Made by a program: the position numbers and the translations under genes. The notes under the pieces are model-generated. The model was not told where the DNA came from, searched no databases, and saw only the letters and a list, made by a program, of their open reading frames with translations. Of a DNA stretch of 64,000 nt, positions 1 to 64,000 are shown piece after piece (positions within the stretch are counted from its first letter, which is position 1; each line of letters starts with the position of its first letter). Origin of the DNA: an uncultured Tateyamaria sp. (GTDB lineage: Bacteria; Pseudomonadota; Alphaproteobacteria; Rhodobacterales; Rhodobacteraceae); the NCBI RefSeq assembly GCF_947487805.1, contig NZ_CANKXW010000001.1:1061580-1125579 (forward strand). The letters are read 5' to 3'.

Positions 1-398
1 TTGCCCTCGTATTCCCAGTCCAGACCGAACAGAAGGGTCTCCAGCGCGCTGTCGTCGCTTCCCGTTTCTTCGGCAGTGGCCGCCGTGAACAGGTCCGCGC
101 CGGACAGGGACAGGTTTTCGAAATTCACGAAATATCCCGCACGGTAGGTGAACAGGATCCCGGTTACCGTGCCACCTGTCAAAACCGGACCATCAGATCC
201 CGCCCGGTAGGTCAGCCCCACCCCGGTCAGGGTCACCACCGGTGCCGGCAGTGCAAAGCCGGTGGTCGTCAGCGTCGCACCTGTCGGTGAACTCGTATCG
301 ATGGTGGTGCGCAGCATCACGACCTCAAACAGGAAATCGATCAGCGTGTGATTTGCAAAAAGACCTTCGGAAACAGTAATCTTGGGACGTGGTGGCAT
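1..398 (-). CDS. Probable RTX-type secreted calcium-binding protein, N-terminal part only
   Basis: The gene starts at an ATG at 398 and runs off the left edge, leaving about 132 residues. It begins MPPRPKITVSEGLF and contains two similar segments ending in TYRAGSDGP and TYRAGYFVN, with many Thr, Val and Gly and no cysteine. This type of beta-rich start, without a classical signal peptide, is common in hemolysin-type calcium-binding proteins of Rhodobacteraceae that leave by type I secretion. The diagnostic glycine-rich nonapeptides would lie outside the window, so the class is inferred. GGGGGGA lies 6 bases before the ATG and serves as ribosome binding site. Confidence 0.5.
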   Translation of the reverse strand, partial: MPPRPKITVSEGLFANHTLIDFLFEVVMLRTTIDTSSPTGATLTTTGFALPAPVVTLTGVGLTYRAGSDGPVLTGGTVTGILFTYRAGYFVNFENLSLSGADLFTAATAEETGSDDSALETLLFGLDWEYEG

Positions 399-529
399 CA
401 GTGATCCCCCCTCAAACAACATCAACATTAGTTAATTTTGAAATTCTTCCCGCAGTCTGCCGCCCGAAACCGGTCTTGGCCAGCGAAAAAGAAGTCCGCG
501 CAGATGTATCAGAGGGCGCGCATGGCGCG

Positions 530-1135
530 CTACTCTCCGGGGCGGGCCAATGCGAACTTGTCCCGCACCACCGAATAATCGCGGTAACCCAACCGCGTCA
601 GCGGGTTGTAGCGCAGCACATCAAAGATCCCGTCCACGATGCAGTCGTCACGCAGGTGCACGCCGACAACCTCGCCGAACACCACGTAGTTGGACGCCCC
701 TTCGATCTGCACGATCTGGGTCATCCGGCATTCCATCGACGCAGGTGCGGCACCCACACGGGCACAGTCGATCTCGGAACAGGGGGCCTTTTCGATGCGG
801 GCCAGGTCGAATTCATCGGTCGTGGCCTCCCACGGCCCCGATGTCTGGTTCATCGCGTCCTTCATCGCATATTCCACCACGTTGACGCAGAACACGCCGG
901 TCTCGCGGATATTGGCCACGCTGTCCTTGGTGCCGTCGCGGTCGTCCTTGGTGCCGGTCGAGGCGAACATCACCTGCGGCGGCACATAGGCCACCCCGTT
1001 GAAAAAGGAATAGGGCGCCAGATTGTCCGCGCCATCCGCGCTGCGGGTCGAAATCCAGCCGATGGGGCGGGGGGTGACCACGGCGTTGAACGGGTTGTGG
1101 GGCAGGCCGTGGCCATCGGCAGGACGGTAGAACAT
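530..1135 (-). CDS. Flavin reductase family protein
   Basis: A 201-residue protein with the split-barrel FMN-binding fold of the flavin reductase-like family. The N-terminal part carries the typical NAVVTPRPIGWIST and NLAPYSFFNGV segments, where FMN is bound in known members, followed by a stretch matching the rest of the domain. Members bind FMN and either supply reduced flavin to monooxygenases or have unknown substrates. GGAG precedes the ATG at 1135. It stands alone; the gene to its right is divergent, and no partner monooxygenase is nearby, so its substrate is open. Confidence 0.82.
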   Translation of the reverse strand: MFYRPADGHGLPHNPFNAVVTPRPIGWISTRSADGADNLAPYSFFNGVAYVPPQVMFASTGTKDDRDGTKDSVANIRETGVFCVNVVEYAMKDAMNQTSGPWEATTDEFDLARIEKAPCSEIDCARVGAAPASMECRMTQIVQIEGASNYVVFGEVVGVHLRDDCIVDGIFDVLRYNPLTRLGYRDYSVVRDKFALARPGE

Positions 1136-1232
1136 GGGGGCTCCGATCTAGGGCGTTTGCGCAAGACCTAACCCCATGCTAGGGCGGGTTCCAGCCCTGA
1201 CGCCGCCAAAGCCCGCCACACGACCTGATCCG

Positions 1233-1718
1233 ATGTACACCCTCATCCAAGAAACGGCCCCTGACTGGTGGGAGGTCGAGGCGCTCTATGACCTGTGTTT
1301 TGCACCCGGACGCGAAGCGCTGTCGTCCTACCGGTTGCGTGACGATGTCCCGCCCGTGGCCGGGCTCAGCCATGTGGCGCGCGATCCGGATGGCATTCTT
1401 GCCGGGGCCATCCGCTATTGGCCGGTGCAGATCGGCGCGGTGCAGGCGTTGCTGCTGGGCCCCGTGGCCGTGCACCCGACGCGGCAGGGCGAGGGGTTGG
1501 GCGGGCAGTTGATCGAAACCTCGCTGGACGTGGCCGCCGGATCGGGCTGGGCGCGGGTGATGCTGGTGGGCGACGCGCCCTATTACAGCCGCTTTGGCTT
1601 TGCCCGTCTGGGCGATGTGACCATGCCGCCCCCCACCAACCCCGACCGTGTGCTGGGCCGGGCCCTTATGCCCGGCGCGTGGGACGGAATTGCCGGAGAG
1701 GTCACGCGCGCACATTGA
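1233..1718 (+). CDS. GNAT family N-acetyltransferase
   Basis: A 161-residue GNAT acetyltransferase. The acetyl-CoA binding region is visible as LLGPVAVHPTRQGEGLGGQL, which carries the Q/R-x-x-G-x-G/A type loop, and the C-terminal YYSRFGFARLG is typical of the YhbS-like subgroup. The ATG at 1233 is chosen because conserved sequence begins there; an in-frame ATG at 1176 would add 19 unlike residues. The acceptor cannot be named. The EcsC gene begins 31 bases downstream on the same strand. Confidence 0.85.
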   Translation: MYTLIQETAPDWWEVEALYDLCFAPGREALSSYRLRDDVPPVAGLSHVARDPDGILAGAIRYWPVQIGAVQALLLGPVAVHPTRQGEGLGGQLIETSLDVAAGSGWARVMLVGDAPYYSRFGFARLGDVTMPPPTNPDRVLGRALMPGAWDGIAGEVTRAH

Positions 1719-1749
1719 AACCGGCGCGCCGCGTCCCAACATTGGGGTC

Positions 1750-2508
1750 ATGACGGATATTATCCTGGCCGACCCGCCGCTTGACCTTGACGCTGAACTG
1801 GACCGCCTCGCGCGCCGCTACAAGGGGGCCGGGGGCTTGGGCATCCAGCTTCTCAACACGCTTGGCACCGGGGCGGACGGGTTGCTCGACCGGTTGCCCG
1901 CGTCTGTGCGCGACCAGTTGAACAACGCCACCCAGCGCGCGCTGGAACAGGCGTTGGCCGCGGCCAGCACCTCGCGGCGCGTGGTCCCGGACCAATCGGA
2001 GTGGCTGAACCGTGCCGTAACCACCGGCCTCGGGGCTGCGGGCGGATTTGGCGGGCTGCCCACGGCACTGGCCGAATTGCCGGTCACGACGACGCTTCTG
2101 TTACGTTTGATCGAAGGGGTCGCGGTCGAACACGGGTTTGATCCGACGGCCCGGTCGGTGCGGTTCGACTGCGTGCATGTCTTTGCCGCCGCCGGGCCTC
2201 TGGAGCATGATGACGGGTCGGACGTGGCCTTTCTGTCGGCGCGGATGGCGCTCAGCGGGGCGGCGATGCAGGCGCTGCTGAGCCGCGTGGCGCCGCGGCT
2301 GGCGGTCGTGCTGGGCCAAAAGCTCGCGTCACAGACCGTGCCCGTGCTGGGGGCCGTCGCGGGGGCCGCGACGAACTATGCCTATACCAGCTATTACACC
2401 GACATCGCCCATGTGCATTTCGGGTTGCGGCGTCTGGCGATTGCGGCGGACACCCCGCATGACGACATGGTGGCCCGGCTCAGGGCCGAGGTTCTGGCGC
2501 TGCGCTAG
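1750..2508 (+). CDS. EcsC family protein
   Basis: A 252-residue protein of the EcsC family. It has a Gly/Ala-rich, partly hydrophobic middle (TTGLGAAGGFGGLPTALAELP) and a second one (GAVAGAATNYAYTSYYTDIAHVHFGLR) that match the conserved parts of the family. The biochemical role of EcsC is not established; in Bacillus it sits in an ABC transporter operon. The 3' end overlaps the end of modC, which is convergent, by 29 bases. The ATG at 1750 is preferred over an upstream in-frame start inside the acetyltransferase gene. Confidence 0.8.
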   Translation: MTDIILADPPLDLDAELDRLARRYKGAGGLGIQLLNTLGTGADGLLDRLPASVRDQLNNATQRALEQALAAASTSRRVVPDQSEWLNRAVTTGLGAAGGFGGLPTALAELPVTTTLLLRLIEGVAVEHGFDPTARSVRFDCVHVFAAAGPLEHDDGSDVAFLSARMALSGAAMQALLSRVAPRLAVVLGQKLASQTVPVLGAVAGAATNYAYTSYYTDIAHVHFGLRRLAIAADTPHDDMVARLRAEVLALR

Positions 2509-3580
2509 GTGCCGCAGAGATCGCCGTCTGGCCAACGGATGTGGCCTTGATCACGGCAAAGACCCGCAAACCGCCGCGCAGGCCCATCGCCGCCACCGCG
2601 CGCGCCGTGACCCGCGCCAATAGACGCTCGCCCGCCACATCTAGAACAACCGCCGCACCCGGCCCGTCGCCCGCGCGGATCTCGGCAATGGTCGCGGGCA
2701 GAATGTTCTGCGCGCTCAGCCCCGTTGGATGTTCCAGCGCCAGCAGGACATCCTGCGCCAGCACCCGCAGACGCACCTCCGCGCCCACCGGGGCCTGCAC
2801 GCCCATCAGGTGCAGATCGCCCGCCGCGACCCGCAATGTGCTCAGCCCGTCGGCGTCATGGGCCATCACCTGTGCGCGCAGCACCGCACCGGCCTCGCGC
2901 ACACCGATCAGCGGCATCGCCGCCGGATCGCCCATCACGTCAAACAGCGGCCCGGCCTGCACCACGCGCCCGTCCGACAGCAGCACCATGTGATCGGCCA
3001 GCCGCGCCACCTCGTCCACCGCGTGACTGACATAGAGGATCGGCACGCCCGTCTCGGCCTTGAGCCTGTCGAGATAGGGCAGGATCTCGGCCTTGCGCGC
3101 CGTATCAAGTGCGGCCAGAGGCTCGTCCATCAACAGCAGGCGCGGATCCGACAACAGCGCCCGCCCAAGGGCCACGCGCTGCGCCTCTCCGCCCGACAGC
3201 GTCCCGGGCCGCCGGTCCAGCAGTGCGCCGATGCCCAGCATCTCGATCACCCGCGCCCGCGCCGCCCCCCGCGCGCCAAAGCGGCGGGCATAGTCAAGGT
3301 TCTGCGCCACGCTCAGATGCGGAAACAGCCGCGCGTCCTGAAACACGTATCCCACCCGGCGCTTGTGCGCAGGCAACCGCACGCCCGGCCCGTCAAACAC
3401 CGCACCGTCCACCGTGACCTCCGCTTGGTCCAGCCGCGCCAGCCCCGCCACCGCATTCACAACCGTGGTCTTGCCCGCGCCCGACCGCCCAAAAAGCGCG
3501 GTGACACCCGGCGGCGCTTCAAAGGCCACGTCGAGGGCAAAGGCCCCAAACCGGTGGCGGAGAGCAACGGACAGGCTCAT
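2480..3580 (-). CDS. modC: Molybdate ABC transporter ATP-binding protein
   Basis: A 366-residue ATPase that powers molybdate import with ModB and ModA. Seen in order: Walker A GRSGAGKTT near residue 33, signature LSGGEAQRVALGR, Walker B LLLMDEPLAALD, the H-loop in YVSHAVDEV, and a C-terminal TOBE domain of about 70 residues (from roughly 290) that binds oxyanion in ModC proteins. The ATG at 3580 overlaps the modB stop in ATGA. The same frame stays open upstream to 4309, but that stretch is the modB coding region read out of frame. Its tail overlaps the convergent EcsC gene. Confidence 0.93.
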   Translation of the reverse strand: MSLSVALRHRFGAFALDVAFEAPPGVTALFGRSGAGKTTVVNAVAGLARLDQAEVTVDGAVFDGPGVRLPAHKRRVGYVFQDARLFPHLSVAQNLDYARRFGARGAARARVIEMLGIGALLDRRPGTLSGGEAQRVALGRALLSDPRLLLMDEPLAALDTARKAEILPYLDRLKAETGVPILYVSHAVDEVARLADHMVLLSDGRVVQAGPLFDVMGDPAAMPLIGVREAGAVLRAQVMAHDADGLSTLRVAAGDLHLMGVQAPVGAEVRLRVLAQDVLLALEHPTGLSAQNILPATIAEIRAGDGPGAAVVLDVAGERLLARVTARAVAAMGLRGGLRVFAVIKATSVGQTAISAAPSAAPEPRP

Positions 3581-4266
3581 GCGCTCGCGATCCTGCGCGC
3601 CACGCGCCGCGCCAGCCATTCCGACACCACCACCGCCCCCAACGCCAGCGCGCAGGCCCAGAACACGAGGACAACCGCCGCGCGCTCTCCGCCCGGCACC
3701 TGCAACAGCGCATAGATCGCCGAGGGCAGCGTCTGTGTCTCGCCGGGGATGTTGGCGACAAAGGTGATGGTCGCGCCGAACTCCCCGATGGCCTTGGCAA
3801 AGCCCATGACGCCCCCCGCAAGGATGCCCGGCAGGATCAGGGGCAGGGTGATGGTGGCAAATACCGACCAGCCGGGCGCGCCCAGCGTGCGGGCGGCGTC
3901 CTCGGTGCGCGGATCCACCGCCTCGATCGCGAGGCGGATGGCGCGCACCATCAACGGAAAGCCCATGACCATCGCCGCCAACACCGCACCGGTCCAGCGG
4001 AATGCCAGCACAAGGCCAAATGTCTGCTCCAGAAACCGCCCGATTGGGCCGGTCCGGCCAAAGGCGATCAACAAAAGGTACCCCGTCACCACCGGCGGCA
4101 GCACCAGCGGCAAATGCACCAGAGCGTTCAGCATGGATTTGCCCCAGAACGTCCCCCGCGCCAAAAGCCACGCGACCCAGATCGCCAGCGGCAGCGCCAG
4201 CGCGGTGGCAACCACGCCCACCAGCAGCGACAGGCGCAACGCCTCCCATCCGGCCGCGTCCAGCAT
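3577..4266 (-). CDS. modB: Molybdate ABC transporter permease
   Basis: A 229-residue inner-membrane permease with about five to six hydrophobic segments, starting LRLSLLVGVVATALALPLAI. The EAA loop that docks the ATPase is visible as EDAARTLGAPGWSVFATITL with the following LPLILPG. Length fits ModB. The ATG at 4266 shares one base with the modA stop (TGATG) and the stop overlaps modC, so the three genes are translationally coupled. The open frame continues upstream to 5037 through modA but is not coding there. Confidence 0.92.
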   Translation of the reverse strand: MLDAAGWEALRLSLLVGVVATALALPLAIWVAWLLARGTFWGKSMLNALVHLPLVLPPVVTGYLLLIAFGRTGPIGRFLEQTFGLVLAFRWTGAVLAAMVMGFPLMVRAIRLAIEAVDPRTEDAARTLGAPGWSVFATITLPLILPGILAGGVMGFAKAIGEFGATITFVANIPGETQTLPSAIYALLQVPGGERAAVVLVFWACALALGAVVVSEWLARRVARRIASA

Positions 4267-5000
4267 CACCGCACCGCCACGAAACCAGCACCGACAAACA
4301 CGTGCCCACGGGTCAGCACATGGGCCAGCAGATCCGCACCCGCAGGCGTCAGGGCCAGTGCCTGATAGAGGATCGTGGGGTGGGTGTCGGGCGGAATGGT
4401 CCAGACAACATCGACCGCCGCACTGGCCGCTGCATCGGAGGCATAGACAATGCCCAGCGGTGCCTCGCCCCGCGCCACAAGGGCAAGGGCGGCACGCACA
4501 TTTTCCGTCTCGGCTAGTTGCGGGCGCAGGGCCTTCCACGCGCCGATATGGGTCAGCCAGGCCTGCGCATATTGGCCTGCGGGCACCGACATGTGCTGCC
4601 CCATGGCCAGCCGCCCGGTCCCCAGTCGCGCCGCCAGCGTCTGTGCATCGGCCTGGGGCAGAGACGGCGCGCCAGCGGGCGCGATGACGACCAGACGGTT
4701 CGACAGAACGGACACCGCAGGGCCGGTCACATGCCCCTGATCCACAAGCCACGCGGCCCAGTCGGTGTTGGCAAGCAGCACCAGATCCGCAGGCGCGCCG
4801 AGGCTGATCTGTCGGGCGATCGTGCCGCTGCCAGAATAGCTGATCCGCGCCTGCGCGCCATGCGTCTCCGCAATTTGATCCAGCGGGCCTTGCAAGCTGG
4901 CGGCGGCAAAGACGCGCACCGGATCCGCCGCGGCCTGCCCGCCCGCGCAGGCACCGCACAGGGCAAGGGCCAAGCCTTTGATCCAGTTGCAGGTTTTCAT
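4266..5000 (-). CDS. modA: Molybdate ABC transporter periplasmic binding protein
   Basis: A 244-residue periplasmic molybdate-binding protein. It has a short signal peptide (MKTCNWIKGLALALCGACAG, cleavage probably after AAA) and then VRVFAAASLQGPLDQIAE, with SYSGSGTIARQISLGAPADL, both hallmarks of ModA oxyanion binding. The ATG at 5000 is used; a GTG one codon upstream at 5003 is possible. First gene of modABC. No ModE-like regulator gene is adjacent. Molybdate uptake would serve molybdopterin enzymes such as the hydroxylase at 25-27.7 kb, although the two loci are not linked. Confidence 0.93.
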   Translation of the reverse strand: MKTCNWIKGLALALCGACAGGQAAADPVRVFAAASLQGPLDQIAETHGAQARISYSGSGTIARQISLGAPADLVLLANTDWAAWLVDQGHVTGPAVSVLSNRLVVIAPAGAPSLPQADAQTLAARLGTGRLAMGQHMSVPAGQYAQAWLTHIGAWKALRPQLAETENVRAALALVARGEAPLGIVYASDAAASAAVDVVWTIPPDTHPTILYQALALTPAGADLLAHVLTRGHVFVGAGFVAVR

Positions 5001-5176
5001 CACCGCGCACTATTGGGCATGGGGCAGGGCGGCTCAAGGCCCAAAATCGCGCCCCGTCGGCGCGCCAACCAGCCCGTCAGGGTCACAAAAACGGGAAAAT
5101 CATTAGGATTCTGGTAATTCCCGTCGGTTTTGGTTATGTTATCCACAATTAGGAGGGGCAGTGCAGTGAGCGCCCA

Positions 5177-5641
5177 ATGATAAAACAATTGCCGCTCAGT
5201 TTCATGGGCGCCCATAAACGAGATATCCGCACGCAATTTGCCGCGCTGTGCTATCGCATCAAGAACGACAAGGTTCAGGTGTTGCTCGTGACCTCGCGCG
5301 GGTCGCAACGATGGATCCTGCCCAAGGGCTGGCCCATGGACGGGGCGACGCCCGCCGAAAGTGCCGCAACCGAAGCGTGGGAAGAGGCGGGCGTGCGCGG
5401 TCGCGCCGAGGATCGTCCTCTTGGGATCTATTCTTACAACAAGGTGCTGGGCGAGGACGAAGACGATCTGCCCTGCGTGGCCATGGTCTATGCGGTTCGG
5501 GTCAAGACCCTCGCACGGGAGTTCCCCGAAGCAGGCCAACGCAAACGCAAATGGGTCAGCCGCAAGAAGGCCGCTAGCATGGTGGACGAGCCGGAACTGG
5601 CGCGCATCCTGCGCGATTTTGACCCGCGCCAGTTGGCCTGA
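5177..5641 (+). CDS. Nudix hydrolase
   Basis: A 154-residue Nudix hydrolase. The segment ILPKGWPMDGATPAESAATE followed by AWEEAGV contains the Nudix helix; the catalytic E-x-x-E-E-x-G core is intact, while the usual Arg before it is Thr and the first box Glu is Ala. This LPKGWP variety resembles the diadenosine or diphosphoinositol polyphosphate group. The substrate is therefore a nucleoside or inositol diphosphate derivative, not predictable further. The gene faces away from modA across a 170-base gap that contains TTATCCACA at 5139-5147 and a weak AGGAGGGG some 20 bases before the ATG. Confidence 0.87.
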   Translation: MIKQLPLSFMGAHKRDIRTQFAALCYRIKNDKVQVLLVTSRGSQRWILPKGWPMDGATPAESAATEAWEEAGVRGRAEDRPLGIYSYNKVLGEDEDDLPCVAMVYAVRVKTLAREFPEAGQRKRKWVSRKKAASMVDEPELARILRDFDPRQLA

Positions 5642-5705
5642 CGGAACGGGCGAGGGGCGCAATCGCCATTGCGCCACCGGTTCTGGGGCTTATGTTAGGC
5701 AGGCC

Positions 5706-6164
5706 ATGATCAAGTACACGCTCAAATGTGACAGCGGACACCAGTTCGACAGCTGGTTTGCAAATGCAGGTGCCTATGACAGCCTGCGTGCGGCGGGTCA
5801 TGTGTCCTGTGCCAGCTGCGGATCCAACCAGATCGACAAGGCCGTCATGGCCCCGCGCGTGGCGACCTCGCGCATGGCCCCGGTGGTCCCGGCCGAGGAT
5901 GCCTCGGCGGACGTGCCGCCCGAGGGCGCCGCAGCCGATCCCGCCGAGGTCGAGGCGGCGCTGCGCAAGATGCGCGCCGAGGTCGAAAAGAACGCGACCT
6001 ATGTGGGCGGCAATTTTGCCCGCGAGGCGCGCGACATGCATCTGGGCGACGCGCCCGACCGCCCCATCTGGGGCGAGGCCAATGCCCGCGAAGCCAAGGC
6101 CCTGATCGAGGACGGTGTGCCGGTGGCCCCGCTTCCCTTCATTCCAACGCGCAAGGCGAACTGA
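5706..6164 (+). CDS. DUF1178 family protein
   Basis: A 152-residue protein of the alphaproteobacterial DUF1178 family. It starts MIKYTLKCDSGHQFDSWF, and CASCGSNQIDKAVMAPRV follows; the Cys-rich beginning looks like a small zinc-ribbon. The middle is Ala/Pro/Glu-rich (VPAEDASADVPPEGAAADPA), and the end PVAPLPFIPTRKAN is the conserved family tail. The function is unknown. It lies between the Nudix gene (64 bases) and an SDR gene (4 bases) on the same strand, so the three may form one transcript. Confidence 0.85.
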   Translation: MIKYTLKCDSGHQFDSWFANAGAYDSLRAAGHVSCASCGSNQIDKAVMAPRVATSRMAPVVPAEDASADVPPEGAAADPAEVEAALRKMRAEVEKNATYVGGNFAREARDMHLGDAPDRPIWGEANAREAKALIEDGVPVAPLPFIPTRKAN

Positions 6165-6168
6165 ACAC

Positions 6169-6810
6169 ATGAACATAGTCATCACGGGTGCCACACGTGG
6201 CATCGGCGCAGGTCTGGCCGCGCATTACAGGGATGCGGGTCACACCGTGATCGGCACGGGGCGGTCTTCCGGTGCGGATGTGACCCTGGACGTCACGCAG
6301 CCTGCCGATCACACGGCCATGGCCGCCAAACTGGACGGGCTGCCAGTGGATCTGTTGGTGTGCAATGCAGGCGTTTACCTCGACAAGGGCGCGGATCTGG
6401 AGACCGGCTATGCGCCCGATCTGTGGGCGCAGAGTTTCGCGGCCAATGTGACGGGTGTGTTTCTGACCGTGCAGTCGCTTTTGGCGAACCTGCGGGCGGC
6501 AGAGGCGCCCAAGGTCGCGATCATCTCGTCGCAGATGGCGTCGCACACGCGGGCCCCTGGCGGCAGCTATATTTACCGCGCGTCCAAGGCGGCGGTGCTG
6601 AACCTCGGTCGGAACCTCGCGGCGGATCTGGCCGGAGAGGTGGCAGTGGGCATCTATCACCCCGGCTGGGTACAGACGGACATGGGCGGCAGCGCGGCCG
6701 ACATCACGGTGGATGAGGCGGTGGGTGGTCTGATCGACCGGTTTGCCGCGCTTGGGCCCGAGACGACGGGCTGTTTCGAGACATGGGACGGGCGCACGCA
6801 TCCCTACTGA
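6169..6810 (+). CDS. Short-chain dehydrogenase/reductase (SDR)
   Basis: A 213-residue SDR with the cofactor motif TGATRGIGAG at the N-terminus, LVCNAGVY, a catalytic Ser segment AIISSQMASHTR and the active-site Y-R-A-S-K in YIYRASKAAVLN. The protein is short for the classical SDR family (about 250), with a brief C-terminus ending CFETWDGRTHPY. It follows the DUF1178 gene by 4 bases. The substrate is not predictable. Confidence 0.86.
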   Translation: MNIVITGATRGIGAGLAAHYRDAGHTVIGTGRSSGADVTLDVTQPADHTAMAAKLDGLPVDLLVCNAGVYLDKGADLETGYAPDLWAQSFAANVTGVFLTVQSLLANLRAAEAPKVAIISSQMASHTRAPGGSYIYRASKAAVLNLGRNLAADLAGEVAVGIYHPGWVQTDMGGSAADITVDEAVGGLIDRFAALGPETTGCFETWDGRTHPY

Positions 6811-6864
6811 CACCACGGGTGGCTTATGTCGAACGGACGCGCTGCCGCGCGACGCGATGTTTTT

Positions 6865-6890
6865 CACAAGCGGCTTTTCAGCCCCTTGTG
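6865..6890. promoter_or_regulatory. Stem-loop upstream of lysC
   Basis: CACAAG, an unpaired C, then GGCT, loop TTTC, AGCC, C, CTTGTG form a nearly perfect 11-position stem with one C-C mismatch. It lies between the SDR stop and lysC, 88 bases before the lysC start. No T-run follows on either strand, so it is not a clear intrinsic terminator. It may be part of the lysC leader or a 3' end structure of the upstream transcript. Confidence 0.4.
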
Positions 6891-6978
6891 AGATTGGCCC
6901 TGCGGATGGGGGCCGGCTGATCTTGCAACTGGTGCGCGCGGGGGCTATGGGCGTGCGGACGGAAAAATGGGGCGGATG

Positions 6979-8217
6979 ATGCCTGTTCTCGTAATGAAAT
7001 TCGGTGGCACCTCGGTGGCCACCCTGGATCGCATCCGACGGGCTGCGAAACGTGTCGGTGTCGAAGTGGCCAAGGGCTATGACGTGATCGTCATCGTGTC
7101 GGCCATGTCGGGCAAGACCAATGAGCTGGTGGGCTGGGTGAACGAGACCTCGCCGCTATATGATGCGCGCGAATATGATGCGGTCGTGTCGAGCGGGGAG
7201 AACGTGACAGCGGGGCTGATGGCGCTGACCTTGCAGGAGATGGACGTGCCTGCGCGCTCCTGGCAGGGCTGGCAGGTGCCGCTCAGGACGAATTCTGCCC
7301 ATTCCAGCGCCCGGATCGAAGAGATCCCGACCGACAACATCAACGCCAAATTCGGGCAGGGCATGCGCGTGGCCGTGGTCGCGGGCTTTCAGGGGATCAG
7401 CCCCGAGGGCCGGATCACCACGCTGGGCCGGGGCGGCTCTGACACCACCGCGGTGGCCTTTGCGGCGGCCTTCGGGGCCGAGCGCTGCGATATCTATACG
7501 GATGTGGATGGTGTCTATACCACCGATCCGCGGGTAAGCCCAAAGGCGCGCAAACTGGACCGCATCGCATTCGAGGAAATGCTGGAACTGGCCAGCCTCG
7601 GCGCCAAGGTCCTGCAAACCCGCTCGGTCGAGCTGGCGATGCGTTACAAGGTCAAACTGCGCGTGCTCAGCAGTTTCGAAGAACAATCCGACGAGGCCGG
7701 CACGCTGGTCTGCGACGAGGAGGACATCATGGAAAGCAATGTTGTGGCCGGTGTGGCCTTTTCCCGCGACGAGGCCAAGATGACGCTCTTGAGCGTGGCA
7801 GACCGCCCCGGCATCGCCGCCACCATCTTTACCGCGCTCAGCGAGGCGGGGGTGAACGTGGACATGATCGTCCAGAACATCTCCGAAGAGGGGCGCACCG
7901 ACATGACCTTTTCCTGCCCCACCGATCAGGTGGCGCGGGCGACCAAGGCCATGGACGCGGCCAAGACCGGCGGCGTGATCAACTTTGCCGAACTCGTGGC
8001 CGACACCGATGTGGCCAAGGTCAGCGTTGTTGGCATCGGCATGCGCAGCCATACCGGCGTCGCGGCCAAAATGTTCCAGTGCCTCAGCGCCGAAGGCATC
8101 AACATCAAGGTCATCACCACCTCCGAGATCAAGATCTCGGTCCTGATCGACCGCAAATACATGGAACTGGCCGTGCAGGCGCTGCATGACGCGTTCGAGT
8201 TGGACAAGGCCGCCTGA
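6979..8217 (+). CDS. lysC: Aspartate kinase
   Basis: A 412-residue aspartokinase, the first step of the lysine, threonine and methionine pathway. Kinase motifs are KFGGTSVA near residue 7, TTLGRGGSDTTA near 150 and YTDVDGVYTTDPR near 175. Two ACT domains occupy the C-terminal third and would carry feedback regulation (SVADRPGIAATIF and VVGIGMRSHTGVAAKMF). Starts at 6967, 6976 and 6979 are possible; 6979 gives the usual MPVLVMKF beginning, with GGGGCGG just upstream. The pairing of lysC and ptsP is common in Rhodobacteraceae. Confidence 0.96.
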   Translation: MPVLVMKFGGTSVATLDRIRRAAKRVGVEVAKGYDVIVIVSAMSGKTNELVGWVNETSPLYDAREYDAVVSSGENVTAGLMALTLQEMDVPARSWQGWQVPLRTNSAHSSARIEEIPTDNINAKFGQGMRVAVVAGFQGISPEGRITTLGRGGSDTTAVAFAAAFGAERCDIYTDVDGVYTTDPRVSPKARKLDRIAFEEMLELASLGAKVLQTRSVELAMRYKVKLRVLSSFEEQSDEAGTLVCDEEDIMESNVVAGVAFSRDEAKMTLLSVADRPGIAATIFTALSEAGVNVDMIVQNISEEGRTDMTFSCPTDQVARATKAMDAAKTGGVINFAELVADTDVAKVSVVGIGMRSHTGVAAKMFQCLSAEGINIKVITTSEIKISVLIDRKYMELAVQALHDAFELDKAA

Positions 8218-8353
8218 GGCGCGCATCACATCTGACCAAAATTCCCGCAAGAGGGGAAATCCGCCGCCGTATGGCGCGCTTTGTCGTTTCGCTTTGATCC
8301 GTGCTGTGATCTAAGCTGAGATCGCAGGCACGCCCGGGGGGATCACGGCGCAT

Positions 8354-10594
8354 ATGGTCGAACGCATTGAAACCGAAAGCCGCAAGCTGTTGGGACGCTT
8401 GCGCGACGCCATGGCAGGCGATGACCCGGGCCAGGCGCGGTTGGACAAAATCACCCATCTCATCGCGGACAGCATCGGCTGCGAGGTCTGCTCGATCTAC
8501 CTGTTCCGCGACGAGGAAACGCTCGAACTTTGCGCGACCGAAGGGTTGAACGCGGACGCCGTGCACCGCACCCGGATGCGCCTGGGCGAGGGGCTCGTGG
8601 GCCGCGTGGCCCTGCGCAGGCAAGTCGTGAACACCGCCGACGCCCCCAGCGCCAAGGGCTTCCGGTTCATGCCCGAAACCGGCGAAGAAGTGTTTTCCAG
8701 CTTTCTCGGCGTGCCGGTGCAGCGGTTGGGCGAGGCGCTGGGCGTGCTGGTGGTCCAGTCCAAGGCGGCGCGCGAATTTTCCGCGGACGAGGTCTATGCC
8801 CTCGAAGTGGTCGCCATGGTGCTGGCCGAGATGACCGAACTGGGCGCCTTTGTGGGCGAGGGCAGTGCCATGGGCGCGCGCCACAGCCAGCCCTCGATGC
8901 TGCGCGGCACGGTGGCTCAAGAGGGGGTGGCCGAGGGCCATATCTGGCTGCACGAACCCCGCGTCGTCGTCACCAACCCGATTGCCGATGACCCGCACCG
9001 CGAAATGGAACGCCTGACCGAAGCGGTCGAGGATCTGCGCGTGGGCGTCGACAAGATGCTGGCACTGGCCGCAGGTGACAAGGAACAGGCGCAGGTGCTC
9101 GAAGCCTACCGGATGTTTGCCAATTCCAAGGGCTGGATGCGGCGCATGCAAGAGGACATCTCGAACGGTCTCAGCGCCGAGGCGGCGGTGGAAAAGGAAC
9201 AATCTCTGGCGCGTGCCCGCATGGGGCAGGCGACTGACAACTACCTGCGCGAACGGCTGAGCGATCTTGACGATCTGTCGAACCGCCTCTTGCGCATCCT
9301 GACCGGGCAGGGCGCTGATACGGGCGCCGAAATGCCTGCCGACCCGATCCTTGTGGCGCGCAATATCGGGCCTGCCGAATTGCTGGACTATGGCCGCAGC
9401 CTTCGCGGCATCATTCTTGAGGCAGGTTCCGTCGGCAGTCACGCGGCCATCGTGGCCCGCGCGCTGGCCATCCCGCTGATCGTCCATGTGGATCGCGCCA
9501 CGCTCGAGGCGCTCAATGGCGATCACGTCATGGTCGACGGCGAACAGGGCATTGTGCACCTGCGCCCCGATGACACCGTGGTCACGGCCTTTCGCGACAA
9601 GATGGCGATGCAGGCGGCGGCGGTCGAACGCTATGCCTCGATCCGGGACAAACCTGCCGAAACCCGCTGTGGATCAGTTGTGGCCTTGCACATGAATGCC
9701 GGTCTGATGGCCGATCTGCCGTCGCTGGTGGGGTCGGGGGCCGAAGGCGTGGGCCTGTTCCGGACCGAATTGCAGTTCCTCGTGCGCAACCAGATGCCGC
9801 GCCGGTCAGAGCTGTCGGCGCTTTATGCACGCGTTCTGGACGCGGCCAGTGGCAAGCCGGTGATCTTTCGCACGCTCGACATCGGCTCCGACAAGGTGCT
9901 GCCCTACATGAAGCCCAATGACGAACCCAACCCGGCGCTGGGCTGGCGGGCGATCCGTGTGGGATTGGACAAGCCCGGCGTGATGCGCATGCAGTTGCAG
10001 GCGTTGATCCGTGCCGCCAACGGCCGTCCGCTGACGATCATGTTCCCCTTTGTGGCGCAGTACGAGGAATACACGCGCGCGCGGGCCGAGGTCGACAAGG
10101 CCATGGACCGCGAGGCGCGGCTGGGTCACGTGTTGCCGTCCGAGCTCAAGGTGGGCGCGATGCTGGAAACGCCCAGCCTCGCCTTTGCGCCGCAGAAGTT
10201 CTTTGAAGAGGTCGGGTTCCTGTCGATCGGGGGCAATGATCTCAAGCAGTTCTTCTTTGCCGCGGACCGCGAAAACGAGCGCGTGCGGCGTCGCTATGAT
10301 ACGCTGAACGTGTCCTTCCTCAGCTTTATCGAACGCATCGTCGAACGGTGTGTGCAGACCGACACGCCGCTGTCCTTCTGCGGCGAGGACGCGGGCCGCC
10401 CGGTCGAGGCGTTGTGCTTTGCCGCCATCGGACTGCGCAGCCTGTCGATGCGCCCCGCGTCAATCGGGCCGGTCAAGTCCCTGTTGCGGCGGTCAAATCT
10501 GGACGAGGTGCGCAAGGTCATCGCCGACGCGCGCCACCGCGGCGAGATGAACGTCCGACCCGCGATCATGGAGTATCTGCGCCAGCAGACTTGA
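8354..10594 (+). CDS. ptsP: Phosphoenolpyruvate-protein phosphotransferase PtsP (EI-Ntr)
   Basis: A 746-residue nitrogen-type enzyme I that passes phosphate from PEP to NPr. An N-terminal GAF domain (about 1-165, with CSIYLFRDEETLELCATEG) is followed by the helical HPr-binding part, the swivelling domain with phospho-accepting His363 in VGSHAAIVAR, and a C-terminal PEP-binding barrel with GLFRTELQF, RTLDIGSDK, SIGGNDLKQFFFA and the reactive Cys in SFCGEDAGRP. The length matches E. coli PtsP. No ptsN or ptsO is in the window. The role is probably global carbon/nitrogen control. Confidence 0.95.
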   Translation: MVERIETESRKLLGRLRDAMAGDDPGQARLDKITHLIADSIGCEVCSIYLFRDEETLELCATEGLNADAVHRTRMRLGEGLVGRVALRRQVVNTADAPSAKGFRFMPETGEEVFSSFLGVPVQRLGEALGVLVVQSKAAREFSADEVYALEVVAMVLAEMTELGAFVGEGSAMGARHSQPSMLRGTVAQEGVAEGHIWLHEPRVVVTNPIADDPHREMERLTEAVEDLRVGVDKMLALAAGDKEQAQVLEAYRMFANSKGWMRRMQEDISNGLSAEAAVEKEQSLARARMGQATDNYLRERLSDLDDLSNRLLRILTGQGADTGAEMPADPILVARNIGPAELLDYGRSLRGIILEAGSVGSHAAIVARALAIPLIVHVDRATLEALNGDHVMVDGEQGIVHLRPDDTVVTAFRDKMAMQAAAVERYASIRDKPAETRCGSVVALHMNAGLMADLPSLVGSGAEGVGLFRTELQFLVRNQMPRRSELSALYARVLDAASGKPVIFRTLDIGSDKVLPYMKPNDEPNPALGWRAIRVGLDKPGVMRMQLQALIRAANGRPLTIMFPFVAQYEEYTRARAEVDKAMDREARLGHVLPSELKVGAMLETPSLAFAPQKFFEEVGFLSIGGNDLKQFFFAADRENERVRRRYDTLNVSFLSFIERIVERCVQTDTPLSFCGEDAGRPVEALCFAAIGLRSLSMRPASIGPVKSLLRRSNLDEVRKVIADARHRGEMNVRPAIMEYLRQQT

Positions 10595-10630
10595 AACGAC
10601 GGTTTTTCCAATCGGTTGAACGGCTTGTCA

Positions 10631-10650
10631 GGTGACGTGCACGCGTCACC
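10631..10650. promoter_or_regulatory. Short hairpin after ptsP
   Basis: GGTGACG, loop TGCACG and CGTCACC form a 7-bp stem 36 bases after the ptsP stop. There is no clear T-run, so this could be a weak or rho-assisted 3' end of ptsP. Confidence 0.35.
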
Positions 10651-10689
10651 TTCATAACCCTGTGCGTGTGGGCACATCTCTGCCTAAAA

Positions 10690-10698
10690 TTATCCACA
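10690..10698 (+). other. DnaA-box-like sequence TTATCCACA
   Basis: A perfect TTATCCACA lies in the 300-base gap between ptsP and the ABC ATPase gene. TTACCCACA at 10810-10818 and TCCTCCACA at 10832-10840 are looser matches on the same strand. The gap is otherwise non-coding apart from hairpins at its two ends. I see no AT-rich unwinding region and no replication gene nearby, so this is only a site-level note. Confidence 0.35.
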
Positions 10699-10719
10699 GG
10701 TCAATTTGGCCATTGATCA

Positions 10720-10750
10720 CAAAAGTCCGCGTGAATTTCGGACTCTTTTG
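10720..10750 (+). terminator. Possible ptsP terminator
   Basis: CAAAAGTCCG and CGGACTCTTTTG pair with a 2-base bulge around a 9-base loop, and the descending arm ends in TTTTG. This is the better intrinsic-terminator candidate for ptsP, although it lies about 125 bases after the stop. Confidence 0.4.
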
Positions 10751-10844
10751 ACCAGGATATCCCCAAAAGATACGTTGAAACCCCACAATACCGGGCAATA
10801 CTCTGTCGTTTACCCACAGACGGATTTTACGTCCTCCACAGGCG

Positions 10845-10876
10845 CAAAAAAACGCCGCCAGCAGGGCCGGCGGCGT
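10845..10876 (-). terminator. Intrinsic terminator of the ABC ATPase gene
   Basis: Read on the minus strand, ACGCCGCC, a 9-base loop and GGCGGCGT are followed by seven T. It begins about 20 bases after the stop of the ATP-binding protein gene and is a standard rho-independent terminator. Confidence 0.8.
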
Positions 10877-10898
10877 CGATTTTCAGGAACGAATGCGG

Positions 10899-11960
10899 TC
10901 AGCGGATGCGCTGCTCGGTCTCGGCGTCAAAGAACATGACGCGGTCATCGTCAAAGCTCACGGTCACTTGCGTGCCCTCTTCCATGGCCAGATCGCCCTT
11001 GGACTCCACGATCACCCGCTCGCCCGTGGGCGTGGTGAGATAGTCATAGGCGACCCCGCCCAGACGCTCGCGGATGTCCAGCGTGATCGGCGACGCACCT
11101 TCCGTCAGTTCCATGTCCTGCGGCCGCACCCCGACGGTGACAGCCGTCCCCGCCGCGGGCAACGCCACGGACGTCGCCACCAGCCGGTCGTTCAGACCCG
11201 GCACACGCACGCCACCCGCCTCGACCACACCGCTCACGAAATTCATCGCCGGTGAACCGATAAAGCCCGCCACGAACTTGTTGTCCGGATCCTGATAGAG
11301 ATGCATGGGCGAACCCACCTGCTCGATATAGCCCGCGCGCAGCACCACGATCTTGTCGGCCAGCGTCATCGCCTCGACCTGATCGTGGGTCACATAGATC
11401 ATCGTCGTGCCCAGCTCCTTGTGCAGACGCGCGATCTCGACCCGCATGTCCACCCGCAACTCGGCATCGAGATTCGACAGTGGCTCGTCGAACAGGAACA
11501 CATCCGGCCCCCGTACAATCGACCGGCCAATGGCCACACGCTGACGCTGACCACCCGACAACGCCGCAGGCTTGCGGCTCAGGTAATCGTCCAGCTTCAG
11601 GATCTTGGACGCACCGTCCACCTTGCGCTTGATCTCGTCCTTGGGCACGCCGTTCATTTTCAGGCCGAACCCCATGTTCTCCTCGACCGTCATGTGCGGG
11701 TACAGGGCATAGGTCTGAAACACCATCGCCACGCCGCGTTCGGCCGGGTCCATGTGCGTGACGTCGCGCGCACCAATGTTGATCTGGCCGTCGCTGGTCT
11801 CCTCCAGACCCGCGATCATACGCAACAGCGTGGACTTGCCGCAGCCCGACGGGCCGACAAACACACAGAACTCACCGTCATCAATGGTCAGGTCTACGCC
11901 ATGGATGACCTGTGTGGCCCCATACCGTTTGATGGCTTTCTGCAATGTGACGCCAGTCAT
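10899..11960 (-). CDS. Carbohydrate ABC transporter ATP-binding protein (MalK/UgpC type)
   Basis: A 353-residue ATPase of the CUT1 sugar-importer class. Walker A GPSGCGKST, signature LSGGQRQRVAIGR, Walker B VFLFDEPLSNLD and a C-terminal regulatory OB/TOBE part of about 110 residues are visible. It must serve the permeases at 14.4-16.2 kb, which lack an ATPase gene in their own operon. It lies 15 bases after the IclR gene on the minus strand with GGGGGAG before the ATG, so regulator and ATPase are probably cotranscribed, opposite to the transporter operon. Confidence 0.92.
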   Translation of the reverse strand: MTGVTLQKAIKRYGATQVIHGVDLTIDDGEFCVFVGPSGCGKSTLLRMIAGLEETSDGQINIGARDVTHMDPAERGVAMVFQTYALYPHMTVEENMGFGLKMNGVPKDEIKRKVDGASKILKLDDYLSRKPAALSGGQRQRVAIGRSIVRGPDVFLFDEPLSNLDAELRVDMRVEIARLHKELGTTMIYVTHDQVEAMTLADKIVVLRAGYIEQVGSPMHLYQDPDNKFVAGFIGSPAMNFVSGVVEAGGVRVPGLNDRLVATSVALPAAGTAVTVGVRPQDMELTEGASPITLDIRERLGGVAYDYLTTPTGERVIVESKGDLAMEEGTQVTVSFDDDRVMFFDAETEQRIR

Positions 11961-11975
11961 TAGGTCTCCCCCTCG

Positions 11976-12764
11976 TTAATGGCTTGGAAACTGCCAATTG
12001 GCAGCCGCACCCGCGATGTCGCGGGCTGTGGATTTGAGAAATGGCGCAAGGCCGGACAGATCATCCAGTGTCTTGCGGGTGGTGGATGTCGTGACGCTCA
12101 GCGCGCCGATGGACCGCCCGGCATCCGACAGGATGGGCGCGGCCACGCAAATAATACCGGGCTCATGCTCTTCACGGTCATAGGCGACGCCCTCTCGGCG
12201 CACGACCTCCAGATCGGCACAAAGCGATTCGCGCGTCGTGTGGGTGTGGGGCGTGTGCGCAAACCACGCCTGCTGCGACAGCGCCACCTCCAGCGCGTCA
12301 TCGCTCAGAAAGGCCAGCATCGCCTTGCCCACGCCGGTACAATATCCCGGACCGACCTTGCCCGCCTGGCTGAACATCTCGATCGGGTCCTTGGCGTTGC
12401 GCTTGTCCACATAAAGAACCTGCCCGCCATCCAGCTGCGCGAGGTGCACGGTCTCGCCCAGCGTCTCGCTCAGCGCATCGATATGCGGCCGCGCGATCGG
12501 GGCCAGCGAACTTTGCCGCCACGCCGCATGGGCCAGGCTGACAAGGCGCAAACCGGGCGCATAGGTCTGCCGGTCCACGTCATAACGCAACATGCCGAGG
12601 TTGGTCAGCGTCTGCACCAGCCGATACAGCGTCGCCTTGGGATGGTGGGACATGGTCAACAGTTCAGAGAACCGCACAGGCCGTTCGGCTTGCGCAACAA
12701 GGTCCAGCACCTCCAGTGCCTTGCCGATGGTTCCATCCCCCGAACGGGGGGCTGCCGTGTTCAT
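11976..12764 (-). CDS. IclR family transcriptional regulator
   Basis: A 262-residue IclR regulator. The N-terminal winged helix (GKALEVLDLVAQAERPVRFS, then KATLYRLVQTLTNLGML) precedes the ligand-binding domain with VGPGYCTGVGKAMLAF and the end segment SIGALSVTTST. The ATG at 12764 has GGGAGG 6 bases upstream; the frame stays open to 12899 but upstream residues are not family-like and overlap the operator sites. It sits between the divergent arms of the galactoside locus and most likely controls both from the paired palindromes at 12858-12892. Confidence 0.9.
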   Translation of the reverse strand: MNTAAPRSGDGTIGKALEVLDLVAQAERPVRFSELLTMSHHPKATLYRLVQTLTNLGMLRYDVDRQTYAPGLRLVSLAHAAWRQSSLAPIARPHIDALSETLGETVHLAQLDGGQVLYVDKRNAKDPIEMFSQAGKVGPGYCTGVGKAMLAFLSDDALEVALSQQAWFAHTPHTHTTRESLCADLEVVRREGVAYDREEHEPGIICVAAPILSDAGRSIGALSVTTSTTRKTLDDLSGLAPFLKSTARDIAGAAANWQFPSH

Positions 12765-12857
12765 GTGGTCCTCCCAAACCTGATTGCGGGGCCCGACCCA
12801 TTCAAAGCGCATTGCCTGAAATGAATCTGTTGACCTGCCGCCAGCTCCGCCGCATAG

Positions 12858-12892
12858 TTCCAATAGTTGGAATTCGGTTTCACTATGTGGAA
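12858..12892. promoter_or_regulatory. Tandem operator, two TTCCA-N5-TGGAA sites
   Basis: Site 1 at 12858-12872 is TTCCA ATAGT TGGAA, a perfect inverted repeat. Site 2 at 12878-12892 is TTTCA CTATG TGGAA, with one mismatch. The starts are 20 bases apart, about two helical turns. They lie in the gap between the IclR gene and the divergent sugar-binding protein gene. IclR proteins commonly bind such palindromes as pairs of dimers; assignment to this IclR is inference from position. Confidence 0.65.
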
Positions 12893-12995
12893 CATCCACA
12901 AAGCGAGACTGTAAGTCAAAAGAAATCTGACTTTTCGTTTCCGGGGCAATGTTACAAGCTCCGGACCGGGAGAAACGGAACTAAGGGAGGAAACC

Positions 12996-14228
12996 ATGTT
13001 CCTGAAATTGAAAACCGCAACAGCGGCGATTGCCCTGTCGGCTATGGCCGGAGCGGCGATGGCTGGCGATCTGGTCATCAACTTTGACGACCTCAACCCT
13101 GGCCCCAAAAAGGGCTTCGAAGATGCCGTGGCTCAGTTCCAAGCTGAGAACCCCGACATCAACGTGATCGTCAACATCAATGACCGCGAAGCGCACAAGA
13201 CAGCGATTCGCAACTTCCTGACCGCTGACGCGCCTGACGTGACCAGCTGGTATCCCGGCAACCGCATGGCACCCTTCGTCGATGCGGGCCTGTTCCAGCC
13301 CGTCGATGACGTCTGGGCCGACAACGGCTTCAACGAAGATCTGGCCGCGATCAAGGCAACCATGAGCCGCGATGGCAAGATCTGGGGCGTGCCCTATTCC
13401 TACTACCAGTGGGGCATCTACTACCGCAAAGACATCTTTGACCTGCTTGAGCTGGAAGAGCCCCAGACATGGGACGAGTTGCTGGCGGCCTGTGGCAAGA
13501 TGAAGGCCAACGGCGTGACACCGTTCACCATCGGGACCAAGTTCCTGTGGACCGCGGCTGGCGTCTTTGACTACATCAACCTGCGCACCAACGGCTATGA
13601 CGTGCACAACGCACTGACCGCTGGCGAAATCAAGTACACCGATCCCCGTATCGTCGCGACATTCGACAACTGGGAAACGCTGATCAACGAGTGTGGCTTT
13701 GTCGACAACCACGCCTCGATGAGCTGGCAGGATGCGATTGCACCCTTCGCCAACGGTGACGCGGCGATGTACGTGATGGGCAACTTCTCGGTGGACGGCT
13801 ACAAGAATGCCGGTCTGACCGAAGACCAGATCGACTTCATGCCATTCCCGACAATTGATCCGTCGGTGGCACCGGCCGAAGAAGCGCCTGCGGACGCCTT
13901 CTTTATCCCTGCCAACGCCAAGAACGTCGAAGATGCCAAGAAATTCCTGGCCTTCGTCGCGCGCCCTGATGTGCAGACCCAGTGGAACAAGACCATCGGT
14001 CAGCTGCCCATCAACTCCAAGGCGGACATCTCGGACGACAAGTTCATCCAGGAAGGTTTCGCCCTGTTGAACAGCGCCACAGGTCTGGCCCAGTTCTTTG
14101 ACCGTGACGCCCCCGCGGCGATGGCCAAGGCGGGCATGGAAGGCTTCCAGGAATTCATGCTGGACCCCTCCAAGAAGATGGCCATTCTTGAGCGTCTCGA
14201 TACCGTTCAGGAAGAAGTCTACAAGTAA
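12996..14228 (+). CDS. Sugar ABC transporter substrate-binding protein
   Basis: A 410-residue periplasmic binding protein of extracellular family 1. It has a signal peptide (KTATAAIALSAMAGAAMAGD) and conserved features such as FDDLNPGPKKGFEDAV, GVPYSYYQWGIYYRKDIFD and DAPDVTSWYPGNRM. AAGGGAGGAAACC before the ATG is a strong ribosome binding site. It is the first gene of the plus-strand galactoside operon, so the ligand is probably an alpha- or beta-galactoside such as a galactosylglycerol. A strong hairpin follows the stop. Confidence 0.92.
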   Translation: MFLKLKTATAAIALSAMAGAAMAGDLVINFDDLNPGPKKGFEDAVAQFQAENPDINVIVNINDREAHKTAIRNFLTADAPDVTSWYPGNRMAPFVDAGLFQPVDDVWADNGFNEDLAAIKATMSRDGKIWGVPYSYYQWGIYYRKDIFDLLELEEPQTWDELLAACGKMKANGVTPFTIGTKFLWTAAGVFDYINLRTNGYDVHNALTAGEIKYTDPRIVATFDNWETLINECGFVDNHASMSWQDAIAPFANGDAAMYVMGNFSVDGYKNAGLTEDQIDFMPFPTIDPSVAPAEEAPADAFFIPANAKNVEDAKKFLAFVARPDVQTQWNKTIGQLPINSKADISDDKFIQEGFALLNSATGLAQFFDRDAPAAMAKAGMEGFQEFMLDPSKKMAILERLDTVQEEVYK

Positions 14229-14236
14229 GACTTTGA

Positions 14237-14262
14237 GGGGGTGGGCATCGCTGCCCACCCCC
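14237..14262 (+). promoter_or_regulatory. Hairpin between binding-protein and permease genes
   Basis: GGGGGTGGGCA, loop TCGC and TGCCCACCCCC form a perfect 11-bp stem 8 bases after the binding-protein stop. Only short T-runs follow. It likely stabilises the upstream mRNA end or terminates part of transcription, so less permease than binding protein is made. The rest of the 144-base gap before the permease ATG holds an AT-rich stretch and the AGGAG ribosome binding site. Confidence 0.7.
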
Positions 14263-14372
14263 ACCGCTCTTTCTCGCGTTAACCTTTTGTAAATACAAAA
14301 GTATCTGTCTTTTCAAAAGGTTGAATTTTGTCCCCGCGGGGACAGCCCGATCCTCTCATCAGGAGTGCGCTC

Positions 14373-15368
14373 ATGGCCCATGCGGTTTTGCCCCAAACAG
14401 ACGTCCGACCCCAACCCAGTTGGATGAAGCGCAACAAGCTGGCGATTGCGCCGTGGATCTTTCTGATCCCCGCTCTGATCTTCTTTGCGATCTATGTCGT
14501 GATCCCGATCTTTGAATCGCTCTGGCTCAGCCTTTACGAATGGAACGGTCTCTATGATGCCGACGGCAACTCCACCGCGACATGGGTGGGCTTTGCCAAC
14601 TATGCCAAGCTGTGGGACGACCCGAATTTCTGGACGTCCCTGCGCAATAACATCGCGTGGCTGGTGCTCTACATGCTGGCCGTGCCACTGGGCCTGTTCA
14701 TCGCGCTGTTCCTGAACCAGACGGTGACGGGGATGCGGTTCTACAAGTCGATGTTCTTCTTTCCCTTCGTCATCTCCCAGGTCGTTGTGGGTCTGATCTT
14801 TGGCTGGTTCTACAACCCGGACTTCGGCGTGGTCGGCACGATCTGGAAGGCGATCTTCTGCGAAGAGACCACCAACATCCTCGGCAACGTGACCTTTGTG
14901 TGTTCGCGCCCCGCGCCTGACATCCTGTCGAGCCCGGAATGGGCGACCTATGGCATCATCGCCGCAGGCCTGTGGCCGCAGATTGCCTATTGCATGATCC
15001 TGTATCTCACCGGACTGAACAACGTGGCCGCAGACCAGATCGAAGCGGCGCGCCTGGATGGCGCGAAGGGGTGGAAGATGCTGTGGTACGTGGTGGTGCC
15101 GCAACTCAAGCCCGCAACCTTCATCGCGGTCGTCGTGACGGTGATCGGGGCGCTGCGGTCGTTCGACATGATCGCCATCATGACCCAGGGGGGACCGTTC
15201 GGCTCCACCAACGTGCTGTCGCACTACATGTACGAGGTCGCGATCTCGGAATATGGCGAGCGCTATGGCTATGGTTCGTCCGTGGCGACGGTTCTGTTCG
15301 GCATCATGCTGTTCTTCATCAGCTACTTCCTGTGGCGCATGTATCAAGACGAGAAGGGGGGCCGGTAA
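14373..15368 (+). CDS. Sugar ABC transporter permease (MalF type)
   Basis: A 331-residue CUT1 permease. Six or so membrane segments are visible, beginning IAPWIFLIPALIFFAIYVVI, and the EAA loop EAARLDGAKGWKMLWYVVVP docks the ATPase. AGGAG 7 bases before the ATG at 14373 fixes this start; an upstream ATG at 14328 lacks such a site. An extra periplasmic loop holds two cysteines (FCEETTNILG and FVCSRPA). The stop is followed after one base by the second permease. Confidence 0.92.
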   Translation: MAHAVLPQTDVRPQPSWMKRNKLAIAPWIFLIPALIFFAIYVVIPIFESLWLSLYEWNGLYDADGNSTATWVGFANYAKLWDDPNFWTSLRNNIAWLVLYMLAVPLGLFIALFLNQTVTGMRFYKSMFFFPFVISQVVVGLIFGWFYNPDFGVVGTIWKAIFCEETTNILGNVTFVCSRPAPDILSSPEWATYGIIAAGLWPQIAYCMILYLTGLNNVAADQIEAARLDGAKGWKMLWYVVVPQLKPATFIAVVVTVIGALRSFDMIAIMTQGGPFGSTNVLSHYMYEVAISEYGERYGYGSSVATVLFGIMLFFISYFLWRMYQDEKGGR

Positions 15369-15369
15369 G

Positions 15370-16218
15370 ATGTTTCCACGTCCTATTGAAAAATCCACGC
15401 CCGCCGCGCGCGCAGCCTACCAGGCGTTCCTGCCCGTTGCGCTGATCATCTGGCTGCTGCCGCTGCTCGCGATCCTGCTGACCTCGATCCGGTCGGCCAA
15501 GGACATCAACTCGGGCAACGTGTTCGGCTGGCCGTCGGAATTCGCGATCATCGAGAACTATACGGCCGTCTTCACCCAGTCGGCTGCGGCGCAGTACATG
15601 TGGAACTCCGTCCTGATCACCGTACCCACCGTTATGATTTCCGTAGCACTTGCGTGCCTCGCGGGATACGCGCTGGCGATCTACAAGTTCCGGGTGGCGC
15701 TGCCGCTGTTCTTCCTGTTCGTGGCGGGCAACTTCATCCCGTTCCAGATCCTCATGGTGCCGGTGCGCGACATGTCCGTGCAAACCGGTCTCTATGACAC
15801 GATCGCGGGGCAGTTCCTGTTCCATGCGGCGTTCCAGACCGGCTTCTGTACCCTGTTTATGCGTAACTTTATCAAGGCCTTGCCGTTCGACCTGATCGAA
15901 AGCGCGCGGATCGAGGGCATCGCGGAGTGGAAGATCTTCTGGTATGTCGTCCTGCCGCTGGTGCGTCCGGCGATTGCCGCCTTGGCGGTGCTGATCTTTA
16001 CCTTCGTGTGGAACGACTTTTTCTGGGCCAACGTGCTGACCCAAGGCGAAAGCGCCAAGCCGATCACGGCCGGTGTGCGGGCGCTGAATGGACAGTTCGT
16101 TAACAACTGGCACCTCGTCTCCGCAGCCTCGCTGCTGGCTGCGATCCCGCCGGTGGCCTGTTTCTTCCTTATGCAGCGGCACTTTATTGCCGGTCTGACC
16201 CTGGGGGCTGTTAAGTGA
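15370..16218 (+). CDS. Sugar ABC transporter permease (MalG type)
   Basis: A 282-residue CUT1 permease, partner of the preceding gene. It has about six membrane segments (ALIIWLLPLLAILLTSIR first) and the EAA loop ESARIEGIAEWKIFWYVVLP. It starts one base after the upstream stop, with GGGGGCCGG as ribosome binding site, and ends in GTGA overlap with the alpha-galactosidase start, so expression is coupled. Confidence 0.92.
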   Translation: MFPRPIEKSTPAARAAYQAFLPVALIIWLLPLLAILLTSIRSAKDINSGNVFGWPSEFAIIENYTAVFTQSAAAQYMWNSVLITVPTVMISVALACLAGYALAIYKFRVALPLFFLFVAGNFIPFQILMVPVRDMSVQTGLYDTIAGQFLFHAAFQTGFCTLFMRNFIKALPFDLIESARIEGIAEWKIFWYVVLPLVRPAIAALAVLIFTFVWNDFFWANVLTQGESAKPITAGVRALNGQFVNNWHLVSAASLLAAIPPVACFFLMQRHFIAGLTLGAVK

Positions 16219-18299
16219 TAAGATGCTGGCGGCTCGATGACGGGCGTCAGTCTTTGGTTCTCGGCTCTGACAGGGGCCGATTGGCGGAGGTCGTCTATTG
16301 GGGACCCCGCCTGCCGGACGAAGAAGACCTGACGACCCTCTATGAGGCCTATACCCTTGATGTGACGGGCGGAATGCTGGATGCGAATCCTGAACTCAGC
16401 ATCTGTCCAGAGGCCACGCGGTCCTTTCCGGGACAGCCCGGCCTGATCATCCGTGACGGGGACGGCACGCCGTTCCTGCCCAAGTTCTGTCTGGAACAGG
16501 CGGATCTGGGCGACGGCGTTCTGGTGCTGACCTATCTGGATCAGGACCGGACGCTGACCTATCGCGCGCGGTTCGCCATCGATCCTGCGACCCATATCAT
16601 CGAGGCCAGCGCCGAGGTGGAGGCCGACCGGCCCATGCACCTGCACTGGCTGTCGGCCCCGGTGTTTCCGGCGCCGCAGCTGGCGGATGAGATGATCGAT
16701 TTCGCGGGCCGCTGGTGTGGCGAATTCCAGATGAACCGCACGCCGTGGTCGCCGGGCATCCGATATCGCGAGAACCGCACGGGCCGGACGGGGCACGAAC
16801 ACTTCCCTGGCCTGATCGTGCCGGTTCGGGGCGCGTCGAATGCGTCGGGCCACGCCTATGCGTTCCATTATGGCTGGTCCGGTGGGCACCGTATGGTCGC
16901 CGAGGAATTGCCCGATGGCCGCCGCCAGATCCAGTTCGGGCACGCGGCGCGGGTCGAGGGATCGGCGCAGACATCCTTTGCCACGGGCAAGCTTTATGCC
17001 GTGTTTTCGGATGATGGTCTGAACGGCTGTGCGGTGGCGTTCCAGCGCCATTTGCGCGACCGGATTGTCACCTTCCCCCGGCCCGATGCGCCGCGCCCGG
17101 TGCATTACAACTGTTGGGAAGCGGTCTATTTCGATCACAATCTGAATGAGTTGAAGGACATTGCCGAACGTGCCGCCAAGCTGGGCGCGGAGCGCTTTGT
17201 TCTGGATGACGGATGGTTTGGCAACCGCGATGACGACACGCAGGCGTTGTCGGATTGGGAGGTTGATCCGAGGAAATATCCCGATGGTCTGACGCCGCTG
17301 ATCGATCACGTCAAATCGCTGGGCATGACCTTTGGCATCTGGTTCGAGCCGGAGATGATCAATCCGAACTCGGATATCTTCCGCGCGCATCCCGATTGGG
17401 CGCTGGGGGGCGAGGATCAGATCATGGGCCGTCAGCAGATGGCGCTGAACATGGCCCTGCCTGCGGTGCAGTCGTTCCTGTTTGCGCGCATCAGCGACAT
17501 CCTGAGCCGCCACGACATCGAGTATATCAAGTGGGACCACAACCGCGTGCTGCCGATGCCCGATGCGGCGCAAACGCGGGGGTCCTATACGTTGCTGGAC
17601 CGGTTGCGGCGCGAGTTTCCACATGTGGAGATTGAAAGCTGTGCCTCGGGGGGCGGGCGGATCGATTTCGGCATCATGGAGCGGACGCAGCGTGTGTGGC
17701 TGAGCGACAGCAATGACGCGGTCGAGCGGCTGCGCATTCAGCACAATGCGTCGATTTTCCTGCCGATGGCGGTGACCGGGTCCCATGTGGGCCCGCGCAC
17801 GTGCCACACCTCGGGGCGCACGCTGGACATCCGGTTCCGGGCCTGGGTGGCCGCACAGCGGCACATGGGGTTCGAGATGGACCCGCGCGAGTTGACGGAT
17901 GAGGAAGCGGGCGTTCTGACGGACGTGACCGCGTGGTGGAAGGGCAACCGCGACTGGATGACGCGCGCGGATATCCTGCGCCTCGACAGTGCGGACCCGG
18001 CGGTGTTTGCCGAGCAGCATCTTGAGGAAGGCGGCGGGCAGTTCGTTGTTTTCGCGGGCAAATCCGCGACGAGCGATCAGATCGCGCCACGGCCCCTGCG
18101 GCTGACGCGGCTGAGCCCCGAGGCCAAGTACCGGGTGGAGTTGATCAACCGCGAGGATGTAGATCAGCTGTCGCGCGGGCAAAATGCGCTCAAGACCGGG
18201 CCGTTCGTGGTGAGCGGGGCGTATTTGATGTACCATGGCCTGACATTGCCGTGGAGTTTTCCGGAACGGATGTGGGTCATCAAGGGCGACCTTGCCTGA
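16215..18299 (+). CDS. Alpha-galactosidase, GH36
   Basis: A 694-residue GH36 enzyme that releases galactose from alpha-galactosides. The start is a GTG overlapping the permease stop. Visible motifs: FVLDDGWFGNRDDD, FGIWFEPEMINP, nucleophile Asp441 in YIKWDHNRVL, ESCASGGGRIDF and acid/base Asp498 in LSDSNDA. No signal peptide is seen, so hydrolysis is cytoplasmic after uptake by the ABC transporter just upstream. The length fits family GH36. Confidence 0.94.
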   Translation: MIRCWRLDDGRQSLVLGSDRGRLAEVVYWGPRLPDEEDLTTLYEAYTLDVTGGMLDANPELSICPEATRSFPGQPGLIIRDGDGTPFLPKFCLEQADLGDGVLVLTYLDQDRTLTYRARFAIDPATHIIEASAEVEADRPMHLHWLSAPVFPAPQLADEMIDFAGRWCGEFQMNRTPWSPGIRYRENRTGRTGHEHFPGLIVPVRGASNASGHAYAFHYGWSGGHRMVAEELPDGRRQIQFGHAARVEGSAQTSFATGKLYAVFSDDGLNGCAVAFQRHLRDRIVTFPRPDAPRPVHYNCWEAVYFDHNLNELKDIAERAAKLGAERFVLDDGWFGNRDDDTQALSDWEVDPRKYPDGLTPLIDHVKSLGMTFGIWFEPEMINPNSDIFRAHPDWALGGEDQIMGRQQMALNMALPAVQSFLFARISDILSRHDIEYIKWDHNRVLPMPDAAQTRGSYTLLDRLRREFPHVEIESCASGGGRIDFGIMERTQRVWLSDSNDAVERLRIQHNASIFLPMAVTGSHVGPRTCHTSGRTLDIRFRAWVAAQRHMGFEMDPRELTDEEAGVLTDVTAWWKGNRDWMTRADILRLDSADPAVFAEQHLEEGGGQFVVFAGKSATSDQIAPRPLRLTRLSPEAKYRVELINREDVDQLSRGQNALKTGPFVVSGAYLMYHGLTLPWSFPERMWVIKGDLA

Positions 18300-18320
18300 C
18301 CTGCCAGAGAGAGTTGAGCC

Positions 18321-19091
18321 ATGAAAGACATTGCCACATTCCACGACCTTGCCGGGGCTTCGGTGTTCATCACCGGGGGCGGTTCAGGCATTGGCGCGTC
18401 GCTGACCGAGGGGTTTATCGAGCAGGGCGCCAAGGTGGCCTTTGTCGGGCGGTCGGATGCGACGGAATTTTGCGACGAGATGGAGGCCAAGCACGGGGTG
18501 CGGCCGTTGTTCATGCAGTGTGACATCACCGATACCGACCTGCTGAAGGCGTGCATCGATCAGGCGGCGGAGGCGCATGGGCCGATCACGGTGCTGGTGA
18601 ACAACGCGGCCAATGACAAGCGGCATGCGACGCTGGATGTGGACAGCGAATTCTGGGACTGGATGATTGCGATCAACCTCAAGGCCTATTTCTTTGCCTG
18701 TCAGGCGGTTGTGCCGGGCATGCGTGCGGCGGGCGGCGGGTCGATCATCAACTTTTCGTCCGTGAGCTACATGATGGGGAATGCGGGCTATCCGATCTAT
18801 ACGGCGGCCAACAGCGGCATCACGGGCATGAGCCGCAGCCTCGCGCGCGAGTTCGGGCCCGACAAGATCCGGGTGAACGCGCTGGCGCCGGGCTGGGTGC
18901 TGACGCAGAAACAGCTGGACATGTGGGCCACGCCCGAGGGGCTGGAGGCGCATATGGACCGGCAGTGTCTGAAAGAACATCTTGAGCCGCGCGACATCGT
19001 GGGCACGACCCTGTTCATGGCCTCTGAGGCCAGCCGGATGATGACCGGTCAGGCCATGGTGGTGGACGGCGGCGTGGTGGTGACGGGCTGA
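18321..19091 (+). CDS. SDR, probable aldose (galactose) 1-dehydrogenase
   Basis: A 256-residue SDR. The cofactor motif TGGGSGIGAS, VLVNNAANDKRH, the catalytic Ser in NFSSVSYMMG and the C-terminal KIRVNALAPGWVLTQKQ with TPEGLEAH resemble the Caulobacter xylose dehydrogenase type, whose members oxidise aldoses to lactones. In this operon the substrate would be galactose freed by the two galactosidases. Oddity: the usual Y-x-x-x-K reads Y-T-A-A-N, so the catalytic lysine is Asn. The stop overlaps dgoK by one base. Confidence 0.82.
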   Translation: MKDIATFHDLAGASVFITGGGSGIGASLTEGFIEQGAKVAFVGRSDATEFCDEMEAKHGVRPLFMQCDITDTDLLKACIDQAAEAHGPITVLVNNAANDKRHATLDVDSEFWDWMIAINLKAYFFACQAVVPGMRAAGGGSIINFSSVSYMMGNAGYPIYTAANSGITGMSRSLAREFGPDKIRVNALAPGWVLTQKQLDMWATPEGLEAHMDRQCLKEHLEPRDIVGTTLFMASEASRMMTGQAMVVDGGVVVTG

Positions 19092-19981
19092 TGGCGGATG
19101 TGGCGTGGATCGCGGTGGACTGGGGCACGACGCAGCTGCGCGCGTGGCTGATGGGCCGCGATGGCGTCGTGCTGGACCGTCGGCAATCAGGGCGCGGCAT
19201 GGGCGGGCTGGATCGCGACGGGTTTCAGCCTGCGCTGCTGGCGCTGATCGGTGACGTGCTGCCCGCGCCCGTGCTGGCTTGCGGCATGGTCGGATCGCGG
19301 CAGGGCTGGCAAGAGGCCCCTTATGCCACCACCCCTTGCACCCCGCCGGGTGCAGCAGAGGCCGTGCAGGTACCTGACACGGATTTGAACGTGCGCATCC
19401 TGCCGGGTGTCAAACAGGACAGACCCGCCGACGTCATGCGCGGCGAGGAGACCCAGATTGCGGGCTATCTGGCCACCTATCCGCAGTTCGACGGCGTCAT
19501 CTGCCTGCCGGGCACCCATACCAAGTGGGTGCATGTCAGCGCGGGCGAAATCGTCAGCTTTCGGACGGCCATGACGGGGGAGATGTTCTCGCTCTTGTCC
19601 ACGCAATCGGTGCTGCGCCATTCGGTGGGCGGCGGCTGGGACAAGGCGAGCTTTGACGCGGGCGTTGATCAGGCGCTGTCGCGGCCCGAGGCGCTGGCCG
19701 CGTCGCTCTTTTCGCTGCGGGCCGAAGGGCTGCTGGCCGGTCTCAACCCCGATGCCGCACGCGCGCGTCTGTCCGGGTTGTTGATCGGGGCCGAACTGGC
19801 CGCGATGCGGCCCTATTGGCTGGGCCAGCAGGTTGCGATGATCGGGGCCGAGGCGCTGAGCCGCGCCTATATCACCGCGCTGGAGGCGCAGGGCGTGCCG
19901 ACCCACATGGCGGGCGTCGAGGAAATGACATTGGCAGGCCTGACCGCCGCCTACACCCAGATTTACGGAGAGGCCGCATGA
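19091..19981 (+). CDS. dgoK: 2-dehydro-3-deoxygalactonokinase
   Basis: A 296-residue kinase that phosphorylates 2-keto-3-deoxygalactonate with ATP, the third stage of the De Ley-Doudoroff pathway. The N-terminal VDWGTTQLRAWLM is the family ATPase signature; GEETQIAGYLA and LPGTHTKWVHV are also typical. It overlaps the SDR (TGATG) and dgoA (ATGA). The dehydratase that makes its substrate (DgoD) is not in the window. Confidence 0.94.
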   Translation: MADVAWIAVDWGTTQLRAWLMGRDGVVLDRRQSGRGMGGLDRDGFQPALLALIGDVLPAPVLACGMVGSRQGWQEAPYATTPCTPPGAAEAVQVPDTDLNVRILPGVKQDRPADVMRGEETQIAGYLATYPQFDGVICLPGTHTKWVHVSAGEIVSFRTAMTGEMFSLLSTQSVLRHSVGGGWDKASFDAGVDQALSRPEALAASLFSLRAEGLLAGLNPDAARARLSGLLIGAELAAMRPYWLGQQVAMIGAEALSRAYITALEAQGVPTHMAGVEEMTLAGLTAAYTQIYGEAA

Positions 19982-20580
19982 GCCGAGAGATTATTGCCAT
20001 CCTGCGTGGCATCACCCCGGATGAGGCCGTCCCGGTCGCAGACGCGCTGGTCGATGCCGGGATCACCCGGATCGAAGTGCCGCTGAACTCGCCCGATCCC
20101 TTTGACAGCATTGGCAAAATGCTGGACGCCCATGGCGATGCCGCGATGATCGGCGCGGGCACCGTTCTGGATGTGTGCGACGTTGAACGCCTGCACGAGA
20201 TGGGCGCGCACATGGTGGTGTCGCCCGATGCCAATGCCAGCGTGATCGTGGCCACGAAACAGGCGGGGATGCTGTCCTTTCCGGGGGTGATGACGCCCAC
20301 CGAATGCTTTGCCGCGCTGCATGCGGGGGCGGATGGGCTGAAGCTGTTTCCCGCGTCCCTTTTGGGTGTCGAGGGCCTCAAAGCCATTGGCGCGGTCTTG
20401 CCCAAGGGCACCAAGACCTATGCCGTGGGCGGTGTGGGGCCTGCAAATTTCGCGGACTGGTTTGCCGCCGGTATAACCGGGTTTGGCATCGGGTCGGCGC
20501 TTTATAAACCGGGGATGTCCGTGGCGGATGTGGCGAGCCGTGCCGCCGACATGGTCGCTGCCTACGACGCGGGCCAATGA
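19978..20580 (+). CDS. dgoA: 2-dehydro-3-deoxy-6-phosphogalactonate aldolase
   Basis: A 200-residue class I aldolase that splits KDPGal into pyruvate and glyceraldehyde 3-phosphate. The Schiff-base lysine is Lys122 in DGLKLFPAS; ILRGITPDEA, RIEVPLNSPDP and GAGTVLD are family motifs. The ATG lies in ATGA overlap with dgoK and its own stop overlaps the lactonase start the same way. It ends the catabolic branch that begins with galactose oxidation. Confidence 0.94.
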   Translation: MSREIIAILRGITPDEAVPVADALVDAGITRIEVPLNSPDPFDSIGKMLDAHGDAAMIGAGTVLDVCDVERLHEMGAHMVVSPDANASVIVATKQAGMLSFPGVMTPTECFAALHAGADGLKLFPASLLGVEGLKAIGAVLPKGTKTYAVGGVGPANFADWFAAGITGFGIGSALYKPGMSVADVASRAADMVAAYDAGQ

Positions 20581-21416
20581 CCGGCGCGCAGGTGGCGGTG
20601 TTCGACGACCAGCGCTGTGCGCTGGGCGAGGGGCCGATCTGGCACCCTGAACGCAAAGCCTTATTCTGGTTTGATATTCTGGGAAAGACGCTCTTTGCCA
20701 AGGGCGAGACGCGGCAGGCGTGGCAGTTTGACGAATATGTCTCTGCCGCCGGATGGGTCGACCATGACACGCTGTTGATGGCGTCGGCCACGGGGCTGTG
20801 GCGGTTTGATATTACCACCGGCGCGCGCGATCTGGTTGTCGGGCTGGAGGCGGACAATGCGGTCACGCGGTCCAATGACGGGCGCGCCGATCCGCAAGGT
20901 GGCTTCTGGATCGGGACGATGGGTGTGGGTGCAGAGCCGCACGCCGGGGCGATCTATCGGTTTTATCGCGGAGAGTTGCGGCAGCTCTTTGACCGGATCA
21001 CGATATCCAACGCGATCTGTTTTGCCGCTGACGGGCGGACGGCCTATTTCACCGACACGTTTTCGCAGCGTATTCAGCGGGTTGCGCTGGATGCTGACGG
21101 CTGGCCTGCGGGCGCGCCGGAGGCGTTCATTGACCTGCGCGCTGACGGGTTGAACCCGGATGGCTGTGTGGTGGATGCGGGCGGAAACCTGTGGAACGCG
21201 CAATGGGGTGTGGGGCGGGTGGCCTGTTATGGTGCGGATGGCGCGTTCCTGCGCAGCATTGCCTTGCCCGCGAGCCAGACGACCTGTCCGGCCTTTGATG
21301 GCACGCGGATGTTTGTCACCTCTGCCGCGCAGGGTGCGGACGAGCGCCAAGGCGGCATGACCTTTGAAATCGAGGCTGGCGTGATGGGCCAGCGGGAACA
21401 TCAGGTGATCCTATGA
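20577..21416 (+). CDS. SMP-30/gluconolactonase family lactonase
   Basis: A 279-residue six-bladed propeller of the SMP-30 family. The metal-ligand segments are ALGEGPIWH near residue 15, SNDGRADPQGGFWIGTMG, and NPDGCVVDAGGNLW. In this operon it most likely opens galactonolactone made by the aldose dehydrogenase. No signal peptide is present, so it acts in the cytoplasm. It overlaps dgoA and the beta-galactosidase gene through ATGA junctions. Confidence 0.9.
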   Translation: MTGAQVAVFDDQRCALGEGPIWHPERKALFWFDILGKTLFAKGETRQAWQFDEYVSAAGWVDHDTLLMASATGLWRFDITTGARDLVVGLEADNAVTRSNDGRADPQGGFWIGTMGVGAEPHAGAIYRFYRGELRQLFDRITISNAICFAADGRTAYFTDTFSQRIQRVALDADGWPAGAPEAFIDLRADGLNPDGCVVDAGGNLWNAQWGVGRVACYGADGAFLRSIALPASQTTCPAFDGTRMFVTSAAQGADERQGGMTFEIEAGVMGQREHQVIL

Positions 21417-23332
21417 AGCGGACCTTGGGCGTTTGTTATTACCCCGAACACTGGCCAGAGGCGCAGTGGGCCGAGGATGCCGCGCGGATGGCCGATCTGG
21501 GCCTGACATGGGTGCGCATTGGTGAGTTCGCGTGGAAGCGGATGGAGCCGGTGGAGGGCACCTATGACTGGGGTTGGTTGGACCGCGCGATCGAGACATT
21601 GGGGGCCGCGGGGCTCAAGGTTGTGCTGGGCACGCCCACGGCCACGCCGCCTGCCTGGGTCGTGGCCAAGCATCCGGGCATGTTGCCTGTGGATGCAGAG
21701 GGGCGCGTGCGCGGCTACGGGTCGCGACGGCATTACTGTTTTTCCCATGCGGGATATCTGGAGGAGTGCCGCCGGATCGTGACGGCGATGGCCAAGCGAT
21801 ACGGGCGCAACGGGCACGTCGCTGCGTGGCAGACGGACAATGAGTATAGCTGTCACGACACGGTGCTGAGCTATTCCGATGCCGCGCGCGATGCGTTCCG
21901 CGACTGGCTGCGGGCGCAGTTTCCGGGGGCGGGCAATGACGGGGATATCGCGGCGCTGAACGCGGCCTGGGGCAATGTGTTCTGGTCGATGGATTACGAC
22001 GATTTCGATCAGATTGGCCTGCCCAACCTGACCGTAACAGAGGTGAACCCGGCGCATGCCCATGCGTTCCGGCGGTTTGCGTCCGATCAGGTGGTGGCGT
22101 TCAACCGGGCGCAGGTGGATATTCTGCGGGCCCATTCGGATGCGCCGATTGCGCACAACTACATGGGGCGGATCACGGATTTCGACCACTTCAAGGTGGG
22201 TGCGGATCTGGATATCGCGTCGTGGGATTCCTATCCTCTGGGGTTTCTGGAGGACCGGTCGGGGGCTGGTGACGCGCATCAGCGTGCCTATGCGCGACAG
22301 GGGGATCCGGATTTTCAGGCCTTTCACCATGATCTCTATCGTGCCGTGGGGCGTGAGGGCCGTTGGTGGGTGATGGAGCAGCAGCCCGGCCCGGTGAACT
22401 GGGCGCCGTACAATCCGGCCCCCTTGCCGGGTATGGTGCGGTTGTGGACGTGGGAGGCCTTTGCCCATGGGGCGGAGGCGGTGTGCTATTTCCGCTGGCG
22501 TCAGGCGCCGTTTGCGCAGGAGCAGATGCATGCCGGCCTGTTGCGCCCCGATTCCGCGGAGGCCGAGGCGTTTGGTGAGGCCCGGCAGGTGATGGCAGAG
22601 CTGGCAGGGTCGCCGGATGTGGAGGTGGCGCAGGCGCCTGTTGCGATCCTGTTCGACTACGATGCCGATGCGGCCTGGGCGGTGCAGCCGCACGGGGCGG
22701 GGCTGAGCTATTTCGGGCTGGTATTTGACTGGTACCGGGCGTGCCGCAAGCTGGGGCTGTCGGTGGATATCGTTCCGGTGACGTGCCGCGATTTTGACGG
22801 GTATGATCTGGTGCTGGCGCCGGGGTTGATGCACATGGCGGAAGATCTAAAAACCGCGCTGGAGGCGGCGGAGGGTCAGGTGATCGTGGGGCCGCGGTCG
22901 GGCGCGCGGGATGCGCATTTCTGCATCCCCACGCCTCTGCCGCCCGCGTGGCCGGGCAGTGATCTGGCCGTGTCGCGGGTGCAGTCGATGCGACCTGACA
23001 TGCCGCTCGATGTGGCGGGGGGTGGTCAGATCATCGGCTATCTTGAACAGCTTGAGGGCGGTAGCGACGTCGTGATGACGACCGAAGAGGGCGCGCCGGT
23101 GGCGGTGCGCTGCGGTGCGCGCACGGTCTATGTAGGCGGCTGGGGCGATGATGACGCGCATATGCGCCTGATCCGCGAACTGGCCCCCGCGCTTGAGACA
23201 GTGGAGATGCCCGAAGGGGTGCGCCGCCGCGCGGCGGGGGGCGAGGAGTTCTGGTTCAACTATGCGGCCCACGCGGCCCAGGTCGACGGGCAACTCCTGC
23301 CGCCCGCCGGTGTCTTACGCAAACAGCGGTGA
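21413..23332 (+). CDS. Beta-galactosidase, GH42
   Basis: A 639-residue GH42 enzyme. The start LGVCYYPEHWPEAQWAED is typical; the acid/base is Glu144 in WQTDNEYSCH and the nucleophile Glu322 in WWVMEQQPGPVNW. A trimerisation-like domain follows from about residue 390 (VAILFDYDADAAW). No signal peptide is seen. It is the last gene of the operon and gives it activity on beta- as well as alpha-galactosides. It meets the minus-strand otnI gene end to end with no gap. Confidence 0.94.
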   Translation: MKRTLGVCYYPEHWPEAQWAEDAARMADLGLTWVRIGEFAWKRMEPVEGTYDWGWLDRAIETLGAAGLKVVLGTPTATPPAWVVAKHPGMLPVDAEGRVRGYGSRRHYCFSHAGYLEECRRIVTAMAKRYGRNGHVAAWQTDNEYSCHDTVLSYSDAARDAFRDWLRAQFPGAGNDGDIAALNAAWGNVFWSMDYDDFDQIGLPNLTVTEVNPAHAHAFRRFASDQVVAFNRAQVDILRAHSDAPIAHNYMGRITDFDHFKVGADLDIASWDSYPLGFLEDRSGAGDAHQRAYARQGDPDFQAFHHDLYRAVGREGRWWVMEQQPGPVNWAPYNPAPLPGMVRLWTWEAFAHGAEAVCYFRWRQAPFAQEQMHAGLLRPDSAEAEAFGEARQVMAELAGSPDVEVAQAPVAILFDYDADAAWAVQPHGAGLSYFGLVFDWYRACRKLGLSVDIVPVTCRDFDGYDLVLAPGLMHMAEDLKTALEAAEGQVIVGPRSGARDAHFCIPTPLPPAWPGSDLAVSRVQSMRPDMPLDVAGGGQIIGYLEQLEGGSDVVMTTEEGAPVAVRCGARTVYVGGWGDDDAHMRLIRELAPALETVEMPEGVRRRAAGGEEFWFNYAAHAAQVDGQLLPPAGVLRKQR

Positions 23333-24082
23333 TCAGCCGCGTGCGGTGCTGAGCCAGCCCAGGGTCGCGTCGGTGTCGCCGCCGGGTTTGTATTCCGCAC
23401 CCAGCGGCGCGGGCCAGGCGGCCAGATGGGCAAAGATCGTAGCGTAGTCCAACTCTCCGTGATCGGGCGCACCCCGGTCGGGCACGGAGGCGAACTGGAT
23501 ATGGCCGATCAGGTCGTGCAGGTCATCGAGCCGGGTGAGGATGTCGCCCTCGGTCCGGCCCACGTGGTAGCAGTCGAACATCAGCTTGAGATTGGGCGCG
23601 CCCACCTCGGTGATCAGGGCGCGCGCCTGATCGGTCGTTTGCAGGAAATAGCCGGGCGCATCGTGGCGGTTCAGCGGCTCGATCAGGATCTTGCGAGACG
23701 TCGCCGCGCAGGCATGGCGCAGGTTGTCCACAAAGGTCGCATGCGCCTGCGCGCCACTGGCAAAGCCGCACATGACGTGGATCGCGCCCGCATCCACAAC
23801 ATCGGCATAGGCAATCGCCTGATCAATGGCGGCGCGCGCGTCAGCCACGCGGTCGGGCAGGGCGGCCAGCCCGTTTTCACCCGCCGCCACATCGCCGCGC
23901 GACGTGTTCAGGCCCAGCATGGGCAGGCCGGTGGCGTCTAGGGCGGCACGCACATCCGCGGCGGGCGTGTCATAGGGCCAGTGGCATTCCACCGCGTCAA
24001 AGCCGGCGGCGTGGGCCGCGTGGATCGCATCGGGCAACGGGCGGTCGGCCCAGAGAAATCCGAGATTGGCGGAAAATTTCAT
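23333..24082 (-). CDS. otnI: Hydroxypyruvate isomerase-like TIM barrel, probable 2-oxo-tetronate isomerase
   Basis: A 249-residue TIM-barrel isomerase of the Hyi/OtnI family. MKFSANLGFLW at the start, the metal-ligand Glu in ILIEPLNRHD, the Asp/His in LMFDCYHVGRTEGD and the last Glu in GELDY are visible. OtnI interconverts 2-oxo- and 3-oxo-tetronate in four-carbon acid sugar breakdown. It overlaps the upstream ltnD-like gene by four bases. Hydroxypyruvate isomerase activity cannot be excluded, but the pairing with ltnD favours OtnI. Confidence 0.82.
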   Translation of the reverse strand: MKFSANLGFLWADRPLPDAIHAAHAAGFDAVECHWPYDTPAADVRAALDATGLPMLGLNTSRGDVAAGENGLAALPDRVADARAAIDQAIAYADVVDAGAIHVMCGFASGAQAHATFVDNLRHACAATSRKILIEPLNRHDAPGYFLQTTDQARALITEVGAPNLKLMFDCYHVGRTEGDILTRLDDLHDLIGHIQFASVPDRGAPDHGELDYATIFAHLAAWPAPLGAEYKPGGDTDATLGWLSTARG

Positions 24083-24978
24083 GTGTTCTCTCCGGGCAGG
24101 GTCAGGCCTGCGTTGCGGGCATAAACCTTGGCTACGGCGGCGTCATCCTCGCCACCCAGTCCCATCCCGGCGGCGGCGACGAACTGTTGCAGCGCCACGG
24201 CGGTGATCGGCGCGCTGAACTGCGCGGATTTCGCGATGTCCAGCACGATACCCAGATCCTTGGGCCAGATGTTGACCGAACTGTGGGGGGTGTAGTCCCC
24301 GGCCACGATATGCGGCGCGCGGTTTTCGAGCATCCAGCTGGAGCCTGCGCATTTGCTGATGACCTCGACGAACTGCGCAGGGTCAACGCCCTGGGTCATG
24401 CCAAAGGTTAACGCCTCGGCCATGGTGGCGATGTGCACACCAGCGAGCAGTTGGTTGACGGCCTTCATCGCGGAGCCGGGGCCTGCGACATCGCCCAGCC
24501 GGAACACGGTTTCGGCGGTGGCCTCAAGGATGCCTGCGGCGGCGTCAAAGGCGGCGGGGGTGCCTGCGGCCATGATCGACAGTGCGCCCTGGGCGGCCTT
24601 GACCGATCCGCCAGAGATCGGCGCGTCCAGATAGTGGACGCCGTGCGCCTCGCAGCGCGCCGCCATGTCACGGGCAAAATCCGGGGGCACGGTGGCGCAG
24701 GCCATGACGACCGCGCCCTTTTGCAGCCGTGGCACCACGCCGTCCGCACCAAAAAGGACAGTTTCGGTCTGGGCCGCGTTCAGCACCACGACGATCACCG
24801 CATCAAGCGTGCCCGCGACCTCGGCCAGCGTGCCCGGCGCGCCGCCGTCTGCGCGGAAGCGGTCCACCTGTGCGGCGGCCACGTCAAAGCCGTGGGTGAC
24901 GTGGCCAGCGGCAAGGCAGGACGTGGCGATGCCATATCCCATCGAGCCAAGGCCGATGACTGCGGTGGTGTGGGGCAT
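24079..24978 (-). CDS. ltnD: NAD-dependent L-threonate dehydrogenase homologue (copy 1)
   Basis: A 299-residue beta-hydroxyacid dehydrogenase. The Rossmann motif VIGLGSMGYGIA, substrate motif DAPISGG and catalytic Lys in GPGSAMKAVNQLL are intact. AGGAG 6 bases before the ATG at 24978 supports this start. Family members oxidise L-threonate or D-erythronate at C2. It is coupled to otnI. A close paralogue lies at 39115-40011; the two are much more alike in their last ~130 residues than in the first half. Confidence 0.85.
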   Translation of the reverse strand: MPHTTAVIGLGSMGYGIATSCLAAGHVTHGFDVAAAQVDRFRADGGAPGTLAEVAGTLDAVIVVVLNAAQTETVLFGADGVVPRLQKGAVVMACATVPPDFARDMAARCEAHGVHYLDAPISGGSVKAAQGALSIMAAGTPAAFDAAAGILEATAETVFRLGDVAGPGSAMKAVNQLLAGVHIATMAEALTFGMTQGVDPAQFVEVISKCAGSSWMLENRAPHIVAGDYTPHSSVNIWPKDLGIVLDIAKSAQFSAPITAVALQQFVAAAGMGLGGEDDAAVAKVYARNAGLTLPGENT

Positions 24979-25044
24979 GGTCGTCTCCTGCGGTGCGGTT
25001 TGCGCTATCATGGGCATTGACCGGCAAAGGGCAAGGGACGTGAT

Positions 25045-25072
25045 GGCCCCGGCGGTGTCCTCCGCCGGGGCC
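25045..25072 (-). terminator. Strong hairpin after the molybdenum hydroxylase gene
   Basis: GGCCCCGGCGG, a 6-base loop and CCGCCGGGGCC form a perfect 11-bp stem 13 bases past the stop of the large hydroxylase subunit. There is no T-run, so termination would need help. The remainder of the gap to ltnD holds only the AGGAG site. Confidence 0.6.
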
Positions 25073-25085
25073 CCGTGTTCAGGTG

Positions 25086-27266
25086 TCAGACAAAGGACAC
25101 GCCATTGTCGGCCATGGGCAGGCTGGCGACATGCAGATCGCTGGCCGCGGCGATGGCGTTGGCCAGTGCCGGGGCGGCAGGCGGTGTGCCCGGTTCGCCC
25201 ACGCCTGTGGGCGCTTCGGCGCTGTTGACGATGTGGACGTCGATGGCGGCGATGTCGCTGATGCGCAGGGGTTCGTAGTCGGGAAAGTTGAACTGGTCCA
25301 CGACACCGCCCGTCAGCGTGATCCGGTCACGCATGTTGTGGCCGATGCCGTAGCCTATGCCGCCTTCCATCTGCGCCTTGATCACGTCGGGGTTCACGGC
25401 CACGCCGCAATCGACGGCGCAGGTGACTTTCTCGATCCGCACGCCGTCGGTGGCGTTGCCCGAGATTTCCACGACCTCGGCCACGTAGGAGCCGAAGGAC
25501 TTGTGCACGGCGATGCCCTGACTGTGCCCGGCGGGGGCGTTGCCCCAGCCCGCCTTTTCCGCCGCCATGCGCAGGACACCCGCCTTGCGCTGTTGATCGG
25601 CCCCGTCGCCCGCCAGATAGGTCAGGCGGAAGTCCACGGGGTCGAGACCTGCGGCGCGCGCGGCCATGTCCATCATCACCTCCATCACATAGGCGGTGTG
25701 GGTGTGGCCCACGGCCCGCCACCACAGGGTGCTGGTGGCCTTTTCGGTGTCGGTCAGGCCAAAGGCCGCGCCGGGGATCCGGTAGGGGCTGTCATAGGTG
25801 CCTTCGACCGAGGAATGGTCGACGCCGTCCTGGACGCTGAACGCCTCGAACGCAGTGCCTTTCATGATCGACTGGCCCGCGATGCGGTGGTCCCAGCCGA
25901 CGATCCTGCCCTGCGTGTCTAGGCCCACGCGGACCTTGTGGCCAAAGGCGGGGCGGTAATAGCCCGATCGCAGGTCATCCTCGCGCGACCAGACAAGGTG
26001 CACGGGCCGGGTGCGGTCGGTGAGGACAAAGGCCAGCGCCGCCTCGACCTGATAATCGGCGGTCGGGGTGGCCCGGCGGCCAAAGGAGCCGCCCGCGAGC
26101 ATTGTGTTGATCTGCACCTTGTCCATGGGCAGTCCGAAGATTTCCGCGAGCGCCATGTGTGGCCCTGTTGGGAACTGGCAGCCGTCATGCAGCAGGATGC
26201 CGCCATCGTCGGTTTGTTCGATGGTGCAGTTGAGCGGCTCCATCGGGGCGTGGGCCAGGAGGGGAAAGTAGAACGTGTTTTCAACGACCTGTGCCGCGCC
26301 GTCTATGGCGTCATGGGTGGCGGCGGTGTCGGCCTTGTTCACGTTGTAGGTGGGTTCGGCCTCGAGGGCGGCGCGGATTTCGGCCTCGATTTCGTCCGAG
26401 CTGCGGGTTTCGGCGGCGGAGGTGTCCCAATCGACCACCAGCGCGTCGCGCGCCTGCATGGCGGCCCATGTGTGTTCGGCATAGACCACGACGCCTGCGT
26501 TGTTGGGCAGGGTGGCAGCGCGGATGAACCCTTTGATCCCGCGCGCGCCGCTGTCGTCAAAGCCCGCGACGGTGGCGCGCTGCTGTTCGGGGCGGGCGAT
26601 CATCGCGACCATCTGGTTGGGCAAGTTGACGTCCATGGCGAACATGGCGGTGCCGTTGCCCTTGATCGCGCTGTCCACGCGGCGGACGTCCGGGTTGCCG
26701 ATAAGGCGCAGTTCGGAGACGTCCTTGAGTTTGGGCTCCGCGGGCGCGTCGAGGCTGGCGGCGGTGGCGACGAAATCACCCAGAGGCGCGGATTTGCCTG
26801 CGCCGGTGATCATGCCCTCAGCCAGTGTCAGCGCGCTTGCCTCCACGCCCCAGTCCTGGGCGGCAGCGGCGATCAGCATCTCGCGCGCGGCGGCCCCGGC
26901 GGTGCGGTATTGCAGGTAGGAGTTGGCCATGGCTGTGGAGCCACCCGTGCCCTGGAACGGGCCGAAGAGCGTGTTGTTATAGAGCGTCGCATCGGAGGGC
27001 GCGAATTCGTACCCGATCTGATCCATGCGCAGGCCCATTTCCTCGGCGATGAGGGTGGTGAGGCCGGTGGCGGGGCCTTGCCCCTTTTCGAAATGCTTTA
27101 CAATCGCCGTGACGCTGCCATCGGCGCCGATCTTGACGAAAGGGTTCATCATTTGCGCATCGCCAGAGGCCGCGATGGCCCCGTCCGGGCGCACACCCAC
27201 CAGAAGGATCGCGCCTGCGGCAGCAGCGCCCTGAAGAAAACCGCGTCGGGTTGCGTTGAGGGTCAT
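25086..27266 (-). CDS. Molybdopterin-binding subunit of a xanthine/aldehyde oxidase-type hydroxylase (IorB-like)
   Basis: A 726-residue molybdenum-binding subunit. It starts with a Tat signal (ATRRGFLQGAAAAGAILLVG), so the enzyme is exported folded. Cofactor and active-site segments include GGSFGRRATPTADYQ near residue 390 and the catalytic Glu in GVGEPGTPPAAPALANAI near the C-terminus. The ATG at 27266 is chosen since GGAGG lies 7 bases upstream; the GTG at 27272 is too close to that site. Its partner is the [2Fe-2S] subunit upstream. The substrate may be an aldehyde or N-heterocycle, as in isoquinoline oxidoreductase. Confidence 0.9.
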   Translation of the reverse strand: MTLNATRRGFLQGAAAAGAILLVGVRPDGAIAASGDAQMMNPFVKIGADGSVTAIVKHFEKGQGPATGLTTLIAEEMGLRMDQIGYEFAPSDATLYNNTLFGPFQGTGGSTAMANSYLQYRTAGAAAREMLIAAAAQDWGVEASALTLAEGMITGAGKSAPLGDFVATAASLDAPAEPKLKDVSELRLIGNPDVRRVDSAIKGNGTAMFAMDVNLPNQMVAMIARPEQQRATVAGFDDSGARGIKGFIRAATLPNNAGVVVYAEHTWAAMQARDALVVDWDTSAAETRSSDEIEAEIRAALEAEPTYNVNKADTAATHDAIDGAAQVVENTFYFPLLAHAPMEPLNCTIEQTDDGGILLHDGCQFPTGPHMALAEIFGLPMDKVQINTMLAGGSFGRRATPTADYQVEAALAFVLTDRTRPVHLVWSREDDLRSGYYRPAFGHKVRVGLDTQGRIVGWDHRIAGQSIMKGTAFEAFSVQDGVDHSSVEGTYDSPYRIPGAAFGLTDTEKATSTLWWRAVGHTHTAYVMEVMMDMAARAAGLDPVDFRLTYLAGDGADQQRKAGVLRMAAEKAGWGNAPAGHSQGIAVHKSFGSYVAEVVEISGNATDGVRIEKVTCAVDCGVAVNPDVIKAQMEGGIGYGIGHNMRDRITLTGGVVDQFNFPDYEPLRISDIAAIDVHIVNSAEAPTGVGEPGTPPAAPALANAIAAASDLHVASLPMADNGVSFV

Positions 27267-27268
27267 GG

Positions 27269-27733
27269 TCACGCCTCCAGAATGTCAGCGGCGCGTTGGA
27301 TGCCCGCGCGGATACGTTGATAGGTGGCGCAGCGGCAGGCGTTGCCCCACATATAATCGTCGATCTCCTGCGCCGAAGGCTTGGGGTTCTCGCTGAGCAG
27401 GCCCACGGCGGACATGATCTGGCCCGACTGGCAGTAGCCGCATTGCACCACATCCAGTTCGACCCATGCCTGTTGCACGGCCGCGCCGATGCGGTCCTCG
27501 GCCATGGCTTCGATCGTGGTGACCTCGGCGCCTTCGACGTCTTCGATATAGGTCTGGCAGGAGCGCACGGGCGCGCCGTCCAGGTGCACGGTGCAGGCCC
27601 CGCAGGAGGCCACGCCGCAGCCGAATTTCGTGCCCGTCATCTTCAGTTCATCGCGGATCACCCACAAGAGCGGGGTGCCGGGGTCGGCATCGACCGCGTG
27701 GGTCTTGCCGTTGAGTTTCAGTGAAATGGCCAT
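27269..27733 (-). CDS. [2Fe-2S]-binding subunit of the molybdenum hydroxylase (IorA-like)
   Basis: A 154-residue two-cluster iron-sulfur protein. The plant-type cluster ligands are in FGCGVASCGACTVHL plus a later Cys in PVRSCQTY, and the second cluster has CGYCQSGQI with CRCATYQR. No FAD-subunit or cytochrome gene is adjacent, so electrons go to an unlinked acceptor. GGGAG precedes the ATG. It is the first gene of the operon and starts next to the operator shared with the divergent TetR gene. Confidence 0.92.
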   Translation of the reverse strand: MAISLKLNGKTHAVDADPGTPLLWVIRDELKMTGTKFGCGVASCGACTVHLDGAPVRSCQTYIEDVEGAEVTTIEAMAEDRIGAAVQQAWVELDVVQCGYCQSGQIMSAVGLLSENPKPSAQEIDDYMWGNACRCATYQRIRAGIQRAADILEA

Positions 27734-27806
27734 TCTGGGTCTCCCTCATCTGGGTTGCCTGCGCAAAGCATCGCGATACCCGTCATGATAGTGCGATTTC
27801 GCCATC

Positions 27807-27826
27807 TGTAAACTGGTGAGTTTACA
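27807..27826. promoter_or_regulatory. TetR-type operator palindrome
   Basis: TGTAAACT GGTG AGTTTACA is a perfect 8-bp inverted repeat around a 4-base centre. It lies between the iron-sulfur subunit gene and the divergent TetR gene, about 57 bases from the TetR start. CGCCA and TGGCG continue the near-symmetry outside. Position and form suggest the binding site of the adjacent TetR protein, controlling both directions. Confidence 0.65.
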
Positions 27827-27883
27827 TTGGCGCAATTTGCGAGACGGTTTGACCGCGGCCCCTGAATGTTTCAAAGCTGGGCC

Positions 27884-28495
27884 ATGACCACGACGCCGCC
27901 AGAACCGATGTCCAAACGTGCGCTGATCCTTGAGGCGGGCGTGCGGGAATTTCAGGCCAAGGGCTTTGCTGCGGCCAGCATGGATCAGGTGTCGGCGCGG
28001 GCGGGCGTGTCCAAGCGGACGGTCTACAAGCACTTTGAAAGCAAGGAAAATCTGTTCCTGTCGATTGTCGAGACGCTGTCGGCGCGGTTGACGGATACGC
28101 TGGACATCACCTTTGTGCCCGGTGAGCCGGTGCGCGCGCAGCTGCGTGCGCTGGCCATGGCAGAGGGGCGCATCCTGACCTCGCCCGATACGATGGCAAT
28201 GTCGCGCATGTTGATCAGCGAGACTTTGCGCGACCCGGCACTGGCGCAGGCCGGGCAGGGCAAACTGGGCAAGACGACCGTGTTTGCCGACATGCTGCGC
28301 GCCGCGGACGCGGACGGACAGTTGCGCGTGCCCGACCCGCAAGCCGCGGCGGAAGAGTTCGTGGCGCTGATCAAGGCCAAGGCGTTCTGGCCGGTGATCT
28401 TCGGGGCCGACATCGTGTCGCCCGAAGAAATGGAGCGCATTGCAGAAACGAGCGTGGATATCATCCTGTCCCATTACGCGGTGCGCCATGATTGA
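27884..28495 (+). CDS. TetR/AcrR family transcriptional regulator
   Basis: A 203-residue TetR regulator. The N-terminal HTH is clear: ILEAGVREFQAKGFAAASMD, then VSARAGVSKRTVYKHFESKE. The C-terminal ligand domain contains PEEMERIAETSVDIILSHY, as in the TetR_C AefR-like group. Starts at 27866, 27884 and 27908 are possible and none has a strong ribosome binding site. It is divergent from the molybdenum hydroxylase operon, which it most likely represses. Confidence 0.88.
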   Translation: MTTTPPEPMSKRALILEAGVREFQAKGFAAASMDQVSARAGVSKRTVYKHFESKENLFLSIVETLSARLTDTLDITFVPGEPVRAQLRALAMAEGRILTSPDTMAMSRMLISETLRDPALAQAGQGKLGKTTVFADMLRAADADGQLRVPDPQAAAEEFVALIKAKAFWPVIFGADIVSPEEMERIAETSVDIILSHYAVRHD

Positions 28496-28835
28496 ACCGG
28501 CCGGGTCAGCGGACAGCGCGGGACCCTGAGACCGGCCCGCCAGCCGACGGGGCAAAGCCGCGTTCACCCCGAAAACCGGGCCGGTCACGGCCATCTATCT
28601 TTTTGTTTTCATAACAAAATCACCGCTTGCATCCGCGCGTCACCGGAGGGTTCCGTGGGGCGTCAGGTGTCGCGGTGGTTTCATGACATGGTGGGGGCAA
28701 AGATGCCCAAGGGGCGGATGTCGGCGATGTGGTGACAAAGGTTGACGTTCGGGAATCTATCGGCAGTCTAGGCGGACAGACCCACGCAGTCGGAGCATAC
28801 CGGCCGGGTCACACACCTTATGGGAGAGTATCCAG
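28496..28835. other. Intergenic region before the TAXI TRAP operon
   Basis: A 340-base gap without a credible gene. Its left part is GC-rich with repeated ACCGGCC/GGCCGGT elements. An AT-rich island at 28596-28622 contains the palindrome TTTTGTT TTCAT AACAAAA at 28601-28619, which could be an operator or part of a promoter. GGGAGAG, about 9 bases before the binding-protein ATG at 28836, is the ribosome binding site. Confidence 0.5.
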
Positions 28836-29804
28836 ATGTTGAAGAAACTCAAAATCAGCGCGGCCGTGATGGCCGGCGCACTTCTGACGGCGCCGATTGC
28901 GACCGCGCAGGAGTTTATCTCGATCGGGACGGGTGGCGTCACGGGCGTCTATTATCCGACGGGCGGTGCCATCTGCCGTCTGGTGAACAAGTCGCGCAAG
29001 GAACACGGCATTCGCTGTGCGGTGGAATCGACCGGTGGGTCGGTCTACAACATCAACACCATCAAGGGTGGCGAGCTGGAATTCGGCGTGGCCCAGTCCG
29101 ACTGGCAGTACCATGCCTATAACGGCACGTCGAAATTCGAGGGCGATGCGGCATTCCCCGGCATCCGTGCCGTGATGTCGGTACACCCAGAGCCCTTTAC
29201 CCTGATCGTGCGCGGCGACAGCGGCATCACCGGGTTCGAGGACCTCAAGGGCAAGCGCGTCAACGTGGGCAACCCCGGTTCCGGTCAGCGCGCGACGATG
29301 GAAGTCGTGATGGATGCGTTTGGTATCGGCATGGGTGATCTGGCGCTGGCGACCGAGTACAAGGGCTCGGAAATGGCCAAGCAGCTGTGTGACGGCAATA
29401 TCGACGCGATGATCTACACCATCGGTCACCCCGCCGCCGCCATCAAGGAAGCGACCACCACATGTGACGCGCAACTGGTGTCCGTGACGGGCGCGCCCAT
29501 CGACAAGCTGGTGGCCGACAACCCGTTCTACCGCGTGGCGACCATTCCGGGCGGCATGTACAAGGGTACCGACGGTGACACCACGACATTCGGCGTGGGA
29601 GCGACCTTTGTGACATCGGCGGACGTGCCCGAGGACACGGTTTATGTCGTGGCCAAGGCGGTGATGGAGAACATCGACGACTTCCGCGGGCTGCACCCTG
29701 CCTTTGCCAACCTTGACCCCGAACAGATGGTCAAGGACGGTCTGTCCGCCCCGCTGCACCCCGGTGCGGAGAAGGCGTACAAAGAGCTGGGTCTGATCGA
29801 CTGA
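28836..29804 (+). CDS. TAXI family TRAP transporter substrate-binding protein
   Basis: A 322-residue periplasmic binding protein of the TAXI class. It has a signal peptide ([20 protein letters not shown]) and the family start [39 protein letters not shown] is also typical. TAXI proteins bind dicarboxylates or amino acids, but the ligand cannot be told here. It pairs with the fused permease downstream. A perfect hairpin follows the stop. Confidence 0.93.
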
Positions 29805-29820
29805 GCCACACCAATGCAGC

Positions 29821-29845
29821 GCCCGGGGATCTCCCCGGGCGTTTT
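29821..29845 (+). terminator. Hairpin terminator/attenuator between TAXI binding protein and permease
   Basis: GCCCGGGG, loop ATCT and CCCCGGGC, followed by GTTTT, begins 17 bases past the binding-protein stop. It is an intrinsic-terminator-like element inside the operon. Some readthrough is needed to reach the permease, so it should lower permease relative to binding protein. Confidence 0.7.
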
Positions 29846-29903
29846 GCCATGACGACACAGCCAGCAGACGGGTGCCAAACGCCCGCGCAACGGGGACCAG
29901 ACC

Positions 29904-32534
29904 ATGACCGATCAGCAACCCACCGTGGACCAGACCGCCGACGACCTTGTCGCTGAGGCCGACACCGGCGCGCGCAACCCGTCCTCTGCCTTTCAGGCCA
30001 ACCTGATCATTGGGACCTGCATCGTCTGGTCGCTGTTCCAGCTTTATATCGCGTCCAAGGTGCCCGGTGTTTTAGCCCAGGCCACGGGCATCGGGCTTTT
30101 TGCCAATATTGTCGCGCAGGCCCGGTTCGTGCACCTGGCCTTTGCCATCATGCTGGCAACGCTGGCCTTTCCGCTGTTCAGATCATCGCCACGCGACCGC
30201 ATCCCAGCCTATGACTGGGTGCTGGTGGCGCTGGGCGTGGCTGCCTGTCTTTACCTTGTCGTGTTCCGGTTCGAGATCGCGGACCGTCCCGGATTGTGGA
30301 GCACGTCGGACATCGTGATGTCCTCCATCGGGATGGTCGTGTTGCTGATCGCGGTCTATCGGTCGCTCGGCCTGCCGCTGGTCATCATCGCCAGCATCTT
30401 TGTCGCGTTCGCCTTTTTTGGCGGCTATTCGGAATGGGCGCGCAACATTACCAACTATGGCGGCGCGTCGCTGTCCAAGGCGCTGGGCCATTACTGGATG
30501 CAGACCGAGGGCGTGTTCGGCGTGGCCTTGGGTGTATCGACATCGATGATCTTTCTCTTTGTCCTGTTTGGCGCGCTGCTCGACCGCGCTGGCGGGGGCA
30601 GTTGGTTCATCAAGGTGGCGGTGGCCATGTTGGGCGCGCTGCGCGGTGGTCCGGCCAAGGCGTCGGTGCTGTCCTCGATGCTGACCGGCATGATCTCGGG
30701 CTCGTCCATTTCCAACACGGTGACCACAGGCACGTTCACCATCCCGCTGATGAAGCGCATCGGCTTTCCGGCGGAAAAGGCGGGCGCGGTCGAGGTTGCC
30801 TCATCGACCAATGGCCAGCTGACACCGCCCGTCATGGGGGCGGCGGCGTTCCTGATGGTCGAATATGTCAACATCCCCTATATCGACGTGGTCAAGCACG
30901 CGTTTCTGCCGGCGGTGATTTCCTACATCGCGCTCCTTTATATCGTGCATCTTGAGGCGCTGAAGATGCAGATGCAGGGCCTCAAGAAAGCGGGGCGTCA
31001 TATCGGCCCCGTGCTGATCCTGATCCTGTTCCTGTCGGGCTTTATCTTCCTCGGCGCGTGTACGTTCATCATGATCGGGCTGCGCAGCGTGCTGGACAAT
31101 TTCATGGCCGAAAGCGTCTATGGTGCGGTGGTGATCGTGGCGCTGCTGTACCTCGGCTTGGTCTATATGGCGTCGCGCTATCCAGACGTGGCGATGGACG
31201 ATCCCGATGGTCCGCTCGAGGCGCCGCGGCTGACGCCGACGTTGCTGGGCGGGGCCTATTTCGCGCTGCCGATCTTTATCCTTGTGTGGAACCTGATGGT
31301 GCGCACCGACAGCCTCGACCGGCTGTCGCCGTCGCTGTCGGCGTTCTGGGCCACGATCTTCATGATCGTGGTGGCGCTGACGCACCGACCGCTCAAGGCG
31401 ATGTTCCGGGGCGAGGGTTTTGGCGGCGCGACCGTCGAAGGGTGGCGCGATTTCATCCAGGGGCTGATCCTGGGCGCGCGCAACATGATCGGGATCGGCG
31501 TTGCCACCGGTGCCGCCGGTGTGATCGTCGGCACGATCAGCCTGACGGGTGCGCATCAGGTCATCGGGCAGGTGGTGGAGGTGATCGCGGGCGGCAATAT
31601 CTGGATCCTGCTGATCCTGGTGGCGGTCATGTCGCTGATCCTTGGCATGGGCCTGCCGACCACGGCCAACTATATCGTGGTGTCGTCGCTGATGGCGCCG
31701 GTGATCCTGACCGTGGGCGCGTCCGCGGGCTATATCTTTCCGCTGATCGCGGTGCACCTTTTCGTGTTCTATTTCGGCATTCTGGCGGATGATACGCCGC
31801 CCGTGGGCCTTGCCGCCTATGCGGCGGCGGCGATCAGTCGGGGCGATCCGATCAAGACGGGCGTGCAGGGCTTTGCCTATGACATCCGCACGGCGCTATT
31901 GCCGTTCCTGTTCATCTTCAACACCGATCTGCTGCTGATCGATGTGGGTCTGGGCAAGGCGGTGCTGGTGTTCTTTATCTCGCTCATTGCGATGATGCTG
32001 TTTGCGGCGGCGACGCAGGGCTATTTCATCGCCAAGAGCAAGACGTGGGAGACCGTGGCGCTGCTGGTCATTGCGTTCATGCTGTTCCGGCCCGATTACC
32101 TGCTGGATCAGGTCAGCGAGAAGTATCAGACCGCGTCCGGACCTGCGGCTATCGAGTTGCTGGCCAGCGCAGAGACCGGCAATGAGGTGCGCGTTCTGGT
32201 CGAGGGACCGGATTTCGACACGGGCAAGATCAGGCCGACGACCATCACTCTGCCTGCGATCAGCGGCGATGCGGACGGGGCGCTTGATGCGCAGGGCCTT
32301 GCGGTGATCCCCGATGGTGAGGTTCTGGCCATGGACGAGCCGTTCCCCGGCACGCCATTCTTCGAGAGCCTTGGCAACGAGTATGATTTCTACGGTGACA
32401 CGCCGGTGCAGGTCACGGCGGTCCAGATCGAAAACGACCGGATGCCGAAAGAGCTGTTCTTTATCCCGGCGCTGTTGCTGCTGGGCGGGCTGGTCCTGTT
32501 GCAGAGCCGCCGTGCCACGCAGCCCGCGTTCTAG
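29904..32534 (+). CDS. TRAP transporter fused permease (4TM/12TM), TAXI class
   Basis: An 876-residue membrane protein that fuses the small (DctQ-like) and large (DctM-like) permease parts, as is usual with TAXI systems. About 16-18 hydrophobic segments are seen; signatures include MLTGMISGSSISNTVTTGTF, GLPTTANYIVVSSLMAPVI and FYFGILADDTPPVGLAAYAA. A soluble stretch of about 150 residues near the end resembles the DUF3394 domain of such permeases, before one last membrane helix. The stop overlaps the convergent ChaC-like gene stop. Confidence 0.93.
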   Translation: MTDQQPTVDQTADDLVAEADTGARNPSSAFQANLIIGTCIVWSLFQLYIASKVPGVLAQATGIGLFANIVAQARFVHLAFAIMLATLAFPLFRSSPRDRIPAYDWVLVALGVAACLYLVVFRFEIADRPGLWSTSDIVMSSIGMVVLLIAVYRSLGLPLVIIASIFVAFAFFGGYSEWARNITNYGGASLSKALGHYWMQTEGVFGVALGVSTSMIFLFVLFGALLDRAGGGSWFIKVAVAMLGALRGGPAKASVLSSMLTGMISGSSISNTVTTGTFTIPLMKRIGFPAEKAGAVEVASSTNGQLTPPVMGAAAFLMVEYVNIPYIDVVKHAFLPAVISYIALLYIVHLEALKMQMQGLKKAGRHIGPVLILILFLSGFIFLGACTFIMIGLRSVLDNFMAESVYGAVVIVALLYLGLVYMASRYPDVAMDDPDGPLEAPRLTPTLLGGAYFALPIFILVWNLMVRTDSLDRLSPSLSAFWATIFMIVVALTHRPLKAMFRGEGFGGATVEGWRDFIQGLILGARNMIGIGVATGAAGVIVGTISLTGAHQVIGQVVEVIAGGNIWILLILVAVMSLILGMGLPTTANYIVVSSLMAPVILTVGASAGYIFPLIAVHLFVFYFGILADDTPPVGLAAYAAAAISRGDPIKTGVQGFAYDIRTALLPFLFIFNTDLLLIDVGLGKAVLVFFISLIAMMLFAAATQGYFIAKSKTWETVALLVIAFMLFRPDYLLDQVSEKYQTASGPAAIELLASAETGNEVRVLVEGPDFDTGKIRPTTITLPAISGDADGALDAQGLAVIPDGEVLAMDEPFPGTPFFESLGNEYDFYGDTPVQVTAVQIENDRMPKELFFIPALLLLGGLVLLQSRRATQPAF

Positions 32535-33265
32535 GGGCCTGTGCGGGCGGTATAGGCCTCGACCGCGCGCAGCAGATCGGTACAGGCGGGATCGTCGATG
32601 CCGAGCTCTGCCAATTGCGTTGTGACGTTCCTGAGGTAGTCGAGGCTGCTGCCCAGAACGCCCGCGCCGGTGGCGATCATGCGGATCTGATCCGTGCGCG
32701 AGATCGCGCCGAGGATGTCGGGGCAGGTGGGGTCGGCCAGAAAGGTGAGCGCGGTCATCTGCGCGTCTCCGGCCAGCACGGGGATGTGGGCCGGAATATA
32801 GGCGGGGCCGATCAGTTCGCGGCGAAACAGGTTCCGGGTTTCCGCCGTTACGTCAGCGGCGGCGATCCGGTAGGCCAGACCGTCGCATCCCGTCCCGTGA
32901 TCCAGCGCCGCCATCAGTCCCGGCGCCTGCTTGCTGCCCCGCGCGCCTTTGTCGTCGCAGAGGATAAAGCGGCGGGCGACGCCCGGTGCGTGTACGCGCC
33001 GGACCTCCTGGAACACCAGCGCCGGGTCCCACATCAGCGAGCCATAGGCAAAGATCCAAAGGTCGCCCTCGTGGTCTGCAAGGGCGTCGGCGCGCAGGGC
33101 CTCTCGGGTGGCGTCGCTGTGGGCCCAGCCGCGCATGTGCGCCATCTCGGGGTGGTGGTCCACCAGCTTGTCGAGGGTGAAATCCCGGAAGAAAGACGCT
33201 TGTGTCGGGGTGATGCGGTCGCGCAATTCGGGGTGGTGCGCAAACGGGTCGGTGCTGTGGGTCAC
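32531..33265 (-). CDS. Gamma-glutamylcyclotransferase, ChaC-like
   Basis: A 244-residue ChaC-family enzyme. The glycine-rich substrate loop FAYGSLMWDPALVF and the likely catalytic Glu in RNLFRRELIG are visible. Family members cleave glutathione to 5-oxoproline and Cys-Gly. The N-terminal ~80 residues are an extension found in bacterial members. The link to 5-oxoproline is notable because a 5-oxoprolinase-type gene lies at the right end of the window, but they are 28 kb apart. Confidence 0.85.
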   Translation of the reverse strand: MTHSTDPFAHHPELRDRITPTQASFFRDFTLDKLVDHHPEMAHMRGWAHSDATREALRADALADHEGDLWIFAYGSLMWDPALVFQEVRRVHAPGVARRFILCDDKGARGSKQAPGLMAALDHGTGCDGLAYRIAAADVTAETRNLFRRELIGPAYIPAHIPVLAGDAQMTALTFLADPTCPDILGAISRTDQIRMIATGAGVLGSSLDYLRNVTTQLAELGIDDPACTDLLRAVEAYTARTGP

Positions 33266-33322
33266 GTTGGGGCCTTTGGTCGGAGTCGGCGGGCACGGAT
33301 CGGTCGGCCCACGTTTGGGCGG

Positions 33323-35212
33323 CTAGATGAAGAGGGTCAAGCCGATCATGGACACGATCAGGAACAAGACCGTCATGATACCGCCTGAGCGGACGAAATC
33401 CACGACGCGGTAACCCGCGGGCCCCATGATCAGCGCGTTGACCTGGTGCGTGGGGATCAGGAAGGAGTTCGACGTCGAGATCGCCACCGTCAGGGCAAAG
33501 ACGGCCGGATCACCGCCTGCGGAGATTGCAATAGAGATCGCCAGCGGGACCAGCAGGACGGTTGCGCCCACATTCGACATCACCAGCGTGAACACGGTCG
33601 CCAGAATGGCCAGCCCGGCCTGAAGCGACCACAGCGGCCAGCCATCCAGCAGCGACAGGATCTGTTCAGCGATCCAGGCGGCAGTGCCGGTATTTTGCAC
33701 CGCCATGCCCAGCGGGATGAGCGAGGCGAGCAGGAACACCGTGCTCCAGCTGACGGCCTCGTAGGCCTCGTCCACCGACAGCACGCGGGACAGGATCATG
33801 CCCACCGCACCGGCCAGCAGGGCCAGCGACAGCAGAAGGTCGGTGAACAGGATCAGGCAGAGCGTCATCAGGAAGAACCCAAGCGCCCAGTTCACCTTGT
33901 GCGGGCGCAATTCCTCTTGCGGGAAGTCGGAGGTGACCACGACATAGTCCTGATCCCGTTTCAGCCGCGTCAGCCGTTCCCATTGCACATGGACGACCAG
34001 CGTGTCGCCCGCTTGCAGCAGCACCCGGCCGATATGGGTGGCCACGTGGTCTTCGGTTTCCACGTGGCTCATGGTTTCCTCGCCGCGGTGGATGGCGAGG
34101 ACGGACAGGCCATGCGTCTGGCGCAGGCGCAGATCGATCGGACACTGCCCGATCACGCTGGATCCCGGTGGGATCACGACCTCGGCCACACCGGATTCCG
34201 TGGCGGCGAAATCATCGGCAAACACCTCGAGCGCAGGCAGGATCTCCAGCCCGTAGGGATCCGCGAACTCGTCCTGCAAAACCCGGCGCAGCCCCAGCAC
34301 GGCCAGCCGTGCGGGCGCTTCGATCACGGTGTCGGCCATGGGTGCGATGACCTTGTGCCCCTTGTAGGACGTGCCGAGGATATAGAGGTGATGGGCCACC
34401 ATGATGTCCGACAGTGTCTGGCCGATCAGGATCGACCCCTCGGGCACGTGCACCTCGAACATGTCGGCGCGCAGCCCATAGGTGTTTTCGATATAGGCCT
34501 GCATGGAGCGGGCGGCGCCTGCGTCTTCGCCGCGACCGCGCTGACCGGGCAGGATCCAGCGCCCCAGCAGCACGAAATAGAGCAGGCCCGTCAGCACCAG
34601 CATGATCCCGATAGGGGTGACGGAGAACAGGCCAAACGTGTCCATCTGCTGGTCCGATGGCAAGGTCCGGTTGGCCGAGATCAACAGATCGTTCAGCAGG
34701 ATCAGGGGCGATGACCCGACCATCGTGATCGTGCCGCCCAGAATGGCGCAGAACCCCATGGGCATGGCCAGCCGGCTCATCGGGATTTCCGTCCGGGCCG
34801 AGATGCGCGAGATGACTGGCAGGAACAGGGCCGCCGCGCCCACGTTCTGCATGAAGGAGCTGATGACGCCGACCGTGCCGGAAACGATGGGGATGATCCG
34901 CGCCTCGGTCGTGCCGCCGCGTTTGAGGATCAGCGTTGCGACCTTGGACATGAGGCCGGTTTTGTCCAGCCCCGCGCCGATGATCATCACCGCGATGATC
35001 GAGATGACCGCGTTGGAGGAAAACCCGGAGAAGAGGTCCGCCCTGTTGGACAGGCTTTCCAGCCCCGGCAGGGTGCTGAGCACACCGAGGACAACCATGA
35101 CAAGGATCGCGGCAAGGTCGATGCGTATGATCTCGGAAACAAACAGGAAAACCGTCAAACCCAGCAGCCCGAGGACCACCATCATTTCGAACGTCAGTAC
35201 AGTCGTTTCCAT
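33323..35212 (-). CDS. SLC13 family permease with two TrkA-C domains
   Basis: A 629-residue transporter of the DASS/SLC13 type. About a dozen membrane segments are interrupted near residues 205-400 by two soluble TrkA-C (RCK_C) domains, marked by VHVPEGSILIGQTLSDI and VVIPPGSSVIGQCPIDL. The last part holds SNVGATVLLVPLAISIAISA and TSNSFLIPTHQVNALI, similar to the conserved substrate motifs of the family. Possible substrates are sulfate, dicarboxylates or other anions. GGAGG precedes two adjacent ATGs (35215, 35212). Confidence 0.9.
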   Translation of the reverse strand: METTVLTFEMMVVLGLLGLTVFLFVSEIIRIDLAAILVMVVLGVLSTLPGLESLSNRADLFSGFSSNAVISIIAVMIIGAGLDKTGLMSKVATLILKRGGTTEARIIPIVSGTVGVISSFMQNVGAAALFLPVISRISARTEIPMSRLAMPMGFCAILGGTITMVGSSPLILLNDLLISANRTLPSDQQMDTFGLFSVTPIGIMLVLTGLLYFVLLGRWILPGQRGRGEDAGAARSMQAYIENTYGLRADMFEVHVPEGSILIGQTLSDIMVAHHLYILGTSYKGHKVIAPMADTVIEAPARLAVLGLRRVLQDEFADPYGLEILPALEVFADDFAATESGVAEVVIPPGSSVIGQCPIDLRLRQTHGLSVLAIHRGEETMSHVETEDHVATHIGRVLLQAGDTLVVHVQWERLTRLKRDQDYVVVTSDFPQEELRPHKVNWALGFFLMTLCLILFTDLLLSLALLAGAVGMILSRVLSVDEAYEAVSWSTVFLLASLIPLGMAVQNTGTAAWIAEQILSLLDGWPLWSLQAGLAILATVFTLVMSNVGATVLLVPLAISIAISAGGDPAVFALTVAISTSNSFLIPTHQVNALIMGPAGYRVVDFVRSGGIMTVLFLIVSMIGLTLFI

Positions 35213-35426
35213 CATTCCTCCGCCACCAAAGCTTAGCCGCGGTTTGTGGGCGCGCATAGTGCCAGTCCTGCCGGAGATCCCGGCCAGTCGTGCCTGTTGC
35301 GGTGGTGCACCGCTGCGCGCCATTGGTCAAAACTGTGGTGTGGCACGGGAATCCGGGTAAAGTTCGGGAACGGGTTTGCGGGGTACGGTGTTGTTTAAGG
35401 CATTTGGCAAAAGGGCATCCATTGCG

Positions 35427-37829
35427 ATGCCGGGTGTAGATATTTTTAGAATGTTCCAAGCGGCGCTTTTGGCGTGTCTGGTCGGGATCGTTGCAACGCC
35501 GGACCGGGCAGTCGCCAACCCGATGAAGGGGGATTGCCGGGGGCTTTATCGTGAATACCTGAGCCAGGGCAGCAAGCGGTCATTTGCGACACGCAAGGAC
35601 AAGCGCGCCTGCGGTTGGGCCGGGGGATACGCGACCCAGGCCGAGGCCGACCGGCGCGCGTTGCAGGAATGCCGGAAACACGGGTCGTGTTACATTCTGA
35701 CCAACACGGCGAAAGAGGCGGAGACTGCCGACAAGCGGAGCCGCAACAAGCGGATACAGACGTCGTTGAACAAGCTGGGCTTTGACGTGGGCACGGCAGA
35801 CGGCGTGTTTGGCCCTGCGACCCGGCGCGGCATCATGGCCTTTCAGGCGTCTATCGCGGCTGCCAAGACGGGCACGCTGACCCCTTTGCAGGAAAAGCGG
35901 CTGTTCGAGCGTGTCGCTGAGGACAAGTTGCAGCGCCAGAAGGACATGTTTGTCGAAGACGCTCTGGTCGACAGCAGCCAAGTTTCGCAGCTGGTAGTGG
36001 ACAGATCCAGGCGCACCTTGTTCGGGTTGAAGGCCGATGGCAGTGCGCTGATCTGGGATGCGCCGACGGGTCGGGTGATCTATGACGCCATTCCCAGTGC
36101 TGTTTCCGTGTCGCTGAGCGACGATGGCAAGCAGGCGCTTTATGCCAATTCCGGCGGACGGGTCACGCAAGTGGACCTTGAGACCGGGGAACGGTCGGTG
36201 TTCCAGCTGCGCGGCATCCCGGACCCGGCGGTGCATTATGTGGATGCGCAGCGGATCGCGGTAATGTCGCCCGGCGGAGATGTCTTTGTCGTCGACCGTT
36301 CCACACGCGACCGTATTGAGGTGGATACCGGAGGGCGGCCCGCCAGACAGGTGGTAGTCAATCAGGCCGACCAGTCGCTTGTGATCCTGACGGAAGCCGG
36401 GGGTCTGGTTTCTGCTGATCTGGCGCGGAATACCGCCGCGTCGCTTGACCTGCCGGGGGTGGCGTCCGCGCTGACCCAGGTGGTGCTTGTGGATGGGGGC
36501 AAGTCGCTGGTGGCGTTGGAAGGGGCGCGGAAACTGCATTTTTTCCGGGCGGACGCAGGGCGATGGACCTCGTTTTCATCGTTTGACTATGGGTCCGATG
36601 TTGTGTCGTTCGATTTTTTGAGCGGCCGGAACGAGGTTGTGGTTGCCGGGGCAAGGTCGGTTGAAGTCCTCAATGCCAGCACGGGCCAGCGCAAGCTGCT
36701 TCAGGCCTATAACTTTTTTGGCGATGCGGCACCTTTGGTCAAATTCATCGGACGGTCCGGGCGCATTGTTGGTCCGGCCAATTCGGGGGATTTGTACATG
36801 CGCACACGCGGTGGGGCGGACCGTCTGTCCTATCAACGCTCGCGCACAGCATTACTGGGCACAGCGACGTCGCGACGGAAAAAGGCCGAGGCGACGGCCC
36901 GCGCCGAGCAGCGCGCCTTTGACCGGGCCGTGGCCGAGGCCGATCAGCTGTTTGATGCGGGGTCGTGCGTGGCGTTTTCGCAGGTCGATGCGGACTATCG
37001 GCAGGACCGCACGCAGGCCGATTGCGACGCACATGCCCGCGAGACTGCGCAACGGGCAAAGATCGAAACCGCCCTGTCGGCCTTCGACTGCGACGGCGCG
37101 TCGGCGCTGGCCTCCGGGGTGGCGGGATATGAAAACCGTATTTCGGAATGCAGGGCCACGCAGGAACGCCGCGCAAACGAGGCCCGGTTTGCAACCGCGA
37201 TGGAGGCAGGGGACTGCACACTGGTGGGTGAGCTGGAACAGGCGCTGGGCCGGTCGGGGTCGGTGGATGTCTGCCGGTTCAACGCCGCGATGACGGCGGA
37301 CACGGCGAAAAAGATGTTCATTGCGGCGGCACGCTATGACGCGGGCAATGACCGTGCACGCGCGAAGCTGATCTATACCGAAATGCTGGACCGGTTTCCG
37401 GAGGACGACATTTCGCTGCAAGCGGCGGTGCGTCTGACGGCGCTGAATGATCTGGAACGGTCCGAGCAGGCGCGCCGCGAGATGGAAGCGGAGATGGCGC
37501 GTCTGAAGCGCGAGGCGGAGGCGGCGCAGCGCAAGGCCGAAGAGGCCCGGCGGGCCGCCGCGCAGGCGCAAGCCGCCGCACAACGCCGCGCCGCGGCCGC
37601 TGCACGCGCCAAGCCTGTGCGTTCGCCATGCGCGCATGTGTACCGGGGCAAGCGGGTGCAGATCATTCCCGATGCGCCCGACAATGCCAAACAGGCGCTT
37701 GGGTTCATCTTTCAAGGCGGGCTTTATGGTGCGAATTTCGAGGTGACCGGCGTCGGCAGATCCGAAGCGACGCTTTACAGCCTCGATACGGGGCGCAGTT
37801 TCCAAATGCCGTGTGGTCAGGTGCCCTGA
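35427..37829 (+). CDS. Exported multidomain protein: peptidoglycan-binding domain, beta-propeller, coiled coil
   Basis: About 800 residues that I do not recognise as a named family. In order (approximate, from the ATG at 35427): hydrophobic signal (FQAALLACLVGIVATP); a Cys-containing domain like DUF4189 (CGWAGGYATQAEADRRALQE, 50-100); a peptidoglycan-binding motif (LNKLGFDVGTADGVFGPATR, 110-145); a WD40-like propeller (170-460); three Cys-centred helical repeats (AGSCVAFSQVDADY, FDCDGASALASG, AGDCTLVGEL, 500-630); a TPR-like segment; an Ala/Glu/Arg coiled coil (690-740); and a C-terminal domain with two Cys. Starts at TTG 35376, ATG 35427 or ATG 35451 are possible. Likely periplasmic. It is divergent from the SLC13 gene. 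Confidence 0.7.
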   Translation: MPGVDIFRMFQAALLACLVGIVATPDRAVANPMKGDCRGLYREYLSQGSKRSFATRKDKRACGWAGGYATQAEADRRALQECRKHGSCYILTNTAKEAETADKRSRNKRIQTSLNKLGFDVGTADGVFGPATRRGIMAFQASIAAAKTGTLTPLQEKRLFERVAEDKLQRQKDMFVEDALVDSSQVSQLVVDRSRRTLFGLKADGSALIWDAPTGRVIYDAIPSAVSVSLSDDGKQALYANSGGRVTQVDLETGERSVFQLRGIPDPAVHYVDAQRIAVMSPGGDVFVVDRSTRDRIEVDTGGRPARQVVVNQADQSLVILTEAGGLVSADLARNTAASLDLPGVASALTQVVLVDGGKSLVALEGARKLHFFRADAGRWTSFSSFDYGSDVVSFDFLSGRNEVVVAGARSVEVLNASTGQRKLLQAYNFFGDAAPLVKFIGRSGRIVGPANSGDLYMRTRGGADRLSYQRSRTALLGTATSRRKKAEATARAEQRAFDRAVAEADQLFDAGSCVAFSQVDADYRQDRTQADCDAHARETAQRAKIETALSAFDCDGASALASGVAGYENRISECRATQERRANEARFATAMEAGDCTLVGELEQALGRSGSVDVCRFNAAMTADTAKKMFIAAARYDAGNDRARAKLIYTEMLDRFPEDDISLQAAVRLTALNDLERSEQARREMEAEMARLKREAEAAQRKAEEARRAAAQAQAAAQRRAAAAARAKPVRSPCAHVYRGKRVQIIPDAPDNAKQALGFIFQGGLYGANFEVTGVGRSEATLYSLDTGRSFQMPCGQVP

Positions 37830-37838
37830 TGGCGCGAG

Positions 37839-39110
37839 CTATGTCGCTTCGAGGATGCGTAAGGCGTCGGTAAAGAACGTCTCTGTTCCGAAATTGCCGG
37901 ATTTGAGCGCCAGTGCGATGTCATGGCCCGCGCTGGTGCAAAAGGTCCATGGCACGCCGGGCGCGATTTCGTGGCCTATATCCAGACGGTTTACGCGCAG
38001 GGCCTTGGTAACCGCGCCGGATGTCTCACCCCCGGCCACGATGATCCGGCGCGCACCGGCATCGCGTGCGGTGGTGGCGCAGGTGGCAAGGGTGTCTTCG
38101 ACCAGACGACCCGCCGCTTCTGTGCCCAGGCAGGCCTGCGCGGCCTTGACGCTGGCAGGTGCGGCAGTGGCATAGACCAACGGCGCCTTGTCCAAGTCCT
38201 GCCGCGCCAACCATTCCAGAACAGCGCGCGGACCGTCCTGCGCCAGCGCCAGCGGGTCCAGTCGATAATGCGGCGCGCCGGTGGCGATATAGGCTGCCAC
38301 CTGGGCACGCGTCATGGACGAGCAACTGCCCGACAACACAACCGTGCGGGCAGGGGGGGCTGCGTGACCGGTCTCGGTGCGATCCAGAGACAGCCATCCG
38401 TCGCTGGCGTAAAGTTCAGGCAGTGGCATCGCGATCGCGGACCCGCCGGTCAAAAGCGGTAAGTGGCGGCAAGCGCGCGCGATGGTCTCGAGGTCCGCGT
38501 CGGCAACCGCGTCGATGATCACATGCGCGGTCCCCTGGGTGCGCAGCGCATCAAGGCTCCCGCGCACGGCCGCAGTACCTTGGGCCACGACAGGCTGGTT
38601 GATCAGCCCCACATCCCGCCTCACCTGCGGGGTCAGCAGACGCATCAGGTTGCTGTCGCGCATCGGCGTGAGGGGGTGGTCCTTCATCGGGCTTTCGGAC
38701 AGGGGCTGTTCGCCGACAAAGAGGTTGCCCATGTAGATGGATCGCCCGTTTTCGGGAAACGCGGGGCAGTAGATGGTCTGATCCGTACCGATATCGGCCA
38801 TCAACGCCTCGGCGACGGGGCCGATATTGCCCTCGGCGGTGCTGTCGAAGGTGGAGCAGTATTTCCAGAAAAACCGTTCGGCACCGGCCGTTTGTAACCA
38901 AGCCAGCGCGGCGCGGGCGTCCGCGATTGCCTCGGCCTGCGGGGCTGTCCGGCTTTTCAATGCGATGACCTCGAACGGGGCGGTGTCTGTTGGCGGGCTG
39001 GTCGGAACGCCGATCCGCAGCGACACCCGCGCGCCGCTGCGCGCAAGAAGCCCGGCGAGATCCGTGGCGCCGGTGAAATCGTCGGCAATGCAGCCCAGCA
39101 CGGTTGCCAT
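37839..39110 (-). CDS. otnK: Four-carbon acid sugar kinase, probable 3-oxo-tetronate kinase
   Basis: A 423-residue kinase of the DUF1537/OtnK family. The N-terminal substrate domain has the signature LGCIADDFTGATDLAG; the C-terminal nucleotide domain has IIVAGGETSGAVTKAL. OtnK phosphorylates 3-oxo-tetronate after LtnD and OtnI. It is the last gene of the tct-ltnD-otnK operon, 4 bases after ltnD. The usual partner OtnC, the decarboxylase of the phosphorylated product, is not found here. Confidence 0.92.
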   Translation of the reverse strand: MATVLGCIADDFTGATDLAGLLARSGARVSLRIGVPTSPPTDTAPFEVIALKSRTAPQAEAIADARAALAWLQTAGAERFFWKYCSTFDSTAEGNIGPVAEALMADIGTDQTIYCPAFPENGRSIYMGNLFVGEQPLSESPMKDHPLTPMRDSNLMRLLTPQVRRDVGLINQPVVAQGTAAVRGSLDALRTQGTAHVIIDAVADADLETIARACRHLPLLTGGSAIAMPLPELYASDGWLSLDRTETGHAAPPARTVVLSGSCSSMTRAQVAAYIATGAPHYRLDPLALAQDGPRAVLEWLARQDLDKAPLVYATAAPASVKAAQACLGTEAAGRLVEDTLATCATTARDAGARRIIVAGGETSGAVTKALRVNRLDIGHEIAPGVPWTFCTSAGHDIALALKSGNFGTETFFTDALRILEAT

Positions 39111-39114
39111 CGGA

Positions 39115-40011
39115 TCAGTCCTCGTCGCCGGGCAGGGTCAGGCCTGCGTTGCGGGCATAGACCTTGGCCACGGCGGCGTCATCCTCGCCGCCCAGACCCA
39201 TGCCTGCGGCGGCGATGAACTGTTGCAGGGCCACGGCGGTGATCGGCGCGGAGAAGCTGGCCTGTTTCGCGATGTCCAGCACGATGCCCAGATCCTTGGG
39301 CCAGATATTGACCGAACTGAGCGGGGTGTAGTCGCCCTCAACAATATGCGGCGCACGGTTTTCGAGCATCCAGCTGGAGCCTGCGCATTTGCTGATGACG
39401 TCGACGAACTGCGCTGGATCAACGCCCTGGGTCATGCCAAAGGTCAACGCCTCGGCCATGGTGGCGATATGCACGCCTGCGAGCAGCTGGTTGACGGCCT
39501 TCATCGCCGATCCGGGACCTGCCTCATCACCGAGCGCAAAGACGGTCTCGGCCGTGGCATCAAGCACTGGCTTTGCCGCGGCAAAGGCGTCTGGCGTGCC
39601 TGCGGCCATGATCGACAGCTTGCCCGCGGCGGCCTTGGCGGCGCCACCGGAGATTGGCGCATCCAGATAGTGGACGCCGTGCGCGGCACAGCGCGCCTCC
39701 ATCTGGCGGGCGAATTCGGGGGGCACGGTGGCGCAGGCCAGCACGACCGCGCCCTTGCGCAGCTGTGGCACGATCCCCTCGTCGCCGAACATCACCGCCT
39801 CGGTCTGGGCCGCGTTCAGCACGACAACGGCCACGGCGTCCAGAGATGCGGCAACCTCTGTCGGGGTGCCTGCGGCACCGCCTTCGCTGCGAAAGCGGTC
39901 CATTTGGGCGGCAACGACGTCAAAGCCCCACGTGGTGTGGCCCGCCCGCTGGATTGAGGCGGCTATGCCGTATCCCATCGCCCCAAGGCCGAAAATTGCG
40001 ACGTTGCTCAT
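39115..40011 (-). CDS. ltnD: NAD-dependent L-threonate dehydrogenase homologue (copy 2)
   Basis: A 298-residue beta-hydroxyacid dehydrogenase with FGLGAMGYGIA, DAPISGG and the catalytic GPGSAMKAVNQLL. CGGAG 7 bases before the ATG fixes the start. It lies between an alpha/beta hydrolase gene and otnK, which supports four-carbon acid sugar oxidation. It is the paralogue of the gene at 24079-24978; their 3' halves are nearly identical, including many third codon positions, while the 5' halves have diverged. Confidence 0.9.
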   Translation of the reverse strand: MSNVAIFGLGAMGYGIAASIQRAGHTTWGFDVVAAQMDRFRSEGGAAGTPTEVAASLDAVAVVVLNAAQTEAVMFGDEGIVPQLRKGAVVLACATVPPEFARQMEARCAAHGVHYLDAPISGGAAKAAAGKLSIMAAGTPDAFAAAKPVLDATAETVFALGDEAGPGSAMKAVNQLLAGVHIATMAEALTFGMTQGVDPAQFVDVISKCAGSSWMLENRAPHIVEGDYTPLSSVNIWPKDLGIVLDIAKQASFSAPITAVALQQFIAAAGMGLGGEDDAAVAKVYARNAGLTLPGDED

Positions 40012-40028
40012 GTAAATTCTCCGAAAGG

Positions 40029-40886
40029 TTAGCTTTGTGCGGGTGCCGCGACGCGGATGAACTGCACCGCGGTGTCCGTGGCCTCTGGCGTGGAAAACAG
40101 GACGCCGTGTCCGGCATCGAAGAGGTGGAATTGCGCGTCCGGCAGGCCATCGGCGAGGGCGCATTGCGCTTGTGGACGGGCCTGTTCGTCAAACCGCCCC
40201 GCGAGGATGCAGGTGGGTTGGGTGATCTGCGACAGCAAAGCGGTGCAGTCATGGCCGCGCCGCGCATCCAGAAGCCGGGCGTAGCCACCGCTTGCAATGG
40301 ACGGATCGGTAAAGGCCTCTTCGAAGGCCACGCGGGCAGCCAGAATGGTGGCAAAGTGGTCAGGGGCGTCGGTGCGCATGGCGCGGTTGCGGCTGTCTTG
40401 CAGGCACAGCGCCTCGACCGCCGCATCCCGCCGCGAGAGCGCCAGAAAGGACGAGATGTCAAAGGATCGGTGATCCGGGCCACCGGCGGTTGCGGAGGCG
40501 ATGACGAGCCTGCGAATGCGGTCCGGTGCCAGTGCCGCGAGGTGCAGCGCGGTCATTCCGCCAAAGCTTTCGCCGACCACGATTGCGTCCGTCCAGCCCA
40601 ACGCGTCCAGAACCGCCAGCGCATCACGCGCATAGTCCTGCATGGTCCATGTGCCGCCCGGTTGCTCGGTTCGGCCGATGCCGCGGGGTTCATAGGTGGC
40701 CAGGTCACAAATGCTGGCCACCGCCGAGGTGAGGGCAGAGCGTTTGTACCGCAGATCAAAGTTCGACCCGCCGAGGAACAGCACGCGCGGTGCCGCGGTG
40801 TCGGTGTGGGGCGCGCGGGCGTGATGGACCCGCAGCCGTGCGGTTTCCAGCGGACCTTCGACCGGGGGGGCGTCCTGGATGTTCAC
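40029..40886 (-). CDS. Alpha/beta hydrolase
   Basis: A 285-residue alpha/beta-hydrolase. The nucleophile elbow is GESFGG (Ser near residue 117), with VLFLGGSNFDLRY as the oxyanion-hole region, and the acid and His are likely in ILAGRFDEQARPQ and FDAGHGVLFS. It resembles the 3-oxoadipate enol-lactonase-like hydrolases. In this operon it might open a lactone or cleave an ester of the imported acid. Its ATG overlaps the stop of the TauE-type gene. Confidence 0.82.
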   Translation of the reverse strand: MNIQDAPPVEGPLETARLRVHHARAPHTDTAAPRVLFLGGSNFDLRYKRSALTSAVASICDLATYEPRGIGRTEQPGGTWTMQDYARDALAVLDALGWTDAIVVGESFGGMTALHLAALAPDRIRRLVIASATAGGPDHRSFDISSFLALSRRDAAVEALCLQDSRNRAMRTDAPDHFATILAARVAFEEAFTDPSIASGGYARLLDARRGHDCTALLSQITQPTCILAGRFDEQARPQAQCALADGLPDAQFHLFDAGHGVLFSTPEATDTAVQFIRVAAPAQS

Positions 40887-41710
40887 GCCAAGGCCTCCGA
40901 CAGCATTTTGACACCGCTGATGGCGAGAAACACGGCAAAGGCGATACGCAGGCGGCGTGCGTCCAGACGGTGCGCGATCTTTACGCCCAACGGGGCGAAG
41001 ACGAACGTTGCGACCGAGATCACCACGGCGGCGGGAATGTTGATGTAGCCCAGCGAATAGGCGAGGAGGCCGGGTATGTCCTGTCCGGCCAGCGCATAGC
41101 CGACGATGCCCGGCACTGCGATCATCAGGCCGAAAAGTGCAGCCGTGCCAACCGCGCGGTGCACGGGGAATGACAGCAGGGTCAGCGTTGGCACCGACAG
41201 GGTGCCGCCGCCAATACCCATCATCGCCGAAAACGCGCCGATCGGTCCTGCGATGGCGGAGCGCGCGGGCAGGGAACGCGGCGGTTCAGGGGCGAGGGTG
41301 AATGGTTTGGGGTTCAGCATGTTCGCCACGACAATCAGGGCGATGATGCCGAACACGGCCGACAGGAACGACGCGTTCACATTTGCGGCAAGGAGGCCGC
41401 CCAGCAAGGCACCCACCACCATCATTGGTGCCCAGGATCGAAACAGCGCCAGATCGATGGATCCCTTCCTGTGGTGCGCGCGGGCCGAGGAAATCGAGGT
41501 CGGTATGATGGTCAGAAGCGATGTCGCCACCGCGAAATGGATTGCCACGTCTGCCGCGACGTCGAGCATGCCCGCTTGGGTCAGCCAATAGAGCACCGGC
41601 ACGATCACGATCCCGCCACCGACACCCAGAAGGCCTGCCAGCGTGCCGGCCACCGCTCCGACGATCAGGAGGATTGGCACGATGAGCACCCAGTTCGTGG
41701 GGTCGCTCAT
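40883..41710 (-). CDS. Sulfite exporter TauE/SafE family protein
   Basis: A 275-residue membrane protein with about eight helices in two halves, beginning LIVGAVAGTLAGLLGVGGGIV and with the repeat LVGAFSAMMGIGGG-like segment IGAFSAMMGIGGGTLSVPTL in the second half. Such proteins export small anions such as sulfite or sulfoacetate. Its place inside a TTT operon for an organic acid suggests anion efflux linked to this catabolism. It overlaps tctA at 41707-41710 and the hydrolase gene at 40883-40886. Confidence 0.88.
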   Translation of the reverse strand: MSDPTNWVLIVPILLIVGAVAGTLAGLLGVGGGIVIVPVLYWLTQAGMLDVAADVAIHFAVATSLLTIIPTSISSARAHHRKGSIDLALFRSWAPMMVVGALLGGLLAANVNASFLSAVFGIIALIVVANMLNPKPFTLAPEPPRSLPARSAIAGPIGAFSAMMGIGGGTLSVPTLTLLSFPVHRAVGTAALFGLMIAVPGIVGYALAGQDIPGLLAYSLGYINIPAAVVISVATFVFAPLGVKIAHRLDARRLRIAFAVFLAISGVKMLSEALA

Positions 41711-43194
41711 GATGCTCTCCGCGCCAGGAGCGCCCGCAGGAGCGGAAGGCTGAGCGCGAGCACCGCCGCGATTGCGAGCACGAGTGCGATGGGATGCCCG
41801 GTGAAGAAGGCGACAAAGCTGCCATCGGTCAGGATCAGCCCCTGTCGCAATGTCAGTTCGAGCGTCGGGCCAAGCACCATGCCGATGACCAGTGGCGCCA
41901 TGGGCACGCCTTGGCGGCGCAGCAGGAACCCGACGAATCCCGCGCCGCCCATCACCAGAAGATCGAACGGGTTGCCGCGCACAAAATAGATGCCAACCGC
42001 GCAGAGGATGACGATGGCGGTCATCATGAACGCCTCGCGCACCCGCAGGATTGGGGCCGCGACCCGTGACAGCAGCATCCCCAGCGGCAGCAGCAGCAGG
42101 TTGATCACGAAGAACCCGGCAAAGATCGCGGCAATCAGCGTCGGGTTGTCGTCGACGAGCCTCGGCCCCGGCGTGATCCCGTGCAGAGTCAGGGTGGCCA
42201 GCATCACCGCCGTGATCGCGTCGCCCGGAATGCCAAGCGCCATGGTGGGCACAAGCGCGCCGCCGGTCACCGCGTTATTGGCGGCCTCGGACGAGACGAT
42301 GCCGTCTGGCTCCCCCTTGCCGAACCCATCGCGGTTGGGGGACGACCGGCGCCCCTCGGCATAGGAGATGAAGGCCGCGGTCGCCGCCCCCGTGCCGGGC
42401 AGAACGCCGATGACATTGCCAATGGCGACCGATTTGGCGAGGTTGCCAAAACGGCCTTTCCACATCTGCCAACTGGGCAAGACAACGCCGTTGAAGGCGA
42501 CAAGCTCGGACACTTTGTTGACCGAAGCGCTGGCGCGGATAAAGACCTCGGATAGGGCAAAGACGCCAATCACCACCGCGAGCAGGTTGAACCCGGCAAA
42601 GAGTTGCCAGTTGCCAAAGGTAAATCGCATCTCGCCCAGAATCGGGTCGCCGCCGACGGTGGACAGAAAGATACCGATCATCCCGGCCATCAACCCCTTG
42701 ACCACAGACCCTGTCGACACGGACACGATGCAGGTCATGCCCAGCAGGATCAGCGCAAAGGTTTCAATCGGTCCGAATTGCAGGGCAAAGGCCGCCAGTT
42801 GCGGCGCGGCAAAGATCAGGACGACGGCGGAGACAAGGCCGCCCACCACGGACGCCACAGTGGCCCAGCCCAGGGCGAGGCCCGCGTCGCCCCGCTGTGC
42901 CATCGGATATCCGTCCAGGCAGGTGGCGGCCGATTGCGGGGTGCCGGGGGTGTTGATCAGAATCGCGGCGATGGAGCCGCCATAGACCGACCCCGCATAG
43001 ACCGCGAGCAGCAGGATGATGGCGGGGGCCTGGCTCATCGTCAGGGTAAATGGCAGGACGATCGCCACCGCCACGGTGGACCCGATGCCGGGCATGGCAC
43101 CCAGCACGATGCCAAGGACGGTGCCGAGAACAAGCACCAGCAGCCCTTCGAAGCTGAGCAGGATGGCGATGGCGTCGGGAAGGGCTGACAGCAT
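41707..43194 (-). CDS. tctA: Tripartite tricarboxylate transporter large permease, TctA
   Basis: A 495-residue integral membrane protein with about 12 helices. Family motifs are LGAMPGIGSTVAVAIVLPF near the start, YGGSIAAILINTPGTPQSAA and LPGTGAATAAFISYAEGRR, with ALGIPGDAITAVML later. It couples substrate entry to the ion gradient, fed by the TctC-type binding protein of this operon. GAGG precedes the ATG. Confidence 0.94.
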   Translation of the reverse strand: MLSALPDAIAILLSFEGLLVLVLGTVLGIVLGAMPGIGSTVAVAIVLPFTLTMSQAPAIILLLAVYAGSVYGGSIAAILINTPGTPQSAATCLDGYPMAQRGDAGLALGWATVASVVGGLVSAVVLIFAAPQLAAFALQFGPIETFALILLGMTCIVSVSTGSVVKGLMAGMIGIFLSTVGGDPILGEMRFTFGNWQLFAGFNLLAVVIGVFALSEVFIRASASVNKVSELVAFNGVVLPSWQMWKGRFGNLAKSVAIGNVIGVLPGTGAATAAFISYAEGRRSSPNRDGFGKGEPDGIVSSEAANNAVTGGALVPTMALGIPGDAITAVMLATLTLHGITPGPRLVDDNPTLIAAIFAGFFVINLLLLPLGMLLSRVAAPILRVREAFMMTAIVILCAVGIYFVRGNPFDLLVMGGAGFVGFLLRRQGVPMAPLVIGMVLGPTLELTLRQGLILTDGSFVAFFTGHPIALVLAIAAVLALSLPLLRALLARRAS

Positions 43195-43203
43195 CTGGGG
43201 ACC

Positions 43204-43662
43204 TCAGAACAGGTAGGTGAAACGCGAGGTGGGCAGGGGCATGCCAAGCGTGTGATTGAACAGGAGAACCAGTGCGCCGGGTACGAGAATGGCAAAAGGC
43301 ACGACAAGCAACGGGTTGCGAATGCCAAAGGCGGGCAGGCAGACGAGGGCAAAGACGACGGAGGGCAGGAAGAACCCTTCGGAGGCGATGATGTTGCAAT
43401 AGATCAGCGCGGCCACGATCACGATGGCAATGCGCGGCCAGCTGGCGATGACGGGCTGTGTTTCGTCCGCGCGTATGGTCTGGACCAATGCGATGACCGC
43501 CAGACCGATCCAAAGCGTCAGAATGATGCGCGGAAAGAACATCGGCGACTGGGCAAGATCGGAGGCACTAAAGCTTTGCTGAAAAGTCGAGGCATAGAGC
43601 GCCACGGCCACGATCAACAGGCCCAGCTGAACGATCACCCGTTCATTGGCGAGACGTTGCAT
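43204..43662 (-). CDS. tctB: Tripartite tricarboxylate transporter small permease, TctB
   Basis: A 152-residue membrane protein with four hydrophobic segments and the family segment SPMFFPRIILTLWIGLAVIA. Low sequence conservation is normal for TctB. It sits between tctC and tctA, and AAGGA precedes the ATG. A hairpin separates it from tctC. Confidence 0.9.
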   Translation of the reverse strand: MQRLANERVIVQLGLLIVAVALYASTFQQSFSASDLAQSPMFFPRIILTLWIGLAVIALVQTIRADETQPVIASWPRIAIVIVAALIYCNIIASEGFFLPSVVFALVCLPAFGIRNPLLVVPFAILVPGALVLLFNHTLGMPLPTSRFTYLF

Positions 43663-43688
43663 GAGATAGTCCTTTGATGGGGTGTGAT

Positions 43689-43718
43689 GTCACCCGCGCG
43701 CAGGCAGCAGCGGGTGAC
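43689..43718 (-). promoter_or_regulatory. Hairpin between tctC and tctB
   Basis: GTCACCCGC, a 12-base loop and GCGGGTGAC form a perfect 9-bp stem, 14 bases past the tctC stop. No T-run follows on the minus strand. It probably protects the tctC message from 3' decay, raising binding protein over permease. Confidence 0.6.
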
Positions 43719-43732
43719 AGTCGGGTCTTTGA

Positions 43733-44686
43733 TCAGAGCCCGGCGGCTTCGATCAGCGCGCCGTTGGACTCGTATTGCGCCCGGTAGAACGCGTCGAATT
43801 CCTCGGCACCGCGGTAGTTGATGACCGTGCCGGAGTTCTCTGCAAAGGTCTGGAACCCTTCGGAGGCGACGGCTGTTTCACAGGCCGCTTCCAGTTTCGC
43901 CGTCACCTCGGGCTCAAGCCCCGCAGGCGCAAAGAGACCGCCCCAGAGATAGAGTTCGTTTAGCGGCGCTTCGATGCCGACTTCGGTTGCGGTGGGTACG
44001 TCAGGATAGTTTTCCAGCCGTTGGCTGTTGAACACCATCAGGGGCCGGAAATCGCCGCGCTGCATCAGCACCTCGGTGTCGCCAAAGAACTGGATGTTGC
44101 CAGCAGTCAGTTCCTTGATCGCGGGGCCGGAGCCCTGGAAAGGCAGATGTTTGAGATCATCCAGAATGCCAAGCCCGGCAAAGGCAGCAACTGTGGTCAG
44201 GTGGGTCATCGCCCCCGGGCCGGACGAGCCATAGACGTATTTGCCCGGCTCTGCCTTGACGGCGGCGACCACGTCTTCGGCGGTCTGGAAGGGGCTGTCA
44301 TTGGAGACAAAGAGCAGGGTGGGGGAGGCGGCCACCGAGCAGATCGGAGTCCAGCTGTCCAGACCATAGGGCACGTCCTTGATCTGTGGCTGGATCGTCG
44401 AGACGGTGATCGACATGTAGGCCAGTTGATACCCGTCAGGGCGCTGGCCTTGCAGTGCAGAGGCGGCCACCGTGCCGGACCCGCCCGCCATGTTGGAGAC
44501 AAAGGCGTTCGCCCCGATGGCTTCGGCGAAATGCGGGGCCAAACCGCGCAGCAACAGGTCGGTGCCGCCGCCTGCGTTGAAAGGCGCGATCAGATTGATT
44601 GGACGTTCGGGAAACCCGTCGGCAAGGGCCGCCGAGGCAGAGATTGCGGCCGCGATGGCCGTCGAGAATACAGTCGTGAGCTTCAT
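43733..44686 (-). CDS. tctC: Tripartite tricarboxylate transporter binding protein, TctC (Bug family)
   Basis: A 317-residue periplasmic binding protein of the Bug family. It has a signal peptide (TVFSTAIAAAISASAALADG) and the family start FPERPINLIAPFNAGGGTDL, where carboxylate is bound. GGGAGG precedes the ATG. It is the first gene of the minus-strand operon tctCBA-tauE-hydrolase-ltnD-otnK. The enzymes downstream suggest a four-carbon acid sugar such as threonate or erythronate as ligand. Confidence 0.93.
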   Translation of the reverse strand: MKLTTVFSTAIAAAISASAALADGFPERPINLIAPFNAGGGTDLLLRGLAPHFAEAIGANAFVSNMAGGSGTVAASALQGQRPDGYQLAYMSITVSTIQPQIKDVPYGLDSWTPICSVAASPTLLFVSNDSPFQTAEDVVAAVKAEPGKYVYGSSGPGAMTHLTTVAAFAGLGILDDLKHLPFQGSGPAIKELTAGNIQFFGDTEVLMQRGDFRPLMVFNSQRLENYPDVPTATEVGIEAPLNELYLWGGLFAPAGLEPEVTAKLEAACETAVASEGFQTFAENSGTVINYRGAEEFDAFYRAQYESNGALIEAAGL

Positions 44687-44711
44687 GATTTCCTCCCAGT
44701 GAAGTCAATAT

Positions 44712-44767
44712 TGGTAACGTTGTCATTCAATTGGTAACGCTGTCAATTGAAATTGTTATCGTTGTCA
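44712..44767. promoter_or_regulatory. Three LacI-type operator copies
   Basis: Three related 14-base sites lie in the gap between tctC and the LacI gene: TGGTAACGTTGTCA (44712-44725), TGGTAACGCTGTCA (44732-44745) and TGTTATCGTTGTCA (44754-44767). Starts are 20 and 22 bases apart, so they face similar sides of the helix. The form TGnnAACGTTnnCA with central CG is typical of LacI family operators. The third copy ends 11 bases before one possible LacI start. Confidence 0.7.
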
Positions 44768-44796
44768 GCGTCAGGTCGATGAAATATACGAGCCCT

Positions 44797-45819
44797 ATGA
44801 GTGGTAGATCAGACATCAAGGGAGACAAGCCCGCCCGGTCAACATTGCGGGATGTGGCCCTGCTGGCGGGTGTCTCTGAGATATCCGTGTCGCGCGTGAT
44901 GCGCGATGCGCCCAACATCTCGGACAAGCTGCGCGACAAGGTCATGGCGGCAGCGAATTCGCTCAGCTACACGCCCAATCGGGTGGCCGGCGCGTTGAAG
45001 AACCAGAGCAGCAATCTGGTGGCCGTCGTTCTGCCGTCGATGAGCAACGAAGTGTTTCCATCAGTACTGGACGGTATCGAATCGATCCTGAACGATCAGG
45101 GCCTGCACGCGGTGCTGGGCCTGAGCGAATATGACAGGGACCGCGAGTTGAAGGTCATTCGCGAATTGTTGTCGTGGTCGCCCATGGGCATCATTCTGAC
45201 AGGGCTGCACCACCTCGATCCAATCCCCGGCATGATCGCGCAACTCGACATTCCCGTGGTCCAGATCATGGATATCGAAGGCGCTCCGATCGGGTCTGCG
45301 GTGGGCATATCCCACAGTGCGGCGGCCATCGCGGCGGCGGATTACCTGCATGGACGGGGCTATCGCAAGATCGGCTATATCGGCGCATGGAGCGAGAAAC
45401 CGCAGCGGTCCAAAGCGCGCAGGCGCGCCTTTGAGGCGCGGTTGCAGGCGCTGGGCTGTCCGCTTGTTGCCTCGCTCATCTCCGAGGACAGGTCGTCGGC
45501 CATGGTCGGGGCGCAGACCACCGCAGCGCTGCGCCAGCAACACCCGGAGATCGACTGCATCTTCTACGCCAATGACGACCTCGCGCTGGGCGGGCTGTTC
45601 CATGCGCTGGCGGCAGGCATCGACGTTCCGGGCGAGCTTGGGCTGTTGGGCTTTAACGGGATCGATATCGGAAAGGCGACGCCCATTCCGTTGTCCAGCA
45701 TCGAGACCCCGCGTTTCGAGATGGGCCGGGAGGCTGCGCGATTGCTCTTGTCCTCGCGCGAGAGCGGCAATGTCATCAAGGATCTGTCTTTCAAGATCTC
45801 CGACGGTAAAACCGCCTGA
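44797..45819 (+). CDS. LacI family transcriptional regulator
   Basis: About 340 residues. The N-terminal HTH and hinge are STLRDVALLAGVSEISVSRV and YTPNRVAGALKNQ, and a periplasmic-binding-protein-like sensor domain follows (VAVVLPSMSNEVFPSVLDGI). ATGs at 44779 and 44797 are both possible; the frame also stays open back to 44731, inside the operator sites, which is unlikely as a start. It is divergent from the tct operon and most likely controls it. Confidence 0.92.
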   Translation: MSGRSDIKGDKPARSTLRDVALLAGVSEISVSRVMRDAPNISDKLRDKVMAAANSLSYTPNRVAGALKNQSSNLVAVVLPSMSNEVFPSVLDGIESILNDQGLHAVLGLSEYDRDRELKVIRELLSWSPMGIILTGLHHLDPIPGMIAQLDIPVVQIMDIEGAPIGSAVGISHSAAAIAAADYLHGRGYRKIGYIGAWSEKPQRSKARRRAFEARLQALGCPLVASLISEDRSSAMVGAQTTAALRQQHPEIDCIFYANDDLALGGLFHALAAGIDVPGELGLLGFNGIDIGKATPIPLSSIETPRFEMGREAARLLLSSRESGNVIKDLSFKISDGKTA

Positions 45820-45934
45820 ACCCCGCGTGCATGATCGGTCGCGTGCCCTGCAAGGCGTGCATGACTGCCCTGTGTTTCCCGACCTGACGGGGCAGGTGCG
45901 GCCACCCCACATCGGTGGGGAAAGGAGATATCCC

Positions 45935-46504
45935 ATGCTCGATACGCAATATTCCATTCGCGAGGCCGACATGCCGGAAGACATGCGCTTTCTGTTGAAC
46001 ACCTATCCGCGAGATACGTGGGAGGCGCATCCGGGATTTCGCGAAAAGACACAGCACTGGATGGCCGCGCATCAGGGGTTCCGGATGCTCGCCGAACGGG
46101 TACGTCTGGACACAGAGCTGCTGCTCGACAAGGACATGGCGCTTGACGACTATGCCGCGCGGCTGTCCTTTCTGGGCGGCCGGCTGGTTGGCAATCTGCA
46201 TGGCCACCATGGTTGGGAAGATCGCAGTTACTTTCCCGAGCTGTGCGCCGCCGACCCGCGGTTTGCCGCCGGTCTGGAAGTGTTGGAGCAGGACCACGCC
46301 GATCTGGACGTCGTGCTTGACGATTTCACACGTCAGGCCAATCGCGTGATCAAACTCGCGGAACTGGATGAAGGCCAGGCGCGGGACGAGGCAGGCGCGG
46401 TTCTGGATCAGGCGACCGCCATTGAGGCGTTTCTGAACCGCCATCTCGGTGACGAGGAGGACCTCGCCGTGCCGATCATCCTGCACCACAGGTTGCGCGG
46501 CTAG
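45935..46504 (+). CDS. Hemerythrin-like (HHE) domain protein
   Basis: A 189-residue helical protein with a hemerythrin-like set of metal ligands: AAHQGF, HGHHGWEDRSYFPEL, EQDHADLD and HLGDEEDLAVP. Such proteins hold a di-iron site that binds oxygen, NO or serves in stress responses. AAGGAG lies 7 bases before the ATG. It stands between the LacI and LysR genes with no clear operon partner. A small inverted repeat CCCCAC/GTGGGG at 45905-45920 precedes it. Confidence 0.85.
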   Translation: MLDTQYSIREADMPEDMRFLLNTYPRDTWEAHPGFREKTQHWMAAHQGFRMLAERVRLDTELLLDKDMALDDYAARLSFLGGRLVGNLHGHHGWEDRSYFPELCAADPRFAAGLEVLEQDHADLDVVLDDFTRQANRVIKLAELDEGQARDEAGAVLDQATAIEAFLNRHLGDEEDLAVPIILHHRLRG

Positions 46505-46522
46505 TTTAATTGGCTGATCACC

Positions 46523-46547
46523 TTGACTGGTCGGGGTGGTCAGTCAA
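46523..46547. promoter_or_regulatory. Palindrome upstream of the LysR gene
   Basis: TTGACTG and CAGTCAA form a perfect 7-bp inverted repeat around an 11-base centre, ending 20 bases before the LysR start. LysR proteins bind T-N11-A palindromes, often in their own promoter, so autoregulation is plausible. No copy was noticed upstream of the maleylacetate reductase gene. Confidence 0.5.
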
Positions 46548-46567
46548 ATCTGGTCTTTGGAAACACC

Positions 46568-47506
46568 ATGAAAATAGACCCACGACATCTCGAACTGCTT
46601 GCCGCGATCGTCGATCATGGCGGCGCGACCGAAGCGGCGCAGGTGCTGGGGAAATCCCAGCCGAGCGTCTCGCGGTCAATTTCCGAATTGGAAAAACGGC
46701 TGGGCGTGCGCCTGTTCGAAAGCCAGAAGCGGCCATTGCGGCCCACCGAGTTCTGTCTTCAGCTTGCGCAATACGGGCGGACCATCAACGACACGGGGAA
46801 GTCCGCGAGTGAATTCGTCACTCGGTTCAAGCGCGGTCAGGCCGGTGCGCTGCGCGTGTCCGGATCCCCGATTTTCATGGATGGTGTGGTGTCCCCGGTT
46901 CTGGCGGCATTTCAGTCCGAATACCCGGCCATCGCCATCGAACAGGGGTATGGATATGTCCAAAAGGTTCTGGATGGCCTTGCATCGGGTGATCTGGATG
47001 TGGGCATCGCGCCGATACGATCGTCGATGATCCCGGATGGGGTGGTCGCAAACCCGCTGCTGCCGGGGCGCAATGTGATCGCCTGCCGGATTGGTCATCC
47101 GCTGGTGCGTCACGCAAACCTGACCACCGAGGCCGTCGCGCATCAGCCATGGATTGCACCGCCGCCGGAAAGCCCGCTCTATCACGACCTGCGGGCAGTG
47201 CTGGACAGTATCGGCGTCAAAGACCTCAAGGTGAGTTTCTCAGGCGGATCGCTGACGTCGATCCTCAACTTTCTATATGAATCCGATGCGCTGACCATTC
47301 TGCCCTATTCGGTGGTCTATCGTTTGAACCGGCAGAACTCGCTCGCGGCGCTGCCGTTGCCGGTCGGTGATCCGGACAGGCATCTGTGTGCCCTGACCTC
47401 GAAGGCTGCGCCCGATTTTCCGGCGCGCTCACGGCTTTTGCAATATCTGGCGTCGGAGATGTCGTCCCTCAACGACTTGATGAGGCTGCACGCGGCACCG
47501 ACCTGA
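46568..47506 (+). CDS. LysR family transcriptional regulator
   Basis: A 312-residue LysR regulator. The HTH is at the N-terminus (LELLAAIVDHGGATEAAQVL, then SQPSVSRSISELEKRLGVRL), and the effector domain follows (LRVSGSPIFMDGVVSPVLAA). It reads in the same direction as the hydroxyquinol cluster, 122 bases upstream, and probably controls it in response to an aromatic intermediate. The gap to the next gene shows no clear operator or terminator. Confidence 0.9.
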   Translation: MKIDPRHLELLAAIVDHGGATEAAQVLGKSQPSVSRSISELEKRLGVRLFESQKRPLRPTEFCLQLAQYGRTINDTGKSASEFVTRFKRGQAGALRVSGSPIFMDGVVSPVLAAFQSEYPAIAIEQGYGYVQKVLDGLASGDLDVGIAPIRSSMIPDGVVANPLLPGRNVIACRIGHPLVRHANLTTEAVAHQPWIAPPPESPLYHDLRAVLDSIGVKDLKVSFSGGSLTSILNFLYESDALTILPYSVVYRLNRQNSLAALPLPVGDPDRHLCALTSKAAPDFPARSRLLQYLASEMSSLNDLMRLHAAPT

Positions 47507-47628
47507 TCCGTCCTGTTGCGGGAATAGCATATCAATTTGTTATGCAGTCTTTCTGACTTTCGATCCTACCCGCCCTGTCAGTCCCTTAACCTTTCCTTGA
47601 GCAATCTGCTTTTGGGCACGGGGGAGAC

Positions 47629-48681
47629 ATGTTGGCATCGTCAACCAGACAAAGGGTTCTGTTCGGAGCGGGGGTGCGCAAGCAGCTTGCGCAGGAAGTG
47701 CGCGCGCTGGGATGCACCCGGGCGCTCATCCTGTCCACGCCGCCACAATCCTCGTCGGCCTTGGATACGGCCGCCGACCTGAACGGGTTGTCAGCCGGGG
47801 TGTTTTCACGGGCGGCGATGCACACGCCGGTGAGCGTCACCGAAGAAGCCATCCAACATGCCCGCGATGTCGGGGCGGATTGCGTCGTCGCGATTGGTGG
47901 CGGGTCAACCACGGGTCTTGGCAAGGCCATCGCCCTGCGCACCGATCTGCCGCAGATCGTGATCCCGACGACCTATGCCGGCAGTGAGGCGACCCCCATT
48001 CTGGGTCAGACCGAGAATGGTTTGAAAACCACGATCACCGATCCCAAGGTCCTGCCCGAGATCATCCTTTATGACCCCGAACTGGTCGCGACACTTCCCG
48101 TCGGAATGACCGTCACTTCGGCGTTGAACGCGATGGCACACGCGGCCGAGGCGCTTTATGCGCGCGACCGGGATGATCAGACCACCACGTTGGCGGTTGA
48201 CGGGCTGCGCGCCTTTGCAGAGGCACTGCCCCAGGTTTTACGGGACCCTGAAAACCTCGCTGCGCGGGAGGACACGCTGAAAGGCGCATGGGCCTGCGGT
48301 GCGGTTCTGGGGCAGGTGGGCATGGCCCTGCATCACAAGCTTTGCCACACGCTGGGCGGGACGTTTGACCTGCCGCATGCCGAAACGCACGCCATCATCC
48401 TGCCCCATGCCGTCGACTTCAACGCGCAGGCCGTGCCCGCGCTTTTGACCCCCGTCAGTGATGTGCTGGACGGATCCCCGCCTGGACACGCCCTGTGGAC
48501 CTTTGCCAGGGACATGGGCGCGCCAATGGCGCTGAAGGATCTGGGATTGCAGGAACGCGATCTCGACCGGGCCACCGAGATTGCCCTGTCCAAACCTTAC
48601 TGGAATCCGCGCGACATCACTGCCGACGGTATCCGTGCGCTCTTGCAGAACGCGTGGGCCGGAACGGCGCCAGAAAAATGA
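47629..48681 (+). CDS. Maleylacetate reductase
   Basis: A 350-residue iron-type alcohol dehydrogenase relative that reduces maleylacetate to 3-oxoadipate with NAD(P)H. VLFGAGVRKQLAQEVRALG begins the family; the cofactor segment is CVVAIGGGSTTGLGKAIA, and IPTTYAGSEATPILG and HHKLCHTLGGTFDLPHAETH carry conserved active-site positions. It stands before the hydroxyquinol dioxygenase gene, the usual partner, which makes its substrate. Confidence 0.93.
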   Translation: MLASSTRQRVLFGAGVRKQLAQEVRALGCTRALILSTPPQSSSALDTAADLNGLSAGVFSRAAMHTPVSVTEEAIQHARDVGADCVVAIGGGSTTGLGKAIALRTDLPQIVIPTTYAGSEATPILGQTENGLKTTITDPKVLPEIILYDPELVATLPVGMTVTSALNAMAHAAEALYARDRDDQTTTLAVDGLRAFAEALPQVLRDPENLAAREDTLKGAWACGAVLGQVGMALHHKLCHTLGGTFDLPHAETHAIILPHAVDFNAQAVPALLTPVSDVLDGSPPGHALWTFARDMGAPMALKDLGLQERDLDRATEIALSKPYWNPRDITADGIRALLQNAWAGTAPEK

Positions 48682-48688
48682 GGACCAT

Positions 48689-49612
48689 ATGACCACTGAT
48701 CACGACATTGCCGATATCGTCGCAAACCTGCCACGGGCCTACTTTACCGAAGAAGACTCCGCCGAGGTCGTCACCGGGCAGAATGTGAATGCAAAGAACA
48801 AGCGGTTGCAGGAGGTCATGGCCAGCATCACCCACCATCTGCACGCCGCCATCAAGGAGATCGAGCCAACGCAGGCCGAGTGGATGCAGGCCATTCAGTT
48901 CCTGACGGCAACGGGGCACAAATGCGATGACTGGCGGCAGGAATTCATCCTGTTGTCCGATGTTCTCGGCGTTTCGATGCTGGTGGATGCCATCAATTCG
49001 CGGCGGCCCGTCGGCGCGTCCGAGAACACGGTTCTGGGCCCGTTCCACGTCGGTGGCACGCCGGAATACCCGATGGGAGAAAACATCTGCCTCGACGGCA
49101 AGGGTGAGGACATGGTTGTCCGGGGCCGGGTACTGGATGTGGATGGCAATCCGCTGGCAGGGGTCAAGATCGATGTCTGGCAGGCCAACGACGAAGGGTT
49201 CTACGACGTCCAGCAAAAGGGCATCCAGCCTGATTTCAACCTGCGCGGTGTCTTTCGCACCGGCGAGGACGGCACGTATTGGTTCAAGGCCGTCCGCCCG
49301 CAACACTATTCCATTCCCGATGACGGGCCGGTGGGCGAATTGCTCTATGCGCTGGGCAGACATCCGTACCGGCCGGCACATCTGCACTACATTATCGCCA
49401 AGGAGGGTTATGACGAGGTCACGACCCACATCTTTGATCCCGATGACATCTATATCAACAATGATGCGGTATTCGGGGTGAAGGAAAGCCTGATCGCCGA
49501 ATTCGTCAAAGTCGAGGATGCCGCGAAAATCGCGGAAATGGGGTTTGACGGGCCGTTCTACTGGGATGTCGAATTCGATTTCATCCTTGCCCCGCAAGGC
49601 GCAACCTCGTGA
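48689..49612 (+). CDS. Hydroxyquinol 1,2-dioxygenase (intradiol)
   Basis: A 307-residue non-heme Fe(III) intradiol dioxygenase that opens hydroxyquinol to maleylacetate. An N-terminal helical dimer domain is followed by the catalytic beta-sandwich. Fe ligands are probably the Tyr in DEGFYDVQ, the Tyr in QHYSIPDDGP, and His231/His233 in RPAHLHY. AGGA precedes the ATG at 48689. Catechol dioxygenases share the fold, but the adjacent maleylacetate reductase favours hydroxyquinol. The stop overlaps the next gene in GTGA. Confidence 0.92.
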   Translation: MTTDHDIADIVANLPRAYFTEEDSAEVVTGQNVNAKNKRLQEVMASITHHLHAAIKEIEPTQAEWMQAIQFLTATGHKCDDWRQEFILLSDVLGVSMLVDAINSRRPVGASENTVLGPFHVGGTPEYPMGENICLDGKGEDMVVRGRVLDVDGNPLAGVKIDVWQANDEGFYDVQQKGIQPDFNLRGVFRTGEDGTYWFKAVRPQHYSIPDDGPVGELLYALGRHPYRPAHLHYIIAKEGYDEVTTHIFDPDDIYINNDAVFGVKESLIAEFVKVEDAAKIAEMGFDGPFYWDVEFDFILAPQGATS

Positions 49613-50439
49613 CGACGCCGTGTATCATATGTGTGGCGATCACCGGATCGTTGCCCAGAAAGTCGATGAACCCGGCGGTTCCGATCACTGTGTCCGAACA
49701 AGTCGAAAGCACGCATGAGGCTTTCGAAGCAGGCGCCACGATCTGCCATGCGCACGTCCGGAATGATGACGAAACCCCTTCCAGCGACCCCGACAAGTTC
49801 GCGCGGCTCAAGGAGGGGATCGAGGCACATTGTCCGGGCATGATCGTGCAGTTTTCGACCGGAGGCCGGTCGGGTGCAGGGCGGGAGCGGGGCGGCATGT
49901 TGCACCTTCGGCCAGACATGGCCTCGCTCAGCGTCGGATCGAACAACTTTCCCACCCGTGTCTACGAAAATCCGCCCGACCTCGTGGACTGGCTGGCCGC
50001 GGAAATGCAAGCGCATGAGGTCAAGCCCGAGATCGAAGCGTTTGACCTCAGCCACATCCTGAAGGCGGCAGCGATGCACGCATCCGGGGCCATTGCCGGC
50101 ACGCCTTATGTGCAATTCGTGATGGGGGTCAAAAACGCCATGCCGGCCGACCGTCATGTCTTTGATTTCTATGTCGAAACGGTACGCCGTCTGTTCCCTG
50201 GCGCACCGTGGTGTGCAGCGGGCATTGGGCGCGCGCAAGCCACGCTGAACGCTTGGGCCGTGGCCGCTGGTGGGCATGTGCGCACGGGCCTCGAGGACAA
50301 CATCCGGCTTGATCGGGACACATTGGCCCCATCGAACGCGGCCCTTGTGCGCAATGCGGCGGCGATTTGTGCCGATCATGATCGCCCCGTTGCAACCCCT
50401 GCCCAGGCCCGCAGCATTCTTGGCCTGCGCCCCGTTTGA
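49609..50439 (+). CDS. Beta-keto acid cleavage enzyme (BKACE, DUF849)
   Basis: A 276-residue BKACE enzyme. This family transfers an acyl part of a beta-keto acid to acetyl-CoA, giving acetoacetate and a new acyl-CoA. The zinc ligands are His-x-His in TICHAHVRND and a Glu in TGLEDNIRLD; FSTGGRSG and AGIGRAQATLN are conserved. The start is a GTG overlapping the dioxygenase stop. Placed after maleylacetate reductase and the dioxygenase, its natural substrate could be 3-oxoadipate, giving succinyl-CoA. Confidence 0.88.
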   Translation: MTTPCIICVAITGSLPRKSMNPAVPITVSEQVESTHEAFEAGATICHAHVRNDDETPSSDPDKFARLKEGIEAHCPGMIVQFSTGGRSGAGRERGGMLHLRPDMASLSVGSNNFPTRVYENPPDLVDWLAAEMQAHEVKPEIEAFDLSHILKAAAMHASGAIAGTPYVQFVMGVKNAMPADRHVFDFYVETVRRLFPGAPWCAAGIGRAQATLNAWAVAAGGHVRTGLEDNIRLDRDTLAPSNAALVRNAAAICADHDRPVATPAQARSILGLRPV

Positions 50440-50451
50440 AAGGACACCCAG

Positions 50452-51105
50452 ATGACAGACACAGACGCCCTGGACCAAGAAGCCCGCAGCGCCGCCGCCG
50501 CGTTCCAATCGCGCGGCCTGACCGCTGACCAAGCAACGCTCCAGCTGATTTTTACACAAGCCCGCACGCATTACGGCTGGCAGGACCGTGACGTAAGCGA
50601 AGAGACGTTGAGGGCGCTGTATGACATCGCCAAGATGGGCCCGACGTCGATGAACCAACAGCCCATGCGGGTGATCTTTGTGCGGTCGGACGTGGCCAAG
50701 GATCGGCTGGAGCCTGCGCTGTTCGACGCCAACCGACCCAAGATGCGCAGCGCCCCGGTCACTGCAATCATCGCGTATGACCTGAACTTCTGGGAAGAGT
50801 TGCCGCACGTGTTCCCGCCGAACCCCGGCGCGCAGGATATTTTCAAGAACAACGCGACCGCGGCGCAGGTGAACGCGTTCCGGAACGGCACGCTGCAAGG
50901 TGCATATTTCATGCTGGCCGCCCGTGCTGTGGGGCTGGATGTGGGGGGCATGTCGGGTTTTGACAACGGCAAGGTGGACGAGGAGTTCTTTCACGGCACC
51001 TCGCTGAAATCGAACTTTCTGGTGAACCTCGGATACGCTGATACGTCCAAGATTTTTCGCCGGTTGCCGCGCCTCGACTTTGACACCGTTTGCGAAACGA
51101 TCTGA
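50452..51105 (+). CDS. Nitroreductase family protein, RutE/HadB-like
   Basis: A 217-residue FMN-dependent nitroreductase. AKMGPTSMNQQPMRVIFVRS and the later GLDVGGMSGFDNGKVDEEFF are typical of the malonic semialdehyde reductase (RutE) branch, which also includes quinone and halophenol reductases. It starts 12 bases after the BKACE gene. In this cluster reduction of a hydroxybenzoquinone to hydroxyquinol would fit; malonic semialdehyde reduction is the other option. Confidence 0.88.
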   Translation: MTDTDALDQEARSAAAAFQSRGLTADQATLQLIFTQARTHYGWQDRDVSEETLRALYDIAKMGPTSMNQQPMRVIFVRSDVAKDRLEPALFDANRPKMRSAPVTAIIAYDLNFWEELPHVFPPNPGAQDIFKNNATAAQVNAFRNGTLQGAYFMLAARAVGLDVGGMSGFDNGKVDEEFFHGTSLKSNFLVNLGYADTSKIFRRLPRLDFDTVCETI

Positions 51106-51117
51106 GAGGAAACCCCA

Positions 51118-51510
51118 ATGTCGGGACCCGAAATCACAAAGGATGACATCCTCAACGCCTCCAGGGGCATGCTTCAAAAACAGCTATTTGTCGTGTTCAC
51201 GACACCCACCAACGGCATGGGGCCGGTGATGGAGAACATCGAGGCGCACCTCGCGTTTCAGGTCAGCCTGGAACAGCGCGGCATCATGCTGGGGGCAGGG
51301 CCGTTCTGGGCGGATGACGAACACACATGGAATGGCGAAGGGATGGTGATCATCCGCGCCGACAGCCTTGAACACGCGAAAGAAATTGCCGCCACCGACC
51401 CGATGCATACCTCGGGCGCGCGCGATTTCAGGGTGCGGCCCTGGCTCCTGAACGAAGGACGCATCACCGTCGAAATCGATTTTTCAACCGGCCGCCATGC
51501 GGTCACCTGA
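51118..51510 (+). CDS. YciI family protein
   Basis: A 130-residue protein of the YciI-like fold. KQLFVVFTTPTNGMG, ENIEAHLAFQVSLEQRGIML with GAGPFW, and SLEHAKEIAATDPMH are the family landmarks; the conserved His is in EAHLAF. TftG, a member of this family, is the 5-chlorohydroxyhydroquinone dehydrochlorinase of 2,4,5-T degradation and acts just before hydroxyquinol dioxygenase. A related role here is inference from gene context. Confidence 0.84.
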   Translation: MSGPEITKDDILNASRGMLQKQLFVVFTTPTNGMGPVMENIEAHLAFQVSLEQRGIMLGAGPFWADDEHTWNGEGMVIIRADSLEHAKEIAATDPMHTSGARDFRVRPWLLNEGRITVEIDFSTGRHAVT

Positions 51511-51534
51511 TTGAAACTGTCACGGGAGGACACA

Positions 51535-52581
51535 ATGAAAACCACGATTGCAGCTTGGGTGCTGGGTGCGATGGCCACCACGGCCAGCGCAGAGACCTTT
51601 GATCTGACGATGGCTTCCAGCCATCCGACGGTTTTGCCTTGGGTCGGGCAGTTGTCCACATTGGTTGTTGCCGAAACCAACACGCGCCTCGAGGCGATGG
51701 GATCATCGGACCGCGTCACCTGGACCGAAGCCTATGGCGGATCGCTCTATGGGTTCAAGGACACGCTGGAGGCCGTGGGCGACGGCCTAACCGATGCAGG
51801 CTGGGTCGGGACGCTTTGGGAGGGATCCAAGATGCCCTTGCAGAACGTGACCTATTTCACGCCATTCGTGTCGGACGACCTTGTCACAACGCTTCAGATC
51901 ATGAACGACTTGCACCGCGAGGTGCCTGAATTGCAGGCCGCTTGGGATGACCAGAACGTGGTCTTTCTGGGGGCGAGCGGGGTCGAAACCTATCACCTGA
52001 TGACGAATTTTCCGGTGAACTCGATTGACGATCTGAAAGGGCGCAAGATCCTCGCACCGGGTCCGTCGGCGAACTGGATCAAACATCTGGGTGCCGTGCC
52101 GGTGAACGGGGCGCTGCCCACCTATTACAATCAGGTCCAGACCGGTGTGGCCGACGGGATGGTGATCATCCTGACCGGGGCCTTTCCGAACAAGCACTAC
52201 GAGGTCGCCCCCTATGTCACACTGGTTGGTATGGGCGCGCAGATGACCGGGGGCCTCGGGATCAACAAGGATGTCTGGGAGGATCTGTCGGACGATGTCC
52301 GGCAGGTTCTCAGCGAACTTGGCGAAGAGTACACGGTTGCCCATGCCAGAGAGGTGATGGCGCGCTATGACACCTTCCTTGCGAAACTGCCGGAAGTTGG
52401 CGCGACCGTGACCGAACTGCCTGCGTCCGACATCGCGACATGGGCCGAAACGCTGCCCAATCTCGCCGGAGAATGGGTGGATGCAAACCAGTCCGACGGG
52501 GCCGAGGCGGTACTGGCCGCATATATGGACAAGGTCCGTGCCGCAGGTCTGGATGCGCGCGTGGATTGGGCCTCGAAGTGA
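51535..52581 (+). CDS. TRAP transporter DctP-type substrate-binding protein
   Basis: A 348-residue periplasmic binding protein. It has a signal peptide (TTIAAWVLGAMATTASAETF) and DctP features such as FDLTMASSHPTVLPW, GVETYHLMTNFPVNSIDDLK and the substrate motif PTYYNQVQTGVADGMVI. GGGAGG precedes the ATG at 51535. It shares an operon with the hydroxyquinol genes, so the ligand may be an aromatic acid or its precursor. Unlike the other importer operons here, no hairpin follows it. Confidence 0.93.
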   Translation: MKTTIAAWVLGAMATTASAETFDLTMASSHPTVLPWVGQLSTLVVAETNTRLEAMGSSDRVTWTEAYGGSLYGFKDTLEAVGDGLTDAGWVGTLWEGSKMPLQNVTYFTPFVSDDLVTTLQIMNDLHREVPELQAAWDDQNVVFLGASGVETYHLMTNFPVNSIDDLKGRKILAPGPSANWIKHLGAVPVNGALPTYYNQVQTGVADGMVIILTGAFPNKHYEVAPYVTLVGMGAQMTGGLGINKDVWEDLSDDVRQVLSELGEEYTVAHAREVMARYDTFLAKLPEVGATVTELPASDIATWAETLPNLAGEWVDANQSDGAEAVLAAYMDKVRAAGLDARVDWASK

Positions 52582-52603
52582 CTTGATCGCCGGGAGGCAT
52601 GCC

Positions 52604-54562
52604 ATGTTGACGTCTGCATCGTTTCGCCATGGAACACATCAAACGGTAAGCGCTGTTTCCGCGCTTACCGGACTTGTCAGCGGCGCGGCGTCGATCTGGA
52701 TTTTCTGCCTGATGCTTCTGATTTGCGCAGACATCATCGGGCGCTCTGTTTTTAACGCACCGGTCCAGGGCGTGGCCGAAATTGTGGCCAATTCGATTGT
52801 GGCGATCGTTTTTCTTCAGGCTGCACATGCTCTGATGTCCGGGCGCATGACCCGCACCGACATCCTTGCCGGCTGGCTCGAGGACGAACGTCCCTTCGCA
52901 GCATCGGCCATGCGGGTTCTGTTTCACCTTGCCGGGGTCGCCGTCTTTGCCCTGATCGCGCAGGGAACCTGGCCCAAGTTGGTCGATGCCTGGGTCGAAG
53001 GCGAGTTTTTTGGCGCGCAGGGCGTGTTCACCGCCCCGGTCTGGCCGATCAAGGCCTGCCTTTTCCTTGGCGCGATGCTGACAGCGCTGGCATTTGCGGT
53101 TCAGGCGCTCAACGACGTCAAGGACATGGTGAATTCGGGCCGTGTGTCTCCGTTGAGGATCCGGCATTCGGTCGTGTTGAAGCCCAAGGGGTGGCCCTTT
53201 CTGATCGCGTTCCTCGCGCTCTTGGTCATTGGTTACGGCATTTTCTGGGCGGATCTGGGTCGGGTCGAAATCGGCATCGTTGCCATCGGTTTCATGCTGC
53301 TTTTGATATTTTCCGGGGCACATATTGCCGTTGTCCTGATCTTGCTCAGCTTTCTCGGGATCTGGCTGATCCGGGACAATCCGAAGGTTGCGATGCGGTC
53401 GCTTGCTCTGGCTGCGGATGGGGCCATCAACCGCTATCTGTTCGGGGTTGTGCCGCTGTTCGTGCTGATGGGCCTGATCGTTGATGCGGCGGATATCGGG
53501 CGCGATGCCTACCGGGTTGCCGCGTGGCTTTTGCAACGGATCCGGGGCGGCCTGGGCATTGCAACAGTGGCTGCAAACGCGGTCTTTGCGTCCATCACGG
53601 GGATCTCGATTGCCTCCGCCGCAGTGTTCTCGCGCGTGGCGGTGCCGCAGATGGTGGCAAACGGGTATAACAACCGCTTTGCCTTGGGGGTCGTGGCCGG
53701 GTCCTCGGTGCTGGGGATGCTGATCCCGCCCAGCCTGTTGTTGATCATATATGGCGTTCTGGCCGAGCAATCGGTCGGCGCGCTGTTCCTTGCGGCGATT
53801 GTGCCGGGGGGTATCCTTGCCTTTGTCTTCGGCTTCGGGATTTACCTGATGGCGGTTCTGCGCCCCCGGTCAGTGATGCAATCGGACCGACCGATTGCGA
53901 TTGAAGGCGAAACTTGGGGCACGGCGGTGCAAAAACTGCTGCCCATTGCGGCGTTGGTCGTGATTGTGCTGGGAGGAATCTACTCGGGCTTTTTCACGCC
54001 CACCGAAGCGGGGGCGGCGGGGGCGGCTGCCGCGATACTCGTGGCGCTTGTGAAGGGCAGCCTGACATGGCGCAAGTTCTGGCAGGTGCTGGTGGATACA
54101 GGGCTGGTCTCGGTGTCCATCCTGATGCTCATCATCGCGGCGTCGATGTATTCACGTATGTTGACGCTTTCGACCATTCCGCAGGAAACAACCCAGTTCT
54201 TTGCCGGAATGGGGCTCGGTCTGATGGGATTCATGATGATCTACCTCGTGCTCGTCATCATCATGGGCATGATCCTCGACAGCACATCGATCATGTTGAT
54301 CCTACTGCCGCTGTGCCTGCCAATCGTGACGGAACTTGGCGGGGACCTGATCTGGTTTGGCATCGTCACTGTCATTGCCGTCGAAATCGGCCTGCTGACT
54401 CCGCCTTTCGGGCTGACAGTTTATGTGGTGAAGGCGACAATCGCAGACCGCAACACCACGCTGGGCGACATTTTTGCTGGGACATTTCCCTTTGTCGTCA
54501 TGATGACCATCGTGACATTGCTTTTGACTTTTATGCCCGCGCTGAGCTTGGTCTTTGAATAG
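52604..54562 (+). CDS. TRAP transporter fused permease (DctQM)
   Basis: A 652-residue protein with the small permease (about residues 1-170, with IIGRSVFNAPVQGVAEIVAN) fused to the large 12-helix permease. Signatures of the large part are FASITGISIASAAVFSRVAV, GMILDSTSIMLILLPLCLP and IGLLTPPFGLTVYVVK. GGGAGG precedes the ATG at 52604. It is the last gene of the hydroxyquinol-TRAP operon and meets the convergent cyclase gene 14 bases on. Confidence 0.93.
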   Translation: MLTSASFRHGTHQTVSAVSALTGLVSGAASIWIFCLMLLICADIIGRSVFNAPVQGVAEIVANSIVAIVFLQAAHALMSGRMTRTDILAGWLEDERPFAASAMRVLFHLAGVAVFALIAQGTWPKLVDAWVEGEFFGAQGVFTAPVWPIKACLFLGAMLTALAFAVQALNDVKDMVNSGRVSPLRIRHSVVLKPKGWPFLIAFLALLVIGYGIFWADLGRVEIGIVAIGFMLLLIFSGAHIAVVLILLSFLGIWLIRDNPKVAMRSLALAADGAINRYLFGVVPLFVLMGLIVDAADIGRDAYRVAAWLLQRIRGGLGIATVAANAVFASITGISIASAAVFSRVAVPQMVANGYNNRFALGVVAGSSVLGMLIPPSLLLIIYGVLAEQSVGALFLAAIVPGGILAFVFGFGIYLMAVLRPRSVMQSDRPIAIEGETWGTAVQKLLPIAALVVIVLGGIYSGFFTPTEAGAAGAAAAILVALVKGSLTWRKFWQVLVDTGLVSVSILMLIIAASMYSRMLTLSTIPQETTQFFAGMGLGLMGFMMIYLVLVIIMGMILDSTSIMLILLPLCLPIVTELGGDLIWFGIVTVIAVEIGLLTPPFGLTVYVVKATIADRNTTLGDIFAGTFPFVVMMTIVTLLLTFMPALSLVFE

Positions 54563-54576
54563 AGTGTGCGGGTCCG

Positions 54577-57171
54577 TCACACATCGTGGACGAGCTTGAA
54601 CACCTCGACAGGTTCGCGGATGCCCTTGAGTGTCAGGTCTCCCTTGCTCTCGACGCTATACGCGTCCTCAACCGCGATGCCCGCGCGCGTGCTGAGCAGG
54701 ATCTCTCCATCTTCCGCCTCGTCGCACAGGCGTGACGCGAGGTTGATCGCCGTTCCGGACGCGGTGTAGTCAAAGCGGCCCTCGAACCCCACAAGCCCCA
54801 CGGTGGCGTAGCCAAGCGAGACACCAACGCCGAACCCAAGCCGATGGCCAAGTCGTTTCCACGCCGCGCACAACTCGACCATACGCGCGCGCATTGCAAT
54901 TGCCAGCCGCACCGCGTCGCCCGCTGGGTCATCGCAGGGGATGGGGTCATTGAACAGCACCATCACCCCATCGCCCATTCGCAAGTCGACACCGGCGCCA
55001 TGCTGGTTGATCAACTTGCCCATCTCTTCGTGATAGGTTTGCAGCACTTCGATGGTCTCTTCGGGCTCTGCGGTTTCGCAGAACGCGGTGAACCCCCGAA
55101 TGTCGCAGAACAGAACCCCCAAGAGGGCGCGGTGACTTTGCAGCATCTGTTCCGACCCTGACGACACGATCGTGTCGGCAACCGCAGAGGGCAGAAAGCG
55201 TTTCAACCGCCCCATCCGCTCAATCTCGACCACCTGTTCATCAACCTTGACGGCAAGCGATGTGTTGAGCTCCAGCACCTCGGCGGTGCGCGCCTGTAGA
55301 TCATTGAATTGGCGCACATTCTCCATCGCGATAACGGCCTGGGCGGCGAATGTCTCCACCAACTCGATTTCGTCTGGCGTATAGGGCTTCACCTCCTTGC
55401 GGAACAGCACGAGGACACCTTCGCCGCCATCGGGCGTCATCAGGGGCACAAACAGGTTGGTGCGGATACCCGTGTCGTCCACGACGGACGTATAGTGCGA
55501 TACACCCCTGCGATACCCATCGGTGTCGGCCATATCCGGCACATGGACAACCTCACCGGAGATGATCGCCTTGGCCGCCATGGAGATTGCCGGGTCCATA
55601 GTCACTTCACCGCGCGCGTAGAGATCAAGTGTTGCGGGACTGACACCCCGTGAGACGGCCATGCGCTGATGCGTATCGCCCTGCGCGCCCAGCGTCAGCG
55701 CGCCGGCGCTCGCCCCGCACAGATCAATGGCGTTGCGCAGAATCGTGTCAAAGACAGGCTGCGCATCATCACGGTTCTGATTGATGGCTTGCAGGATTTC
55801 CCGTGTCGCGGCCTCCCGATCCAGACGTTTTCTCAGGTTTCGAAACTGTCGTACGTTTTCAAGGGCAATGACGGCCTGGGTTGCGAAGGTCTCAACCAGT
55901 GCAATCTGTTCGTCCGTATAGGGCCGTACCTCGTGACGGAAGATGATGAAACAGCCGATGCCGACCCCGTCCCGAATGAGCGGCACAAACAGGTTGGTGC
56001 GAATGCCCTGCACATCGCACAGCTCGACCACGTTGGGCACGCCGGACCGGTATTGATCCGTGTCCATCATGTTGTGCAGATGGACGGGCCGTTTTTCGAC
56101 GATGGCTTGCGCGGCAAAGGATTTCTCGGGGTCCATGGGTACGCGGCCCTGACCATAATAGTCCTCTGTGCTTTGCAATGCGCCATGGTGGGCGATCATG
56201 GTCTGGGTGTCGTCCGTGGCGCGGCCGAGGATCAAAGCGGCAAAAGGGGCGTCACAGAGTTTGCGCGCATTGCCGAGGATTGCATCGAACACCGGCCCTT
56301 CGTCATCGCTGGACGAGGCGATGGCGTTCAGAATTTCGCGGGACGCGGCGGCGCGGGCCAGGCGTGCCTCCATTTCCGTGATGTGGAGCGAGTTCTCGAT
56401 TGCGATCGCCGCCTGATCCGCAAAGGCCTGTGCCAATTCCAGAGCGCGGTCATTGAATGGATGCACACGGGTCCGGTACACGCTGAAGACCCCGATCAGC
56501 CGACCACCCGCCATCATCGGGATGGCGGCCAGCGAACGCGCATGGCCGTATTTCACGGTCGCAAATCGTAGTGGGTTGGCGTCATGGACCACGTCTTCGG
56601 CGTTGACGTCGACCACGCTGACAGGTTTACGGGTTCGGGCTGCACGACCGACGGCGGTGTCGGGGCCGGGATTGAAGGTCCCTTGCGCGGAAAGCCATTC
56701 CGCGAAGGGTGCACTGATATTGCTGGAGCGCATCTCGGTGAATGCGAAGTCACCATGGTGTTCCATGAGGATACCGAACTCGGCTTCGCAGATTTCGAGC
56801 GCCTGTTCCAGCACCTCGTCGATGACCTCGTCGAGGTTGCGACTGCTCTCGTTGATGATCCGCAAAACGCGCATCATCGCGCGTTCCCGGCGCATGGCCT
56901 CGTCCAGCTCAAGCGCCAGATCGGCCACCACGGCGGTTGTGTCCTGTTCCGCAGGTGATGAGCCATCCGGATCGGTCAGGACCTGCGCCAACGCGATTTT
57001 CGACGTCACATTCAACTTGCCATATACGGTGCGCAAGTGAGACCGGACAGTCGTAGGGGAAATGCCAAGGTCACGCGCGATGACCTTGTAGCTGGCCCCG
57101 TCGGCATAGGCGGCAGCCACTTCGGCCTCTCGTTTTGACAGTGTTTCAATCGATTGCGCCGTGTCCGACAT
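54577..57171 (-). CDS. LuxR-type HTH, three GAF domains and class III nucleotide cyclase
   Basis: An 864-residue protein with an unusual order. Residues 10-65 are a LuxR/GerE HTH (SKREAEVAAAYADGASYKVI, then VRSHLRTVYGKLNVTSK). Three GAF domains follow (about 90-260, 270-430, 440-610), each ending in an AIENxx helix; the second and third resemble each other. A helical linker leads to a class III cyclase (about 685-864): metal Asp690 in FCDIRGFT and Asp734 in MGDGVM, and Asn810/Arg814 in INLASR. The usual ATP-specifying Lys position is Leu with Arg beside it. GAGG 5 bases before the ATG at 57171 supports the start. No membrane segment. Confidence 0.88.
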   Translation of the reverse strand: MSDTAQSIETLSKREAEVAAAYADGASYKVIARDLGISPTTVRSHLRTVYGKLNVTSKIALAQVLTDPDGSSPAEQDTTAVVADLALELDEAMRRERAMMRVLRIINESSRNLDEVIDEVLEQALEICEAEFGILMEHHGDFAFTEMRSSNISAPFAEWLSAQGTFNPGPDTAVGRAARTRKPVSVVDVNAEDVVHDANPLRFATVKYGHARSLAAIPMMAGGRLIGVFSVYRTRVHPFNDRALELAQAFADQAAIAIENSLHITEMEARLARAAASREILNAIASSSDDEGPVFDAILGNARKLCDAPFAALILGRATDDTQTMIAHHGALQSTEDYYGQGRVPMDPEKSFAAQAIVEKRPVHLHNMMDTDQYRSGVPNVVELCDVQGIRTNLFVPLIRDGVGIGCFIIFRHEVRPYTDEQIALVETFATQAVIALENVRQFRNLRKRLDREAATREILQAINQNRDDAQPVFDTILRNAIDLCGASAGALTLGAQGDTHQRMAVSRGVSPATLDLYARGEVTMDPAISMAAKAIISGEVVHVPDMADTDGYRRGVSHYTSVVDDTGIRTNLFVPLMTPDGGEGVLVLFRKEVKPYTPDEIELVETFAAQAVIAMENVRQFNDLQARTAEVLELNTSLAVKVDEQVVEIERMGRLKRFLPSAVADTIVSSGSEQMLQSHRALLGVLFCDIRGFTAFCETAEPEETIEVLQTYHEEMGKLINQHGAGVDLRMGDGVMVLFNDPIPCDDPAGDAVRLAIAMRARMVELCAAWKRLGHRLGFGVGVSLGYATVGLVGFEGRFDYTASGTAINLASRLCDEAEDGEILLSTRAGIAVEDAYSVESKGDLTLKGIREPVEVFKLVHDV

Positions 57172-57325
57172 AATATCCTCGGGCCAATGTAGGGGGACCA
57201 TACCCTACATCGCTCCTGCATCAATTGGTTCATTTGAACGATATTGCGACGCGACGCCGTTGCCTAATTTGGATGCAGGACGCCGCGGGAATTGTCCCCG
57301 GCGCCACAGCACAGGAGCTGACACC

Positions 57326-57739
57326 ATGACCATCACAGAAACAGCACGCGCCTTCTTCGAAGCTTGTGAGACCGGACAGGGCTGGGATGCCTGCGCCGCC
57401 TATTGCAGCGAGGATGCAGGTTTCGCATGTCAGTCAGGGGCGCTGGCCGACACGCACACGCTGGCGGCCTATGCCGAATGGATGAAAGGCCTGCTAACGC
57501 CCATCCCGGACGGCCGCTATGAATTGAAAGGGTTCGCCTGCGACGAAGACCGGGGCACCGTTCTGGCCTTTGCCGTGTTCCATGGCACCCAAACCGGTCC
57601 CGGCGGCCCCGTCGATCCGACGGGCGCGACTGTGGCATCGGATTATGTCTACGCGATGGAGTTTGCGGGCGGAAAGATCACCCACATGACCAAGGTCTGG
57701 AATGACGGCCACGCGCTAGCGCAGCTTGGCTGGGCGTAG
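57326..57739 (+). CDS. Nuclear transport factor 2-like (SnoaL-type) protein
   Basis: A 137-residue protein with the NTF2-like cone fold, as judged from TARAFFEACETGQGWDACAA and the C-terminal YVYAMEFAGGKITHMTKVWN. Family members are small isomerases, cyclases or ligand binders. AGGAG lies 7 bases before the ATG. It is divergent from the cyclase gene across 155 bases and ends in a clear terminator. The function is unknown; the cyclase protein might regulate it. Confidence 0.82.
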   Translation: MTITETARAFFEACETGQGWDACAAYCSEDAGFACQSGALADTHTLAAYAEWMKGLLTPIPDGRYELKGFACDEDRGTVLAFAVFHGTQTGPGGPVDPTGATVASDYVYAMEFAGGKITHMTKVWNDGHALAQLGWA

Positions 57740-57742
57740 TTC

Positions 57743-57778
57743 GCAGCGAAAGGGGGGCGGCGGCGCTGCCCCTTTTTT
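57743..57778 (+). terminator. Intrinsic terminator after the NTF2-like gene
   Basis: GCAGCG with CGCTGC, or alternatively AAAGGGG with CCCCTTT, pairs just after the stop, and TTTTTT at 57773-57778 follows. It ends the NTF2-like transcript. Confidence 0.7.
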
Positions 57779-57843
57779 AAATCGTGTTTTAACTGCCGGC
57801 AGCGCGCCACCTGACGGACGGTGTCGGCATACAGTAAGCAAAT

Positions 57844-57854
57844 TGAACAGTTCA
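57844..57854. promoter_or_regulatory. Small palindrome before the MarR gene
   Basis: TGAAC A GTTCA is an inverted repeat 50 bases before the MarR start, in an AT-richer stretch. It might be an autoregulatory site but is short, and the assignment is weak. Confidence 0.3.
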
Positions 57855-57903
57855 GTCGCAATATGTATGTTAAACGCAAAGAAATCGCCGAGGAAATTCG
57901 ACC

Positions 57904-58425
57904 ATGAACGAGCAAGATATCCCCAAGCGCCGGATTGTTTCATCACGTCACTTGGCCGACGGCGACAACTGGCAAGCCTCGGAAATAGAGTACGGGATGA
58001 TCATTGCCTATAACGCGTTTTCCCGTTGGATGACGCGGTGCATGTCGGCGGCAGGTAACACGGATCTGACGCCGCTGGAAATTCTGGTGCTGCACAACAC
58101 GAACCACCGTGGCCGTGATAAACGGTTGGCGGACATCTGTTTTCTGTTGAATATCGAAGACACGCACACCGTAAATTATGCCCTGCGCAAGCTGATGAAG
58201 ATGGAGCTTCTTGTCTCGGAAAAGCGAGGCAAGGAAGTGTTTTACCGGACGTCCCCGACCGGGGAGGCGCTGTGCGACGCGTACCGCGAGGTGCGCGAGC
58301 GTTGTTTTCTGGACGGTTTGTCCCGCCTGGACATGACCGGCGACGAGATGCGCGAGATCGCCGCCAACCTGCGCTCCCTGTCTGGCCAGTATGATCAGGC
58401 CAGCAGGGCCGCAGCGTCGCTTTAG
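57904..58425 (+). CDS. MarR-like winged-helix regulator
   Basis: A 173-residue winged-helix protein. DLTPLEILVLHNTNHRGRDK leads into the recognition part LADICFLLNIEDTHTVNYAL, and the wing is LLVSEKRGKEVFYRTSPTG. GAGGAAATTCGACC before the ATG holds the ribosome binding site. It is convergent with the TRAP operon; the stops overlap. It probably controls the TRAP and hydantoinase genes nearby, as such regulators often do. Confidence 0.86.
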   Translation: MNEQDIPKRRIVSSRHLADGDNWQASEIEYGMIIAYNAFSRWMTRCMSAAGNTDLTPLEILVLHNTNHRGRDKRLADICFLLNIEDTHTVNYALRKLMKMELLVSEKRGKEVFYRTSPTGEALCDAYREVRERCFLDGLSRLDMTGDEMREIAANLRSLSGQYDQASRAAASL

Positions 58426-59723
58426 CGCGCGATGTAGGTTGGCAGAAAGGTGACGATCTGTGGAAACAGGCAGATCAGCAGGACCCCAAGCAAAAGTAGC
58501 AAAAAGAACGGGAACGCTGCTTTTGCGATCCGCAGGATGTCGATCCCGGTCAGACCCTGAATGACAAACAGGTTGAAGCCCACGGGCGGTGTGATCTGGC
58601 TCATCTCGACCACGATCACCAGGTAGATGCCAAACCAGATCGGGTCGATCCCGACGGCTGACACCATCGGCATGATGATGGACGTGGTCAGAACGATGAC
58701 CGAAATGCCGTCCAGAAAGCAGCCGAGGATGATGAAGAAGACCGTCAGGGCGACCAGCAGGGCGGCGACCGACAGGTTCATGTCAGAAATCCACGACGCG
58801 AGGTTGCGCGGCAACCCGGTAAAGCCCATGGCCACCGACAGGAACGCAGCCCCCAGCAGGATCAATGCGATCATGCAGGACGTGCGTGTCGCCGACATCA
58901 CCGCCTCGCCAAACAGTTTCCAGCTGAACGCCCCCGATGTCCACGCAAGGATGGTTGCAAGGACAACACCCAGAGCGGCCGCGTCGGTGGGGGATGCAAG
59001 CCCGCCATAGATGGATCCGATGACGCCGCCGATCAGCAGCGCCACGGGGATCAACCGCCGCGACGCACGGAATTTTTCGCGCAGGGTGAATGTCTCGTTT
59101 ATTGCCGGGGTCAGAGCAGGGTTCATCCATGCCCGAACCGCGACATAGCCTGCAAACAGCGTCATCAGCATGATGCCGGGAATGATGGCAGCGATGAACA
59201 GGCGGGCAATCGATTGCTCTGTGGCGACCCCGTATACGATCAGGATGATCGAAGGCGGGATCAGCAGCCCCAGCGTCGCGGACCCCGCCAGCGTGCCGAG
59301 GATCAGGCTTTCCGGGTAGCCACGTTTTGTCAGCTCCGGCACCGACATGCGCCCGATCGTTGCGGCCGTCGCGGCCGAGGATCCGGAAACGGCGGCAAAG
59401 ATGGCGCAGCCAAAGACGTTCACATGCAACAGGCGCCCCGGCGCGCGGCTCAGCCATGGGACAAGCCCGGTGAACATATCGTCGCTCATCCGTGACCTGA
59501 GCAGGATTTCCCCCATCAAGATGAAAAGCGGCAGAGCGGTCAGCGCCCAGCTGTAGGAATGCCCCCAGAAGGTCGCCGCCAGAACGAGGCCCGACGGCGC
59601 GTTGGAAAAGAAGACAAGACCGGCCAAACCGACCAGAGACAGCGAAATCGCCACCCAGACACCGCTGGCCAGCAAAAAGAACAAGAGCCCCAAAAGGACC
59701 AGGCCAATCATCGGATCAGACAT
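58422..59723 (-). CDS. TRAP transporter large permease, DctM
   Basis: A 433-residue 12-helix permease. Signatures are GCAIFAAVSGSSAATAATIG, GTLAGSATLGLLIPPSIILI and IGIYLVIVVEMSQITPP-like text near the end (FGIYLVIVVEMSQITPPVGF). It starts 3 bases past the dctQ stop, with GAGG as ribosome binding site, and is the last gene of the dctPQM operon. Confidence 0.94.
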   Translation of the reverse strand: MSDPMIGLVLLGLLFFLLASGVWVAISLSLVGLAGLVFFSNAPSGLVLAATFWGHSYSWALTALPLFILMGEILLRSRMSDDMFTGLVPWLSRAPGRLLHVNVFGCAIFAAVSGSSAATAATIGRMSVPELTKRGYPESLILGTLAGSATLGLLIPPSIILIVYGVATEQSIARLFIAAIIPGIMLMTLFAGYVAVRAWMNPALTPAINETFTLREKFRASRRLIPVALLIGGVIGSIYGGLASPTDAAALGVVLATILAWTSGAFSWKLFGEAVMSATRTSCMIALILLGAAFLSVAMGFTGLPRNLASWISDMNLSVAALLVALTVFFIILGCFLDGISVIVLTTSIIMPMVSAVGIDPIWFGIYLVIVVEMSQITPPVGFNLFVIQGLTGIDILRIAKAAFPFFLLLLLGVLLICLFPQIVTFLPTYIAR

Positions 59724-59726
59724 CGA

Positions 59727-60251
59727 TCAAACCTCGCCGGGGCTGGACAGGATCGGCTTTCGCGCCGACACCAACTCACAAAGGGTATGGAGGATTGCGA
59801 CCAGCAACAGGGCGATGCCAAAGGTGGCCACGCTTTGTGGGATCCACAGCGGGACAGGGATGATGCCGTTGGACACATCACCATAGTGCACGCTTTCTCG
59901 GACCAGGTCGGCCATGAAATAGGCCGCATAACCAACCAGTCCTGCCGCGACTGCCAGTACAAAGACTTCGGCGGCAAATTGCGCCGATTGCGGCAACCGC
60001 GAAACAACGAGGTTCACCCGAATATGCCCGCCCGCGCGCAACGTGTGCGCCATGGCAAGGAATGTTGCGCCTGCCAGCATGAACCCCGAGAAATCGGCGT
60101 AGGATGGAATGGTGGATGGCAAGACACCCGGTGCGATCCGGCCAAACGCGTTCAGACAAATCTGCGCCGAGATCAGCAGGCAGATGCACAAGATCAGCCC
60201 CCCAGCGATCATGCCGCACAGATCATAGAGTTTTTGAAATCGGCGAGACAT
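59727..60251 (-). CDS. TRAP transporter small permease, DctQ
   Basis: A 174-residue protein with four membrane segments (LCGMIAGGLILCICLLISAQ first) and the DctQ family motif region around FGRIAPGVLPSTIPSYADFS. It lies between dctP and dctM. A 10-bp hairpin lies in the 65-base gap before it. Confidence 0.9.
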   Translation of the reverse strand: MSRRFQKLYDLCGMIAGGLILCICLLISAQICLNAFGRIAPGVLPSTIPSYADFSGFMLAGATFLAMAHTLRAGGHIRVNLVVSRLPQSAQFAAEVFVLAVAAGLVGYAAYFMADLVRESVHYGDVSNGIIPVPLWIPQSVATFGIALLLVAILHTLCELVSARKPILSSPGEV

Positions 60252-60277
60252 TGCGCTGGCGTCCTTTGGTAGAAAAG

Positions 60278-60305
60278 TGGCCGGTCACAGATGCATGACC
60301 GGCCA
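60278..60305 (-). terminator. Hairpin attenuator between dctP and dctQ
   Basis: Read on the minus strand, TGGCCGGTCA, an 8-base loop and TGACCGGCCA are followed by CTTTTC. The stem is a perfect 10 bp and begins 11 bases past the dctP stop. It resembles an intrinsic terminator placed inside the operon, so partial termination would limit permease synthesis. Confidence 0.7.
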
Positions 60306-60316
60306 GTTCAGGGAGG

Positions 60317-61279
60317 TTATTGGCTGTTGTAGGCGTTCAGCACCGCGCGGGCGCTGTCGGAGGCCGCGGCATCCCATGTGCCCAGCATCGTTTCACTGAT
60401 ACCTTGCAGGCCCTCGATCAGAGCGGCGCTTGGTTCGTAGACGGTTATCCCGTTTTCGGCGAGTGCGGCCGTCATGCTCTCGGCTTCGGCGGCGGACATC
60501 TCCCAACCCCGGGTTTCGGCCGTGTCGGCTGCGGCGAGAACGGCGGCCTGCGTGTCAGCATCCAGCCTGTCGAACATGCGCTTGTTGATGACCACGATGT
60601 TCTTTGGCACCCATGCGTTGATCGGCGTGTAATGGGTCACGAAATCCCAAGCGGTCGAGTTCACGCCGGTGGAAGGCGAGGTGATCATCGCGTCAACCTG
60701 TCCGGTCGCAAACGCTTGCGGGATGTTTGAGGCCTCGATCTGTACCGGCGATGCCCCGGCCAGCGTTGCAAATTCTTCGAGGGCCGCATTGTAAGCGCGG
60801 AAACGCAGGCCGTTCAGATCGTCGACCTTGGCAATTTCGCCGTTGGTATAAAGACCCTGGGCAGGCCACGGGACGGAAAATAGCGGCATCAGGCCCTGTT
60901 CGGCCAGAAGCTCGGTGATGACCGGTTCCTGTGCGGCCCAAAGACGTTTGGCGTCTTCATAGCTCGTGGCGACGAAGGGTTGACTGTCGACACCATATGC
61001 AAGGTCTTCGTTGGACAGACGCGACAGAAAGAACTCGCCCAGCGGGACAGAGCGGTTGCGAATGGCGCCTTTGATTTCCGCATGGGGAAAGAGGGATCCG
61101 GCAGAATGAAGCGTGATGTCCAGACCGCCATCCGTGGCGGCGCGAACGTCATCGGCAAATTGCGCGATGTTCTGTGTGTGGAAGGTACTGTCGCCATATG
61201 GTGTCGGCATGTCCCAGTTCTGTGCAGCTGCCGCTGTTGCGCAGAAAAGCGCGGCTGCACCGAAGACGAAGTGTTTCAT
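60317..61279 (-). CDS. TRAP transporter DctP-type substrate-binding protein
   Basis: A 320-residue periplasmic binding protein with signal peptide (KHFVFGAAALFCATAAAAQN) and DctP features: GGLDITLHSAGSLFPHAEIK, NLRFRAY-like NGLRFRAYNAALEEFATLAG and TSPSTGVNSTAWDFVTHY. The ATG at 61279 has GGGAG 7 bases upstream. It is divergent from the 5-oxoprolinase-type gene, which points to an oxoproline, hydantoin or related N-acyl compound as ligand. Confidence 0.92.
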   Translation of the reverse strand: MKHFVFGAAALFCATAAAAQNWDMPTPYGDSTFHTQNIAQFADDVRAATDGGLDITLHSAGSLFPHAEIKGAIRNRSVPLGEFFLSRLSNEDLAYGVDSQPFVATSYEDAKRLWAAQEPVITELLAEQGLMPLFSVPWPAQGLYTNGEIAKVDDLNGLRFRAYNAALEEFATLAGASPVQIEASNIPQAFATGQVDAMITSPSTGVNSTAWDFVTHYTPINAWVPKNIVVINKRMFDRLDADTQAAVLAAADTAETRGWEMSAAEAESMTAALAENGITVYEPSAALIEGLQGISETMLGTWDAAASDSARAVLNAYNSQ

Positions 61280-61331
61280 AAGGAGGCTCCCCATCGTTGA
61301 AAATATGGACCGTTATAATTCGAATCCATTA

Positions 61332-61350
61332 CGTTGACAAATTGTCAGCG
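61332..61350. promoter_or_regulatory. Operator-like palindrome in the dctP/oxoprolinase gap
   Basis: CGTTGACAA A TTGTCAGCG is an inverted repeat with one mismatch in the middle of the 114-base divergent gap. CGTTATAA occurs on both sides (61311-61318 and 61349-61356). The palindrome covers a candidate -35 box for the plus-strand gene, so a bound regulator would block it. The nearby MarR-type protein is the obvious candidate. Confidence 0.55.
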
Positions 61351-61363
61351 TTATAAACATAAA
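61334..61363 (+). promoter_or_regulatory. Candidate promoter of the oxoprolinase gene
   Basis: TTGACA (61334-61339) and CATAAA (61358-61363) are 18 bases apart, 30 bases before the GTG start. The -35 box is perfect and the -10 is weak. Based on consensus only. Confidence 0.4.
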
Positions 61364-61393
61364 GCAACAACAATTTGATTCTCGGAGGGTGAA

Positions 61394-64000
61394 GTGGATC
61401 ACGCGCAGACAGGTAAATGGCAGTTTTGGGTTGATCGCGGCGGCACCTTTACCGACATCGTCGCCCGCAAGCCGGACGGCACGCTGAAAACCCACAAGCT
61501 CTTGTCGGAGAACCCTGAAGTCTACCCGGACGCTGCCGTCCACGGGATCAAATCCCTGCTTGGTGTCGCGCCGGACGCGGACATTGCCTCCGGCCAGATC
61601 GCAGCGGTCAAGATGGGCACCACTGTCGCCACAAATGCGTTGCTGGAACGCAAGGGCGAGCGGACCGTCCTCTTGATCACCAAGGGGTTGCGTGATCTTT
61701 TGCGCATTGGTTACCAAAACCGTCCCGACCTTTTCGCGCTGAATATCAAACTGCCGGAACTGCTCTATGAGGATGTCATAGAGATTGATGAACGTGTCGC
61801 TGCGGATGGCGCGATCATTTCGCCGTTGAACACCACCAAGGCGCGTGAGGCTTTGTCCCGCGCCTATGGCAAGGGGTATCGCTCTGTCGCGATCGCCCTG
61901 ATGCACGGCTATAAGTATACGGATCACGAACGGCGTTTGGGCGACATGGCGCGCCAGTCGGGCTTTACCCAGGTCTCACTCAGCCATGAGGCCAGCCCGC
62001 TGATAAAACTTGTCTCTCGCGGGGACACAACCGTTGTGGACGCCTATCTTTCCCCGATCCTGCGCCGCTATATCGATCAAGTCGCCTCCGCCCTGAATGC
62101 AGGTCAGGGCGGCTGTGACAGCCTGATGTTCATGCAGTCTAACGGTGGCCTGACCGACGCCGGACGCTTCCAGGGCAAGGACGCGATCCTGTCGGGCCCG
62201 GCCGGTGGCGTTGTCGGTATGGTGCGGACCGCTGCAGACCTCGGGTTTGACAAGTTGATCGGGTTCGACATGGGCGGCACGTCAACAGACGTTTGCCATT
62301 ATGCGGGCGAGTTTGAACGGTCGTTCGAGACAGAAGTCGCCGGTGTGCGCATGCGCGCCCCTATGATGTCCATCCATACGGTCGCAGCCGGTGGTGGGTC
62401 CATCCTGTCCTATCGTGACGGACGTATGCAGGTGGGCCCCGAAAGCGCTGGCGCCAATCCCGGTCCTGCGGCTTACCGCCGTGGTGGGCCACTGACGGTC
62501 ACGGACTGCAACGTCTTGCTGGGCAAGTTGCAACCGGGTCAGTTCCCGTCTGTCTTTGGACCCAATGCGGACCAACCATTGGACGCGGATGTCGTGCGCG
62601 CCAAATTCACGGACCTTCAAGCCGAGATCGGCACCGATAAAACCATCGAGCAAATCGCCGAGGGCTTCTTGCGGATCGCCGTCGAGAACATGGCCAATGC
62701 GATCAAGCAGATCAGCGTGCAGCGCGGCTATGACGTGACCAAATACACAATGAATTGCTTTGGTGGGGCAGGCGGGCAGCATGCCTGCCTCGTGGCTGAC
62801 ACCCTAGGAATGGAGAGCATCTTCATCCACCCCTTCGCGGGTGTTCTGTCGGCCTTCGGGATGGGCCTGGCGGATGTACGATCCATCCACGAACACCAGT
62901 TTGCCGGATCAATCAACGACATCGGCCCCGCACAATCCGTGCTCGACGACCTCGCCCGGGCGGCAAAAAAAGAGGTTCAGGCACAAGGCATTGAGGATGC
63001 CGACATCACCACCGTCCTCTCGGCCCATATTCGGACAGACGGCGCGCATCAGACACTGGAGGTCCCCTTTGGCACGCCAGAACACATGACAGACAGCTTC
63101 AACGCGGCCCACAAGACGCGCTTTGGATTTGTCCCCGAGAATGCCGATCTTATCATCGACCTGCTCACTGCCGAAGCCATCGGCGCAACCGGCGAGGCAG
63201 TAACTCTGCCCGATACCGTCCATGTTGACGAAGATGCAAAAACAGCACGCATGTATGCACACGGCGCATGGTCCGACGTGCCTCTTGTCAACCGCGCGAC
63301 CCTCGCCGCAGGTGAAACCGTGTCCGGCCCCGCGATCCTGACCGAACCGACAGGGACCAACATCATCGAGCCGGGTTGGCAGGCTGAATGTGTTCAGGGC
63401 GGAAACTTGGTCCTGCGTCGCATCGTCCCGCTGGAACGCGCGGAGGCGATTGGAACCCGCGTTGATCCGGTGATGCTCGAGGTGTTCAACAATCTCTACA
63501 TGTCCATCGCCGAGCAGATGGGGGCGACCCTGGCCAACACGGCCTATTCGGTGAACATCAAGGAACGGCTCGATTTTTCATGCGCCATCTTCGATCAAAA
63601 CGGTGATCTGGTGGCCAATGCCCCCCACGTGCCTGTGCATCTTGGGTCCATGTCAGGCTCCGTGCGGTCCATTCTGGCCCAGAACGCAGGCAAAATTCGC
63701 CCCGGCGACGTCTTTATGATGAACAACCCTTACAATGGGGGCACGCACCTGCCGGACGTCACGGTCATAACGCCCGTGTTCGACGATTCAGGAGAAAACA
63801 TCATCTACACGGTCGCGTCACGCGGGCACCATGCCGATATTGGTGGCACGACCCCCGGCTCGGCCCCGCCCGACAGCCGCCATATCGAAGAAGAAGGCGT
63901 GTTGATCGACAACGTCCTTCTGGTCAAGCAGGGCGTCCTGCAAGAACAGCAAACCCGCGCGCTGCTGTCCTCTGCCAAATACCCTTGCCGCAACGTGGAC
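61394..64000 (+). CDS. Fused hydantoinase A/B, 5-oxoprolinase type (3' end cut)
   Basis: 869 codons are visible, then the window ends. The start is a GTG at 61394, with GGAGGG 5 bases upstream. The HyuA half (to about residue 690) shows [47 protein letters not shown] and [14 protein letters not shown], the ATP-binding segments. The HyuB half starts near [20 protein letters not shown] and shows [15 protein letters not shown] and [14 protein letters not shown] fused protein of this kind hydrolyses 5-oxoproline or hydantoins with ATP. About 350 residues are probably missing. Confidence 0.93.

Follow-up and report, generated by a model that had tools for sequence, protein, structure and literature searches.

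Fusions of a class III nucleotide cyclase domain with a LuxR-type helix-turn-helix (HTH) have been described in the mycobacterial mclx proteins (Rv0386, Rv1358 and Rv2488c), which are predicted to be soluble and which, in the excerpts of the two papers used here, have been interpreted as cyclases and also as regulators that respond to nucleotides (PMC4452763, PMC3466318). The same excerpts report an alternative substrate-binding mode for Rv0386 and describe the mclx type as nearly exclusive to mycobacteria (PMC4452763, PMC3466318). The protein analyzed here shares with the mclx proteins, as they are presented there, the joining of a class III cyclase domain to a LuxR HTH. However, the order is reversed: the mclx proteins have an N-terminal cyclase, an AAA/NB-ARC middle region and a C-terminal HTH, whereas our protein begins with the HTH and has GAF domains instead of the AAA/NB-ARC region. 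In Anabaena CyaB2, tandem GAFs lie ahead of a class III cyclase, and binding of cAMP to the GAFs raises activity; the excerpt of that paper places a PAS domain before the cyclase and mentions no HTH, in contrast to the protein described here (PMC4411481). It also names an NKFDE motif for cyclic nucleotide-binding GAFs (PMC4411481). No such motif was seen by eye in the three GAFs of our protein (at the printed GAF ends), and CyaB2-like cAMP feedback, although possible, is therefore not indicated. The NarL/FixJ/LuxR response regulators have the GerE HTH in common with our protein, which differs from them in the N-terminal position of the HTH and in that no receiver domain was found (no Pfam Response_reg match in the 864-residue protein at E 0.001). 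Among the titles and abstract openings listed by searches of the open-access literature, none describes an HTH-GAF-cyclase protein in this order. The joining of a cyclase to a LuxR HTH thus has a mycobacterial precedent, in the reverse order.

The gene lies in a window of 64,000 nucleotides (the whole stretch of DNA analyzed) from an uncultured Tateyamaria sp., at 54577..57171 on the minus strand. It is open for 864 codons, and it encodes an HTH, three GAFs and a class III cyclase, an order shared, with two to five GAFs, by eight further genomes. The LuxR/GerE HTH spans residues 10-64 (56980..57144 (-); Pfam GerE, 55.4 bits) and is followed by a variable linker with a helix (residues 65-110, 56842..56979 (-); helix modeled with low confidence at 79-108). 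GAF1, identified by Pfam, covers residues 111-259 (56395..56841 (-)). GAF2 (about residues 293-446, 55834..56295 (-)) and GAF3 (about residues 470-618, 55318..55764 (-)) have approximate limits; those of GAF2, which contains a Pfam GAF stretch, come from a structure model, as does the start of GAF3, the best GAF_3 stretch of which is 519-618. A long helical linker at residues 619-683 (55123..55317 (-); helix modeled at 599-654, with low confidence beyond about 640) leads into the cyclase domain at residues 684-860 (54592..55122 (-); Pfam Guanylate_cyc, 67 bits). The model, an AlphaFold prediction from an alignment of 8 rows, has a pTM of 0.36, and its cyclase part is poor (37-64 pLDDT as block means); the active site is therefore described below from sequence. 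All of the GerE, GAF and Guanylate_cyc matches exceed the curated Pfam cut-offs (23.5 bits for GerE and 21.9 bits for Guanylate_cyc), and no membrane domain occurs among the Pfam matches of the 864-residue protein. A Shine-Dalgarno-like CGAGGA (57176..57181 (-)) lies 4 bases ahead of the start codon at 57171, the start adopted in an earlier, sequence-only reading of this DNA. We prefer this start to that of the longest possible ORF, at 57201, because the latter falls within a conserved intergenic block. The fusion of the LuxR HTH, the GAFs and the class III cyclase in one protein, proposed in that reading, is confirmed by the Pfam matches and the open frame. The recurrence of the domain order in nine genomes rules out chance or an assembly artefact.

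Facing this gene is a divergent gene for an NTF2-like (SnoaL-like) protein of 137 residues at 57326..57739 (+); its Pfam match (SnoaL_2/SnoaL) was obtained on the longer frame 57161-57739. We consider it probable that the fused gene encodes a local one-component transcription regulator of the NTF2-like gene, the tail of which has turned into a GAF-regulated nucleotide cyclase.

A whole-protein scan of genome contigs, which seeks short conserved peptides and hence is no census, gave 47 loci. The HTH, GAFs and cyclase occur in a single ORF at seven of these: four in Tateyamaria (L007, L008, L010 and L011), one in a genome labeled Ruegeria pomeroyi (L009) and two in metagenome-assembled genomes labeled Rhodospirillaceae and Hyphomicrobiales (L031 and L034). 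With L087, from genome G017 of the same genus, and the window itself, the fused form is found in nine genomes. The number of GAFs in the fused proteins is two (L011, L031, L034), three (the window, L008), four (L007, L010) or five (L009, L087). At the other 40 scan loci (within L012-L053), no HTH match was found in the matched cyclase ORF, that of L021 and of L030 beginning at a contig edge with its front outside view. GAF matches are present in 39 of these 40 ORFs and absent from L053. The alphaproteobacterial HTH-less GAF-cyclases share the cyclase subfamily, an Arg at position 731 and a variable GAF number with the window protein. They differ from it in lacking the window-type HTH and an NTF2-like neighbor, which was found at none of the 40 loci (3.4-13.9 kb each) in a search that detected its positive control.

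Whole genomes were sampled with an HTH-GAF1 profile (A2). In the genus sample, six of 20 genomes carry the cyclase fusion and three carry an HTH-GAF protein without a cyclase. HTH-GAF proteins were found in 21 of 394 genomes in the family sample, with our own genome as the sole cyclase fusion, and in 19 of 292 in the order sample, where only G000 and G017 have the fusion. The class sample gave two of 385: our own genome and, from another family, one whose open frame runs to 301 residues. These counts, for which the cut-offs differ and the samples overlap, indicate that the fusion is rare within the genomes sampled and that the cyclase-free front is wider spread. In a plasmid collection, no match to residues 1-268 was obtained at E 1e-20.

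The HTH-GAF front occurs without a cyclase at 35 loci (L060-L062, L093-L111, L120 and L126-L137), mostly as proteins of about 270 residues. One of these loci, L103, has an internal stop, and L126 and L127 have a TPR tail in place of the cyclase. At several others, an overlapping or abutting next gene begins with another LuxR HTH, followed by TPRs in all four of the neighboring genes checked by Pfam. The sequence-only reading had treated the N-terminal HTH as an oddity; it is in fact usual in this lineage, being seen in both the cyclase-free relatives and the neighboring HTH-TPR genes. The stand-alone regulators (e.g. L061, L093 and L102) have the HTH and GAF1 as in the window protein and no cyclase. 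GAF1 is thus the traveling companion of the HTH, and the two together are, to judge from these sequences, a separable regulator unit.

In a tree of 44 HTH-GAF1 sequences, the nine cyclase-fused proteins formed a single clade (100/92), and closest to them were L126 and L127, with their TPR tails, and the stand-alone L093. The NTF2-like genes adjoining the fused genes were likewise one clade among 28 sequences (99/100). The cyclase tree of 49 rows had a different structure. The cyclases of L031 and L034 grouped with those of the HTH-less L026 and L038 (97/96), which also carry the ordinary purine Lys, and the other seven fused cyclases grouped elsewhere (98/98). A single clade of the fused cyclase ends was rejected (AU p 0.0019), with the bootstrap of that tree unsettled. 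Given one clade of HTH-GAF1 fronts and split cyclase ends, the cyclase end was either acquired on two occasions or swapped once the fusion existed. A plausible route would be recombination between GAF repeats.

The HTH and the cyclase domain are both constrained. Among seven fused genes, pN/pS was 0.097 for the HTH (residues 1-66), 0.119 for GAF1 and 0.096 for the cyclase, against 0.358 for the linker (residues 67-100); these values are rough, since synonymous differences approach saturation (mean 0.60-0.70). The recognition helix SPTTVRSHLRT is invariant across eight aligned proteins.

By sequence comparison with the structure database, the cyclase domain is nearest to CyaB (PDB 3r5g, E 1.1e-31), which we take to be an adenylyl cyclase and which pairs Lys with Thr at the purine positions in our alignment. 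Further structural relatives are a bacteriophytochrome-cyclase chimera (6fht) and the adenylate cyclases 2w01 and 1wc0. The metal-binding Asp690 and Asp734, together with Asn810 and Arg814, are all present in the window protein, as claimed earlier from sequence. The Lys that usually selects ATP is Leu730, followed by Arg731, also as claimed, and the second purine position is Thr803. In a family table of 48 rows (one ORF per locus for the 47 scan loci, plus the window protein), Asp690, Asn810 and Arg814 are each invariant, and Asp734 is replaced once, by Asn in L011, where Gln also takes the place of Arg692. At the purine-Lys position, 34 rows have His, seven Leu, four Lys, two Thr and one Gln, and none of the 48 has Glu. 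Arg follows in all 48 rows, in contrast to the Phe, Tyr or Met of the five other aligned cyclases, and Thr occupies the second purine position in 46. The combination of an unchanging Arg with a neighboring purine-Lys position that drifts raises the question of how this subfamily chooses its base. According to the excerpt of work on Ma1120, ATP is specified by Lys and Asp, and in guanylyl cyclases the first purine position is Glu and the second is one of several residues, including Thr (PMC4215837). Compared with these codes, Leu730 and Thr803 match neither that for ATP nor that for GTP.

The cyclase fold could instead be non-catalytic, binding a nucleotide and serving as a sensor or dimerizer for the HTH with little or no product. 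Such a role is proposed for Mclx2 and Mclx3, which are without some canonical residues according to the excerpts cited above (PMC4452763, PMC3466318). The Leu at the purine-Lys position in seven of 48 rows, including the window, and the Asn for the second metal Asp in L011 would be in keeping with it. L011 has retained its HTH while losing this Asp, so at least one genome may manage without cyclase activity. Against a non-catalytic fold, both metal Asp residues, the Asn and the Arg are kept in seven of eight fused rows, three of the four residues are invariant throughout the family, L031 and L034 bear the ordinary Lys, and the pN/pS of the cyclase is as low as that given above. The L011 cyclase, at 0.105 compared with 0.077-0.124 in the other six, shows no sign of relaxation. 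We consider a non-catalytic fold unlikely, although it deserves consideration, and cyclase activity of the window protein is likely from its residues. We think that cAMP would be a likelier product than cGMP or mixed use, given the existence of Lys-bearing sisters and the position of the Leu form within the His forms.

The NTF2-like gene accompanies the HTH form of the protein. A divergent homologue at a similar distance is present at all nine fused loci and at 39 of the 44 HTH-GAF loci overall. The cyclase-free loci account for 30 of 35 (3/3 for L060-L062, 16/19 for L093-L111, 0/1 for L120 and 11/12 for L126-L137). The distance between the two start codons in the window is 154 bases and not the 155 given in the sequence-only reading, which had named this gap as the place to look for DNA binding. 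That choice is supported by the invariant recognition helix, the conserved divergent synteny and a conserved half-site block in the gap itself, and DNA binding by the HTH front is well supported from sequence.

For the local regulator with a cyclase tail, the following mechanism may be proposed. The HTH and GAF1 front would bind the gap as a dimer and control the NTF2-like gene together with its own gene, with GAF1 sensing a signal. The extra GAFs would read the same signal or a second one and set the cyclase dimer. The protein would thereby have two outputs, one local, on the adjoining DNA, and the other a diffusible cyclic nucleotide. The GAF(1-4)-cyclase part is continuous with the front in nine genomes, and a cyclase of that kind is front-free elsewhere. 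The ten cyclic nucleotide-binding domain matches in the window's own genome make a cAMP reader plausible. The suggestion that one protein might sense a ligand, bind DNA and make a cyclic nucleotide thus stands for DNA binding and its place, which the sequences support, and is conjectural as a whole combination. If it is correct, one polypeptide ties a promoter-bound state to a second-messenger output, with a defined neighbor gene and a candidate 16 bp operator at hand, and the role of the HTH in cyclase/LuxR fusions becomes testable outside the mycobacteria. Natural controls are provided by the front without a cyclase, the cyclase without a front, and L011 with its loss at the metal site. A closer coupling, in which the cyclase dimer is governed by operator occupancy and the promoter's state is thereby broadcast cell-wide, or in which, conversely, the cyclic nucleotide feeds back on the promoter, is an improbable elaboration.

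The proposed operator region of the local regulator is a conserved intergenic block, TATCGTTCAAATGAACCAATTGATGCAGGAGCGATGTAGGGTATGGT (57197..57243 (-)), identified in the alignment of the fused loci. Over its first 25 bases, TATCGTTCAAATGAACCAATTGATG, 20 of the 25 columns are invariant among the seven closest fused loci. A half-site, TGCAGGA, lies at 57214..57220 (-). Among the 19 cyclase-free intergenic regions, the commonest 7-mer, TACTGCA/TGCAGTA, occurs in 17, and the best 7-mer in shuffled sequences reached at most eight loci in 200 rounds. The strict half-site TGCAGKA, counted on both strands with shuffles of 500 rounds, occurs 39 times at these 19 loci (shuffle mean 1.2, maximum 5), ten times in the nine fused gaps (mean 0.27, maximum 3) and nine times at four loci without an NTF2-like gene (mean 0.2, maximum 2). 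In 12 loci fetched once the motif was fixed, 25 copies were found (mean 0.74, maximum 5). Shared ancestry links the gap loci, including the 12 fetched later (two of which are near-identical), and the shuffles therefore overstate the odds. The stronger point is the presence of several half-site copies per gap, which descent alone does not explain. The fused clade has about one strict half-site per gap, and none was found in L008, L093 or L126.

Within the block is a proposed operator dyad of 16 bp, TCGTTCA-AA-TGAACCA, at 57226..57241 (-). Its 7-2-7 arrangement resembles the site layout described for NarL. Dyads like TCGTTCA-NN-TGAACCA are present in seven of the nine fused gaps. The L031 and L034 sites have TGCAGTA as their right half, and the site of L104 and L105 is TACTGCA-TC-TGCAGGA, again 7-2-7. 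At the dyad axis, the fraction of paired positions was 0.75 for the nine fused sites, and axes shifted within 10 bases gave at most 0.67 (at +9) and next 0.56. The search expression matched in 20 of 23 cyclase-free loci, a set that mixes two different sites caught by it, and pairing there was 0.61, with at most 0.44 for shifted axes. These scores are partly built in, because the CA..TG search anchor fixed two of the seven pairs. At three mismatches within the window, the dyad has seven matches, a number reached by 18 of 100 shuffles. Its copy in the gap is the only exact one in the 4.14 Mb genome, with no other at one mismatch, and a 70-base block has one strong genome match, itself.

It is improbable that the conserved block is a divergent promoter pair under another regulator, with the HTH protein acting elsewhere. 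Start codons only 154 bases apart make promoters in the gap likely, and TTGATG-N16-TATGGT (57197-57224) bears a weak resemblance to a promoter, matching 8 of 12 consensus letters. The block may in part be promoter. At two mismatches, the dyad pattern gave 39 rows in the genome (its own site counted on both strands) compared with 11 for a backward control. This excess would suit an HTH protein acting elsewhere, and it makes targets elsewhere in the genome possible. However, no promoter-like site emerged when 57100-57400 was scanned for sigma-70 signals, the dyad is unique in the genome at zero or one mismatch, and the repeated heptamers also lie upstream of HTH-GAF genes that have no NTF2-like gene. 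That the protein is an ordinary GAF-cyclase with an HTH that is vestigial, or regulatory with DNA binding lost, as the 40 of 47 scan loci without such an HTH in the cyclase ORF (L021 and L030 cut at a contig edge) might suggest, is very unlikely given the low pN/pS of the HTH, its invariant recognition helix, and the NTF2 synteny that goes with the HTH form only.

Past the NTF2-like gene, ORF comparison gave no cluster common to three or more of the fused loci. A transporter-like gene, so called from a reading of its sequence and not from a family assignment, lies beyond the NTF2-like gene or replaces it at 10 of the 11 widely fetched cyclase-free loci.

The cyclase half of the fused HTH-GAF-cyclase gene differs at conserved residues in one relative, and other relatives have a TPR tail where it would stand. 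In the residue table of the cyclase family, the fused relative at locus L011 (4968-7058, plus strand) has asparagine in place of the second metal aspartate and glutamine in place of Arg692, and these substitutions constitute a natural test of whether or not the cyclase is needed. At L126 (1225-3492, plus strand) and L127 (1498-3489, plus strand), the same HTH-GAF front as in the fused gene carries a TPR tail in place of the cyclase, and both loci retain the divergent NTF2-like gene.

At other loci with a cyclase-less HTH-GAF gene, among them L102, L105, L107, L108, L109, L110, L133 and L134, the next gene overlaps or abuts it and has a LuxR HTH of its own, followed by TPRs in all four examined by Pfam (L102, L105, L107 and L109). 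A gene that we read as transporter-like lies past the NTF2-like gene, or in its place, in 10 of the 11 widely fetched cyclase-less loci; the loci named for such a neighbor are L085, L086 and L112-L119. The ORF cluster comparison placed no gene from any fused locus in a cluster with it.

In the window, Pfam identifies TRAP-type transporter genes on both flanks of the fused gene/NTF2-like system (51511-54562, plus strand, and 58422-61294, minus strand), which share no cluster with the relatives in the ORF cluster comparison, and a winged-helix gene (HTH_27/MarR-like; 57904-58425, plus strand) downstream of the NTF2-like gene. With two mismatches allowed, the predicted operator pattern gave 39 rows in the same genome, against 11 for the backward control. 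These copies could be further sites or an effect of base composition.

A multi-GAF gene elsewhere in this genome (L090; contig C3, 364000-379191) is decayed, its frame broken by stops, and is adjoined by a small cyclase gene. Its open-frame counterparts within the genus (L088, L089, L091 and L092) encode giant arrays of GAFs, 1796-3013 aa long; by Pfam, that of L091 is a hybrid histidine kinase with eight GAFs, adjoined by a receiver-cyclase.
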